This document shows, in pieces, positions 1-30,200 of a stretch of DNA of 30,200 bases (position 1 is its first letter; each line of letters opens with the position of its first letter). This DNA is from a virus. The stretch spans positions 1 to 30,200 of the IMG/VR virus record IMGVR_UViG_3300030380_001305; one strand, given 5' to 3'. The position numbers and the translations under genes were made by a program. The notes under the pieces are model-generated. The model ran no database searches, was not told where the DNA came from, and saw nothing but the letters and a program-made list of their open reading frames with translations.

Positions 1-510
1 TCTTAAAATAAGGTTGCCTGTTCCTGTTTCATTAATATAAGAGTTTGAACCATCGTGATAAATCTGCAAGTCAGAACTAGCACCCATTAAGATTTTAGAA
101 GAATCAGTAAATGTGATGTCATCATTAGCACTAACTGATATGTCTGTTCCACCTGTAGTATTACCAAATGTTAGAACTTCTTGTAAAGTATCTGTTTGTG
201 AGAATTTAGTATCTACATATAATTTGACTGCTGCGCTTGTTGGTATTGTTGTGTTGTTATTAAAGTTTTCTAGCCCATCAGTAGAGGTTACAAATTGTGT
301 TATTGTAACTCCTGTTCCTGTGTCTTTTAGTGAACCCCACTCTAGTGTGTTTGTTACCTTTAAATCTCCACCAGTATTTATGAACAACCCAGACTGATTA
401 CCAGAACCATCTGTAAGTTCTTTTAAAGATGCAGAAATGACAGCATTGTCAATAGTTTTAATTAAACCGACATACGTTGCAGATATTTTTGTGTTAAATA
501 GAGTTGCCAT
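1..510 (-). CDS. Tail fibre / receptor-binding protein, N-terminal part (runs off position 1)
   Basis: The frame starts at ATG 510 (protein begins MATLFNTKISATYVGLIK) and stays open for exactly 170 codons to position 1. The first ~75 residues look like an attachment region; after that come fibre-type sequences such as DLQIYHDGSNSYINETGTGN, a motif I associate with fibres of marine phages. The gene follows a head-tail adaptor and a short basic ORF. Because the C-terminal part of a similar fibre enters at 30200 in the matching codon phase, the two pieces are probably one gene on a circular molecule. Probable role: a trimeric fibre or tail appendage contacting the cell surface. No receptor can be inferred. 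Confidence 0.8.
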   Translation of the reverse strand, partial: MATLFNTKISATYVGLIKTIDNAVISASLKELTDGSGNQSGLFINTGGDLKVTNTLEWGSLKDTGTGVTITQFVTSTDGLENFNNNTTIPTSAAVKLYVDTKFSQTDTLQEVLTFGNTTGGTDISVSANDDITFTDSSKILMGASSDLQIYHDGSNSYINETGTGNLILR

Positions 511-512
511 AT

Positions 513-593
513 TTATTTATTTTTTATTTTTTTTAATTTTTTAAGAAAAAGTTTTAATTTTTCTACATTTTTTTGTTTTGGTTTATACCTCAT
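513..593 (-). CDS. Possible 26-residue lysine-rich peptide
   Basis: A short frame (MRYKPKQKNVEKLK...KIKNK) starts at ATG 593, overlapping the TGA of the upstream adaptor gene as ATGA, the same coupling used throughout this genome. About half of the residues are Lys or Arg, and there is no recognisable domain. The only support is coupling and position: it fills the gap between the adaptor and the fibre. The AT-rich sequence could produce such a frame by chance. Confidence 0.35.
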   Translation of the reverse strand: MRYKPKQKNVEKLKLFLKKLKKIKNK

Positions 594-1096
594 AATACCC
601 ACCCATTAAAAGTTGCATCGTAACTTGGATAAATATCATCATTTGAGTTACTTGTATATTCAGGGTAAGTAGTTTGATTAAAAGACATAAAATCAATAAA
701 TCTTCTAGAATACCATTCAGCGTTTGTTCTAGCTTTTTCAACTAAATAATCAACTTCTTCTTTACTGACAGTATCGGCGTTTTCAGAACGATGCTTAAAT
801 ACACCACCATTACGAACCTGATATGCTGCAAAAGGTAAATAATCAACTTGTGCAAACCATATAACCATTGGAACTATATAATCATTTAATAAAGTTTTCC
901 ATCTTGCGTTTGCAGGTTGGTCTATATTAGGTATTGCCGCACTTAATCCATTATACAAATCTGTACCCATATAGTTTTGTATGTGTATCTCTTGTGCAAT
1001 CTTGATGAATTGTATGAACTTGTCCGTATCCACATTCCCATCAAGGATTGAGTTTCTAACAAGGTCTGTTCTATTTATGAATAATTGTGTCGCCAT
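590..1096 (-). CDS. Head-tail connector/adaptor-like protein
   Basis: 168 residues, largely helical, beginning MATQLFINRTDLVRNS with a DTDKFIQFIKIAQEIHIQNY segment near residue 25. This pattern resembles the DUF6712-type, gp6-like connector proteins of Bacteroidetes phages. It sits immediately downstream of the portal gene (7 nt gap), where adaptors that dock on the portal ring are expected. Probable role: the ring between portal and tail. The family assignment is from memory of sequence style and position, not a search. Confidence 0.6.
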   Translation of the reverse strand: MATQLFINRTDLVRNSILDGNVDTDKFIQFIKIAQEIHIQNYMGTDLYNGLSAAIPNIDQPANARWKTLLNDYIVPMVIWFAQVDYLPFAAYQVRNGGVFKHRSENADTVSKEEVDYLVEKARTNAEWYSRRFIDFMSFNQTTYPEYTSNSNDDIYPSYDATFNGWVL

Positions 1097-1102
1097 ATTT
1101 TA

Positions 1103-3220
1103 TTATTTAGGGTATGCGCCTTTTCCTGGCATTCTTCCTGTTGCTTTCGCTGCTTTTTTCCAACCTTTTGGATTTCTATTAGCGTATGCAGGTATTGTTC
1201 TTGTTTTTTTGTAATTACCTAAGTTTTCTGATGGTTCTGTGTTAGATTCTAACCTGTATAATACTCTAACCCATTTGTGCTGACAATAAATACCACCTTT
1301 CAATTCAAATATATTGTAAGGCATATCAGGTTTATGTCTAAATTGCACGTTTACATCCTCTCTATAACTAGCTTTGTCGATATCTTCTATTCTCCAAACA
1401 ATACCGAGGCTAGTGAGGTTCATCATTTTTTCACAAAAAGGTCTGCTTTTACCTGACTTAGACATTCCTCTAGCATATTTGTATCTGATTTTATATAAAC
1501 CATTCTTAGAATCTAAGTCACTATATGCAGAACCATTATTTTTACTACCCACATTGTAGTCTGTAGCTGAAACTAATCCAACCATTCTTTTAACTCTATT
1601 TAAAAGACTTTGTGGTTTTTCTTTTATTAAATAATTTGCCCAATCTTCATTACTATATTCTGAATCTTCATCTAACTCATCTACTAAAACCCATTCTTTT
1701 GACATTTTAACTCCACTTTTTTCAAGTGAACCTATTATCTCATCAGTTTCTTGTTCAGATAACTCAGATTTGTTTTTAACAGGAATACAATTTGGAACTT
1801 CCTTTCCGTCTTTTATTTTAGTTCCGTATTGTTCGTAACCATCCCAACAAGGTGCTTTGAGTTCTTCGTGTGATACGCAAGGCATATAATATACAACGCC
1901 CTCAACCTCGTGTTCGTGATAACCACCACAACCCATTTCATCAGCTACTCTAATAGCTTCTTCTTTTGTATCATAAGCCTGTTTACCATCAATAACTTTT
2001 AAAACTTCTTTTGATAATTTAGCTTCCATTTCAACCCCTGTTTCTTCTTCAATAGTTTCTTTGTCTTGTATTGTAGGGTCAACTTCTGTAAATTCTAGTG
2101 GCTGTAAGGTTGTAAAGTATAGGTTTAAGGATATTTCGTTATATGCTAGTATTTTGTCAAAGTTGTCTATTAAAAGTTCCTGAAATGGTCTAATAACAGT
2201 ATTATCCATTAACAAAGATGCAGTTTTTATTTCATCAGCATTATTTCCTAGCCCTGATTGGTCTTTAATACCTAAAAGCATAGGCGATACGATACGATGT
2301 GCAACCATTATTTTTTTAGTTGATTCATCTGATAGGAACTGATATTGATTATGGGCATCACTAAGTTGTACAGGTGTGATGTCGGCTTGACTTTCTTTAT
2401 TATCGTTAAAGGCGAGTATAAATTTACCTGCGTTACTAGTACCTGAAAATTTTCTAGCTATCTTTTGTTCAATTAGTTTCCTTTCTTCTTGGTTTGGTGT
2501 TCCATTATTAAAGTTAATAAGCATTGATGGTGCTAATCCATTCATTATATTATTCAAATGATAATTACTTATTTCTTCTTCTAGTTCACAATACTGTAAA
2601 CCACCTTGATAATCCACAGGGGAATAGTAATAAAACCCTGATTTATAAGGTTTAACGTATAAAATCTCAATACTTTCATTAGACATACCAAAAGCAGGTA
2701 TTCTTAATGGAACATCGCTTCTTTTTATGTTTGCCCAATCTTTAAAATAAAAATATGCTGGCACATCTCCATCATCATTACATTTTTCTGCCCTTAATGT
2801 TTCAATAGGCATATGTTCTATTTGTGCAATCTTTTTTCTGTCTTTACTATAAATTATTTGTATAGCACATTGCCCCATTAATTTTAAATCATAACATAGT
2901 TTTCTGACACAATCTTTTTTGAATAAAGACACCATCTGTGCATACTCATTCGGTTTACGACTAGCATCTGTTGCGTTTAATCCCTTTCCATAAATTTGTT
3001 GACTAATACCATTTATTGCTGCATTATTTGTAGGGCTTCCATTATATCTATCAATAAGAAACTGAAAGTAGTTATTATCTGCTCCGTATTGTATCCATTC
3101 TTTACCTTGAACTTCTTCAATTTCTGGGCTTGTGTATGTACTTAGGTTAACAAATCCAAACTCTGATACTTTAGAGTTTTTTACAAATTGTCCTAAATTA
3201 TTTCTTTTTCTATTTTTCAT
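1103..3220 (-). CDS. Portal protein with long cysteine/histidine-containing C-terminal extension
   Basis: 705 residues. Residues ~30-400 have portal character: an N-terminal YGADNNYFQFLIDRYNGSPTNNA segment around 45-67, NHLNN-like helices near 220 followed by APSMLINFNNG (230-240), and a clip/stem region near 300-345 with HRIVSPMLLGIKD. The C-terminal ~300 residues are additional. They contain GCGGYHEHEVEG (430-441), CWDGYEQYGTK (458-468), and a final domain with SRPFC (592-596) and GGIYCQHKW (642-650), which look like metal-binding or disulfide pairs. The gene starts with an ATGA overlap with the 143-residue protein. It should form the dodecameric DNA entry ring. The extension is typical neither of HK97 nor of lambda portals and may have absorbed a head-morphogenesis role. 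Confidence 0.8.
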   Translation of the reverse strand: MKNRKRNNLGQFVKNSKVSEFGFVNLSTYTSPEIEEVQGKEWIQYGADNNYFQFLIDRYNGSPTNNAAINGISQQIYGKGLNATDASRKPNEYAQMVSLFKKDCVRKLCYDLKLMGQCAIQIIYSKDRKKIAQIEHMPIETLRAEKCNDDGDVPAYFYFKDWANIKRSDVPLRIPAFGMSNESIEILYVKPYKSGFYYYSPVDYQGGLQYCELEEEISNYHLNNIMNGLAPSMLINFNNGTPNQEERKLIEQKIARKFSGTSNAGKFILAFNDNKESQADITPVQLSDAHNQYQFLSDESTKKIMVAHRIVSPMLLGIKDQSGLGNNADEIKTASLLMDNTVIRPFQELLIDNFDKILAYNEISLNLYFTTLQPLEFTEVDPTIQDKETIEEETGVEMEAKLSKEVLKVIDGKQAYDTKEEAIRVADEMGCGGYHEHEVEGVVYYMPCVSHEELKAPCWDGYEQYGTKIKDGKEVPNCIPVKNKSELSEQETDEIIGSLEKSGVKMSKEWVLVDELDEDSEYSNEDWANYLIKEKPQSLLNRVKRMVGLVSATDYNVGSKNNGSAYSDLDSKNGLYKIRYKYARGMSKSGKSRPFCEKMMNLTSLGIVWRIEDIDKASYREDVNVQFRHKPDMPYNIFELKGGIYCQHKWVRVLYRLESNTEPSENLGNYKKTRTIPAYANRNPKGWKKAAKATGRMPGKGAYPK

Positions 3221-3648
3221 CTTACTAAATATGTATTATCATACCCATCATACGTGGTATATTGACCTTTATTTAATTCATAGTGGTCGTTCTTATTTAA
3301 TTGGTCAACATCTTGGTCAGTACAGAATATTCTATCTTTATAGATATTATCTACAAATTCAGAATCTAAATTCCATACTTGGTCATATAGTTGCCAAAAG
3401 CTGTAATTCGTGTTCCAAAAGTTATAATCAATGTATAATCTTAAATCGTAAAAACGATTCTCAACTAATACAGGATTAAATGTCAAATTAAAGTTAAGAT
3501 AATTTCCTGATGTTGCAGCACCGATAATATTAAAAAATTTCATATCATTTGTACTGTCATCTCTTACCGATACAGTGAAGGCATCAGAGTAATTTCTTGG
3601 AATTACTGACAATGCTTGTGCTTGTGCTGATGTAGTTAATATAATCAT
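3217..3648 (-). CDS. Uncharacterised structural-region protein, coupled to portal
   Basis: 143 residues, rich in aromatic residues and beta-forming stretches (NYLNFNLTFNPV, RFYDLRLYIDYNFWNTNYSFWQLYDQVW), ending YDGYDNTYLVR. I do not recognise the family. It lies between the tail tube gene and the portal, overlaps the portal start by ATGA, and is preceded by a strong terminator and then the TACGTTATATA motif, so it heads the portal-adaptor-fibre transcript. A small virion or head-decoration role is possible but unproven. Confidence 0.75.
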   Translation of the reverse strand: MIILTTSAQAQALSVIPRNYSDAFTVSVRDDSTNDMKFFNIIGAATSGNYLNFNLTFNPVLVENRFYDLRLYIDYNFWNTNYSFWQLYDQVWNLDSEFVDNIYKDRIFCTDQDVDQLNKNDHYELNKGQYTTYDGYDNTYLVR

Positions 3649-3652
3649 TACT

Positions 3653-3663
3653 TATATAACGTA
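3653..3663 (-). promoter_or_regulatory. Late motif TACGTTATATA upstream of the 143-residue gene
   Basis: Minus-strand TACGTTATATA ends 4 nt before the ATG at 3648. It is one of five copies in the window, each just before a start codon. It lies about 30 nt downstream of a strong intrinsic terminator (3695-3724), so transcription of the downstream portal block must restart here or read through. About 19 nt upstream of its CGTT is a CAAATT block, also seen upstream of the 6788 and 5998 copies as CAAAATT. Confidence 0.6.
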
Positions 3664-3694
3664 ATAATATTGATAATTTGTACAATCAATTAAG

Positions 3695-3724
3695 CAAAAA
3701 AAAAGCACCCTAGAAAGAGTGCTT
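3695..3724 (-). terminator. Intrinsic terminator after tail tube gene
   Basis: On the minus strand, AAGCACTC and GGGTGCTT form an 8-bp stem (one T-G wobble) around a TTTCTA loop, followed directly by a run of T. It sits 23 nt after the tail tube stop codon. Confidence 0.85.
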
Positions 3725-3746
3725 GATTTTACAATTAAAAAACTAA

Positions 3747-4271
3747 TTATGGAGTTGGGTCAGTTGAAGAAGCTGTTACTGCTGCGCTTAAGAAATAAGG
3801 TGCAGTTTCTTCTAATCCCTCTAACGTAAGGGTAAACCCTGAAAGGTCTCCTGCTGCTGCCCCTGTAACAACTGTTCCACCAGTCACTTCCATTCCGTTT
3901 TCAAACCCACATAGGAAATTATTACCATAATAATCAACTACAACTACATAAGGTCTTGCCTGAGCAATAACTTGTAGTTCTGCTTGAGTTTTAGCATCTA
4001 AAAAAGTTAATGTTAAATTTAATGTTTGAGTATAAAAAGTAGTACCATTTTCTCTAGAACTTGTTACAGTTGTTTCTAGTGATGAGTTACCTTTTACATC
4101 ATATTGATACCATTCAGGTGCAGGGCTACCATTTGTAATAGTTGCTTCTTTTGTTGTAGAATCTACTGCAATAGATGCGATAGTTCCATAATTTGCAAAT
4201 AATACAGTTTTTATGCCTCCGAATGCTGCTTTACAAGGTAATTTTCTACCCACGTTTAATGTACAAGCCAT
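3747..4271 (-). CDS. Major tail (tube) protein
   Basis: 174 residues, starting MACTLNVGRKLPCKAAFGG. The segments SSRENGTTFYTQTLNLTLTFLDAKTQAEL (around 75-103), RPYVVVVDYYGNNFLCGFENGMEVTGG (around 105-132) and AAGDLSGFTLTLEGLEE match the pattern I know from tail tube proteins of Bacteroidetes phages: a beta-barrel with a long hairpin. Having its own strong terminators on both sides fits a highly expressed structural gene. It should polymerise as hexameric rings around the tape measure. The role is inferred from sequence style and context. Confidence 0.65.
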   Translation of the reverse strand: MACTLNVGRKLPCKAAFGGIKTVLFANYGTIASIAVDSTTKEATITNGSPAPEWYQYDVKGNSSLETTVTSSRENGTTFYTQTLNLTLTFLDAKTQAELQVIAQARPYVVVVDYYGNNFLCGFENGMEVTGGTVVTGAAAGDLSGFTLTLEGLEETAPYFLSAAVTASSTDPTP

Positions 4272-4290
4272 AGTATTTATATTTTATTTT

Positions 4291-4326
4291 AAAAAAAAAG
4301 GGTAAGTAGATAATCCTACCTACCCT
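4291..4326 (-). terminator. Intrinsic terminator after major capsid gene
   Basis: Minus-strand AGGGTAGGTAG and CTACTTACCCT pair over 11 bp (one G-T wobble) around GATTAT, followed by about nine T. It lies 22 nt after the capsid stop codon and before the tail tube gene. No promoter motif of either class seen here lies between it and the tube start, so it probably works as a partial terminator setting capsid excess. Confidence 0.88.
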
Positions 4327-4347
4327 ATTTTATTGGTTAATTATTTA

Positions 4348-5331
4348 TTATGCTGAGTATTCTACGATGTCAGAAGCAATACCAAATTGTACTGCAGAAG
4401 TAAATCTCATTACCATTCTAACATTGTTACTTGCATCAAGATCAGCCATATCTAAAACTTTAACGACATTTGTATCGTTCAATAGACCTGTTCCGAAATA
4501 TAAGTTGCTTCTTTGAGCAGCGTACATTTTGTCTGCTGACATTCCTGGACAAACGAATATCTTAACTCCGTTTACACTTAGAGAACCATTGTTCCACCAT
4601 TGTGTTCCCATATTGTTTACACCATTTGCACCAAGACCTGCTGCTGCAAAACCTCCTAATGCTTGTACATAAAATTTAGCTGCTGCTGAACCTATATATA
4701 GGAATAAATCTTCTTTTCCGTAAAGTGCTGCAGGGATAGCATCTACAACTTTAGATAATTCTGCAATAATGTTTGTTGCATCTAATCCACCACCAACTGC
4801 TGCTACTTGTTGACCCGCAGGAATATCCCCTGCTGCTGCTGCTGCTGCGATTAGTTTTTGGAATCCATCAAACGAATTGTTTGAACCTGCAGTTGTATCT
4901 CCTTGCCAAATACATAGTTCTGTATTTTGTGCCACTTCTGCTGCTACGTGAGCAATCATAAAGTCAGAGAATTTTGGAGGTAAAGATTGTCCTAATCCAT
5001 ATCCCATTTGTTGTGCTTCCCAATCATTAACAAAGTCATACTTACATAATTGTAGGTTTACTTGTAATTCAACTGGCTGAATAATTCTTTCAGTTAATGT
5101 TACAGTTGATGTTGGTGTGAAATCACAACTAGCTGAGGCTACTAAGCCTGATGTAGCTAATTTTTTAATTACTTCTTTGTAAGCGATATTCGCTTTTACA
5201 GTCAACCCACCATCATCAATAGTTGATGCACTTAGTAATGCTGCTGCAATGTATTCACCTGCGAACTCACCTGCATAAGTTGAAGTGATGTTAACAGTAG
5301 TTGCTAAGTTTACATTTTTTAAATTACTCAT
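4348..5331 (-). CDS. Major capsid protein (HK97-fold expected)
   Basis: 327 residues. It follows the scaffold gene by 5 nt and is in turn downstream of the protease, the normal capsid-module neighbours. The N-terminal ~60 residues (ITSTYAGEFAGEYIAAALLSASTIDDGG) lead into a beta-rich body with RIIQPVELQVNLQLCKYDFVNDWEAQ near 85-110, an alanine run encoded by a GCT/GCA microsatellite near 160, and a C-terminal VKIFVCPGMS...YFGTGLLNDTNVVKVLDM...VRMVMRFTSAVQFG section typical of capsid A-domain strands. No clear delta-domain cleavage site is obvious. A strong terminator follows it. Confidence 0.8.
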   Translation of the reverse strand: MSNLKNVNLATTVNITSTYAGEFAGEYIAAALLSASTIDDGGLTVKANIAYKEVIKKLATSGLVASASCDFTPTSTVTLTERIIQPVELQVNLQLCKYDFVNDWEAQQMGYGLGQSLPPKFSDFMIAHVAAEVAQNTELCIWQGDTTAGSNNSFDGFQKLIAAAAAAGDIPAGQQVAAVGGGLDATNIIAELSKVVDAIPAALYGKEDLFLYIGSAAAKFYVQALGGFAAAGLGANGVNNMGTQWWNNGSLSVNGVKIFVCPGMSADKMYAAQRSNLYFGTGLLNDTNVVKVLDMADLDASNNVRMVMRFTSAVQFGIASDIVEYSA

Positions 5332-5336
5332 TTTTT

Positions 5337-5990
5337 TTATTTATTTAATTTATTTAATACTCTATCTAATGTCGTGTTAAACTTGCCTTTTGCAAATTCC
5401 ACTTTGTTTGTTTTTTTGTTTACTGATTCTGGATTGTGTTTGATAGGCTTCACAGCAGCTTCAGTTAATTCTTCTTTTTGAACTTCTTCAGAAAATTCTT
5501 CTTTAACTGTTCTTGATTTTAAAGGCTGAGTTTCTGATGACATTTCTTCTTCTTTGTCATCCCCCATTTTACTTTCTTTGTCAGCTTTTAAATCAGCGAT
5601 AGCATCTTCTAGGTTTTGGATTCTTTTTTCCATTCCTTCCCAATCTCCTACATCTGCCATTTTCTTTTCTTCTTCTTCGTATTCCTCTTCTTTAAGGTCT
5701 TCTGTGATTTCTTTTCCATCATCACCCTCTTTTTGAGGAACTTCATCAGAAACTTCTCTAACATCACCGATAATACCTTCTTCCTCTACAACGACTAATC
5801 TACCATCTTCTAGTAAATACTCGCCAACAGGCATTGCTACTTTTTCATCATCTGTTTTTATAAAGATTTCTTTACCTTTTTCAAATGATTCTGCACTTAC
5901 CACTGTGCCATTTTCTAACTTTCTTTCTTCAAGTTTTACCTCGATATTCAAAAGCGTCTTAATTTGGTTTAACATTTCAGTTGATTTCAT
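5337..5990 (-). CDS. Scaffolding-like acidic coiled-coil protein
   Basis: 217 residues and extremely charged. Residues ~15-80 form a small beta-rich domain (LENGTVVSAESFEKGKEIF, MPVGEYLLEDGRLVVVEEEG) that I associate with capsid modules of Bacteroidetes phages. Residues ~85-165 are Glu/Lys-rich with a heptad-like WEGMEKRIQNLEDAIADLKA stretch, and the C-terminus is basic (FNTTLDRVLNKLNK), as in scaffolds that contact the capsid protein. It lies between protease and capsid genes and has its own TACGTTATATA-type motif. A scaffold is the best fit; degradation by the adjacent protease is expected but not shown. Confidence 0.65.
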   Translation of the reverse strand: MKSTEMLNQIKTLLNIEVKLEERKLENGTVVSAESFEKGKEIFIKTDDEKVAMPVGEYLLEDGRLVVVEEEGIIGDVREVSDEVPQKEGDDGKEITEDLKEEEYEEEEKKMADVGDWEGMEKRIQNLEDAIADLKADKESKMGDDKEEEMSSETQPLKSRTVKEEFSEEVQKEELTEAAVKPIKHNPESVNKKTNKVEFAKGKFNTTLDRVLNKLNK

Positions 5991-5997
5991 AATTATA

Positions 5998-6007
5998 TAT
6001 ATAACGA
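5998..6007 (-). promoter_or_regulatory. Late motif variant TCGTTATATA upstream of scaffold gene
   Basis: Minus-strand TCGTTATATA lies 7 nt before ATG 5990, with the same CAAAATT block 19 nt before its CGTT as the copy upstream of the protease gene. It is the most divergent of the five copies (A to T before CGTT, longer spacer). Confidence 0.5.
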
Positions 6008-6030
6008 TTAATTAATTTAATTTTGCATTT

Positions 6031-6195
6031 TCAGTTCGTTCTTGTTATAACGCCAATGCCTTGTGCGTGTATTGAACCATCACAACATTCAATAGAATAA
6101 GTGTTTGTATCCCAACATAAACAGGCTCTTGAACTTCCTTTTGGGCTTGTTCTACTAGGTATAAATGGTTTGTTGTTTCTGCTTCTCCTATTCAT
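6031..6195 (-). CDS. 54-residue cysteine-rich small protein
   Basis: The frame starts at ATG 6195, overlapping the protease 3' end by 8 nt, and encodes a basic N-terminus (MNRRSRNNKPFIPSRTS) followed by ACLCWDTNTYSIECCDGS and AQGIGVITRTN. The four cysteines in a CxC...CC arrangement could bind metal. I recall similar short proteins in flavobacterial phage capsid regions but no assigned function. It lies between protease and scaffold. Confidence 0.65.
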   Translation of the reverse strand: MNRRSRNNKPFIPSRTSPKGSSRACLCWDTNTYSIECCDGSIHAQGIGVITRTN

Positions 6196-6784
6196 TTGTC
6201 AGGATTTCTTTAATTTTTTCAAGTAGTTCTTCATCTTTTGACATATCTTCTTTGACCGATTCTTTAGGTCGTTCCATTTTGTCTGCAAAGTAACCCTCAA
6301 TAGAAAAACCCTTAACTTTACCTGTTTTAACATATTCTTTCCAAATTTCATCATTATTAACTTTAACTGAACCCATCCAAGTTCCTAATGGTACATCTAA
6401 TCCATACTTCCTAGATTTATCGTGTACCTTGTCTTCTACTATCCAACTTTCAACAAGCGTTAACCCATTTAAAGATTCTTTGTGTTCTAGCGTTGAATTA
6501 CTTTGATAACCATTTTTTAAATACATCTGTGATGCTTTCATAACAGTATCTTTTGAAAAGAAAATATAATAATCGCCCTCATCACCGTTTCTATATATCG
6601 GTTTATTGGGAATTAATAAAGCACCTAAAAGTAACTTTTTATCTTTGTCAAGTTCTGCTAATTGTATTTCTTGTGATTTTAAAGCCACAAAATCTGACTC
6701 AATAGCTGGGCTTTCAACAATAGATATTGCATCTATACCACTTTCTTCTTGTTCTTCGTCTAAAATCAGTTCTATTATTTTCAT
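6188..6784 (-). CDS. Prohead maturation protease, XkdF-like (peptidase S78 type)
   Basis: 198 residues. The core has the features of the XkdF-like phage serine proteases: LEHKES with candidate catalytic His101, LVESWIVED (110-118), GTWMGSVKV (134-142), then VKGFSIEGYF with candidate nucleophile Ser161. The N-terminus (IDAISIVESPAIESDFVAL) is also characteristic. The C-terminal ~30 residues are charged. It should cleave the scaffold and possibly capsid during head maturation. It is encoded just upstream of the micro-protein, scaffold and capsid, and carries a TACGTTATATA motif before its ATG. Confidence 0.85.
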   Translation of the reverse strand: MKIIELILDEEQEESGIDAISIVESPAIESDFVALKSQEIQLAELDKDKKLLLGALLIPNKPIYRNGDEGDYYIFFSKDTVMKASQMYLKNGYQSNSTLEHKESLNGLTLVESWIVEDKVHDKSRKYGLDVPLGTWMGSVKVNNDEIWKEYVKTGKVKGFSIEGYFADKMERPKESVKEDMSKDEELLEKIKEILTNE

Positions 6785-6787
6785 AAT

Positions 6788-6798
6788 TATATAACGTA
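6788..6798 (-). promoter_or_regulatory. Late motif TACGTTATATA upstream of protease gene
   Basis: A perfect copy on the minus strand, ending 3-4 nt before ATG 6784. It marks the start of the capsid block (protease, micro-protein, scaffold, capsid) and lies just after the tape measure stop codon. Confidence 0.6.
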
Positions 6799-6818
6799 TT
6801 AAAAATTAAATTTTGTAT

Positions 6819-8840
6819 TTATCCAATTGATGCACCCTCAACAGTATTTCTTTCTAATGCTTGTGCAGTTGTTACATCACTAGCTACAACAAACGCCTGT
6901 ACAGGTTGCTGTTCCTGTTGACCGATGACATCAGCTAATTGATTTGTATCACTAGAACCGACAATATTAAATGACGGTGGCGTTGCTTGTGCAGGTGCAG
7001 ATGGAACTGAACCACTAACTGATGGCGGTGTTTTTCCAGCTATTGTTGGAAGTTTTGTTTGTGTTATCGCTTTAACTTGCGCCATACCTGAAACTACGGC
7101 TGCTGCTGCTGCTATCGCACCTAATGCAGGACCGATTATTGGAATACCTGCCATAGATTTGTAGGAATCTGTTGCTGATTGGAATGTGCTTATAGTTGCT
7201 TGGCCAATCGCTGCTGCTTTACCTGCTGCTGATTCTTCGCCTAAGATAGTTGCCATATTCCCAAGTGTAGAACTAGCGATACCTAATTTTTCTTTTGCAG
7301 TCATATCTTCCCACTTGACTGAGTTTTCTGCGTTTTCTTGATTAAACTTGCTTAAAGCGTTGTTTTTGGCTTTTTCAAGTTGTTCAGTTGCTAAGCCTTG
7401 TTCTTTTGCTAGTCTAATAAGTTCATCGTAATGCTCTATTGTCTTTTGTATTTCTAATGCTCTACGTTCATCTTCTGTTACTGCTTCTGCATCTCTTATT
7501 TGTTTTTTTAAGGCATCAAGGTCTAGTAGTTTTTGTTTCTCATCAGCATCGTTTTGGTCTTGTATCATCTTAGCTTCAGCGTTCAATGCTATGATTTGTG
7601 ATGTAACCTCTTTGGCTTTTGTAAGTTTAGCAGTTTCTAAGTTGATTAGATTTGCTCTTAAGTTAGCTTCTTCTTCTAGGTCTTCTTTTGTTGATTTGCC
7701 GAGTGCGTTTTCCTTAACTTTTGCATCTAATCTCAGTTGAGCAGCAGCGATTTCTTTATTTGTGATTTCTTCTTCAAGAGTTCCTGCATCTTTAAGAAAC
7801 TGTATTCTTTCTTCAACTGTAAATTTCTCTTTGTCAACTGCTTTTTCTAATAAATCTGCTCTATCTCTATTAGCTTTTGCTCTGTCAACTATAATTTGTC
7901 TATCTAATTTATCTGCTTTTGCCCTTTGGTCAGCTATTTCGCCTGCTATTTTAGCTTCGGCTGCCATTTCTTTGACAAGTTCTTTTGTGCTTGTAACTAA
8001 TTTTTTTGTACCCTCTACTAAAGATTCAGTTACTATAACAACAGGATTCAAACCTCTATTTAATGCTACAACACCTGCTGTCGCATCTTCAAAAGCACCT
8101 GAAAAATCGCCTGAAAATACTTTACTTATAGCACTACCCATAAGACCTAGACCCTCAGTAACTTTTGCGATTTTATCCATCACAAAGTTTTTAATAGAAT
8201 CTCCAAAACTCTTAAGAGAATCAATAGGGTTTGTGAAAACATCTATAAGTAACAAACCCAAGTCAGCTAATCTGTCGGTAAACGCACCTACAACTGCACC
8301 TACCATACCCATAGCTTTGGAAAACTTATTTTGTCCTTCTTCTGAACTTGTAAAGGCTGCTGCTAATGATGATAATACTAATACTAACGCACCTATACCT
8401 GTCGCTATTATAGCACCTCGCATAGTCTTGAAGCCTTTATTTACACCACCTATACCTTCTTTTAAACCTTTGAAGCCTGATATTACTCCACCAGTTTTTT
8501 GGTCTATTAAACCTAAGGCACCAGAATAGTCAGCAGCATTTTCTTCTGCTTCTTTCATTACCTCATTTGCTTTCTTTCTGTCTTTGTTAACTTGTTTTAA
8601 AGCAATTTTTTCATCAGTCAACCTTTCCTTAGTTTGTTTGATTTTATCGTTGAGGTCTTTACGCCTCGCTAAGTCAGTTGCAGAAGTTTTGTTTAAGTCT
8701 TTTTGATATTGTCTTAGTTCTTTTTCAATATCTTCAACCAACTGTTCTTGTAACTCTAGTGATTTATTGAGTTCATCAATATTCGCCTGAGCCTGTTTTG
8801 TTGATATTTTTAAATCGTATTCTTTTACTGTCGTTGCCAT
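6819..8840 (-). CDS. Tape measure protein
   Basis: 673 residues. Residues ~10-105 are a long coiled coil (QANIDELNKSLELQEQLVED...). Then come Gly-rich hydrophobic segments (GVISGFKGLKEGIGG, ATGIGALVLVLSSLAAAF near 140-160), a second helical coiled region (~280-510), a second hydrophobic cluster (IPIIGPALGAIAAAAAVVSGMAQ around 570-592) and a Pro/Gln-rich tail. This domain order is typical of tape measure proteins, which set tail length and are ejected with DNA. It lies after the tail-tip genes and before the protease, an unusual position. The 48-residue gene overlaps its start by 16 nt. Confidence 0.88.
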   Translation of the reverse strand: MATTVKEYDLKISTKQAQANIDELNKSLELQEQLVEDIEKELRQYQKDLNKTSATDLARRKDLNDKIKQTKERLTDEKIALKQVNKDRKKANEVMKEAEENAADYSGALGLIDQKTGGVISGFKGLKEGIGGVNKGFKTMRGAIIATGIGALVLVLSSLAAAFTSSEEGQNKFSKAMGMVGAVVGAFTDRLADLGLLLIDVFTNPIDSLKSFGDSIKNFVMDKIAKVTEGLGLMGSAISKVFSGDFSGAFEDATAGVVALNRGLNPVVIVTESLVEGTKKLVTSTKELVKEMAAEAKIAGEIADQRAKADKLDRQIIVDRAKANRDRADLLEKAVDKEKFTVEERIQFLKDAGTLEEEITNKEIAAAQLRLDAKVKENALGKSTKEDLEEEANLRANLINLETAKLTKAKEVTSQIIALNAEAKMIQDQNDADEKQKLLDLDALKKQIRDAEAVTEDERRALEIQKTIEHYDELIRLAKEQGLATEQLEKAKNNALSKFNQENAENSVKWEDMTAKEKLGIASSTLGNMATILGEESAAGKAAAIGQATISTFQSATDSYKSMAGIPIIGPALGAIAAAAAVVSGMAQVKAITQTKLPTIAGKTPPSVSGSVPSAPAQATPPSFNIVGSSDTNQLADVIGQQEQQPVQAFVVASDVTTAQALERNTVEGASIG

Positions 8841-8971
8841 TTGATATTGTTTTTGAGTTTCTTGTATGCACTTTTTAAATCCTTAGGTAAGGCATATTTC
8901 CCTTTTGCGATTCTTATGTTTTCAGTTTCACCATTTGATAATGCTAATAAGTCTAGTATGTTTTTTATCAT
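8825..8971 (-). CDS. 48-residue basic protein overlapping the tape measure start
   Basis: ATG 8971 begins MIKNILDLLALSNGETENIRIAKGKYALPKDLK and the frame ends after KNNIKWQRQ inside the tape measure 5' end (16-nt overlap). It fills the only gap between the large tail protein and the tape measure. Lys-rich and helical; no family recognised. It could be a tail-assembly accessory, since chaperones often sit immediately before tape measure genes, but here the recognisable chaperone lies elsewhere. Confidence 0.6.
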   Translation of the reverse strand: MIKNILDLLALSNGETENIRIAKGKYALPKDLKSAYKKLKNNIKWQRQ

Positions 8972-8980
8972 AATTTTATT

Positions 8981-11326
8981 TTAAGGTTGACCACAGAATA
9001 TATTTGTAATAATTCCGTTAGAATCTACAGTTATTGTTGCTAGAAATGTGTTATTAATACAAACTGTATCGTTTCCTGTTGAACCTGCTTGAAAATAACT
9101 TCCTGAACTTGCTGTGTTTGTTAATCTACTATCGTTAAATAAAGTGTCTCCTACATTTAATTCTGATGCATTACCTATTGCAAAAGAATAATACAACGTA
9201 CCACCCCCAGTGCCTTGGTAAGTCAAATCAGGTAAAGCAAGAAAATAAGGATTACCGACATTTAATAATTCTAATTGACTTTTGCCATTTGTTAGATTTG
9301 TGGTGATAGAGTTTATTTGATAATTCTGTTGTCTCATTTGTATTAAATCATTCAACTGCAAATTGTGAAATATCTTTTGTGGCAAAACAGCATCAACTTT
9401 AACAAGCCTCCTACTTGAATCAAATACGTTGTTTATATAAGTGCTGTAATTATTGTTAAATAAAGTCCTTGTAAATTCATTACCATCATATTCATTTACC
9501 TCAGCATTAAAATTTATATTTCTTTGATTTCCTGTTCCTATCTCTAAACTATTTGATGGTATGATATAGTCATCTATAGATTGTGTTGATTGTGGTGAAC
9601 CTGCGTTATTCAAAGCAATAGCTGTTCCGTTACTTATTTCTATTGCATAAAACACAAGTGGTAACCCATAATAGGGTTCTTGATTGTCATCAACAAAATA
9701 ACCATATTGAGGTGATTCGTCATCTCCTGTACTAGCATCAATCATTCTTTCATATAGTAAATGTTCAAATGGTATTTCAATAGTATATACGTTATTTGGT
9801 GCATCAAAAGTGGTAGTTTGATTATCATTATATTTCAAAGTACCCCAGCCTCTGTTTTGTAATTGATTGAATTGTTTAGCTAAAAAAGTTCCGAGACCTT
9901 TATAAGCATATCTTATTTCTTTAAAAGGCAAAGCTACGTTTGATGTTTGTTTTTTTGTGTCTAGGTATTTATCTATCACAATAGGTTCTGATGAACCAGA
10001 AGCATAAAAGCTGTCTAATGTTTTGACTACTATTGTTCCTGAGTTATCTATGAAAGCTGTTAGATTGAACATTTGAAATAATGAAGTCAAGAAATCTATA
10101 ATCTTCATTTCAGGTATTTGTTCTACGATTGTAAAAGGTAAAGTTGCGCTAGAAGATACTGTGTTGGCGTTTTTATAAGTATCAGTTCCACCACCACCAC
10201 CTTGTCCTAATACACCGAATGATAATTCCCATTTTATATTACCTGCTGTAAATGATACGCCATTGGTGTCAAGAGTTGCAATTTGTATTGAATATATACC
10301 TCCTGTTAGTTGTGTTGAACTTGTATCATACAAAACTAAGGGACCCTGTTGATTTAAGTGTGAATCATATAAACTACTGTCTTTAAAAATCTGCACATTA
10401 TACACCACAGTATTACTAGTTGGTGTCATTGTTAATTTTGTTTCTATAATTTGTGTTGGAGATGTCGGCGTGGTAATTTCTATAAAACCAAATATTTCAT
10501 CGCTAAAACCTGTATTACCTGTTTGTGTTCCATAGTCTGTAACTTGATTATAGACCAAAGATGTCTGTCGTGTTGGTTCAACACTACCTTTTTTCCTATG
10601 TAACCACATCCATAAATTATGAAATTCTTTATTACTTGTATTATTAAAGAAATCATTAGAAAAAGTTATTGCTGGATATTGGGCTTCTATCGCATCTATT
10701 ATGGCTTGTAATCGTAAAGCGTATTTTAGTTGATTCCATTTAACGCCATTTGTCGTACCCCCATTATGATAAAAAAGATTTCCGTCTTCGTTATGAAATG
10801 CAGAAGCAGAATTATAAAACAACCTTTGTGAATGAGTAATTAAAGGAACACAAATGTTTGTACTGTCTGTTAAGTTTGCAGTCATTTTATTTTTAACATC
10901 TGTTTCGTTGTATGCAGTAACATTATAAGCTGAAAGCTGAGGTAGAGCAGATAATTGGTCATCTCCTAATACATCAACTAAGTTAATAGTATTTCCAAAA
11001 AATGTTATACGATAAGTGTGAGCAACATTGTTTTTTAAATCAACGCCCTCTAGTTTTATAAACCCCTCTTTAAAAGGTATTGTGTTTAATTCAATACTTC
11101 CTGCAACTTTATTTCTAGCATCAAAACCTCCATCAATATCAAAGTTGTAATAGTGTTTAAATATTTTGTTGTTTACTTTAGAAGCAGGTAATGAAAATGT
11201 TTTAGAAAACTCTGTAAATATCTTTTTAATATCTTTTACATTTTGTATGGTTTGTGTAAATGATACAGTTTCATCTTTAAACAAATCAACTCGTTCTGTT
11301 CCTATATATAGTTGCAGTTTTTGCAT
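8981..11326 (-). CDS. Large tail protein (tail-tip/hub-like)
   Basis: 781 residues, overwhelmingly beta-rich. The N-terminus (MQKLQLYIGTERVDLFKDETVSFTQTIQNVKDIKK then EFSKTFSLPASKVNNKIF near 40-58) matches a tail protein type I associate with Bacteroidetes phages. The middle contains VEQIPEMKIIDFLTSLFQMFNLTAFID (around 385-415), a hub-like helix and strand, followed by IVIDKYLDTKKQ and FKEIRYAYKG. It starts directly after the 332-residue protein. Probable place: tail tip or baseplate hub. No enzymatic domain is visible. Confidence 0.6.
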   Translation of the reverse strand: MQKLQLYIGTERVDLFKDETVSFTQTIQNVKDIKKIFTEFSKTFSLPASKVNNKIFKHYYNFDIDGGFDARNKVAGSIELNTIPFKEGFIKLEGVDLKNNVAHTYRITFFGNTINLVDVLGDDQLSALPQLSAYNVTAYNETDVKNKMTANLTDSTNICVPLITHSQRLFYNSASAFHNEDGNLFYHNGGTTNGVKWNQLKYALRLQAIIDAIEAQYPAITFSNDFFNNTSNKEFHNLWMWLHRKKGSVEPTRQTSLVYNQVTDYGTQTGNTGFSDEIFGFIEITTPTSPTQIIETKLTMTPTSNTVVYNVQIFKDSSLYDSHLNQQGPLVLYDTSSTQLTGGIYSIQIATLDTNGVSFTAGNIKWELSFGVLGQGGGGGTDTYKNANTVSSSATLPFTIVEQIPEMKIIDFLTSLFQMFNLTAFIDNSGTIVVKTLDSFYASGSSEPIVIDKYLDTKKQTSNVALPFKEIRYAYKGLGTFLAKQFNQLQNRGWGTLKYNDNQTTTFDAPNNVYTIEIPFEHLLYERMIDASTGDDESPQYGYFVDDNQEPYYGLPLVFYAIEISNGTAIALNNAGSPQSTQSIDDYIIPSNSLEIGTGNQRNINFNAEVNEYDGNEFTRTLFNNNYSTYINNVFDSSRRLVKVDAVLPQKIFHNLQLNDLIQMRQQNYQINSITTNLTNGKSQLELLNVGNPYFLALPDLTYQGTGGGTLYYSFAIGNASELNVGDTLFNDSRLTNTASSGSYFQAGSTGNDTVCINNTFLATITVDSNGIITNIFCGQP

Positions 11327-12325
11327 TTATCTTATATTGTTTATTAGATCAAAGGCTTCTTCAAACTCTATTGTATATTCTATTAGCTTGTCATTCAAAG
11401 ATGTTTTAAATGTCATATTAGATGTTTTAACTACAACAGGTATTGTTTCTTCAGATGCACTAGCTTGTTCTTTAGGTCTTGTCATCCATACATACTCACT
11501 TAATAAAAGTTCTTTAAAAAAGTCATTAGCTGTTTCAGGGTAATACCCTGAACTTAATTTGTGTATTTGTTTTGCTTGAGTATTGAATAGTTTAGTCGGT
11601 GCATTTGCTTTGTTGTAATCAGCGTATTCATCGTTAGGGTACTCAATAGTATTTGATTGATATTTTTCGTTTGTTGTGTTCATAGTTTTTACCCTTTTTA
11701 AAAAAAACCATAAATCTTGCTGAACGCCATATCTATTTATAAATGTAATCTTTCTACCATCTCCATATTTAGTACAATCTATTCTGTTAATAGTGCATAT
11801 ATTACCCTGACCTGATGCAGTAGTATCTGTTGCACTATATGAACTCATTGAAAATATACCTGTTGAATTTGTATATCCTACATAACCTGCAACACCAAAA
11901 GGTACATATATTTGCCACCTCAAAGAACTATGAGCATCTTGAGGTGCTATAAGAAATTGTGCGCCACTTGTAAAAGGAACAGTAGGGTTTGAGTTTTCTG
12001 TATAATACCCAAAGGCTTCGTATCCTTTATCGGTATAAGTAACTGTAGCCACTGCTGTTCCAATACCATTTAAACTAGGGTGCGTAGTTAATACTGTAAC
12101 TATATTAATAAAATCTATTCCGTATGTGTTTGAATATGTTATATCAAGGTAATCTCTAGCGAGTTCTGATATATCAAAGTTGCAGCCTGTATTTGGGCTT
12201 ACATTTTTAATTAGTGTATATCTTAATGTTCCATCTATTGTGATTGTACACTTAGCTGATAACACCCCTGATGAAGGTATTCCTATAAATTTGTACTGTG
12301 GGTTTCTTAATGCTATATTTGCCAT
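11327..12325 (-). CDS. Tail protein, beta-rich (distal-tail-like)
   Basis: 332 residues, beta-rich, with ITFINRYGVQQDLWFFLKR (around 192-210) and a C-terminal YVWMTRPKEQ...PVVVKTSNMTFKTSLNDKLIEYTIEFEEAFDLINNIR section. This pairing is one I associate with a conserved tail protein of Bacteroidetes phages encoded beside the hub-like protein. Size and position suit a distal tail or baseplate component, but the sequence alone does not prove it. Confidence 0.55.
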   Translation of the reverse strand: MANIALRNPQYKFIGIPSSGVLSAKCTITIDGTLRYTLIKNVSPNTGCNFDISELARDYLDITYSNTYGIDFINIVTVLTTHPSLNGIGTAVATVTYTDKGYEAFGYYTENSNPTVPFTSGAQFLIAPQDAHSSLRWQIYVPFGVAGYVGYTNSTGIFSMSSYSATDTTASGQGNICTINRIDCTKYGDGRKITFINRYGVQQDLWFFLKRVKTMNTTNEKYQSNTIEYPNDEYADYNKANAPTKLFNTQAKQIHKLSSGYYPETANDFFKELLLSEYVWMTRPKEQASASEETIPVVVKTSNMTFKTSLNDKLIEYTIEFEEAFDLINNIR

Positions 12326-12330
12326 TGTGT

Positions 12331-12906
12331 TTAGTTTTCTCCGTATATTATTTGTTTCTCTACATCTAAAATAAAAGCATCTAACAAATCATCTCCTAAT
12401 CTTTGTTGAGCCCTTTCAAATGGAGTCGTAAAAAAGTTTGTAGTTTTCAAACCTCTATTGTATATGTTATTAGCGATTACGTATGCTATGCTTTTGTAGT
12501 TACCTGCTTTAAATTGACCACCTTTAGAACTACCCTTTTGTTCCCTGAATCTTACATTTTTACTTTTAGCCCAACTTTCTATTTTTGCTAAGAATGTTTT
12601 CCAAGTTCCTGCATAGTTACCAGAACCGAATCTGAAAGGCGAGTTCGGTGCTTGTTGACCTGTGAGCCGAGCATTAGGAGATAATTTAGTTGGGTCTTTT
12701 CCCCTAACCCCTTTGTCTACAAAAACACCGTAGTCATCCATTTGGAATTGTAATAAAAAAGCATCAACCTCAACATCAATATCAAAGCCTAATGAATTAT
12801 ACAAAGAACCACCACCCTTGTCTTCTTTTGTGAGGTTTGTTCTAGCTTGTTGTATAACATACTTAGCATACTTCTCTAAAATGTCTTCTAGGTTTGCGTA
12901 CTTCAT
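12331..12906 (-). CDS. HK97 gp10-like neck/tail completion protein
   Basis: 191 residues from ATG 12906. That codon overlaps the upstream stop as TAATG, so it is preferred over a TTG two codons earlier. The core GSLYNSLGFDIDVEVDAFLLQFQMDDYGVFVDKGVRGK (around 31-69) and later KTTNFFTTPFERAQQRLGDDLLDAF are characteristic of the HK97 gp10 family: a helix, then a beta-sheet with YGVFVDKG, then a C-terminal helix. It probably acts at the head-tail joint or tail terminus. Directly coupled to the tail terminator-like gene. Confidence 0.65.
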   Translation of the reverse strand: MKYANLEDILEKYAKYVIQQARTNLTKEDKGGGSLYNSLGFDIDVEVDAFLLQFQMDDYGVFVDKGVRGKDPTKLSPNARLTGQQAPNSPFRFGSGNYAGTWKTFLAKIESWAKSKNVRFREQKGSSKGGQFKAGNYKSIAYVIANNIYNRGLKTTNFFTTPFERAQQRLGDDLLDAFILDVEKQIIYGEN

Positions 12907-13376
12907 TAGCAAATGTATATGTCGTTATATATAAGAACATCCATATTAGCTGTCCATCCTGCTAGTTGATTCTCAAACCTATCATAAAAAGGCACTAAAT
13001 TTGGTACGCTGTCTAGCTGATACATATTAGTATGTAAATCACCCATTCTTAATTTTTGTATAAGTTTGTTTAAGACTGCAAGTTGTGTGTTTAAGATATC
13101 TTGGTCGTTTGTGTTTCCTTGAAATCTATCTACTGTTAATGTTTTAGATTGATTGACTATATCCATAGATAAAACGCTAATATTAAATCTTAGCACTTGT
13201 TCCTCATCCGTTACGCTGTTTACAATAATATGACTTAGAGGAAATATGTCTTGCTTGTTTAGGTTAACATCTGAAATGTTTCCTGTAGTTACTGTATTAA
13301 CATTCTTGTCTTGTAGTAATGTTTCTTTAATTTTTTCAGTTAATTGATAAAAACCTCTAACTCCTGTATTGCTCAT
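12906..13376 (-). CDS. Tail terminator / tail completion-like protein
   Basis: 156 residues: an N-terminal helix (GFYQLTEKIKETLLQDKNVN), strands (SHIIVNSVTDEEQVLRFNISVLSMDIV), a middle helix (LNTQLAVLNKLIQKLRMG) and a C-terminal strand pair (FENQLAGWTANMDVLIYNDIYIC). This alpha/beta plan and the neighbours (chaperone before, gp10-like after) fit a tail terminator capping the tail tube. Overlaps the gp10-like gene by 1 nt (TAATG) and the chaperone extension by 4 nt (ATGA). Confidence 0.5.
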   Translation of the reverse strand: MSNTGVRGFYQLTEKIKETLLQDKNVNTVTTGNISDVNLNKQDIFPLSHIIVNSVTDEEQVLRFNISVLSMDIVNQSKTLTVDRFQGNTNDQDILNTQLAVLNKLIQKLRMGDLHTNMYQLDSVPNLVPFYDRFENQLAGWTANMDVLIYNDIYIC

Positions 13377-14109
13377 TTAAATTTCTTTTTTATTTGTTTT
13401 GCTTCTAGTTCGTTTTTTTCTTTCATAAAAGACAGCATCATAAAACACGAATGCACATTTAGTTCAGTGATACTTTCAAATCTTGTAATATCTCCTTGAG
13501 CGAGACCATAAATTGATTGATACCAACCCCACTTCCTTGCGAAGTTAGATACTCCGTCAAGATTTCCGTCTGATTGTCCGCCAAAGAGTTCGTCATAACT
13601 TTCGACAAGTCTAGACCTAAATTCCACAAAAAAAAAATTGAAGATAAAACTGCACTCATAGGCATATGAAGTATAGCAGGATTTAACTCAGTTTTGTAAT
13701 CTACGATACTATACTGTTCTTTTAAACTTGCAGTAATAGGTCTATAAAGCACATTCATTGCTCTTTCCATATTATCCCAATCTCCTATGTATGTATCAAG
13801 GTCAATATATTCGCCTAAACTCAAATCATCTAATTGGGGATGAAAACCGAAGTCTGTATTATTGATATTAAACTTTCTCACTAAGTCAGGCTTCTGTTCA
13901 AACATACTTCCTAAAATGCTCACAATTTCTTCTGTGTCTGAGAGTTTTAGCCTCATTACTTCTTCTAGTTTAGTAGAACAAAATATCTCTATCATTTTAG
14001 CGTTTAGCAATCTTGCATTTTCTGTTTGTTCTTGAATCTTAATAAATCGCTTGTATTGTGATAATGTTATATCATCAAGCGAGTTAGGTATAGCAATCTT
14101 CAGTTTCAT
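13373..14109 (-). CDS. Tail assembly chaperone, long form by -1 frameshift (gpGT-like)
   Basis: The 216-residue frame and a downstream frame (13627-13373, reading RLVESYDELFGGQSDG and FARKWGWYQSIYGLAQGDIT...LNVHSCFMMLSF) are in a -1 relationship and overlap by ~170 nt. The second frame lacks a good start (only GTG right at the slip site) and is open upstream through ten consecutive T (13637-13628). Slippage there would join about 160 residues of the first frame to about 85 of the second, giving ~245 residues. This matches the lambda G/GT arrangement of tail chaperones, in which the extension binds tail proteins. Confidence 0.7.
13459..14109 (-). CDS. Tail assembly chaperone, short form (gpG-like)
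   Basis: 216 residues, helical, starting MKLKIAIPNSLDDITLSQYKRF and ending in SGVGINQFMVSLKEILQDLKVSLN. The C-terminus encoded beyond the slip site keeps a protein-like composition, so both frames of the overlap appear to be under constraint. It is the first gene after a terminator and the TACGTTATATA motif. Expected role: a soluble chaperone that coats tape measure or tail proteins before polymerisation. It is separated from the tape measure by six genes, whereas the two are usually adjacent. Confidence 0.65.
   Translation of the reverse strand: MKLKIAIPNSLDDITLSQYKRFIKIQEQTENARLLNAKMIEIFCSTKLEEVMRLKLSDTEEIVSILGSMFEQKPDLVRKFNINNTDFGFHPQLDDLSLGEYIDLDTYIGDWDNMERAMNVLYRPITASLKEQYSIVDYKTELNPAILHMPMSAVLSSIFFLWNLGLDLSKVMTNSLADNQTEILTEYLTSQGSGVGINQFMVSLKEILQDLKVSLN
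13628..13637 (-). other. Slippery T10 tract, candidate -1 programmed frameshift site
   Basis: On the minus strand the zero-frame codons are TCA ATT TTT TTT TTG; ten T in a row satisfy X XXY YYZ slippage with X and Y both T. A -1 shift moves ribosomes from the 216-residue frame into the FARKWGWYQS frame. Confidence 0.65.
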
Positions 14110-14112
14110 ATA

Positions 14113-14123
14113 TATATAACGTA
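14113..14123 (-). promoter_or_regulatory. Late motif TACGTTATATA upstream of tail chaperone gene
   Basis: A perfect copy ending 3-4 nt before ATG 14109. The intrinsic terminator at 14157-14187 ends only about 35 nt upstream, leaving no room for a promoter with a conventional leader. The motif is the only conserved element in that gap. Confidence 0.65.
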
Positions 14124-14156
14124 TTTAAAAGTGTATTTTATAATACATCTAAAATA

Positions 14157-14187
14157 ATAAAAAAAGGGCAGTATTTCTACCACCCTT
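14157..14187 (-). terminator. Intrinsic terminator between accessory genes and tail chaperone
   Basis: Minus-strand AAGGGTGGTA pairs with TACTGCCCTT (10 positions, two G-T wobbles) around a GAAA tetraloop, followed by seven T. It closes the transcript from the 15112 promoter. Confidence 0.88.
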
Positions 14188-14212
14188 GAACTAAACAAAA
14201 AACAAACTTGTT

Positions 14213-14356
14213 TTACAGCATATCAGCTTCAAAACAGTTATCACTACAATACCCTTGTTTTTCTATTGGTTTTTCACAATGCTGACATTCATATTCAGGC
14301 GTGTTCCAACCTCTGTAATCGTGTTCCATTTTAACTAACCAATCATCATAATTCAT
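14213..14356 (-). CDS. 47-residue zinc-ribbon-like protein
   Basis: ATG 14356 overlaps the stop of the 98-residue gene as ATGA. The product (MNYDDWLVKMEHDYRGWNT...) carries CQHC then CSDNC, spaced by 12 residues, a compact four-cysteine zinc-knuckle pattern. It is the last gene before a terminator. Role unknown; small zinc proteins of phages can bind nucleic acid or host enzymes. Confidence 0.7.
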   Translation of the reverse strand: MNYDDWLVKMEHDYRGWNTPEYECQHCEKPIEKQGYCSDNCFEADML

Positions 14357-14649
14357 AATTCATAATTTTTTAAATGTTCGTATTTTTCTTTTAACTCTTG
14401 TAATTCTAATCTAGCCTTATTTCTATCTTCTCTATATTGGCTCACTATTTCATCGTGTACCCTAACTTCTTGTTCCATATTATTAGCCCAAAAGAATATA
14501 CCTACTAAAGAATCAGACATTAAATCTATCTCTTTATTGTTAGGGCTTTTTGCTTTCCATTTTTTTATAAGGTTAATCGCAGCATCTATATGCCCATAAA
14601 ACTCTAAGTCTTTTAAGTTTTGTTTTTTTGATTTAAATAAATTGCTCAT
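14353..14649 (-). CDS. 98-residue helical protein, unknown function
   Basis: The sequence is mostly helical, with KWKAKSPNNKEIDLMSDSLVG and a conserved-looking FFWANNMEQEVRVHDEIVSQYREDRNKARLE stretch (around 53-82) ending in a coiled coil. I recall similar proteins in marine flavobacterial phages without an assigned role. Coupled on both sides by 4-nt overlaps in a four-gene small-protein operon. Confidence 0.75.
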   Translation of the reverse strand: MSNLFKSKKQNLKDLEFYGHIDAAINLIKKWKAKSPNNKEIDLMSDSLVGIFFWANNMEQEVRVHDEIVSQYREDRNKARLELQELKEKYEHLKNYEL

Positions 14650-14828
14650 TTTACTAAATTTAAGCCGAACTCTTTAGCAACGTAATTAATATGCTTTTGA
14701 GTAGTCATTGACCACCAACCTAATTGGATTAATTTATCGCCATCTATCGTGGCTACGTGAGTAGTGTAACTCCATACTTTGTTTCCCTGTATAGAAAGGT
14801 TTTGTTTGTATTTGTCTAGTTTTATCAT
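14646..14828 (-). CDS. 60-residue conserved-style protein, unknown function
   Basis: MIKLDKYKQNLSIQGNKVWSY then THVATIDGDKLIQLGWWS and TTQKHINYVAKEFGLNL. The VWSY-THVA-WWS-KHINYVA pattern looks like a compact beta/alpha domain that I have seen in marine phages, possibly the DUF8033 type; this is from memory only. Coupled by 4-nt overlaps to both neighbours. Confidence 0.7.
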   Translation of the reverse strand: MIKLDKYKQNLSIQGNKVWSYTTHVATIDGDKLIQLGWWSMTTQKHINYVAKEFGLNLVK

Positions 14829-15094
14829 CTTATATAATTTTGTCTTGAATTAGCTAATATACTTATTTTTTCTTCCCAAGTACCCTTGAGTTTACCACAA
14901 ATAGGAGAGACTTCTGTAACAACTTCCGTACCCTTTTTGTAAGTTTTTTTCCTGATAATAGTATCTTCTTGTAAAGTTTCTGTAACCCTACCTGAATAAC
15001 CCATAACATTTCTGTCAGGTGTTGATATTTTTATATAACCAACAAATTTTCCTTGAATGTAATAATCTTTTGTGTATCCGTGTATTTCAAACAT
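14825..15094 (-). CDS. 89-residue protein, unknown function
   Basis: Beta-rich N-terminal half (YTKDYYIQGKFVGYIKIST) and a short C-terminal helix. No family recognised. It is the first gene of the transcript driven by the host-type promoter at 15112-15141, with a predicted leader of only about a dozen bases. Confidence 0.7.
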   Translation of the reverse strand: MFEIHGYTKDYYIQGKFVGYIKISTPDRNVMGYSGRVTETLQEDTIIRKKTYKKGTEVVTEVSPICGKLKGTWEEKISILANSRQNYIR

Positions 15095-15111
15095 TGTTTT
15101 GTAATTTTATT

Positions 15112-15141
15112 CAAATATAAAACAAATATACTTATAAACAA
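15112..15141 (-). promoter_or_regulatory. Bacteroidetes-type promoter, TTG-N19-TATATTTG
   Basis: On the minus strand, TTG at 15141-15139 and TATATTTG at 15119-15112 are separated by 19 nt, matching the Bacteroidetes vegetative promoter (-33 TTG, -7 TAnnTTTG). The -33 region lies in an inverted repeat, ACTTATAAA / TTTATAAGT. It drives the four small genes ending at 14213. Confidence 0.75.
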
Positions 15142-15159
15142 AATATTTTATAAGTTTTT

Positions 15160-16323
15160 TTAATGTAAGGCGTATTTACCGAAATTAGGTCTTGACAATA
15201 TAGAGTATGTCGCATAACGACAAGGGTCAATAATATGATTGTTTTTATCTTCAGGTATATTAATTAACCTACCTGATTTATCTTCTTTCCATTTATAGTT
15301 TCTAAATTCTGATATAGCATTTGATGAAGTTGACAATATATGTATCTTATACCTTTTTAATAAATCAATACCTGCATTTATAGAATCTTTGCCTTTAATA
15401 CTTCCAAATATATTATGCCCCATCTTTCTTAATTCACTTATAAGCCTCGGCTCTGCACTATCTGCATAAATAGGTTTGGATGTTAATTGTTGTTCCTTTA
15501 AAAATACATTAATGTCTTGCGTTGTCATTTGCGTTCTATATAAATGCTCTTTGATATACAAATCGAACTTATCAATGTAAACAGATACTAAAGTTGTGGG
15601 GTCGTTAGTATAACCAAAGTCCATACCGTAAGCAACAAGTTGTGCAAACTCAGGTATCTTATTCACCTCGGCATATTTAAATATAGTACTCCTACTAGCT
15701 GCTCTTTCCCCTAATCCATATATCTGCCAATATTGCTCATCAGTATCTCTAAGACGCTCTATTTCCTTTTTAATAGAATCCTCAATAAATGGATTATCAA
15801 GGTATGTAGTTTTATGAAAGACACAATCATCCCTAGGTATGACTTTGTCATATATCCAATGATACTCATCTGAAGGGTTGAAATCAATTATGATTTTATC
15901 TTGAGTTCTAAATATCAGTTGTTGCCAATCTTCAAAGTATAATTCATTAGCTTCATTGATAAATAGTAAATCTCTTTTACGACCTCTAATTTTTTGAGGC
16001 ATATCTAATGATATAAATTCAATCAAGTTACCGTATAGTGCATATTCAGAGTTTGATTTATTATGATTAAGTTCTGTATATATATTATGAGATTGTAGGA
16101 TTTGAACAAAGTCTCTTAATACAGTTGCCCTTAAACTTGGAAATGACTTACGGCATATTGTTATAATTTTATCTTTATTTTCAACACAGTAAGCGAATAT
16201 AATCCATAGAAGTATATTAAATGTTTTTCCTGACCTTGTACCCCCTTGTTCAACTACAATTTTACTATTGCTTTTGACAAGATGTTTATATACAATATTA
16301 GTCTGTATCTTCTGTTTTATCAA
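15160..16323 (-). CDS. terL: Terminase large subunit
   Basis: 387 residues. ATPase domain: Walker A GGTRSGKT (27-34) and Walker B LLFINEANE (119-127). Nuclease domain: GMDFGYTNDPTTL with Asp235, IYADSAEPRLISELRK with Asp288, and HIIDPCRYATY with Asp366, the acidic triad of RNase H-fold terminase nucleases. It should power DNA packaging and cut the concatemer. The frame has an in-frame stop just before a TTG at 16323 and no ATG before the Walker A motif, so TTG is the likely start. It overlaps the small-subunit gene by 26 nt. Confidence 0.95.
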   Translation of the reverse strand: MIKQKIQTNIVYKHLVKSNSKIVVEQGGTRSGKTFNILLWIIFAYCVENKDKIITICRKSFPSLRATVLRDFVQILQSHNIYTELNHNKSNSEYALYGNLIEFISLDMPQKIRGRKRDLLFINEANELYFEDWQQLIFRTQDKIIIDFNPSDEYHWIYDKVIPRDDCVFHKTTYLDNPFIEDSIKKEIERLRDTDEQYWQIYGLGERAASRSTIFKYAEVNKIPEFAQLVAYGMDFGYTNDPTTLVSVYIDKFDLYIKEHLYRTQMTTQDINVFLKEQQLTSKPIYADSAEPRLISELRKMGHNIFGSIKGKDSINAGIDLLKRYKIHILSTSSNAISEFRNYKWKEDKSGRLINIPEDKNNHIIDPCRYATYSILSRPNFGKYALH

Positions 16324-16657
16324 TTATCTCAATTTGAAAGTTATTAGGCATTCCATCTGCACCTGTTATTTCTTGTCTTTCAATATATCCTCGTTTCTTA
16401 CCTTTTGTCTTTAGATAAAATATTGTAGCTGCTGTATTTGCATTACCTATTTGTTCGTGAAGTTGGCTTTCTGCGAAATCAAGAGCAATGTTTTCTATTT
16501 CCCTGACTTTAACTGCAAAGTCCTCATCTTCATTGAGCCATTTATAAAATGTGCTTCTTGGTATATCTGTTTTTCTACAAGCTACTGTAACTACCCCTAA
16601 ACTCTTTTCTAATGCTTTGAGCATTGATTCCTTTTTTATGTGTCTACTTTTGTCCAT
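16298..16657 (-). CDS. terS: Terminase small subunit
   Basis: 119 residues from ATG 16657, immediately after the dioxygenase stop codon. An upstream TTG start at 16669 is possible but less likely. A helix-turn-helix near the N-terminus (GVVTVACRKTDIPRSTFYKWLNEDEDF) is followed by the typical helical segment EIENIALDFAESQLHEQI and TAATIFYLKTKGKKRGY, the standard layout of TerS proteins that recognise packaging sites. Located directly upstream of terL, as usual. Confidence 0.9.
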   Translation of the reverse strand: MDKSRHIKKESMLKALEKSLGVVTVACRKTDIPRSTFYKWLNEDEDFAVKVREIENIALDFAESQLHEQIGNANTAATIFYLKTKGKKRGYIERQEITGADGMPNNFQIEIIDKTEDTD

Positions 16658-16658
16658 A

Positions 16659-17459
16659 TTATTTATCAAATCCAGATAGTGGATAGAAAATCAAACTATT
16701 CCTATACGCTTCTTCGTTATGTTTTATTATTTTGGTTACTCCGTGTATATTATACCAAGCAGGATATACTAAAATACTATTGTTAGCCTGTTCAAAGGTA
16801 TGATTAAAATCAGGAACACAAAGAGCACCACCCTCAGTATCTTTTCTTTTAGTTAATATCACATTTACAGTATTCTTAAGATTACCTCTATCTTGATGAA
16901 AGGGTGCAGCAATATTAAAGTTTGATATACTGCTCGTGAACAAGTTTCCAAATCTATATTTTGGTAATGTCGTTTCTTCTATTAATTTTTTTTGTGATTC
17001 ATACTGTTCAGGCATATATTGTTTTATAAGTTTCTCGCTTTCTAAACAAGATAGTAACATTGCTTTTATAAATGTCTTTGCTTTTTTATTAGTATGAACT
17101 GCCGATACAGAGTTGTAAGGTCTTCTAAGATGTGGTTTCGCTAATACGCCACCTAATATAGTTGACATCTGAACTGTATTCCTAGCTTTCGCCTCAGCCC
17201 TGCTTATACCGTATTTTTTTTGCATTGTATATACATCAGACCTTTCTAGTAATGACTTAGGAACATTCTTACTTAAAAACTCTTTGTTGGCTATTGAAAT
17301 ATATTGTTTTAATTTATCAGGCAAGTCATTTAAATAGAAACCTATTATCTTACCTTCAAACTCTAGTAAGCAACTTTCAGTTACAGTAGGTGGAACAAAC
17401 TCACATCTTGAGCCAATCTTTTTATCGTGTTCTTGTTTTTGTAGTTTTAATGTTTTCAT
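16659..17459 (-). CDS. TET/JBP-family 2-oxoglutarate/Fe(II) DNA dioxygenase
   Basis: 266 residues. The C-terminal half carries a double-stranded beta-helix signature: SNFNIAAPFHQDRGNLK with iron ligands His188 and Asp190, GGALCVPDF (210-218), YPAWYNIHGV with His239, and YRNSLIFYPL with Arg253 as the 2-oxoglutarate anchor. The order and spacing closely follow the HxD...H...R of JBP1 as I remember it (189, 191, 239, 255). Family members oxidise the methyl group of 5-methylcytosine or thymine in DNA. The neighbours support DNA modification: a glycosyltransferase is coupled upstream by ATGA, then a ParB-like gene. The ~160-residue N-terminal region has no recognisable domain. A generic 2OG oxygenase cannot be excluded. 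Confidence 0.78.
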   Translation of the reverse strand: MKTLKLQKQEHDKKIGSRCEFVPPTVTESCLLEFEGKIIGFYLNDLPDKLKQYISIANKEFLSKNVPKSLLERSDVYTMQKKYGISRAEAKARNTVQMSTILGGVLAKPHLRRPYNSVSAVHTNKKAKTFIKAMLLSCLESEKLIKQYMPEQYESQKKLIEETTLPKYRFGNLFTSSISNFNIAAPFHQDRGNLKNTVNVILTKRKDTEGGALCVPDFNHTFEQANNSILVYPAWYNIHGVTKIIKHNEEAYRNSLIFYPLSGFDK

Positions 17460-18184
17460 CTTATAATTTTATTCATACTTTTTGCAAAATTTTTATAATC
17501 AATTCTTACATCTGTTTTTTTGTTGTTTGTATATAATAAAGCATAGGGGTGCCATTTCTTAGTTAACTTGATAGCCCAATCATAATCTTTTTTGATAGCA
17601 TATTTATCGTGAAGACCACCTTTATTACTTCCAACTGTCGGTGTACTAAAACCTAATTTAAGAAACTTAACAACGCCTGAACCTTGCTTTATTGTTTTCA
17701 TAACAAAATCTTTATCTTCTTTTGTATCATTATCATAATCCCAATTTATTTTATCTATATTCATTAACACACAGGCTTCAACTGATGCTTTGTTTATTAC
17801 ATAATTTTTTTTTGCAGTCCATATAAATTGTTTATTATTAATCCCAAATAATTCAAAAGGTAATTTTTTTGCTTTACTTAAAATATCAATCCAAATTTCT
17901 GCTCCTCTTTTTATATTTTTATTTCCTTTATATTCATAAAAAGATATAATGTCATCATCACACATCAATATCCATTTATGTTTATTATTTTTTGCATACT
18001 GTAACATAAAATTCCTAACATAAGATATGCCTTGATTATCTTTCAATATGTTTATTTTATTAGGCACTTTGTATTGTTCAAATTCTTGTGGCTCAATAAA
18101 ATGTTTAAACTCTATTTGTTGTTTTTCAAAGAGTTTATATGTTTTAGTTTTTATTCTATTTTTTGTTGGTATAAAACAAATCAT
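17456..18184 (-). CDS. GT-A glycosyltransferase, TET-associated type (TAGT-like)
   Basis: 242 residues. A short N-terminal strand (MICFIPTKNR) leads to GISYVRNFMLQYA (52-64) and WILMCDDDIISF (71-82), where Asp76-78 form the metal/nucleotide-sugar DxD motif. Later EDKDFVMKTI (156-165) supplies acidic residues, and FSTPTVGSNKGGL (179-191) resembles the acceptor-side loop. This order is what I know of the TET-associated glycosyltransferases, which add sugars to hydroxymethylated bases of phage DNA. Coupling by ATGA to both the ParB-like gene and the TET/JBP gene strengthens the call. Sugar donor and acceptor base are not deducible. Confidence 0.75.
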   Translation of the reverse strand: MICFIPTKNRIKTKTYKLFEKQQIEFKHFIEPQEFEQYKVPNKINILKDNQGISYVRNFMLQYAKNNKHKWILMCDDDIISFYEYKGNKNIKRGAEIWIDILSKAKKLPFELFGINNKQFIWTAKKNYVINKASVEACVLMNIDKINWDYDNDTKEDKDFVMKTIKQGSGVVKFLKLGFSTPTVGSNKGGLHDKYAIKKDYDWAIKLTKKWHPYALLYTNNKKTDVRIDYKNFAKSMNKIIR

Positions 18185-18750
18185 TTTTTATAAGACTTCA
18201 ATGCTTTATAAAACAAGTCTGATAAGTTTACCCCATCACTTTTTAATTTATCATACAATTTTTTTATTGGCTCAAAATCTTTAGCTGGATATTCTAATAT
18301 GATTGACTTTTTTGTTTGGTCATACATACTTTCTATCTCATCTTCTAAATCAATCTCATCAAGAACACTATAATCAATTGCATCTTCAGGCTGCCAGACA
18401 TCAATACCCCAATCTTTTAATTCTTTAGTATCCCATCCGTTAGCTAATATATCCCAATCCCACTCACCGAATCCTACATTATCTTTTATTACAAATTGTT
18501 CCATTTGTTTTTTTGTGAGGTTTTCAGCTTTTATTATCCAGACTTCTTTCAAGCCTATTTGTTGACAAGCCTTGTATCTCATATTCCCTCCTAGTATTCC
18601 CATCTCGCTATTCACAACGATTGGTCTCAATTTTAACATCTCAGGAAATTCTTTTATACTATTAACTAATTTCTTAAATTTGTTTTCTTTTATTGTTCTA
18701 GGATTTACAGGGTTTGCAAATATTTTATTTATTTTAACTTTCTCTATCAT
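18181..18750 (-). CDS. ParB/sulfiredoxin-fold protein, modification-associated
   Basis: 189 residues. N-terminal ParB-like domain: NPVNPRTIKENKFKKLVNSI (13-32), LRPIVVN (41-47), ILGGNMRYKACQQIG (52-66). It is followed by NVGFGEWDWDILANGWD (91-107), a linker I associate with phage ParB-methyltransferase fusions. Here the methyltransferase domain is absent and the protein ends in a ~45-residue alpha/beta segment (SIILEYPAKDFEPIKKLYDK). First gene of the hypermodification-terminase transcript, with TACGTTATATA just before its ATG. ParB domains of this kind may load modifying enzymes on DNA or act as nucleases; which applies here is unknown. Confidence 0.8.
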   Translation of the reverse strand: MIEKVKINKIFANPVNPRTIKENKFKKLVNSIKEFPEMLKLRPIVVNSEMGILGGNMRYKACQQIGLKEVWIIKAENLTKKQMEQFVIKDNVGFGEWDWDILANGWDTKELKDWGIDVWQPEDAIDYSVLDEIDLEDEIESMYDQTKKSIILEYPAKDFEPIKKLYDKLKSDGVNLSDLFYKALKSYKK

Positions 18751-18753
18751 AAC

Positions 18754-18764
18754 TATATAACGTA
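18754..18764 (-). promoter_or_regulatory. Late motif TACGTTATATA upstream of the ParB-TAGT-TET operon
   Basis: A perfect copy ending 3-4 nt before ATG 18750. It occupies the 15-nt gap between the DnaA-like gene and the ParB-like gene and marks the point where DNA-modification and packaging genes begin. Confidence 0.6.
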
Positions 18765-18765
18765 T

Positions 18766-19260
18766 TTAATTTAACTCTTTTTTCCATTCTAATGATTTTT
18801 GCCACAATTTTAGTTTCAGCCCTAACTCATTATGTAATGATTCAGGAACATCTCTAATAATTTTATACATTGGATGATTAAATTTGTTTTTTAATTCAGC
18901 GTTTTTATTTTCTAGGTTTGTTACTTTGTTTTCTAAGTAATGAACTCTATCAATTTTATCGTAACATAAATCAGATTTAAAAGTAAAGATGTTTTCTATC
19001 TCTATTAACTTAGGATTATGTTGACAATAGTATGCGTAGTTGTTGCTTGAATATAAAACAGTTGAATGGTCGCTTGTTTTTCCATTCTTAATATGTATAT
19101 CTGCTATATGAATCCACCTCATATTTAATTTGTTTCTTAATAAATGATTAAACAGTGAACGTACTTCTATGTATTTTCTTTGTCTGCTATTTTTAAAAAC
19201 ATCAAGACCTGATAATTCTTTTATTTTATTTGCTATTTCTATTGGTGTTAAGTTTTCCAT
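18766..19260 (-). CDS. DnaA domain IV-like DNA-binding protein
   Basis: 164 residues. Residues ~24-75 carry NSRQRKYIEVRSLFNHLLR and, after a short helix, KTSDHSTVLYSS. The R..Y..VR..f..L spacing plus DHSTVL corresponds to the DnaA C-terminal DNA-binding domain (signature normally DHTTV). No AAA+ ATPase domain is present. The C-terminal half has a short coiled coil (VHYLENKVTNLENKNAELKN) that may dimerise it. A phage origin-binding or host-replication adaptor role is plausible. It sits beside exonuclease and nuclease genes. Confidence 0.65.
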   Translation of the reverse strand: MENLTPIEIANKIKELSGLDVFKNSRQRKYIEVRSLFNHLLRNKLNMRWIHIADIHIKNGKTSDHSTVLYSSNNYAYYCQHNPKLIEIENIFTFKSDLCYDKIDRVHYLENKVTNLENKNAELKNKFNHPMYKIIRDVPESLHNELGLKLKLWQKSLEWKKELN

Positions 19261-19261
19261 T

Positions 19262-19750
19262 TTATTTTTTTAGTTCTTCTCTTTTAATATAATACGCTTC
19301 CGTGTATTTCATAATTTTGCTTTCCCATTTTGTAATGTCATCATAATTTACTAAAAATAATTCTGCTTCTGTTTTGTTTAATATATATATAAACCAATAT
19401 TTATCTATTTTGTTTTTCCCTTTAATATGTGCTTCTTTGTTTACTAAAAGGTGTGAGTATTTAGAATGTTTATTAGTTTTTACATCTATATTTTTTTTAT
19501 TAATTACAAAGTCTGCATTCTTGCTTGATGTATAATCTATTAAGTTTGCAACTTTATATTTTATTTGATTTCTTGTTAAATAATCAATAGCAATTAATTC
19601 GCCTAATACTCCAAGCGTATCTACGTGAGTATTTTTTACGCCTCTATCAAATCTAGTTTTTTTTTTATTATTAGCTTTATTTAAAATATTTCTTGCACAC
19701 CCTATTTGATTTGCTATTTCCCAAAAAGATTCAGGGTATTTAATTATCAT
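19262..19750 (-). CDS. PD-(D/E)XK-type nuclease candidate
   Basis: 162 residues. LGVLGELIAIDYL (around 47-59) provides the helical Glu, and ADFVINKKNIDVKTNKHSK (around 80-98) gives D...DVKT, a D-x(n)-(D/E)xK core, followed by strands (KYWFIYIL, AELFLVNYDD). The arrangement fits a small restriction-endonuclease-fold nuclease. Overlaps the exonuclease gene by 4 nt. Target and partner unknown; in this block recombination or host DNA degradation are both possible. Confidence 0.65.
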   Translation of the reverse strand: MIIKYPESFWEIANQIGCARNILNKANNKKKTRFDRGVKNTHVDTLGVLGELIAIDYLTRNQIKYKVANLIDYTSSKNADFVINKKNIDVKTNKHSKYSHLLVNKEAHIKGKNKIDKYWFIYILNKTEAELFLVNYDDITKWESKIMKYTEAYYIKREELKK

Positions 19751-20460
19751 TCTGTCCTTAGTTTTAATAAATTATAACATTCTGTATATTTTTGCCTTGC
19801 CTTTGCTTTGTATTTTTCTTTGAATAATTTATAAAGTTTTTTTGTGTATTTATACTTTGAGTTGCAATCTACAAAATATTTCTTTGCGAATGCTTTGCCT
19901 TTCCCTTTAAAGTAGTTTACATTGTCAGCTGTATCTCCCTCTATCATTTGGCTGTAAAAGTTAAATAAAGCCTGTTCTTCTGATATATCCAGTATCTCTT
20001 TATGTTTCCAATGATAATTATAAATCAAGCAAGGAAATTGTTTGTAGTCCTTATCTATACTAACTATCATAACATTATCTCTGCCGAGGTCTTTAGCTAG
20101 GTTATACCAATACCTAGCAACCAAGTCATCAGTTTCTATACCGAACGCATATTTACTATCGTAAGTGTCTTTAACGTATTGATGCATCGGGTGTAATAAT
20201 GGTGGAAGTATTTGTTTTTTTCTATTAGCTTTATACTTTTTTGTCATTAACTTTCTAAAGTTTCCTTTGCTACCGTTAAATGTTATGACTTTTTGTATAT
20301 CGTAAAGTTCTTCTAAGTCGTTTACTATTTTCATAAACTGTTCATCGAACTTTGCTATACTGTCTTCTATGTTTTCAAAATGCGGATTATCTTCAGCGTT
20401 TTCTTTATGTCGATAGCAACTTGCAAAAATTAAACTATCAGCGTCTATCAATAATATCAT
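19747..20460 (-). CDS. 5'-3' exonuclease (PolA N-terminal / FEN family)
   Basis: 237 residues with the acidic clusters of the family: MILLIDADSLIF (1-12), KKYKANRKK (74-82, the arch-type basic stretch), ETDDLVARY (109-117), IVSIDKDYKQF (132-142) and EGDTADNVNYFKGKGKAFA (174-192), the last being the helix-hairpin-helix-like region. It probably removes RNA primers or resects ends for ERF annealing. The size is that of a stand-alone phage exonuclease with no polymerase domain. Coupled to both neighbours by 4-nt overlaps. Confidence 0.9.
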   Translation of the reverse strand: MILLIDADSLIFASCYRHKENAEDNPHFENIEDSIAKFDEQFMKIVNDLEELYDIQKVITFNGSKGNFRKLMTKKYKANRKKQILPPLLHPMHQYVKDTYDSKYAFGIETDDLVARYWYNLAKDLGRDNVMIVSIDKDYKQFPCLIYNYHWKHKEILDISEEQALFNFYSQMIEGDTADNVNYFKGKGKAFAKKYFVDCNSKYKYTKKLYKLFKEKYKAKARQKYTECYNLLKLRTE

Positions 20461-20669
20461 TTAGCTTCTTGGTAAACTTTATATCCGTTTTCTTTTAAAA
20501 ATTCAATAGCTTCTTTTATTTTTTTTTCTTTAACTCTAAAAGCATTAAAGATTTGATTTTCAAATGGATGGTGTTTTTTATTCATTTTGCTTGTTTTTTT
20601 TATAAAATTTATTTCTTTAAAATAATTGTCATTCAAATAGTTTAAATATCTATTTTCATTATAATTCAT
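20457..20669 (-). CDS. 70-residue protein, unknown function
   Basis: Asn/Lys-rich, with an N-terminal MNYNENRYLNYLNDNY stretch and a C-terminal helix (VKEKKIKEAIEFLKENGYKVY). The last ~25 residues resemble a short helix-strand unit. No family recognised. Overlaps the exonuclease start by 4 nt and the upstream gene by 11 nt, so translation is probably coupled. Confidence 0.6.
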   Translation of the reverse strand: MNYNENRYLNYLNDNYFKEINFIKKTSKMNKKHHPFENQIFNAFRVKEKKIKEAIEFLKENGYKVYQEAK

Positions 20670-20934
20670 TAATTTCTTTTTTTAACATATCTAAATACAT
20701 CTTTTGTTGTTTTTTATTTTCTTTAACAACTTGGTTAATAATAAATGGTAAATCTTTATACAAACTGTCTGTATTCCAAACTAACCATCTATCATCACCG
20801 AAACCAATATGCATCTCGCCATCACTACATTGTAAGTGTTGAGTTTCGTATATGTATGTATTTTTTTTTGCAGTTTCTAATTGTTTTTCTAATTCGTGAA
20901 TCCTGTCTATTAAAATATCTTTTGATGTTCCCAT
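20659..20934 (-). CDS. 91-residue coiled-coil protein, unknown function
   Basis: An N-terminal coiled coil (LIDRIHELEKQLETAKK) is followed by a compact segment HIGFGDDRWLVWNTDSLYKDLPFIINQ and a charged C-terminal helix. No family recognised. Its ATG overlaps the preceding micro-ORF stop as TAATG. Confidence 0.65.
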   Translation of the reverse strand: MGTSKDILIDRIHELEKQLETAKKNTYIYETQHLQCSDGEMHIGFGDDRWLVWNTDSLYKDLPFIINQVVKENKKQQKMYLDMLKKEINEL

Positions 20935-21059
20935 TATATTATTGATAAAATTATTATTATGATTAATCCAATAATAGAAAATGCAAATGCTTTTAAGCTA
21001 CTTATATATTTCTTATCTGACCTACCTTGCCTTGACCTATATTGTCTAAATTTTTTCAT
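20934..21059 (-). CDS. 41-residue single-TM micro-protein
   Basis: MKKFRQYRSRQGRSDKKYISS (strongly basic) followed by a hydrophobic segment (AFAFSIIGLIIIIILSII) to the C-terminus, so one tail-anchored-like membrane span with a basic N-terminal side. ATG 21059 and stop 20936-20934 both sit in TAATG couplings with the neighbours, which supports it as a real gene. Function unknown. Confidence 0.65.
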   Translation of the reverse strand: MKKFRQYRSRQGRSDKKYISSLKAFAFSIIGLIIIIILSII

Positions 21060-21148
21060 TATGCAAATATCCAAAGTGATGCCCAGAACAGGACAAAGAT
21101 TGTTACTACAAATATAAACTCCGATACTAATCTTAATATTTTTTTCAT
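21059..21148 (-). CDS. 29-residue single-TM micro-protein
   Basis: MKKILRLVSEFIFVVTIFVLF then WASLWIFA: a short basic start and a single membrane helix. It begins within the TAATG overlap with the 52-residue gene and ends in a TAATG overlap with the next one. The perfect coupling on both sides is the main evidence. Function unknown. Confidence 0.6.
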   Translation of the reverse strand: MKKILRLVSEFIFVVTIFVLFWASLWIFA

Positions 21149-21306
21149 TATATAAATTCTTTGTATTTGTCTAAGTCTGTTGTAAATTTTTGAAAGTCTT
21201 TAGCTTCTTTCTCTGTTTCAAAATAATAGCTTTCTAATATGTTATTGTCTATAACATCTAATCTGAAAGAATTATTTTCTTTGTTTGTCATTAATCTTGT
21301 TTTCAT
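21148..21306 (-). CDS. 52-residue protein, first gene of the 21331 promoter operon
   Basis: I take ATG 21306 (MKTRLMTNKENNSFRLDV) as the start, because the longer frame to 21360 would begin inside the promoter. The product has two short strands and a helix with aromatic and acidic residues (ILESYYFETEKEAKDFQKF). No family recognised. Confidence 0.65.
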   Translation of the reverse strand: MKTRLMTNKENNSFRLDVIDNNILESYYFETEKEAKDFQKFTTDLDKYKEFI

Positions 21307-21330
21307 ATTGTTTGTTTTATTATTATATAT

Positions 21331-21360
21331 CAAATATAAAACAAAATAAGTTATAAACAA
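21331..21360 (-). promoter_or_regulatory. Bacteroidetes-type promoter, TTG-N19-TATATTTG
   Basis: TTG at 21360-21358 and TATATTTG at 21338-21331 on the minus strand, 19 nt apart. The spacer is nearly the same as in the 15112 promoter, and the -33 element overlaps an imperfect inverted repeat (GTTATTAAA / TTTATAAC). It drives the block of micro-ORFs, exonuclease, nuclease and DnaA-like gene. Confidence 0.78.
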
Positions 21361-21378
21361 AATTTAATAACTTTTATT

Positions 21379-21795
21379 TTAAAATGTATTTAAGTTTATC
21401 CTACTAGCTTGGTTTTCTTTGAGCAGGTAAACATCTTTGTGTAGTCTTTTTTTTGTCCACATTGTAGTATCAGGACAATACATCTTTGTAGGTTCAGGTA
21501 GTTTAATTTTATTTAGCCAATATAAGAAGTTTCCCTTAGGGTCATTGACAAAATAAAGTTTGATTATTTTATCATCTAGTTTCATAAGGTTATCGTACTT
21601 GTCTTTTTCCAGCATCTTTTCTTCATAATACTTTTTACGAAATTTCATTTCAATAACGCAATCAAAACCTTTTGGAGTTTTACCGATAGCATCATAATGT
21701 TCGTAACCTTTACCGCACCATTTTAAATCCCATCCATCTAGGTTAAATAACATTACAACAGCCTGTTCAAATTTATTAATTTTTTTTAACCCCAT
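21379..21795 (-). CDS. PD-(D/E)XK (VRR-NUC/resolvase-like) nuclease candidate
   Basis: 138 residues. HYDAIGKTPKGFDCVIEMKFRKKYY (around 33-57) has the D...ExK core of restriction-endonuclease-fold proteins, followed by IKLYFVNDPKGNFLYWL as strands of the core sheet. I recall similar single-domain proteins in marine flavobacterial phages. Likely a structure-specific or recombination nuclease; an anti-host role is also possible. It overlaps the 72-residue gene by 20 nt. Confidence 0.6.
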   Translation of the reverse strand: MGLKKINKFEQAVVMLFNLDGWDLKWCGKGYEHYDAIGKTPKGFDCVIEMKFRKKYYEEKMLEKDKYDNLMKLDDKIIKLYFVNDPKGNFLYWLNKIKLPEPTKMYCPDTTMWTKKRLHKDVYLLKENQASRINLNTF

Positions 21796-21994
21796 TGTCG
21801 TAGATGATATTTAAGTCCTTAATCCATCTATTTATTGTCTTTGGGGAACAGGTGCAAGGTATGTAAAATGTGTGTCTATGATACTTAGCGTGGAGTTCGC
21901 TGACCATTTCCAGTTCATCTCTTGATATGACATTGTTTTTGACCATTCTAAATTTTTTCCATTTTCCATAATCTTTTTTATTAAAGTTTACCAT
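21776..21994 (-). CDS. 72-residue small protein with possible helix-turn-helix
   Basis: A basic N-terminus, then ISRDELEMVSELHAKYHRHTFYIPCTCSPKTINRWIKDLNIIYDNG. The CSPKTINRWIKDLN segment reads like a recognition helix, and the CTC pair is conserved in similar proteins I remember. DNA binding is inferred only from this resemblance. It lies between the zinc-like 52-residue gene and a nuclease. Confidence 0.6.
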   Translation of the reverse strand: MVNFNKKDYGKWKKFRMVKNNVISRDELEMVSELHAKYHRHTFYIPCTCSPKTINRWIKDLNIIYDNGVKKN

Positions 21995-22146
21995 CTTTTT
22001 ATTTTTAAATTATTCAATGCTTTTTTTCTGTCATCACAACCACAATCTTCATATCCTAACTTATTAGCTACAAATTGAGCTATACGTTTACCTTGTCTAA
22101 ATGTAATTATATTTATTAATTTTTCTATCAAGTTGCCTAGTTTCAT
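21988..22146 (-). CDS. 52-residue basic protein with CGC motif
   Basis: ATG 22146 overlaps the sigma-like stop as ATGA. The product (MKLGNLIEKLINIITFRQGKRIAQ...) contains GYEDCGCDDRKKALN, a short Cys-Gly-Cys motif followed by basic residues that I have seen in several phage small proteins of unknown function. It overlaps the next gene by 7 nt. Confidence 0.7.
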   Translation of the reverse strand: MKLGNLIEKLINIITFRQGKRIAQFVANKLGYEDCGCDDRKKALNNLKIKRW

Positions 22147-22616
22147 AATAATTTTTTTAATTTATCTTTAACTTTTTTATAAGTATTGTATAATGAATAG
22201 TATTGTATATATGATTTCCTAGAAAATTCAGCTATACTTTCTCCCTCATTAATAATTTCAAAGACTTTCCTATCATACCAATACATCTTACTGAGTTCAT
22301 CTTTAACTTTTTCGTAGGCATCAGTATAGTTGACATCATTATTTGTCAGGTGTACGTGGTCTAAAGGAACAACGCTGATATTTTTACCTTTACGTTTTAA
22401 ATCTAAAAAAAGAGTTCTTAATGTTTTAAAGATATAATAATAATTAATTTCATCATTGTACATTATATCTAATCCATCTTCTATTTTAAGTTGGATTTTT
22501 ATATACATTTCTTGAGTGAGGTCTTCTGCAGTTCTTTTGTTACAGCCAAAAGTCATAACGATATCAACCCACGTACTATGTTTGTTCGCGATTAATATCA
22601 TTTTTTCTCTAACCAT
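22143..22616 (-). CDS. Sigma-70 family (ECF-like) sigma factor
   Basis: 157 residues. Residues ~10-75 resemble sigma region 2 (TWVDIVMTFGCNKRTAEDLTQEMYIKIQLKI, then YYYIFKTLRTLFLDLKRKGK), including the A-x-D-L-x-Q-E pattern of region 2. The C-terminal ~45 residues (YDRKVFEIINEGESIAEFSRKSYIQYYSLYNTYKKVKDKLK) look like a region 4 helix-turn-helix. Such small proteins in phages redirect host RNA polymerase. It is transcribed with the replication block, so it would be present when late genes switch on, and the TACGTTATATA sites are candidate targets. Confidence 0.7.
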   Translation of the reverse strand: MVREKMILIANKHSTWVDIVMTFGCNKRTAEDLTQEMYIKIQLKIEDGLDIMYNDEINYYYIFKTLRTLFLDLKRKGKNISVVPLDHVHLTNNDVNYTDAYEKVKDELSKMYWYDRKVFEIINEGESIAEFSRKSYIQYYSLYNTYKKVKDKLKKLL

Positions 22617-22618
22617 AA

Positions 22619-23452
22619 CTATTTTAATGGGTCATATAAGTCATTTATTACATAAGGTATGCCATATTCATTGACTTCAAAACTAAATGTCTCAAAAGCA
22701 TAACCTCTGCTTCTTTTGCATTTTACAGTTACCCATTCTTTATTTACTGTATTAGCTTCTAACTCAATATGAGTTTCTACTTTTTTTTCTAACATACTTC
22801 CTAAATGTCCTGTCATTTTTGATGTTCCGAAGTTGTTATGGATAACGCTTAGTATATGACAATTATATTTAGCTGACCATTCCATTAACTTTTGTACACA
22901 GTCATTAGATTGTTGTAAATCGTTGACATCACTCACAAGGTCGGCAATTCCATCGATAATTACAAGCGATGGCGTATTTATTTTATTTCTTAGATAATAT
23001 TCTATAAACTCTTGTCGTTGTTTATGACTGATTGTTCTTAGTCCAAAGGTATGATATATATCAGGATTAATATTAGAATCCATATCATAAACCCTTTTAA
23101 ATACTTTTTGACAATGCCATAACCCTTGTTCAGTATCAAAGTGTATTAAATGGCCATCGTTTCTATGACCTTTAATTTTACCACCATATATATTTGAGTT
23201 GCTTAGGAATACTGATGCTAGTAAACTTATAAAGAAAGTTTTTTTGGTTTTAGGTGGTGCACTGACTACACTTAAGTTACCGAATGTTCCTAACGGAATA
23301 GGTAAAAGTAAATCACCTTTTTTAGATTTTATTAATTTTTCTCCGTATGACAGAGCAACAGGTGGATATTCTATAAGTTCTTTTGTGTTAACATAGCAAT
23401 CTTCTTCGATAAACTGCATCAGCATATGATGTTCGGTTTGTTTTGTTGTCAT
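22619..23452 (-). CDS. RecA/DnaB-superfamily ATPase (RepA-like), replication
   Basis: 277 residues. The P-loop SAPPKTKKTFF (64-74) departs from GxxxxGK(S/T): the usual glycines are replaced while Lys-Thr is kept. Other motifs are LIHFDTEQG (102-110), Walker B LVIIDGIADL (163-172) and ILSVIHNNFGTSKMTGHLGS (200-219), the pattern of RepA-type helicases and AAA_25 ATPases. It probably serves as replicative helicase or loader. No separate DnaB or DNA polymerase is visible. The gene lies just after a strong terminator without an obvious promoter. Confidence 0.75.
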   Translation of the reverse strand: MTTKQTEHHMLMQFIEEDCYVNTKELIEYPPVALSYGEKLIKSKKGDLLLPIPLGTFGNLSVVSAPPKTKKTFFISLLASVFLSNSNIYGGKIKGHRNDGHLIHFDTEQGLWHCQKVFKRVYDMDSNINPDIYHTFGLRTISHKQRQEFIEYYLRNKINTPSLVIIDGIADLVSDVNDLQQSNDCVQKLMEWSAKYNCHILSVIHNNFGTSKMTGHLGSMLEKKVETHIELEANTVNKEWVTVKCKRSRGYAFETFSFEVNEYGIPYVINDLYDPLK

Positions 23453-23465
23453 TTAATAAAAATAT

Positions 23466-23495
23466 AAAAAAAAAGGGGGATTGTAGTCCCCCCTT
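23466..23495 (-). terminator. Intrinsic terminator after SSB-like gene
   Basis: Minus-strand GGGGGA and TCCCCC stems around CTACAA, extended by AAG/CTT pairing, followed by nine T. It separates the recombination genes from the ATPase gene 14 nt downstream. Since no promoter is evident in between, some read-through is expected. Confidence 0.85.
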
Positions 23496-23563
23496 AATTA
23501 AAATGTAATTAATATTTTGATATACGTCTATATCTGTTTTCCTCTCGGGGGTACTTCTACATT

Positions 23564-23899
23564 TTAAAATGGTAAATCAGTTTCTTCTTTAACGTAGGCT
23601 GATTCAGTTCCAGAAATAATATCTAATTTTTCTTCTCGTTCAGCTAAGTGTATTTGACCTTGTCCGTTTTTAGCATCTTTTATCCAAGACACTTTACCGT
23701 TACCAAAGTATAAAGCCTGTTTTCCTGCTTCACGTTCTTCAGCAGTTCGGCTATCCATTAAAGCTACATTATTCCCATAACGAGTTTCATCTTGGATTGA
23801 GATTGTTAGATTGTACCAGACTGCACCATCTTTACCTTTCACAAATTTTTCTTTTGGTAATTTGGCTACATTGATACTAGCATTGATAATTGCTCCCAT
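23564..23899 (-). CDS. Single-stranded DNA-binding protein-like
   Basis: 111 residues. MGAIINASINVAKLPKEKFVKGKDGAVWYNLTISIQDE and the following VALMDSRTAEERE...KQALYFGNGKVSW read like an OB-fold. The C-terminus is short, acidic and ends EETDLPF, matching the DDDIPF-type tip by which SSB proteins recruit partners. Located next to the ERF annealing protein, its usual functional partner. It should coat single strands during replication and annealing. Confidence 0.7.
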   Translation of the reverse strand: MGAIINASINVAKLPKEKFVKGKDGAVWYNLTISIQDETRYGNNVALMDSRTAEEREAGKQALYFGNGKVSWIKDAKNGQGQIHLAEREEKLDIISGTESAYVKEETDLPF

Positions 23900-23902
23900 A
23901 AT

Positions 23903-24451
23903 TTAATTAATTTTAAAGTTTAATAATTGTTTTTCTATTTCTCTTGTCACTGTGTAAACCTTTTTTATATCATTAATTGTTTTGCCTTTTTGCATACCCT
24001 CTAAAGCATTTTTATATTGAGGAGTATTAATTAATAATTTAGGCAATTTAACTTTTATTTCTTTTGGTGTATCGTTAATTGCATCAGAATCTTTTGTATC
24101 ATCTATTAAAAACAAGTTTCCGAGTGCATATTTTTTGCCATAACTTGATGCTGTTCCAAATTTTTGGGGTCTTTGCATACCTTTTTGATTTTCATCTACA
24201 GCAACTATTGCATCAGCACTTTCTTGATTTAATTTATCTTTAATTATTGCAGTTGATTGTATAATATCACCACCTAAATATTGTTCAGTTGTATATACAG
24301 TTACATTATGTTTTAATGCTAGTGGTTTTATAGCTTCTAGTATATCTTCTGCACTTCTAAAATTATATTTACCAAAAGAATTGTACCTAGACTTTTTTAC
24401 TTTTAATTCGTTTTGTATTTCTGTTAACTTCTCTATTAATGTTTTGTCCAT
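23903..24451 (-). CDS. erf: ERF-family single-strand annealing recombinase
   Basis: 182 residues. GKYNFRSAEDILEAIKPLA (27-45) and FGTASSYGKKYALGNLFLIDDTKDSD (98-123) are the two hallmark segments of the ERF superfamily. It anneals complementary single strands, acting with the 5'-3' exonuclease and SSB-like protein in phage recombination or replication of concatemers. The C-terminal ~50 residues are basic and variable. The gene is preceded by two coupled micro-ORFs driven by the 24758 promoter. Confidence 0.9.
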   Translation of the reverse strand: MDKTLIEKLTEIQNELKVKKSRYNSFGKYNFRSAEDILEAIKPLALKHNVTVYTTEQYLGGDIIQSTAIIKDKLNQESADAIVAVDENQKGMQRPQKFGTASSYGKKYALGNLFLIDDTKDSDAINDTPKEIKVKLPKLLINTPQYKNALEGMQKGKTINDIKKVYTVTREIEKQLLNFKIN

Positions 24452-24453
24452 AA

Positions 24454-24582
24454 TTAATAATTTATATCGTTAATTTCTATTTGAGCCCTTAAAAATTCTA
24501 TTTTTTTCTGTAAGGCTTCTATCCTATACTCATATTCTTTAATAAGAGTATCTTTTGTTTGATGTGAATAATTTGTTCTCAT
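24454..24582 (-). CDS. 42-residue coiled-coil micro-protein
   Basis: ATG 24582 lies in a TAATG overlap with the previous ORF and the stop is 2 nt before the ERF start. The product (MRTNYSHQTKDTLIKEYEYR...IEALQKKIEFLRAQIEIND) is almost entirely a heptad-like helix. The tight packing supports coding. Function unknown. Confidence 0.6.
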   Translation of the reverse strand: MRTNYSHQTKDTLIKEYEYRIEALQKKIEFLRAQIEINDINY

Positions 24583-24731
24583 TATTGTATGTTGTATAAT
24601 GTTGAACGTAAATCCATAATCTTGTTTTCAAATTCTTTTTGATGTTTAGTGTCGCCCATCATAGTAGCGTGGCTTAACATCATTTCTAATTTGTGAATTT
24701 CTTTTTTAATGTCGTCTGCTTGTGTTGTCAT
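24582..24731 (-). CDS. 49-residue helical micro-protein
   Basis: ATG 24731 begins MTTQADDIKKEIHKLEMMLS; the frame ends with RSTLYNIQ at a TAATG overlap. It is a charged, coiled-coil-like helix and the first gene after the 24758 promoter, with a leader of about 20 nt. No family recognised. Confidence 0.6.
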   Translation of the reverse strand: MTTQADDIKKEIHKLEMMLSHATMMGDTKHQKEFENKIMDLRSTLYNIQ

Positions 24732-24757
24732 ATTTATTTTTATTAATTAAACTTAAA

Positions 24758-24787
24758 CAAATATAAACAAAAAAGTTTATAAAACAA
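24758..24787 (-). promoter_or_regulatory. Bacteroidetes-type promoter, TTG-N19-TATATTTG
   Basis: TTG at 24787-24785 and TATATTTG at 24765-24758, 19 nt apart, on the minus strand. The spacer contains a perfect inverted repeat, TATAAAC-TTTTTT-GTTTATA. It lies just after the terminator that closes the NinG transcript and drives the micro-ORFs, ERF and SSB-like genes. Confidence 0.78.
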
Positions 24788-24797
24788 AATTAGGCAC

Positions 24798-24826
24798 AAA
24801 AAAAAAGGTTAACAAACTGGTCAACC
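24798..24826 (-). terminator. Intrinsic terminator after NinG-like gene
   Basis: Minus-strand GGTTGAC and GTTAACC pair over 7 bp (one G-T wobble) around CAGTTT, followed by nine T. It lies 46 nt after the NinG-like stop codon. Confidence 0.85.
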
Positions 24827-24872
24827 CTCTTTTCCATTAATGACAAAACAAACAGATTTATCAAATATAGTA

Positions 24873-25265
24873 TTAATCCATTAACTTTACAAAATTTTCA
24901 TACCTTAATATCATATCTTTTAATTCAGGGTTACTTAATTTAATAATTTTTTTAGCTTTTATGTATAGTCTTTCTGCTGTTCCTGAACCATATTTTCTAT
25001 CTAGTTTATTCCCAAACACATATTGTTCACCGTATTTAAAAACATTACATCCAGCACATTGTACTTGACAATTTATTTCATCCCATCTTGTTGAATAATG
25101 TTTACGACTTTGAAAATGTCCGTTTTGAAGTTTTTTCCAATGGTCTTTTTTGCCACAGGTAAAACAAGTAGATATTTCGTTTACTGAATTTTTACGCCTA
25201 ATATATATACTAAATATTGTATCAAGTTTTTTTACTAGTTTACTTCTAGTAAGTTTCTTAGGCAT
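24873..25265 (-). CDS. NinG-like recombination nuclease (HNH/zinc type)
   Basis: 130 residues with CFTCGKKDHWKKLQNGHFQ (34-52), then INCQVQCAGCNVFKYGE (64-80): paired cysteines C34/C37 and C70/C73 with His50 between them, as in lambda NinG and Rap. HYSTRWDEINCQ and LDRKYGSGTAERL also match that family. It probably processes branched recombination intermediates. It is preceded by a structured AT-rich leader and followed by a terminator, so it may form its own transcript. Confidence 0.85.
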   Translation of the reverse strand: MPKKLTRSKLVKKLDTIFSIYIRRKNSVNEISTCFTCGKKDHWKKLQNGHFQSRKHYSTRWDEINCQVQCAGCNVFKYGEQYVFGNKLDRKYGSGTAERLYIKAKKIIKLSNPELKDMILRYENFVKLMD

Positions 25266-25354
25266 TATTTTTCTATTATTTCTTTATTATACCTCATTTC
25301 ATAAAAGTAATAAAAAAAAAACAAAAAAAAACCCTACAAAAAAAAATAAAAAAA

Positions 25355-25428
25355 GGATTTATCTGAACCAACAGGAGTGATTACCTGAAGTTTAGCACCT
25401 TACAGATGTGCGACTGTTTAACAAATCT
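25355..25428 (-). ncRNA. Candidate structured RNA (tRNA-sized, not a canonical tRNA) followed by T7
   Basis: A 74-nt non-coding stretch of higher GC than its flanks. On the minus strand the ends pair (GATTT 25427-25423 with AAATC 25360-25356). Inside are GCAC/GTGC (25411-25408 with 25398-25395, loop ATCTGTAAG) and CAGG/CCTG (25387-25384 with 25375-25372). Alternative pairings exist (ATCTG with CAGAT, AACAG with CTGTT). Seven T follow directly at 25354-25348. It has a tRNA-like length and a CTGTAAG loop resembling a Tyr anticodon loop, but lacks a D arm and a proper T arm. It could be a small RNA, a leader element for the NinG-like gene, or an origin structure. Confidence 0.4.
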
Positions 25429-25435
25429 AAAAAAA

Positions 25436-25567
25436 TTATCTGGATTTGCCTTGTCCTCGGTACTTTTTTTTAAATTTTACCTGACCTCTTGATGCGTTTT
25501 TTGAATGGACTCCTGGTCTTTTAGTTCTTTTAGCACGTGTATATTTGTGTATTATTTTTTTTGGCAT
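25436..25567 (-). CDS. 43-residue very basic protein
   Basis: The frame runs from ATG 25567, overlapping the first base of the holin gene's flank, to TAA 25436. It encodes MPKKIIHKYTRAKRTKRPG, SKNASRGQVK and ends KKYRGQGKSR. Nearly half of the residues are basic, suggesting nucleic-acid or envelope binding. I recall comparable short proteins with a C-terminal YRGQG in flavobacterial phages, function unknown. Last gene of the lysis block. Confidence 0.65.
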   Translation of the reverse strand: MPKKIIHKYTRAKRTKRPGVHSKNASRGQVKFKKKYRGQGKSR

Positions 25568-25963
25568 TTATTTTTTTATTTTTTCAAATGACCTACCACC
25601 AAAATATGCTGAAATGACTGTTATCAATGTGAGTTGTAATAAATCAACCCAAGAATCTTTTACATCAAAAGCCAAAAAACCAGCGTCTATAAAAATCATT
25701 ATCATTGTAGAAACTATTAAAAACAATAAAACAATAGGTCTCACATTTTTACTCAACCAACTATCGCTTTGTGTATCAGCTTTCCATCTTTCTGTTACAT
25801 TGTGTTGCATATCAGCTTCAGCTTTAATAAAAACTTCAGTCATTTCGTTTTCAAGCCTTGCTCTTTCTTCTTTACTGAAAGTGTGTTTAGCAACGATGTT
25901 ACTCAATTTTTCAGCTATCCCTCCTCCTGCTGCTCCAAATATCTTTGCTAGTATATCTTTCAT
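25568..25963 (-). CDS. Holin-like protein (3-TM GTA-holin type)
   Basis: 131 residues. The N-terminal half is amphipathic and charged (KEERARLENEMTEVFIKAEADMQ), then ERWKADTQSDSWLSKNVRPIVLLFLIVSTMIMIF, a linker, and WVDLLQLTLITVISAYFGGRSFEK. The segment DSWLSKNVRP before the membrane spans and the terminal YFGGRSFEK are characteristic of the three-TM holins first noted in gene-transfer agents. It should permeabilise the inner membrane and release the endolysin. Sits in the lysis block a few genes after the M15 peptidase. Confidence 0.75.
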   Translation of the reverse strand: MKDILAKIFGAAGGGIAEKLSNIVAKHTFSKEERARLENEMTEVFIKAEADMQHNVTERWKADTQSDSWLSKNVRPIVLLFLIVSTMIMIFIDAGFLAFDVKDSWVDLLQLTLITVISAYFGGRSFEKIKK

Positions 25964-26054
25964 AACCTATAATTAATATCAATATTAGTATTGTAAAAAA
26001 GTTAATATGCGGTTCTCCACATAATCCAAAAAAATGTTTAATTGTTTCTATCAT
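25911..26054 (-). CDS. 47-residue membrane micro-protein overlapping the holin gene
   Basis: ATG 26054 overlaps the previous stop as ATGA. The product starts MIETIKHFFGLCGEPHINFF and continues with a single hydrophobic span (TILILILIIGYERY). The last ~15 residues are read inside the holin 5' end in another frame (about 53 nt overlap). The FGLCGEPH motif recurs in small phage proteins I remember from this group. It could be an antiholin or holin partner. Confidence 0.65.
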   Translation of the reverse strand: MIETIKHFFGLCGEPHINFFTILILILIIGYERYTSKDIWSSRRRDS

Positions 26055-26374
26055 TGTTCTTTATATATTACATTAATTCTATCCTGTATTTCTTCTTTAG
26101 GTACAAGTATTTTAAAGTTTAAACCTGCATTCCATTGTCCTCTAGGTTTACCGTTTTTATCAATTAATATAATAACGGGAACAGATTTAATTTGTGCTCT
26201 TAATGATGGTCTTTGGTCTTCTAATAATGCATATTGTACGACACAATTTTGTATGCCTTTTAGTTTGTAATTATTAGATTGATTCCATTTTGCGTTTATG
26301 TGTAATAATTTTAATTCTTGTGCATTGATTGTTAAACCAAATAAGAAAAAAAATATATATATTAATTTTTTCAT
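26051..26374 (-). CDS. Secreted thioredoxin-fold-like protein
   Basis: 107 residues with a clear signal peptide (MKKLIYIFFFLFGLTINAQE, cleavage near residue 18). The mature part has ELKLLHINAKWNQSNNY, then LRAQIKSVPVIILIDKNGKPRG, where the cis-proline-like SVPVIILID segment recalls a thioredoxin fold. The redox CxxC is missing (only Cys43), so a disulfide-exchange role is doubtful. Encoded among lysis genes with 4-nt overlaps. A periplasmic function at lysis or against superinfection is possible. Confidence 0.65.
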   Translation of the reverse strand: MKKLIYIFFFLFGLTINAQELKLLHINAKWNQSNNYKLKGIQNCVVQYALLEDQRPSLRAQIKSVPVIILIDKNGKPRGQWNAGLNFKILVPKEEIQDRINVIYKEQ

Positions 26375-26679
26375 CTTCTATAAACTTTATCTTCTAACTT
26401 ATTTATTCTGTCTTTGTTGTCTATAATATCTTCTTTTAAACCATCAGTAGATTTTTCTATCGTTATAATTGTGCTTCTGACAAGTTCATCTTTCAATTGA
26501 AACTCCATTTTTTGCACAAACTCATCACTACTAAAATTATCTATTTTGTTGTTTAAGTCTTGTATATCGCCTTGTAAAGTGAACCACATACTTGCAAGAG
26601 ATATAGCACCACCGACTATCATTGCAATAGTTTTTAAATCTAATTGTACGTTTGTATCTTCACTAATTTTTGTTGCCAT
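26371..26679 (-). CDS. Membrane-anchored coiled-coil protein in lysis block
   Basis: 102 residues: a short N-terminal SEDTNVQLDLKTIAMIVGGAISLASMWFTL segment with one membrane helix (around 17-35), then a long coiled coil with DLNNKIDNF and DNKDRINKLEDKVYRR. This plan (one TM plus a periplasmic or cytosolic coiled coil) is common in lysis cassettes of marine phages. It could be a holin accessory or a spanin-like component; neither is proven. Confidence 0.7.
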   Translation of the reverse strand: MATKISEDTNVQLDLKTIAMIVGGAISLASMWFTLQGDIQDLNNKIDNFSSDEFVQKMEFQLKDELVRSTIITIEKSTDGLKEDIIDNKDRINKLEDKVYRR

Positions 26680-26686
26680 CTGTTTT

Positions 26687-26842
26687 TTACTTTTTTTTGT
26701 TTTTGTTCATTAAGTACCATTTCTGTACAGTATATCCTATTGTAACACTTAATAAAATAATTTTTAACACCATATCTATATTTGTCAATGATATTCCGAA
26801 ACTGCTTATATTAATTGCTAGAGTTTTATAGTCCATAATCAT
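26687..26842 (-). CDS. 51-residue single-TM protein
   Basis: ATG 26842 overlaps the 154-residue gene stop as ATGA. The product (MIMDYKTLAINISSFGISLT) has one hydrophobic helix (NIDMVLKIILLSVTIGYTVQ) and a basic tail (NKNKKK). A small holin or membrane accessory is plausible from context. Function unproven. Confidence 0.65.
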   Translation of the reverse strand: MIMDYKTLAINISSFGISLTNIDMVLKIILLSVTIGYTVQKWYLMNKNKKK

Positions 26843-27303
26843 TTTTTGTCTATTTGTTTAAGTTTTTTAATAGCCCAATTTATACCACTTGCGCCACCCC
26901 ATCCGAGCCAAGCTACATATCCTCTATCTTTCCAAGGGGTTGCTTTGTTTTCTTCACTTACTTCTGCATTTTTTTCGTGTCTTTTAAAAGATGCCATTCT
27001 TGAAATAGTTTCACGACTGATGTTTTCTTTTTTCGCTAATTGATTTGCTCTCACCCATCCGACCCTAGTCATACCTTTTACTTCATCTCCGTGCTTATCA
27101 CGCCATTTGAGTACCTTTTTAGCGTTGTTCGCAGCACTTTGGGGGTAATCGTTATAAGTCTCAAGATTTATCATCTTACCCTCAAATGTACGATAACAAA
27201 TAGCAATGGCTTGGCTTTTATCGTGGTACTTCATAAGTTGAGGAACGCAACGAATCATAAATTCGCTTTGTTTTTCGTTTGGTCTTTTACTTGGTATAGG
27301 CAT
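26839..27303 (-). CDS. Conserved phage protein with two motifs usually seen near capsid-maturation proteins
   Basis: 154 residues. The N-terminal segment SEFMIRCVPQLMKYHDKSQAIAICYRTFEG (13-42) resembles the short FxxRC...Q..AIC motif attached to phage head-maturation proteins. The rest has YNDYPQSAANNAKKVLKW (50-67), GWVRANQLAKKENIS, RMASFKRHEKNAEV and WLGWGGASGINWAIKK, a block I recall as an extension of protease or portal proteins in other Bacteroidetes phages. Here it is a separate gene within the lysis block. A structural or DNA-end role is possible. Confidence 0.65.
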   Translation of the reverse strand: MPIPSKRPNEKQSEFMIRCVPQLMKYHDKSQAIAICYRTFEGKMINLETYNDYPQSAANNAKKVLKWRDKHGDEVKGMTRVGWVRANQLAKKENISRETISRMASFKRHEKNAEVSEENKATPWKDRGYVAWLGWGGASGINWAIKKLKQIDKK

Positions 27304-27447
27304 TTAATAAAATTTAAAATGTAATACAATGATTAATAAATATATATTGAGTTCAGTATAATCAGTATTATCTTCTTTTGGTAAGTAGCTGAAACCAACT
27401 AACAAACCAATATATGACCTATCTATTATACCGAACTCCCATTTCAT
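27304..27447 (-). CDS. 47-residue membrane micro-protein
   Basis: Begins MKWEFGIIDRSYIGLLVGFS at ATG 27447, coupled to the M15 peptidase stop as TAATG, and ends right before the next ATG (27303). The C-terminal TELNIYLLIIVLHFKFY is hydrophobic. The perfect fit between two genes supports coding. Lysis-related by position only. Confidence 0.65.
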   Translation of the reverse strand: MKWEFGIIDRSYIGLLVGFSYLPKEDNTDYTELNIYLLIIVLHFKFY

Positions 27448-27908
27448 TAGCAATCTTTACATTCAGACCAAGTATAGTATTTACCTCTACGCTTTGTTAC
27501 TAATACTTGCTGTCTGTTGTCTTTTTTGTTTTTATAAGAAACGTGCAACCATTTTGGTTCATCTCCAAATTCCCAAATAAGTTGGTCAAACTCTAAATTG
27601 TCTTTTATGTAATGAAACATTTCAAGATTTGTTTTACCACCTAGAGAATCAATATCAATAGCGTTTCCAGTCATATGGCTACTAACAGGAGAACCACCGA
27701 TTCCCTTATTAAGTTCTGGGCTTCTATAAAAACTGTTTACTCTTATAGGTCCACCAACCCACTCTCTTAAAGGCTCAAAGACCTTATCAGCCACTAACTC
27801 CATATTTTTAATATGTTCAGCTTTAGGCTTATTTACTATGCTGTATTGTTTTGCATAGTTAGAACGAGTAGCTTCTTTATAAGATATGTGTTTACTTATT
27901 CTTTTCAT
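27447..27908 (-). CDS. M15 peptidase endolysin (D-Ala-D-Ala/L-Ala-D-Glu type)
   Basis: 153 residues from ATG 27908; an ATG at 27935 would add nine residues but overlap the previous gene by 44 nt. Zinc-site motifs of the M15A/M15_3 family are clear: SSHMTGNAIDID with His78 and Asp85, and WLHVS with His122; SFYRSPELN (59-67) supplies the conserved Arg. It should cleave peptide cross-links of peptidoglycan during lysis. No signal peptide, so export depends on the holin-like proteins encoded nearby. Confidence 0.88.
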   Translation of the reverse strand: MKRISKHISYKEATRSNYAKQYSIVNKPKAEHIKNMELVADKVFEPLREWVGGPIRVNSFYRSPELNKGIGGSPVSSHMTGNAIDIDSLGGKTNLEMFHYIKDNLEFDQLIWEFGDEPKWLHVSYKNKKDNRQQVLVTKRRGKYYTWSECKDC

Positions 27909-28134
27909 CTTCTTTGATTTCTTCAAAAGAACCATCAGATAAGTTTATATTTATCTTACCATATTTTTCTTCAAGTTCTTTTTTTGATTTGTCTTGTTCT
28001 ACCATTAACTCAGCATACATATGGTTTAAACTATGCTTTTGTGTTTCTAGTAATCCAAGATCGTGCAAAATTGCACCTTTCTTTTTTTCTTGTTCTTGTA
28101 ATACTTCTAATTCTTTTTCTTCGATTTTTGACAT
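27892..28134 (-). CDS. 80-residue coiled-coil protein before the endolysin
   Basis: A charged, continuous coiled coil (KIEEKELEVLQEQEKKKGA and HMYAELMVEQDKSKKELEEKYG) ends with a short strand motif INLSDGSFEEIKED. Such coiled-coil proteins with a C-terminal NLxDGS motif occur after fibres in marine phages as I recall. Role unknown; a virion or fibre-associated function is as likely as a lysis function. Confidence 0.7.
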   Translation of the reverse strand: MSKIEEKELEVLQEQEKKKGAILHDLGLLETQKHSLNHMYAELMVEQDKSKKELEEKYGKININLSDGSFEEIKEDEKNK

Positions 28135-28193
28135 TTTATTTATTTTTAAGATTAAGTTACTAAGATACTAATTTTTACATTTACATTGTTATT

Positions 28194-30200
28194 TTAATTC
28201 ATAGCTATATTCCCCACATTTATTGAATAACTAAGATTATTAGTCATATATTCTAATGTTACAAAAACTCCGTCTGCCGTTACATTTGTATAAGCTGTTG
28301 TAAAACTTACAATTAAGTTCATTCCACTTACAGATATTCCTGATATGTTTCCTGTGCTATCTAGTAAAGCTGTTGAATAAAGTCCTTGTAAATGTCCTGT
28401 TTGAATAGTAGCTGTAAATCCTAAAGGGTCAGAACTATTAAACCTTGCTGAATGACCCATTAATTTTATTATAGTTGTACTATTTAAGTTTCCTTGTTGT
28501 ACAAAAGGAATAATTAATTGGCTTCCACTACTAACAACAGGATAATGATTCACAACAATACTATTTCTTGCAAAACCCTGATTGTTACCATTTCCTTGAA
28601 TTAAAGTTTTTCTGTTTTTTGCTGTATTTTCTATATGTAATTGAGCAGCTGCGCCATCAGTAGAACCTAATTTCAATTCTCCATCAGCAGTCAAAGCCAT
28701 TTTTTGATTTGCTAGTGTAGCATTGTTACCATTGACCTCATTGTTATTTAAAAACACTAAACTTCCCCTGCCTTGTGTAGTTGTTCTTTTAAAATATATT
28801 CCAGATTTTACAAAAGTACCATTATTAAGCATACTAAACCCAATACCTGTAGCATCTCCATCAGTATCATTTAAGTTAGATAATAATAAATTTCTTTGTA
28901 AACCTGACCCATCTTTAGTAGATGTAGTTGTTCCTGAACTATCTATTCTTAATCTTTCTGTTGCTGCTACACTAACATCTGTACCATCTGTATTGTTCGT
29001 TTTAAATACAATATCTCCTTTAAACCAATTTGTGGCATTAGTTGTAAAATCAATAGATTGCATAACTGCACCATTGTTGTTATAACCCCTTGCTTGACCT
29101 ATAATTCTTGATATAGTCTGACCTGCAACTCCATCAGCATTTGTATTTGTTAATATTATATCTTGTTGACCACCTTGTAAATGTAAATCCCCATAAACAT
29201 TATCAGTACCAATTCCAAGATTTCCTGCTTCAGTTAAGTACATTGCATCCTTTGCTACATTGTTTTGTGCTACACCAAATTTTAAACCTGCACTTCTTGC
29301 TGCTGCTGAACTAAAATCAGCAGTTCTGTAACCTATAATTCTTGGTGCTGTTGCATTAGAACTAAAAGAGCCAGGAGATAATATTAAACTTGCAGTAGGT
29401 GCTGTAGAGGAAGTTTGACCAACTGCTTTTACTAATAATACTGGGCTTGAAGCATCTTGTTCGAGTGATACATTTCCTGCAAAAGTAATATCTCCATTAG
29501 TAGAACTTCTATCTATACTAAAAATATTAGCAGCAACACCACCATAAGATTTATCAAAATATAAATCAGCACCTGAATCTAATCTAAAACTGAAATAATC
29601 AGTTGTACCTGCACCTATAACTAAAGTGCCATCAGCCATAGGTGTTGAACCACCTAAAGAAGGTTTTCTTATAGTTGCACTACCTCCAAAAGTTGTGTTA
29701 CCAGAACTATCTATTTTTATATCTTCATTATATGCGCTATTGTATGAATTACCTATAAACAAATATTTTGATGCCGAGTTCCACCCTATAAAACCAAAGT
29801 TTGTGCCTGTGTTGGCAGAACCCACTTCAACATATTTAGAACTACCCATAACCGATAGATTACCTGTAAAAGTTGCGTTTTGTGAATTGTCTAATGTCAA
29901 TGCAGTTGCTCTTGAACCTGCAGAACCTGTTTCTAATATTGCTTGAAAACCTGATAAAACTGCTCCTGCACTTGATTTATAAAATACAGCCTCACCTCCT
30001 GCAGGACTTGTAGTATTTGTATCACATAAAACTTGACCTGCAAAAGTTGCATTTTTATCTGAACCTATTGTTACTGCAGTTGCATCATTTGTTATTATTT
30101 TAAATGTATTAGCAGATGTAGTTCCTAAATAAACATCAGAATTATTTGATTGATAAGCAGCGAAAACAGAAGTACCTCTTGTGCTTCTAATTATATTACC
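28194..30200 (-). CDS. Tail fibre / receptor-binding protein, C-terminal part (enters at 30200)
   Basis: The frame is open from 30200 (first codons GNIIRSTRGTSVFAAYQSNN) to TAA at 28194, 668 residues. It is built of degenerate beta-repeats around D-S-x-N-x-TF-x-G-N, for example SDKNATFAGQV, DNSQNATFTGNL, IDSSGNTTFGG and TNGDITFAGNV, typical of trimeric fibres. The distal ~130 residues (from NSIVVNHYPVVSSGSQLIIPF to NVGNIAMN) lack repeats and may form the receptor-binding tip. No intramolecular chaperone (peptidase S74) domain is visible. The N-terminus is very probably the frame at 510-1 on a circular molecule. Confidence 0.82.
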   Translation of the reverse strand, partial: GNIIRSTRGTSVFAAYQSNNSDVYLGTTSANTFKIITNDATAVTIGSDKNATFAGQVLCDTNTTSPAGGEAVFYKSSAGAVLSGFQAILETGSAGSRATALTLDNSQNATFTGNLSVMGSSKYVEVGSANTGTNFGFIGWNSASKYLFIGNSYNSAYNEDIKIDSSGNTTFGGSATIRKPSLGGSTPMADGTLVIGAGTTDYFSFRLDSGADLYFDKSYGGVAANIFSIDRSSTNGDITFAGNVSLEQDASSPVLLVKAVGQTSSTAPTASLILSPGSFSSNATAPRIIGYRTADFSSAAARSAGLKFGVAQNNVAKDAMYLTEAGNLGIGTDNVYGDLHLQGGQQDIILTNTNADGVAGQTISRIIGQARGYNNNGAVMQSIDFTTNATNWFKGDIVFKTNNTDGTDVSVAATERLRIDSSGTTTSTKDGSGLQRNLLLSNLNDTDGDATGIGFSMLNNGTFVKSGIYFKRTTTQGRGSLVFLNNNEVNGNNATLANQKMALTADGELKLGSTDGAAAQLHIENTAKNRKTLIQGNGNNQGFARNSIVVNHYPVVSSGSQLIIPFVQQGNLNSTTIIKLMGHSARFNSSDPLGFTATIQTGHLQGLYSTALLDSTGNISGISVSGMNLIVSFTTAYTNVTADGVFVTLEYMTNNLSYSINVGNIAMN

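Follow-up and report, generated by a model that had tools for sequence, protein, structure and literature searches.

The gene that lies between ParB and TET in a small marine phage is exchanged gene for gene among its close relatives, and the slot that holds it, beside ParB and before the terminase small subunit gene (TerS), is a hotspot for modification genes. As far as we have checked, both observations are new: in the limited literature that we searched, we found no description of a gene-for-gene exchange of decorators or of a ParB-anchored slot. In the phage analysed here, the slot holds a TAGT glycosyltransferase (GT), and the cassette of ParB, GT and TET/JBP dioxygenase is probably a post-replicative DNA base-hypermodification system with an exchangeable decorating step. 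The cassette itself is of a known kind, because the corresponding block of Gordonia phage CaiB has been published and TAGT and Tet_JBP are already named Pfam families.

In the mechanism that we propose, ParB would bring the modifying enzymes to the phage DNA, and the TET/JBP enzyme would hydroxylate the 5-methyl group of a DNA pyrimidine, most likely thymine, to give hmU. The TAGT enzyme would then move a sugar onto the hydroxymethyl group, generating a base-J-like nucleotide, and the adjacent terminase would package the modified DNA, which would resist host nucleases, presumably as a defence. Weighing against this mechanism are the TAGT genes that occur without TET, the cassettes of Nonlabens phage P12024L type that occur without a recognised ParB, and the fact that a host could supply 5-methylcytosine (5mC).

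The cassette and its enzymes

The DNA analysed ("the window") comprises bases 1-30200 of a 32,404-base IMG/VR record (IMGVR_UViG_3300030380_001305). On its minus strand, the order of transcription is ParB, GT and dioxygenase, followed by TerS and TerL (Table 1). An earlier note on this DNA had described three open reading frames joined by ATGA overlaps at 16659-18750 and an operon shared with terminase. The coordinates and both junctions (ParB/GT and GT/dioxygenase) agree with the former, and the latter holds as well, as the cassette abuts TerS-TerL. TerS most likely starts at an ATG one base past the TET stop (119 aa, compare locus L183), not at an upstream TTG, and TET and TerS therefore abut with no overlap. 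The ParB-GT-TET order is repeated in dozens of viral contigs, far beyond chance.

Table 1. Genes of the cassette and its borders in the window.
Feature	Coordinates	Strand	Evidence and remarks
TerL	15160..16323	-	PF04466, 84.4 bits; PF17288, 83 bits
TerS, right border of slot	16298..16657	-	phrog_309, terminase small subunit; homology restarts at TerS in L183
TET/JBP 2OG-Fe(II) dioxygenase, 266 aa	16659..17459	-	PF12851, 42 bits (cut-off 34.9); pLDDT 92.6
TAGT glycosyltransferase, 242 aa, GT-A fold, swappable decorating gene	17456..18184	-	PF20691, 53.4 bits (cut-off 27.5); pLDDT 92.3; replaced in relatives
ParB_N-domain protein, 189 aa	18181..18750	-	PF02195, 35.4 bits (cut-off 26.3)
u164, small protein, left border of slot	18766..19260	-	weak DnaA-C-like match; upstream neighbour of ParB, kept in relatives

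Between the u164 stop and the start of the cassette lies a conserved TACGTTATATA stretch (window 18750-18770, L183 ~660-680, L167 ~1548-1570). It is retained even in empty slots and is possibly the promoter of the block. As for the host, the sole cultured phages with a match to the portal protein are Nonlabens phages (38% identity), and a flavobacterial host is plausible.

The profile and structure checks that the earlier note had proposed support its three family assignments: all three proteins pass the cut-offs of their Pfam families, the ParB-fold protein through ParB_N, and the dioxygenase and the GT are also recognised by predicted structure. In the dioxygenase, the iron triad H188, D190 and H239 and the 2OG-binding R253, already picked out in that note, are invariant in 17 diverse homologues and again in 38. 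Its AlphaFold (AF2) model, built from an alignment of 38 sequences, has the TET-type double-stranded beta-helix fold. In a Foldseek search of the PDB, the top 26 matches are all TET2, CcTet, NgTet1 or CMD1 (E from 1.8e-11), and those that follow are mostly AlkB-type nucleic-acid demethylases. Because TET-type and then AlkB-type proteins lead the matches, the modelled fold argues against a protein or small-molecule hydroxylase, the family placement that the earlier note had set against its own reading. Sequence searches were less productive. A search of the PDB with a single TET or a single TAGT protein gave nothing useful, and TET2 was recovered once a profile was used as the query for TET. 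A single TET protein found no cellular relatives among genome contigs, and queries with the S-CBWM1 and Klevey TETs yielded no contrast set. In PADLOC, the dioxygenase had only a weak 2OG hit and the GT none, and ParB was matched to a type II methyltransferase.

In the GT, R57 (of the GISYVRN motif) and D77 (of the DDD motif) are invariant among 27 homologues, and N58 is nearly so. The AF2 model matched GT-A enzymes weakly, and the protein combines the GT-A fold and the acidic metal motif expected of a TAGT, in agreement with the GT-A glycosyltransferase first proposed.

It is very improbable that the dioxygenase and the GT modify RNA, protein or a surface glycan and that their linkage to ParB and terminase is incidental. 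GT-A enzymes are generic by fold, and the PHROG of the dioxygenase, phrog_6059, is labelled "queuine tRNA-ribosyltransferase", both of which would suit such a target. However, the fold of the dioxygenase is specific to TET/JBP enzymes, the label is at odds with the protein's own Tet_JBP match, and the slot otherwise houses DNA modifiers (Mom, a ParB-fused N6/N4 methyltransferase, ADDT and kinase). It should be mentioned that the TET/JBP proteins of MED4-184, MED4-117 and MementoMori carry the same label in RefSeq; in both PHROGs and RefSeq it is apparently a misannotation.

Exchange of the gene between ParB and TET

Across the close relatives of the window TET (78 IMG/VR loci), ParB and TET are constant and the gene between them varies. 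The slot contains TAGTs of several subtypes, in some cases preceded by a second GT that carries a Gly_transf_sug domain (PF04488). In other loci, the TAGT is replaced by a P-loop kinase (L029, L030, L033, L035, L038-L040 and L127) or by an FkbM methyltransferase (L065, L125 and Prochlorococcus phage MED4-184). MED4-184/P-HS2 resembles the window in its ParB-X-TET order, followed by two genes in the TerS/TerL position, and in a TET that is 43% identical, but its X is an FkbM-type methyltransferase and not a glycosyltransferase.

The boundaries of the exchange are sharp. The DNA of L034, with a TAGT, and that of L038, with a kinase, are 91.0% identical over the 980 bases that end with ParB and 92.3% identical from the TET start codon onward, with nothing alignable between. 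The same kind of swap is repeated independently in L115 and L127. One GT can also be exchanged for another: identity between the window and L007 reaches 86.6% on one flank and 91.9% on the other, whereas the GTs between them share only 25% amino acid identity, against a shuffled baseline of 21%. A tree built from 72 TETs implies at least 15 changes in the class of decorator, when the minimum possible is 5. Such an exchange among near-identical relatives can be likened to changing the lock on the DNA.

By hhalign (97.9%, E 5.7e-13), the swapped-in kinase is homologous to the PF18751 kinases that cultured ParB-TET phages encode, and its single members score 25.2 bits, just under the Pfam cut-off of 27; by this homology, it is a likely relative of the 5hmdU DNA kinases. 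In Rhodococcus phage Tonitrus, the PF18751 kinase adjoins an amino acid:DNA transferase (PF18724). The pairing of near-identical TETs with a GT in some loci and a kinase in others suggests one hydroxymethyl base as the common target of the two decorators. The pairs L034/L038 and L115/L127, with near-identical TETs and different decorators, are in effect natural allelic swaps, in which acceptance of a shared base by GT and kinase is directly testable.

In the published block of CaiB (DR cluster), genes for ParB, TET/JBP, a pyrophosphorylase and a kinase overlap by 4 bp and precede the terminase (PMC9302106), and similar blocks occur in Tonitrus and in Arthrobacter phage Kharcho. All three resemble the window in the pairing of ParB with TET/JBP, the tight overlaps and the place before the terminase, but they use transferase and kinase decorators instead of a TAGT, and the TETs of Tonitrus and Kharcho are merely 21-25% identical to the window TET.

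Thymine or 5-methylcytosine as the substrate

The earlier note had left the oxidised base as either 5mC or thymine, and the following comparison narrows this choice toward thymine, short of proof. A C5-methyltransferase (PF00145) was found in none of 51 records with the window type of TET (the window's record and 50 relatives, most of them contig fragments) and in none of 8 complete cultured phages with TET cassettes. As far as we have checked, this lack of a C5-methyltransferase beside the window-type TET is a new observation. The method works, as shown by positive results in a second TET lineage (L130 type), where 5 of 26 records encode the enzyme, in L236 right after TET and in the other four at another place in the record. 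The difference is suggestive (one-sided Fisher p ~0.003, calculated by hand), although this p value overstates it because the records share ancestry and many of them are fragmentary. The absence of the methyltransferase favours thymine over the 5mC route without proving it. In addition, no thymidylate-synthase-type hydroxymethylase (PF00303), the enzyme expected of a T4-type system, was found above the cut-off in 42 records, the window's included, and the base is therefore probably oxidised in DNA and not incorporated as a hydroxymethyl nucleotide. It has been reported that the 5hmdU DNA kinases and the transferases that follow them act on thymine-derived hmdU (PMC6449724). From these sequence comparisons, we regard thymine as the rather better candidate for the substrate of the window TET.

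Alternatively, the TET may oxidise 5mC made by a host C5-methyltransferase, or by one encoded beyond the sequenced part, to give hmC and then glycosyl-hmC, a route that we consider possible but somewhat doubtful. The L130-type records, with the gene of L236 directly behind TET, indicate that 5mC is a plausible substrate for a ParB-TET pair, and the top fold matches of the dioxygenase are mostly 5mC enzymes. To judge by the title of Burke et al. 2021 (cited in PMC12730594), a phage TET takes part in C5-cytosine hypermodification; as far as that title goes, the system is like the window in applying TET and tailoring enzymes to phage DNA and unlike it in its C5-methyltransferase, which the 51 records and 8 cultured genomes above lack. 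The CpG content lends this route no support: the odds ratio of the window is 0.55, a strong depletion, but it is matched in sisters that lack TET, down to ~0.1-0.2. CpG depletion was accordingly rejected as a mark of cytosine modification, and the odds ratio is also equal (0.93) in P12024L and its sister P12024S. N193, the base-contacting position in NgTet1/TET2, is uninformative on cytosine versus thymine.

With thymine as the favoured substrate, the window can be compared with the kinetoplastid base J system (JBP1/2 and JGT), in which a TET/JBP dioxygenase is likewise followed by a glycosyltransferase. The latter is eukaryotic and has no ParB, and its thymine substrate is proven, whereas that of the window is a probable one. 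As of 2019, glucosylated 5hmdU was unreported in any phage genome (PMC6449724). If the window cassette makes glucosylated hmU, it would tie the origin of base J to the armour of phage DNA.

In T6-like phages, the TAGT is believed to attach the second glucose and not the first (PMC13390438), which weighs against the proposed mechanism. TAGT genes also follow ParB in records in which no Tet_JBP was detected (L117 at 995-1843, L124, L153, L147 and L170), and L111, L128 and L159 carry two TAGTs each, again with no Tet_JBP detected. The Tet_JBP search of these TAGT-only records gave no match in 28 records, controls included, and the same family search was positive in the window's record.

The slot beside ParB in sister phages

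Through relatives of the window terminase, we found sister phages without TET, in which the slot beside the ParB core holds Mom, a ParB-N6/N4 methyltransferase fusion, PAPS-reductase/DUF3440, an ABC/GNAT protein or GTs. A Mom-family gene (PF25680, 165.7 bits in L129) lies directly behind the ParB core in L129 (1464-2126) and also in L141 (3755). PAPS-reductase/DUF3440 is accompanied by a second ParB-like protein in nine loci (L155, L157, L162, L173, L175, L176, L179, L181 and L182); these pairs are IbrA/IbrB-like, with a weak DndC match, and this slot type is possibly a sulfur-based DNA modification. In L161, L174, L177 and L178, a small AdoMet decarboxylase (PF02675 in L174) comes after the ParB-methyltransferase fusion, and one reading is that decarboxylated SAM would be an aminopropyl donor to DNA. 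The site can also be empty or reduced. In L183, the ParB-TAGT-TET block is gone and both flanks and the first ParB codons remain, and dozens of L130-type loci have a minimal ParB-TET-TerS-TerL arrangement with no decorating gene. A ParB-anchored slot predicts where further phage DNA modifications are to be sought, namely beside ParB and before TerS.

The core of ParB (about residues 1-118) is conserved across all slot chemistries, and its C-terminal tail is variable, a pattern consistent with a shared core for targeting and a tail matched to each partner. Where 2.5 kb or more of sequence precedes the terminase (150 loci), ParB is present in 137, and the remaining 13 are all of P12024L type; the loci were picked via TET or TerL, and this census of ParB is therefore not unbiased. 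It is unlikely that ParB serves a separate function as a nuclease or in partition, such as attacking host DNA, and stands in the slot by linkage alone. ParB-like domains do often carry a nuclease annotation, but, leaving aside the P12024L lineage, every one of the 137 loci assessed keeps the core irrespective of its chemistry, ParB is fused to a methyltransferase in some loci, and in L183 it was lost jointly with the enzymes.

Targeting is the role that we propose for ParB, and we tentatively extend it: these phages may encode a base-J-like pathway, in which thymine is oxidised and glycosylated in DNA and the ParB core is the common targeting subunit, with GT, kinase, O-methyltransferase, Mom, methyltransferase and thio-chemistry effectors exchanged one gene for another against host restriction.

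ParB as a universally obligatory partner was ruled out, since the P12024L lineage has no recognised ParB. Nonlabens phage P12024L (35.7 kb) is like the window in that its TET adjoins a TAGT and its portal is related (38%), but it has an N6/N4 methyltransferase, its TET is 19% identical, and its cassette is not directly before TerL. In its sister P12024S, an ATPase/GNAT gene occupies this slot. The two genomes are near-syntenic and share a host, with TET-TAGT-methyltransferase at 16409-18674 of P12024L (JQ823123, L082) and ATPase/GNAT at 16313-17452 of P12024S (JQ823122, L089), and the pair is thus a culturable natural experiment.

Finally, reading by eye in the slot upstream of TerS in L149-L151, we saw a GTP-cyclohydrolase-I-like gene with an N-terminal extension and no ParB, which may point to deazaguanine chemistry.
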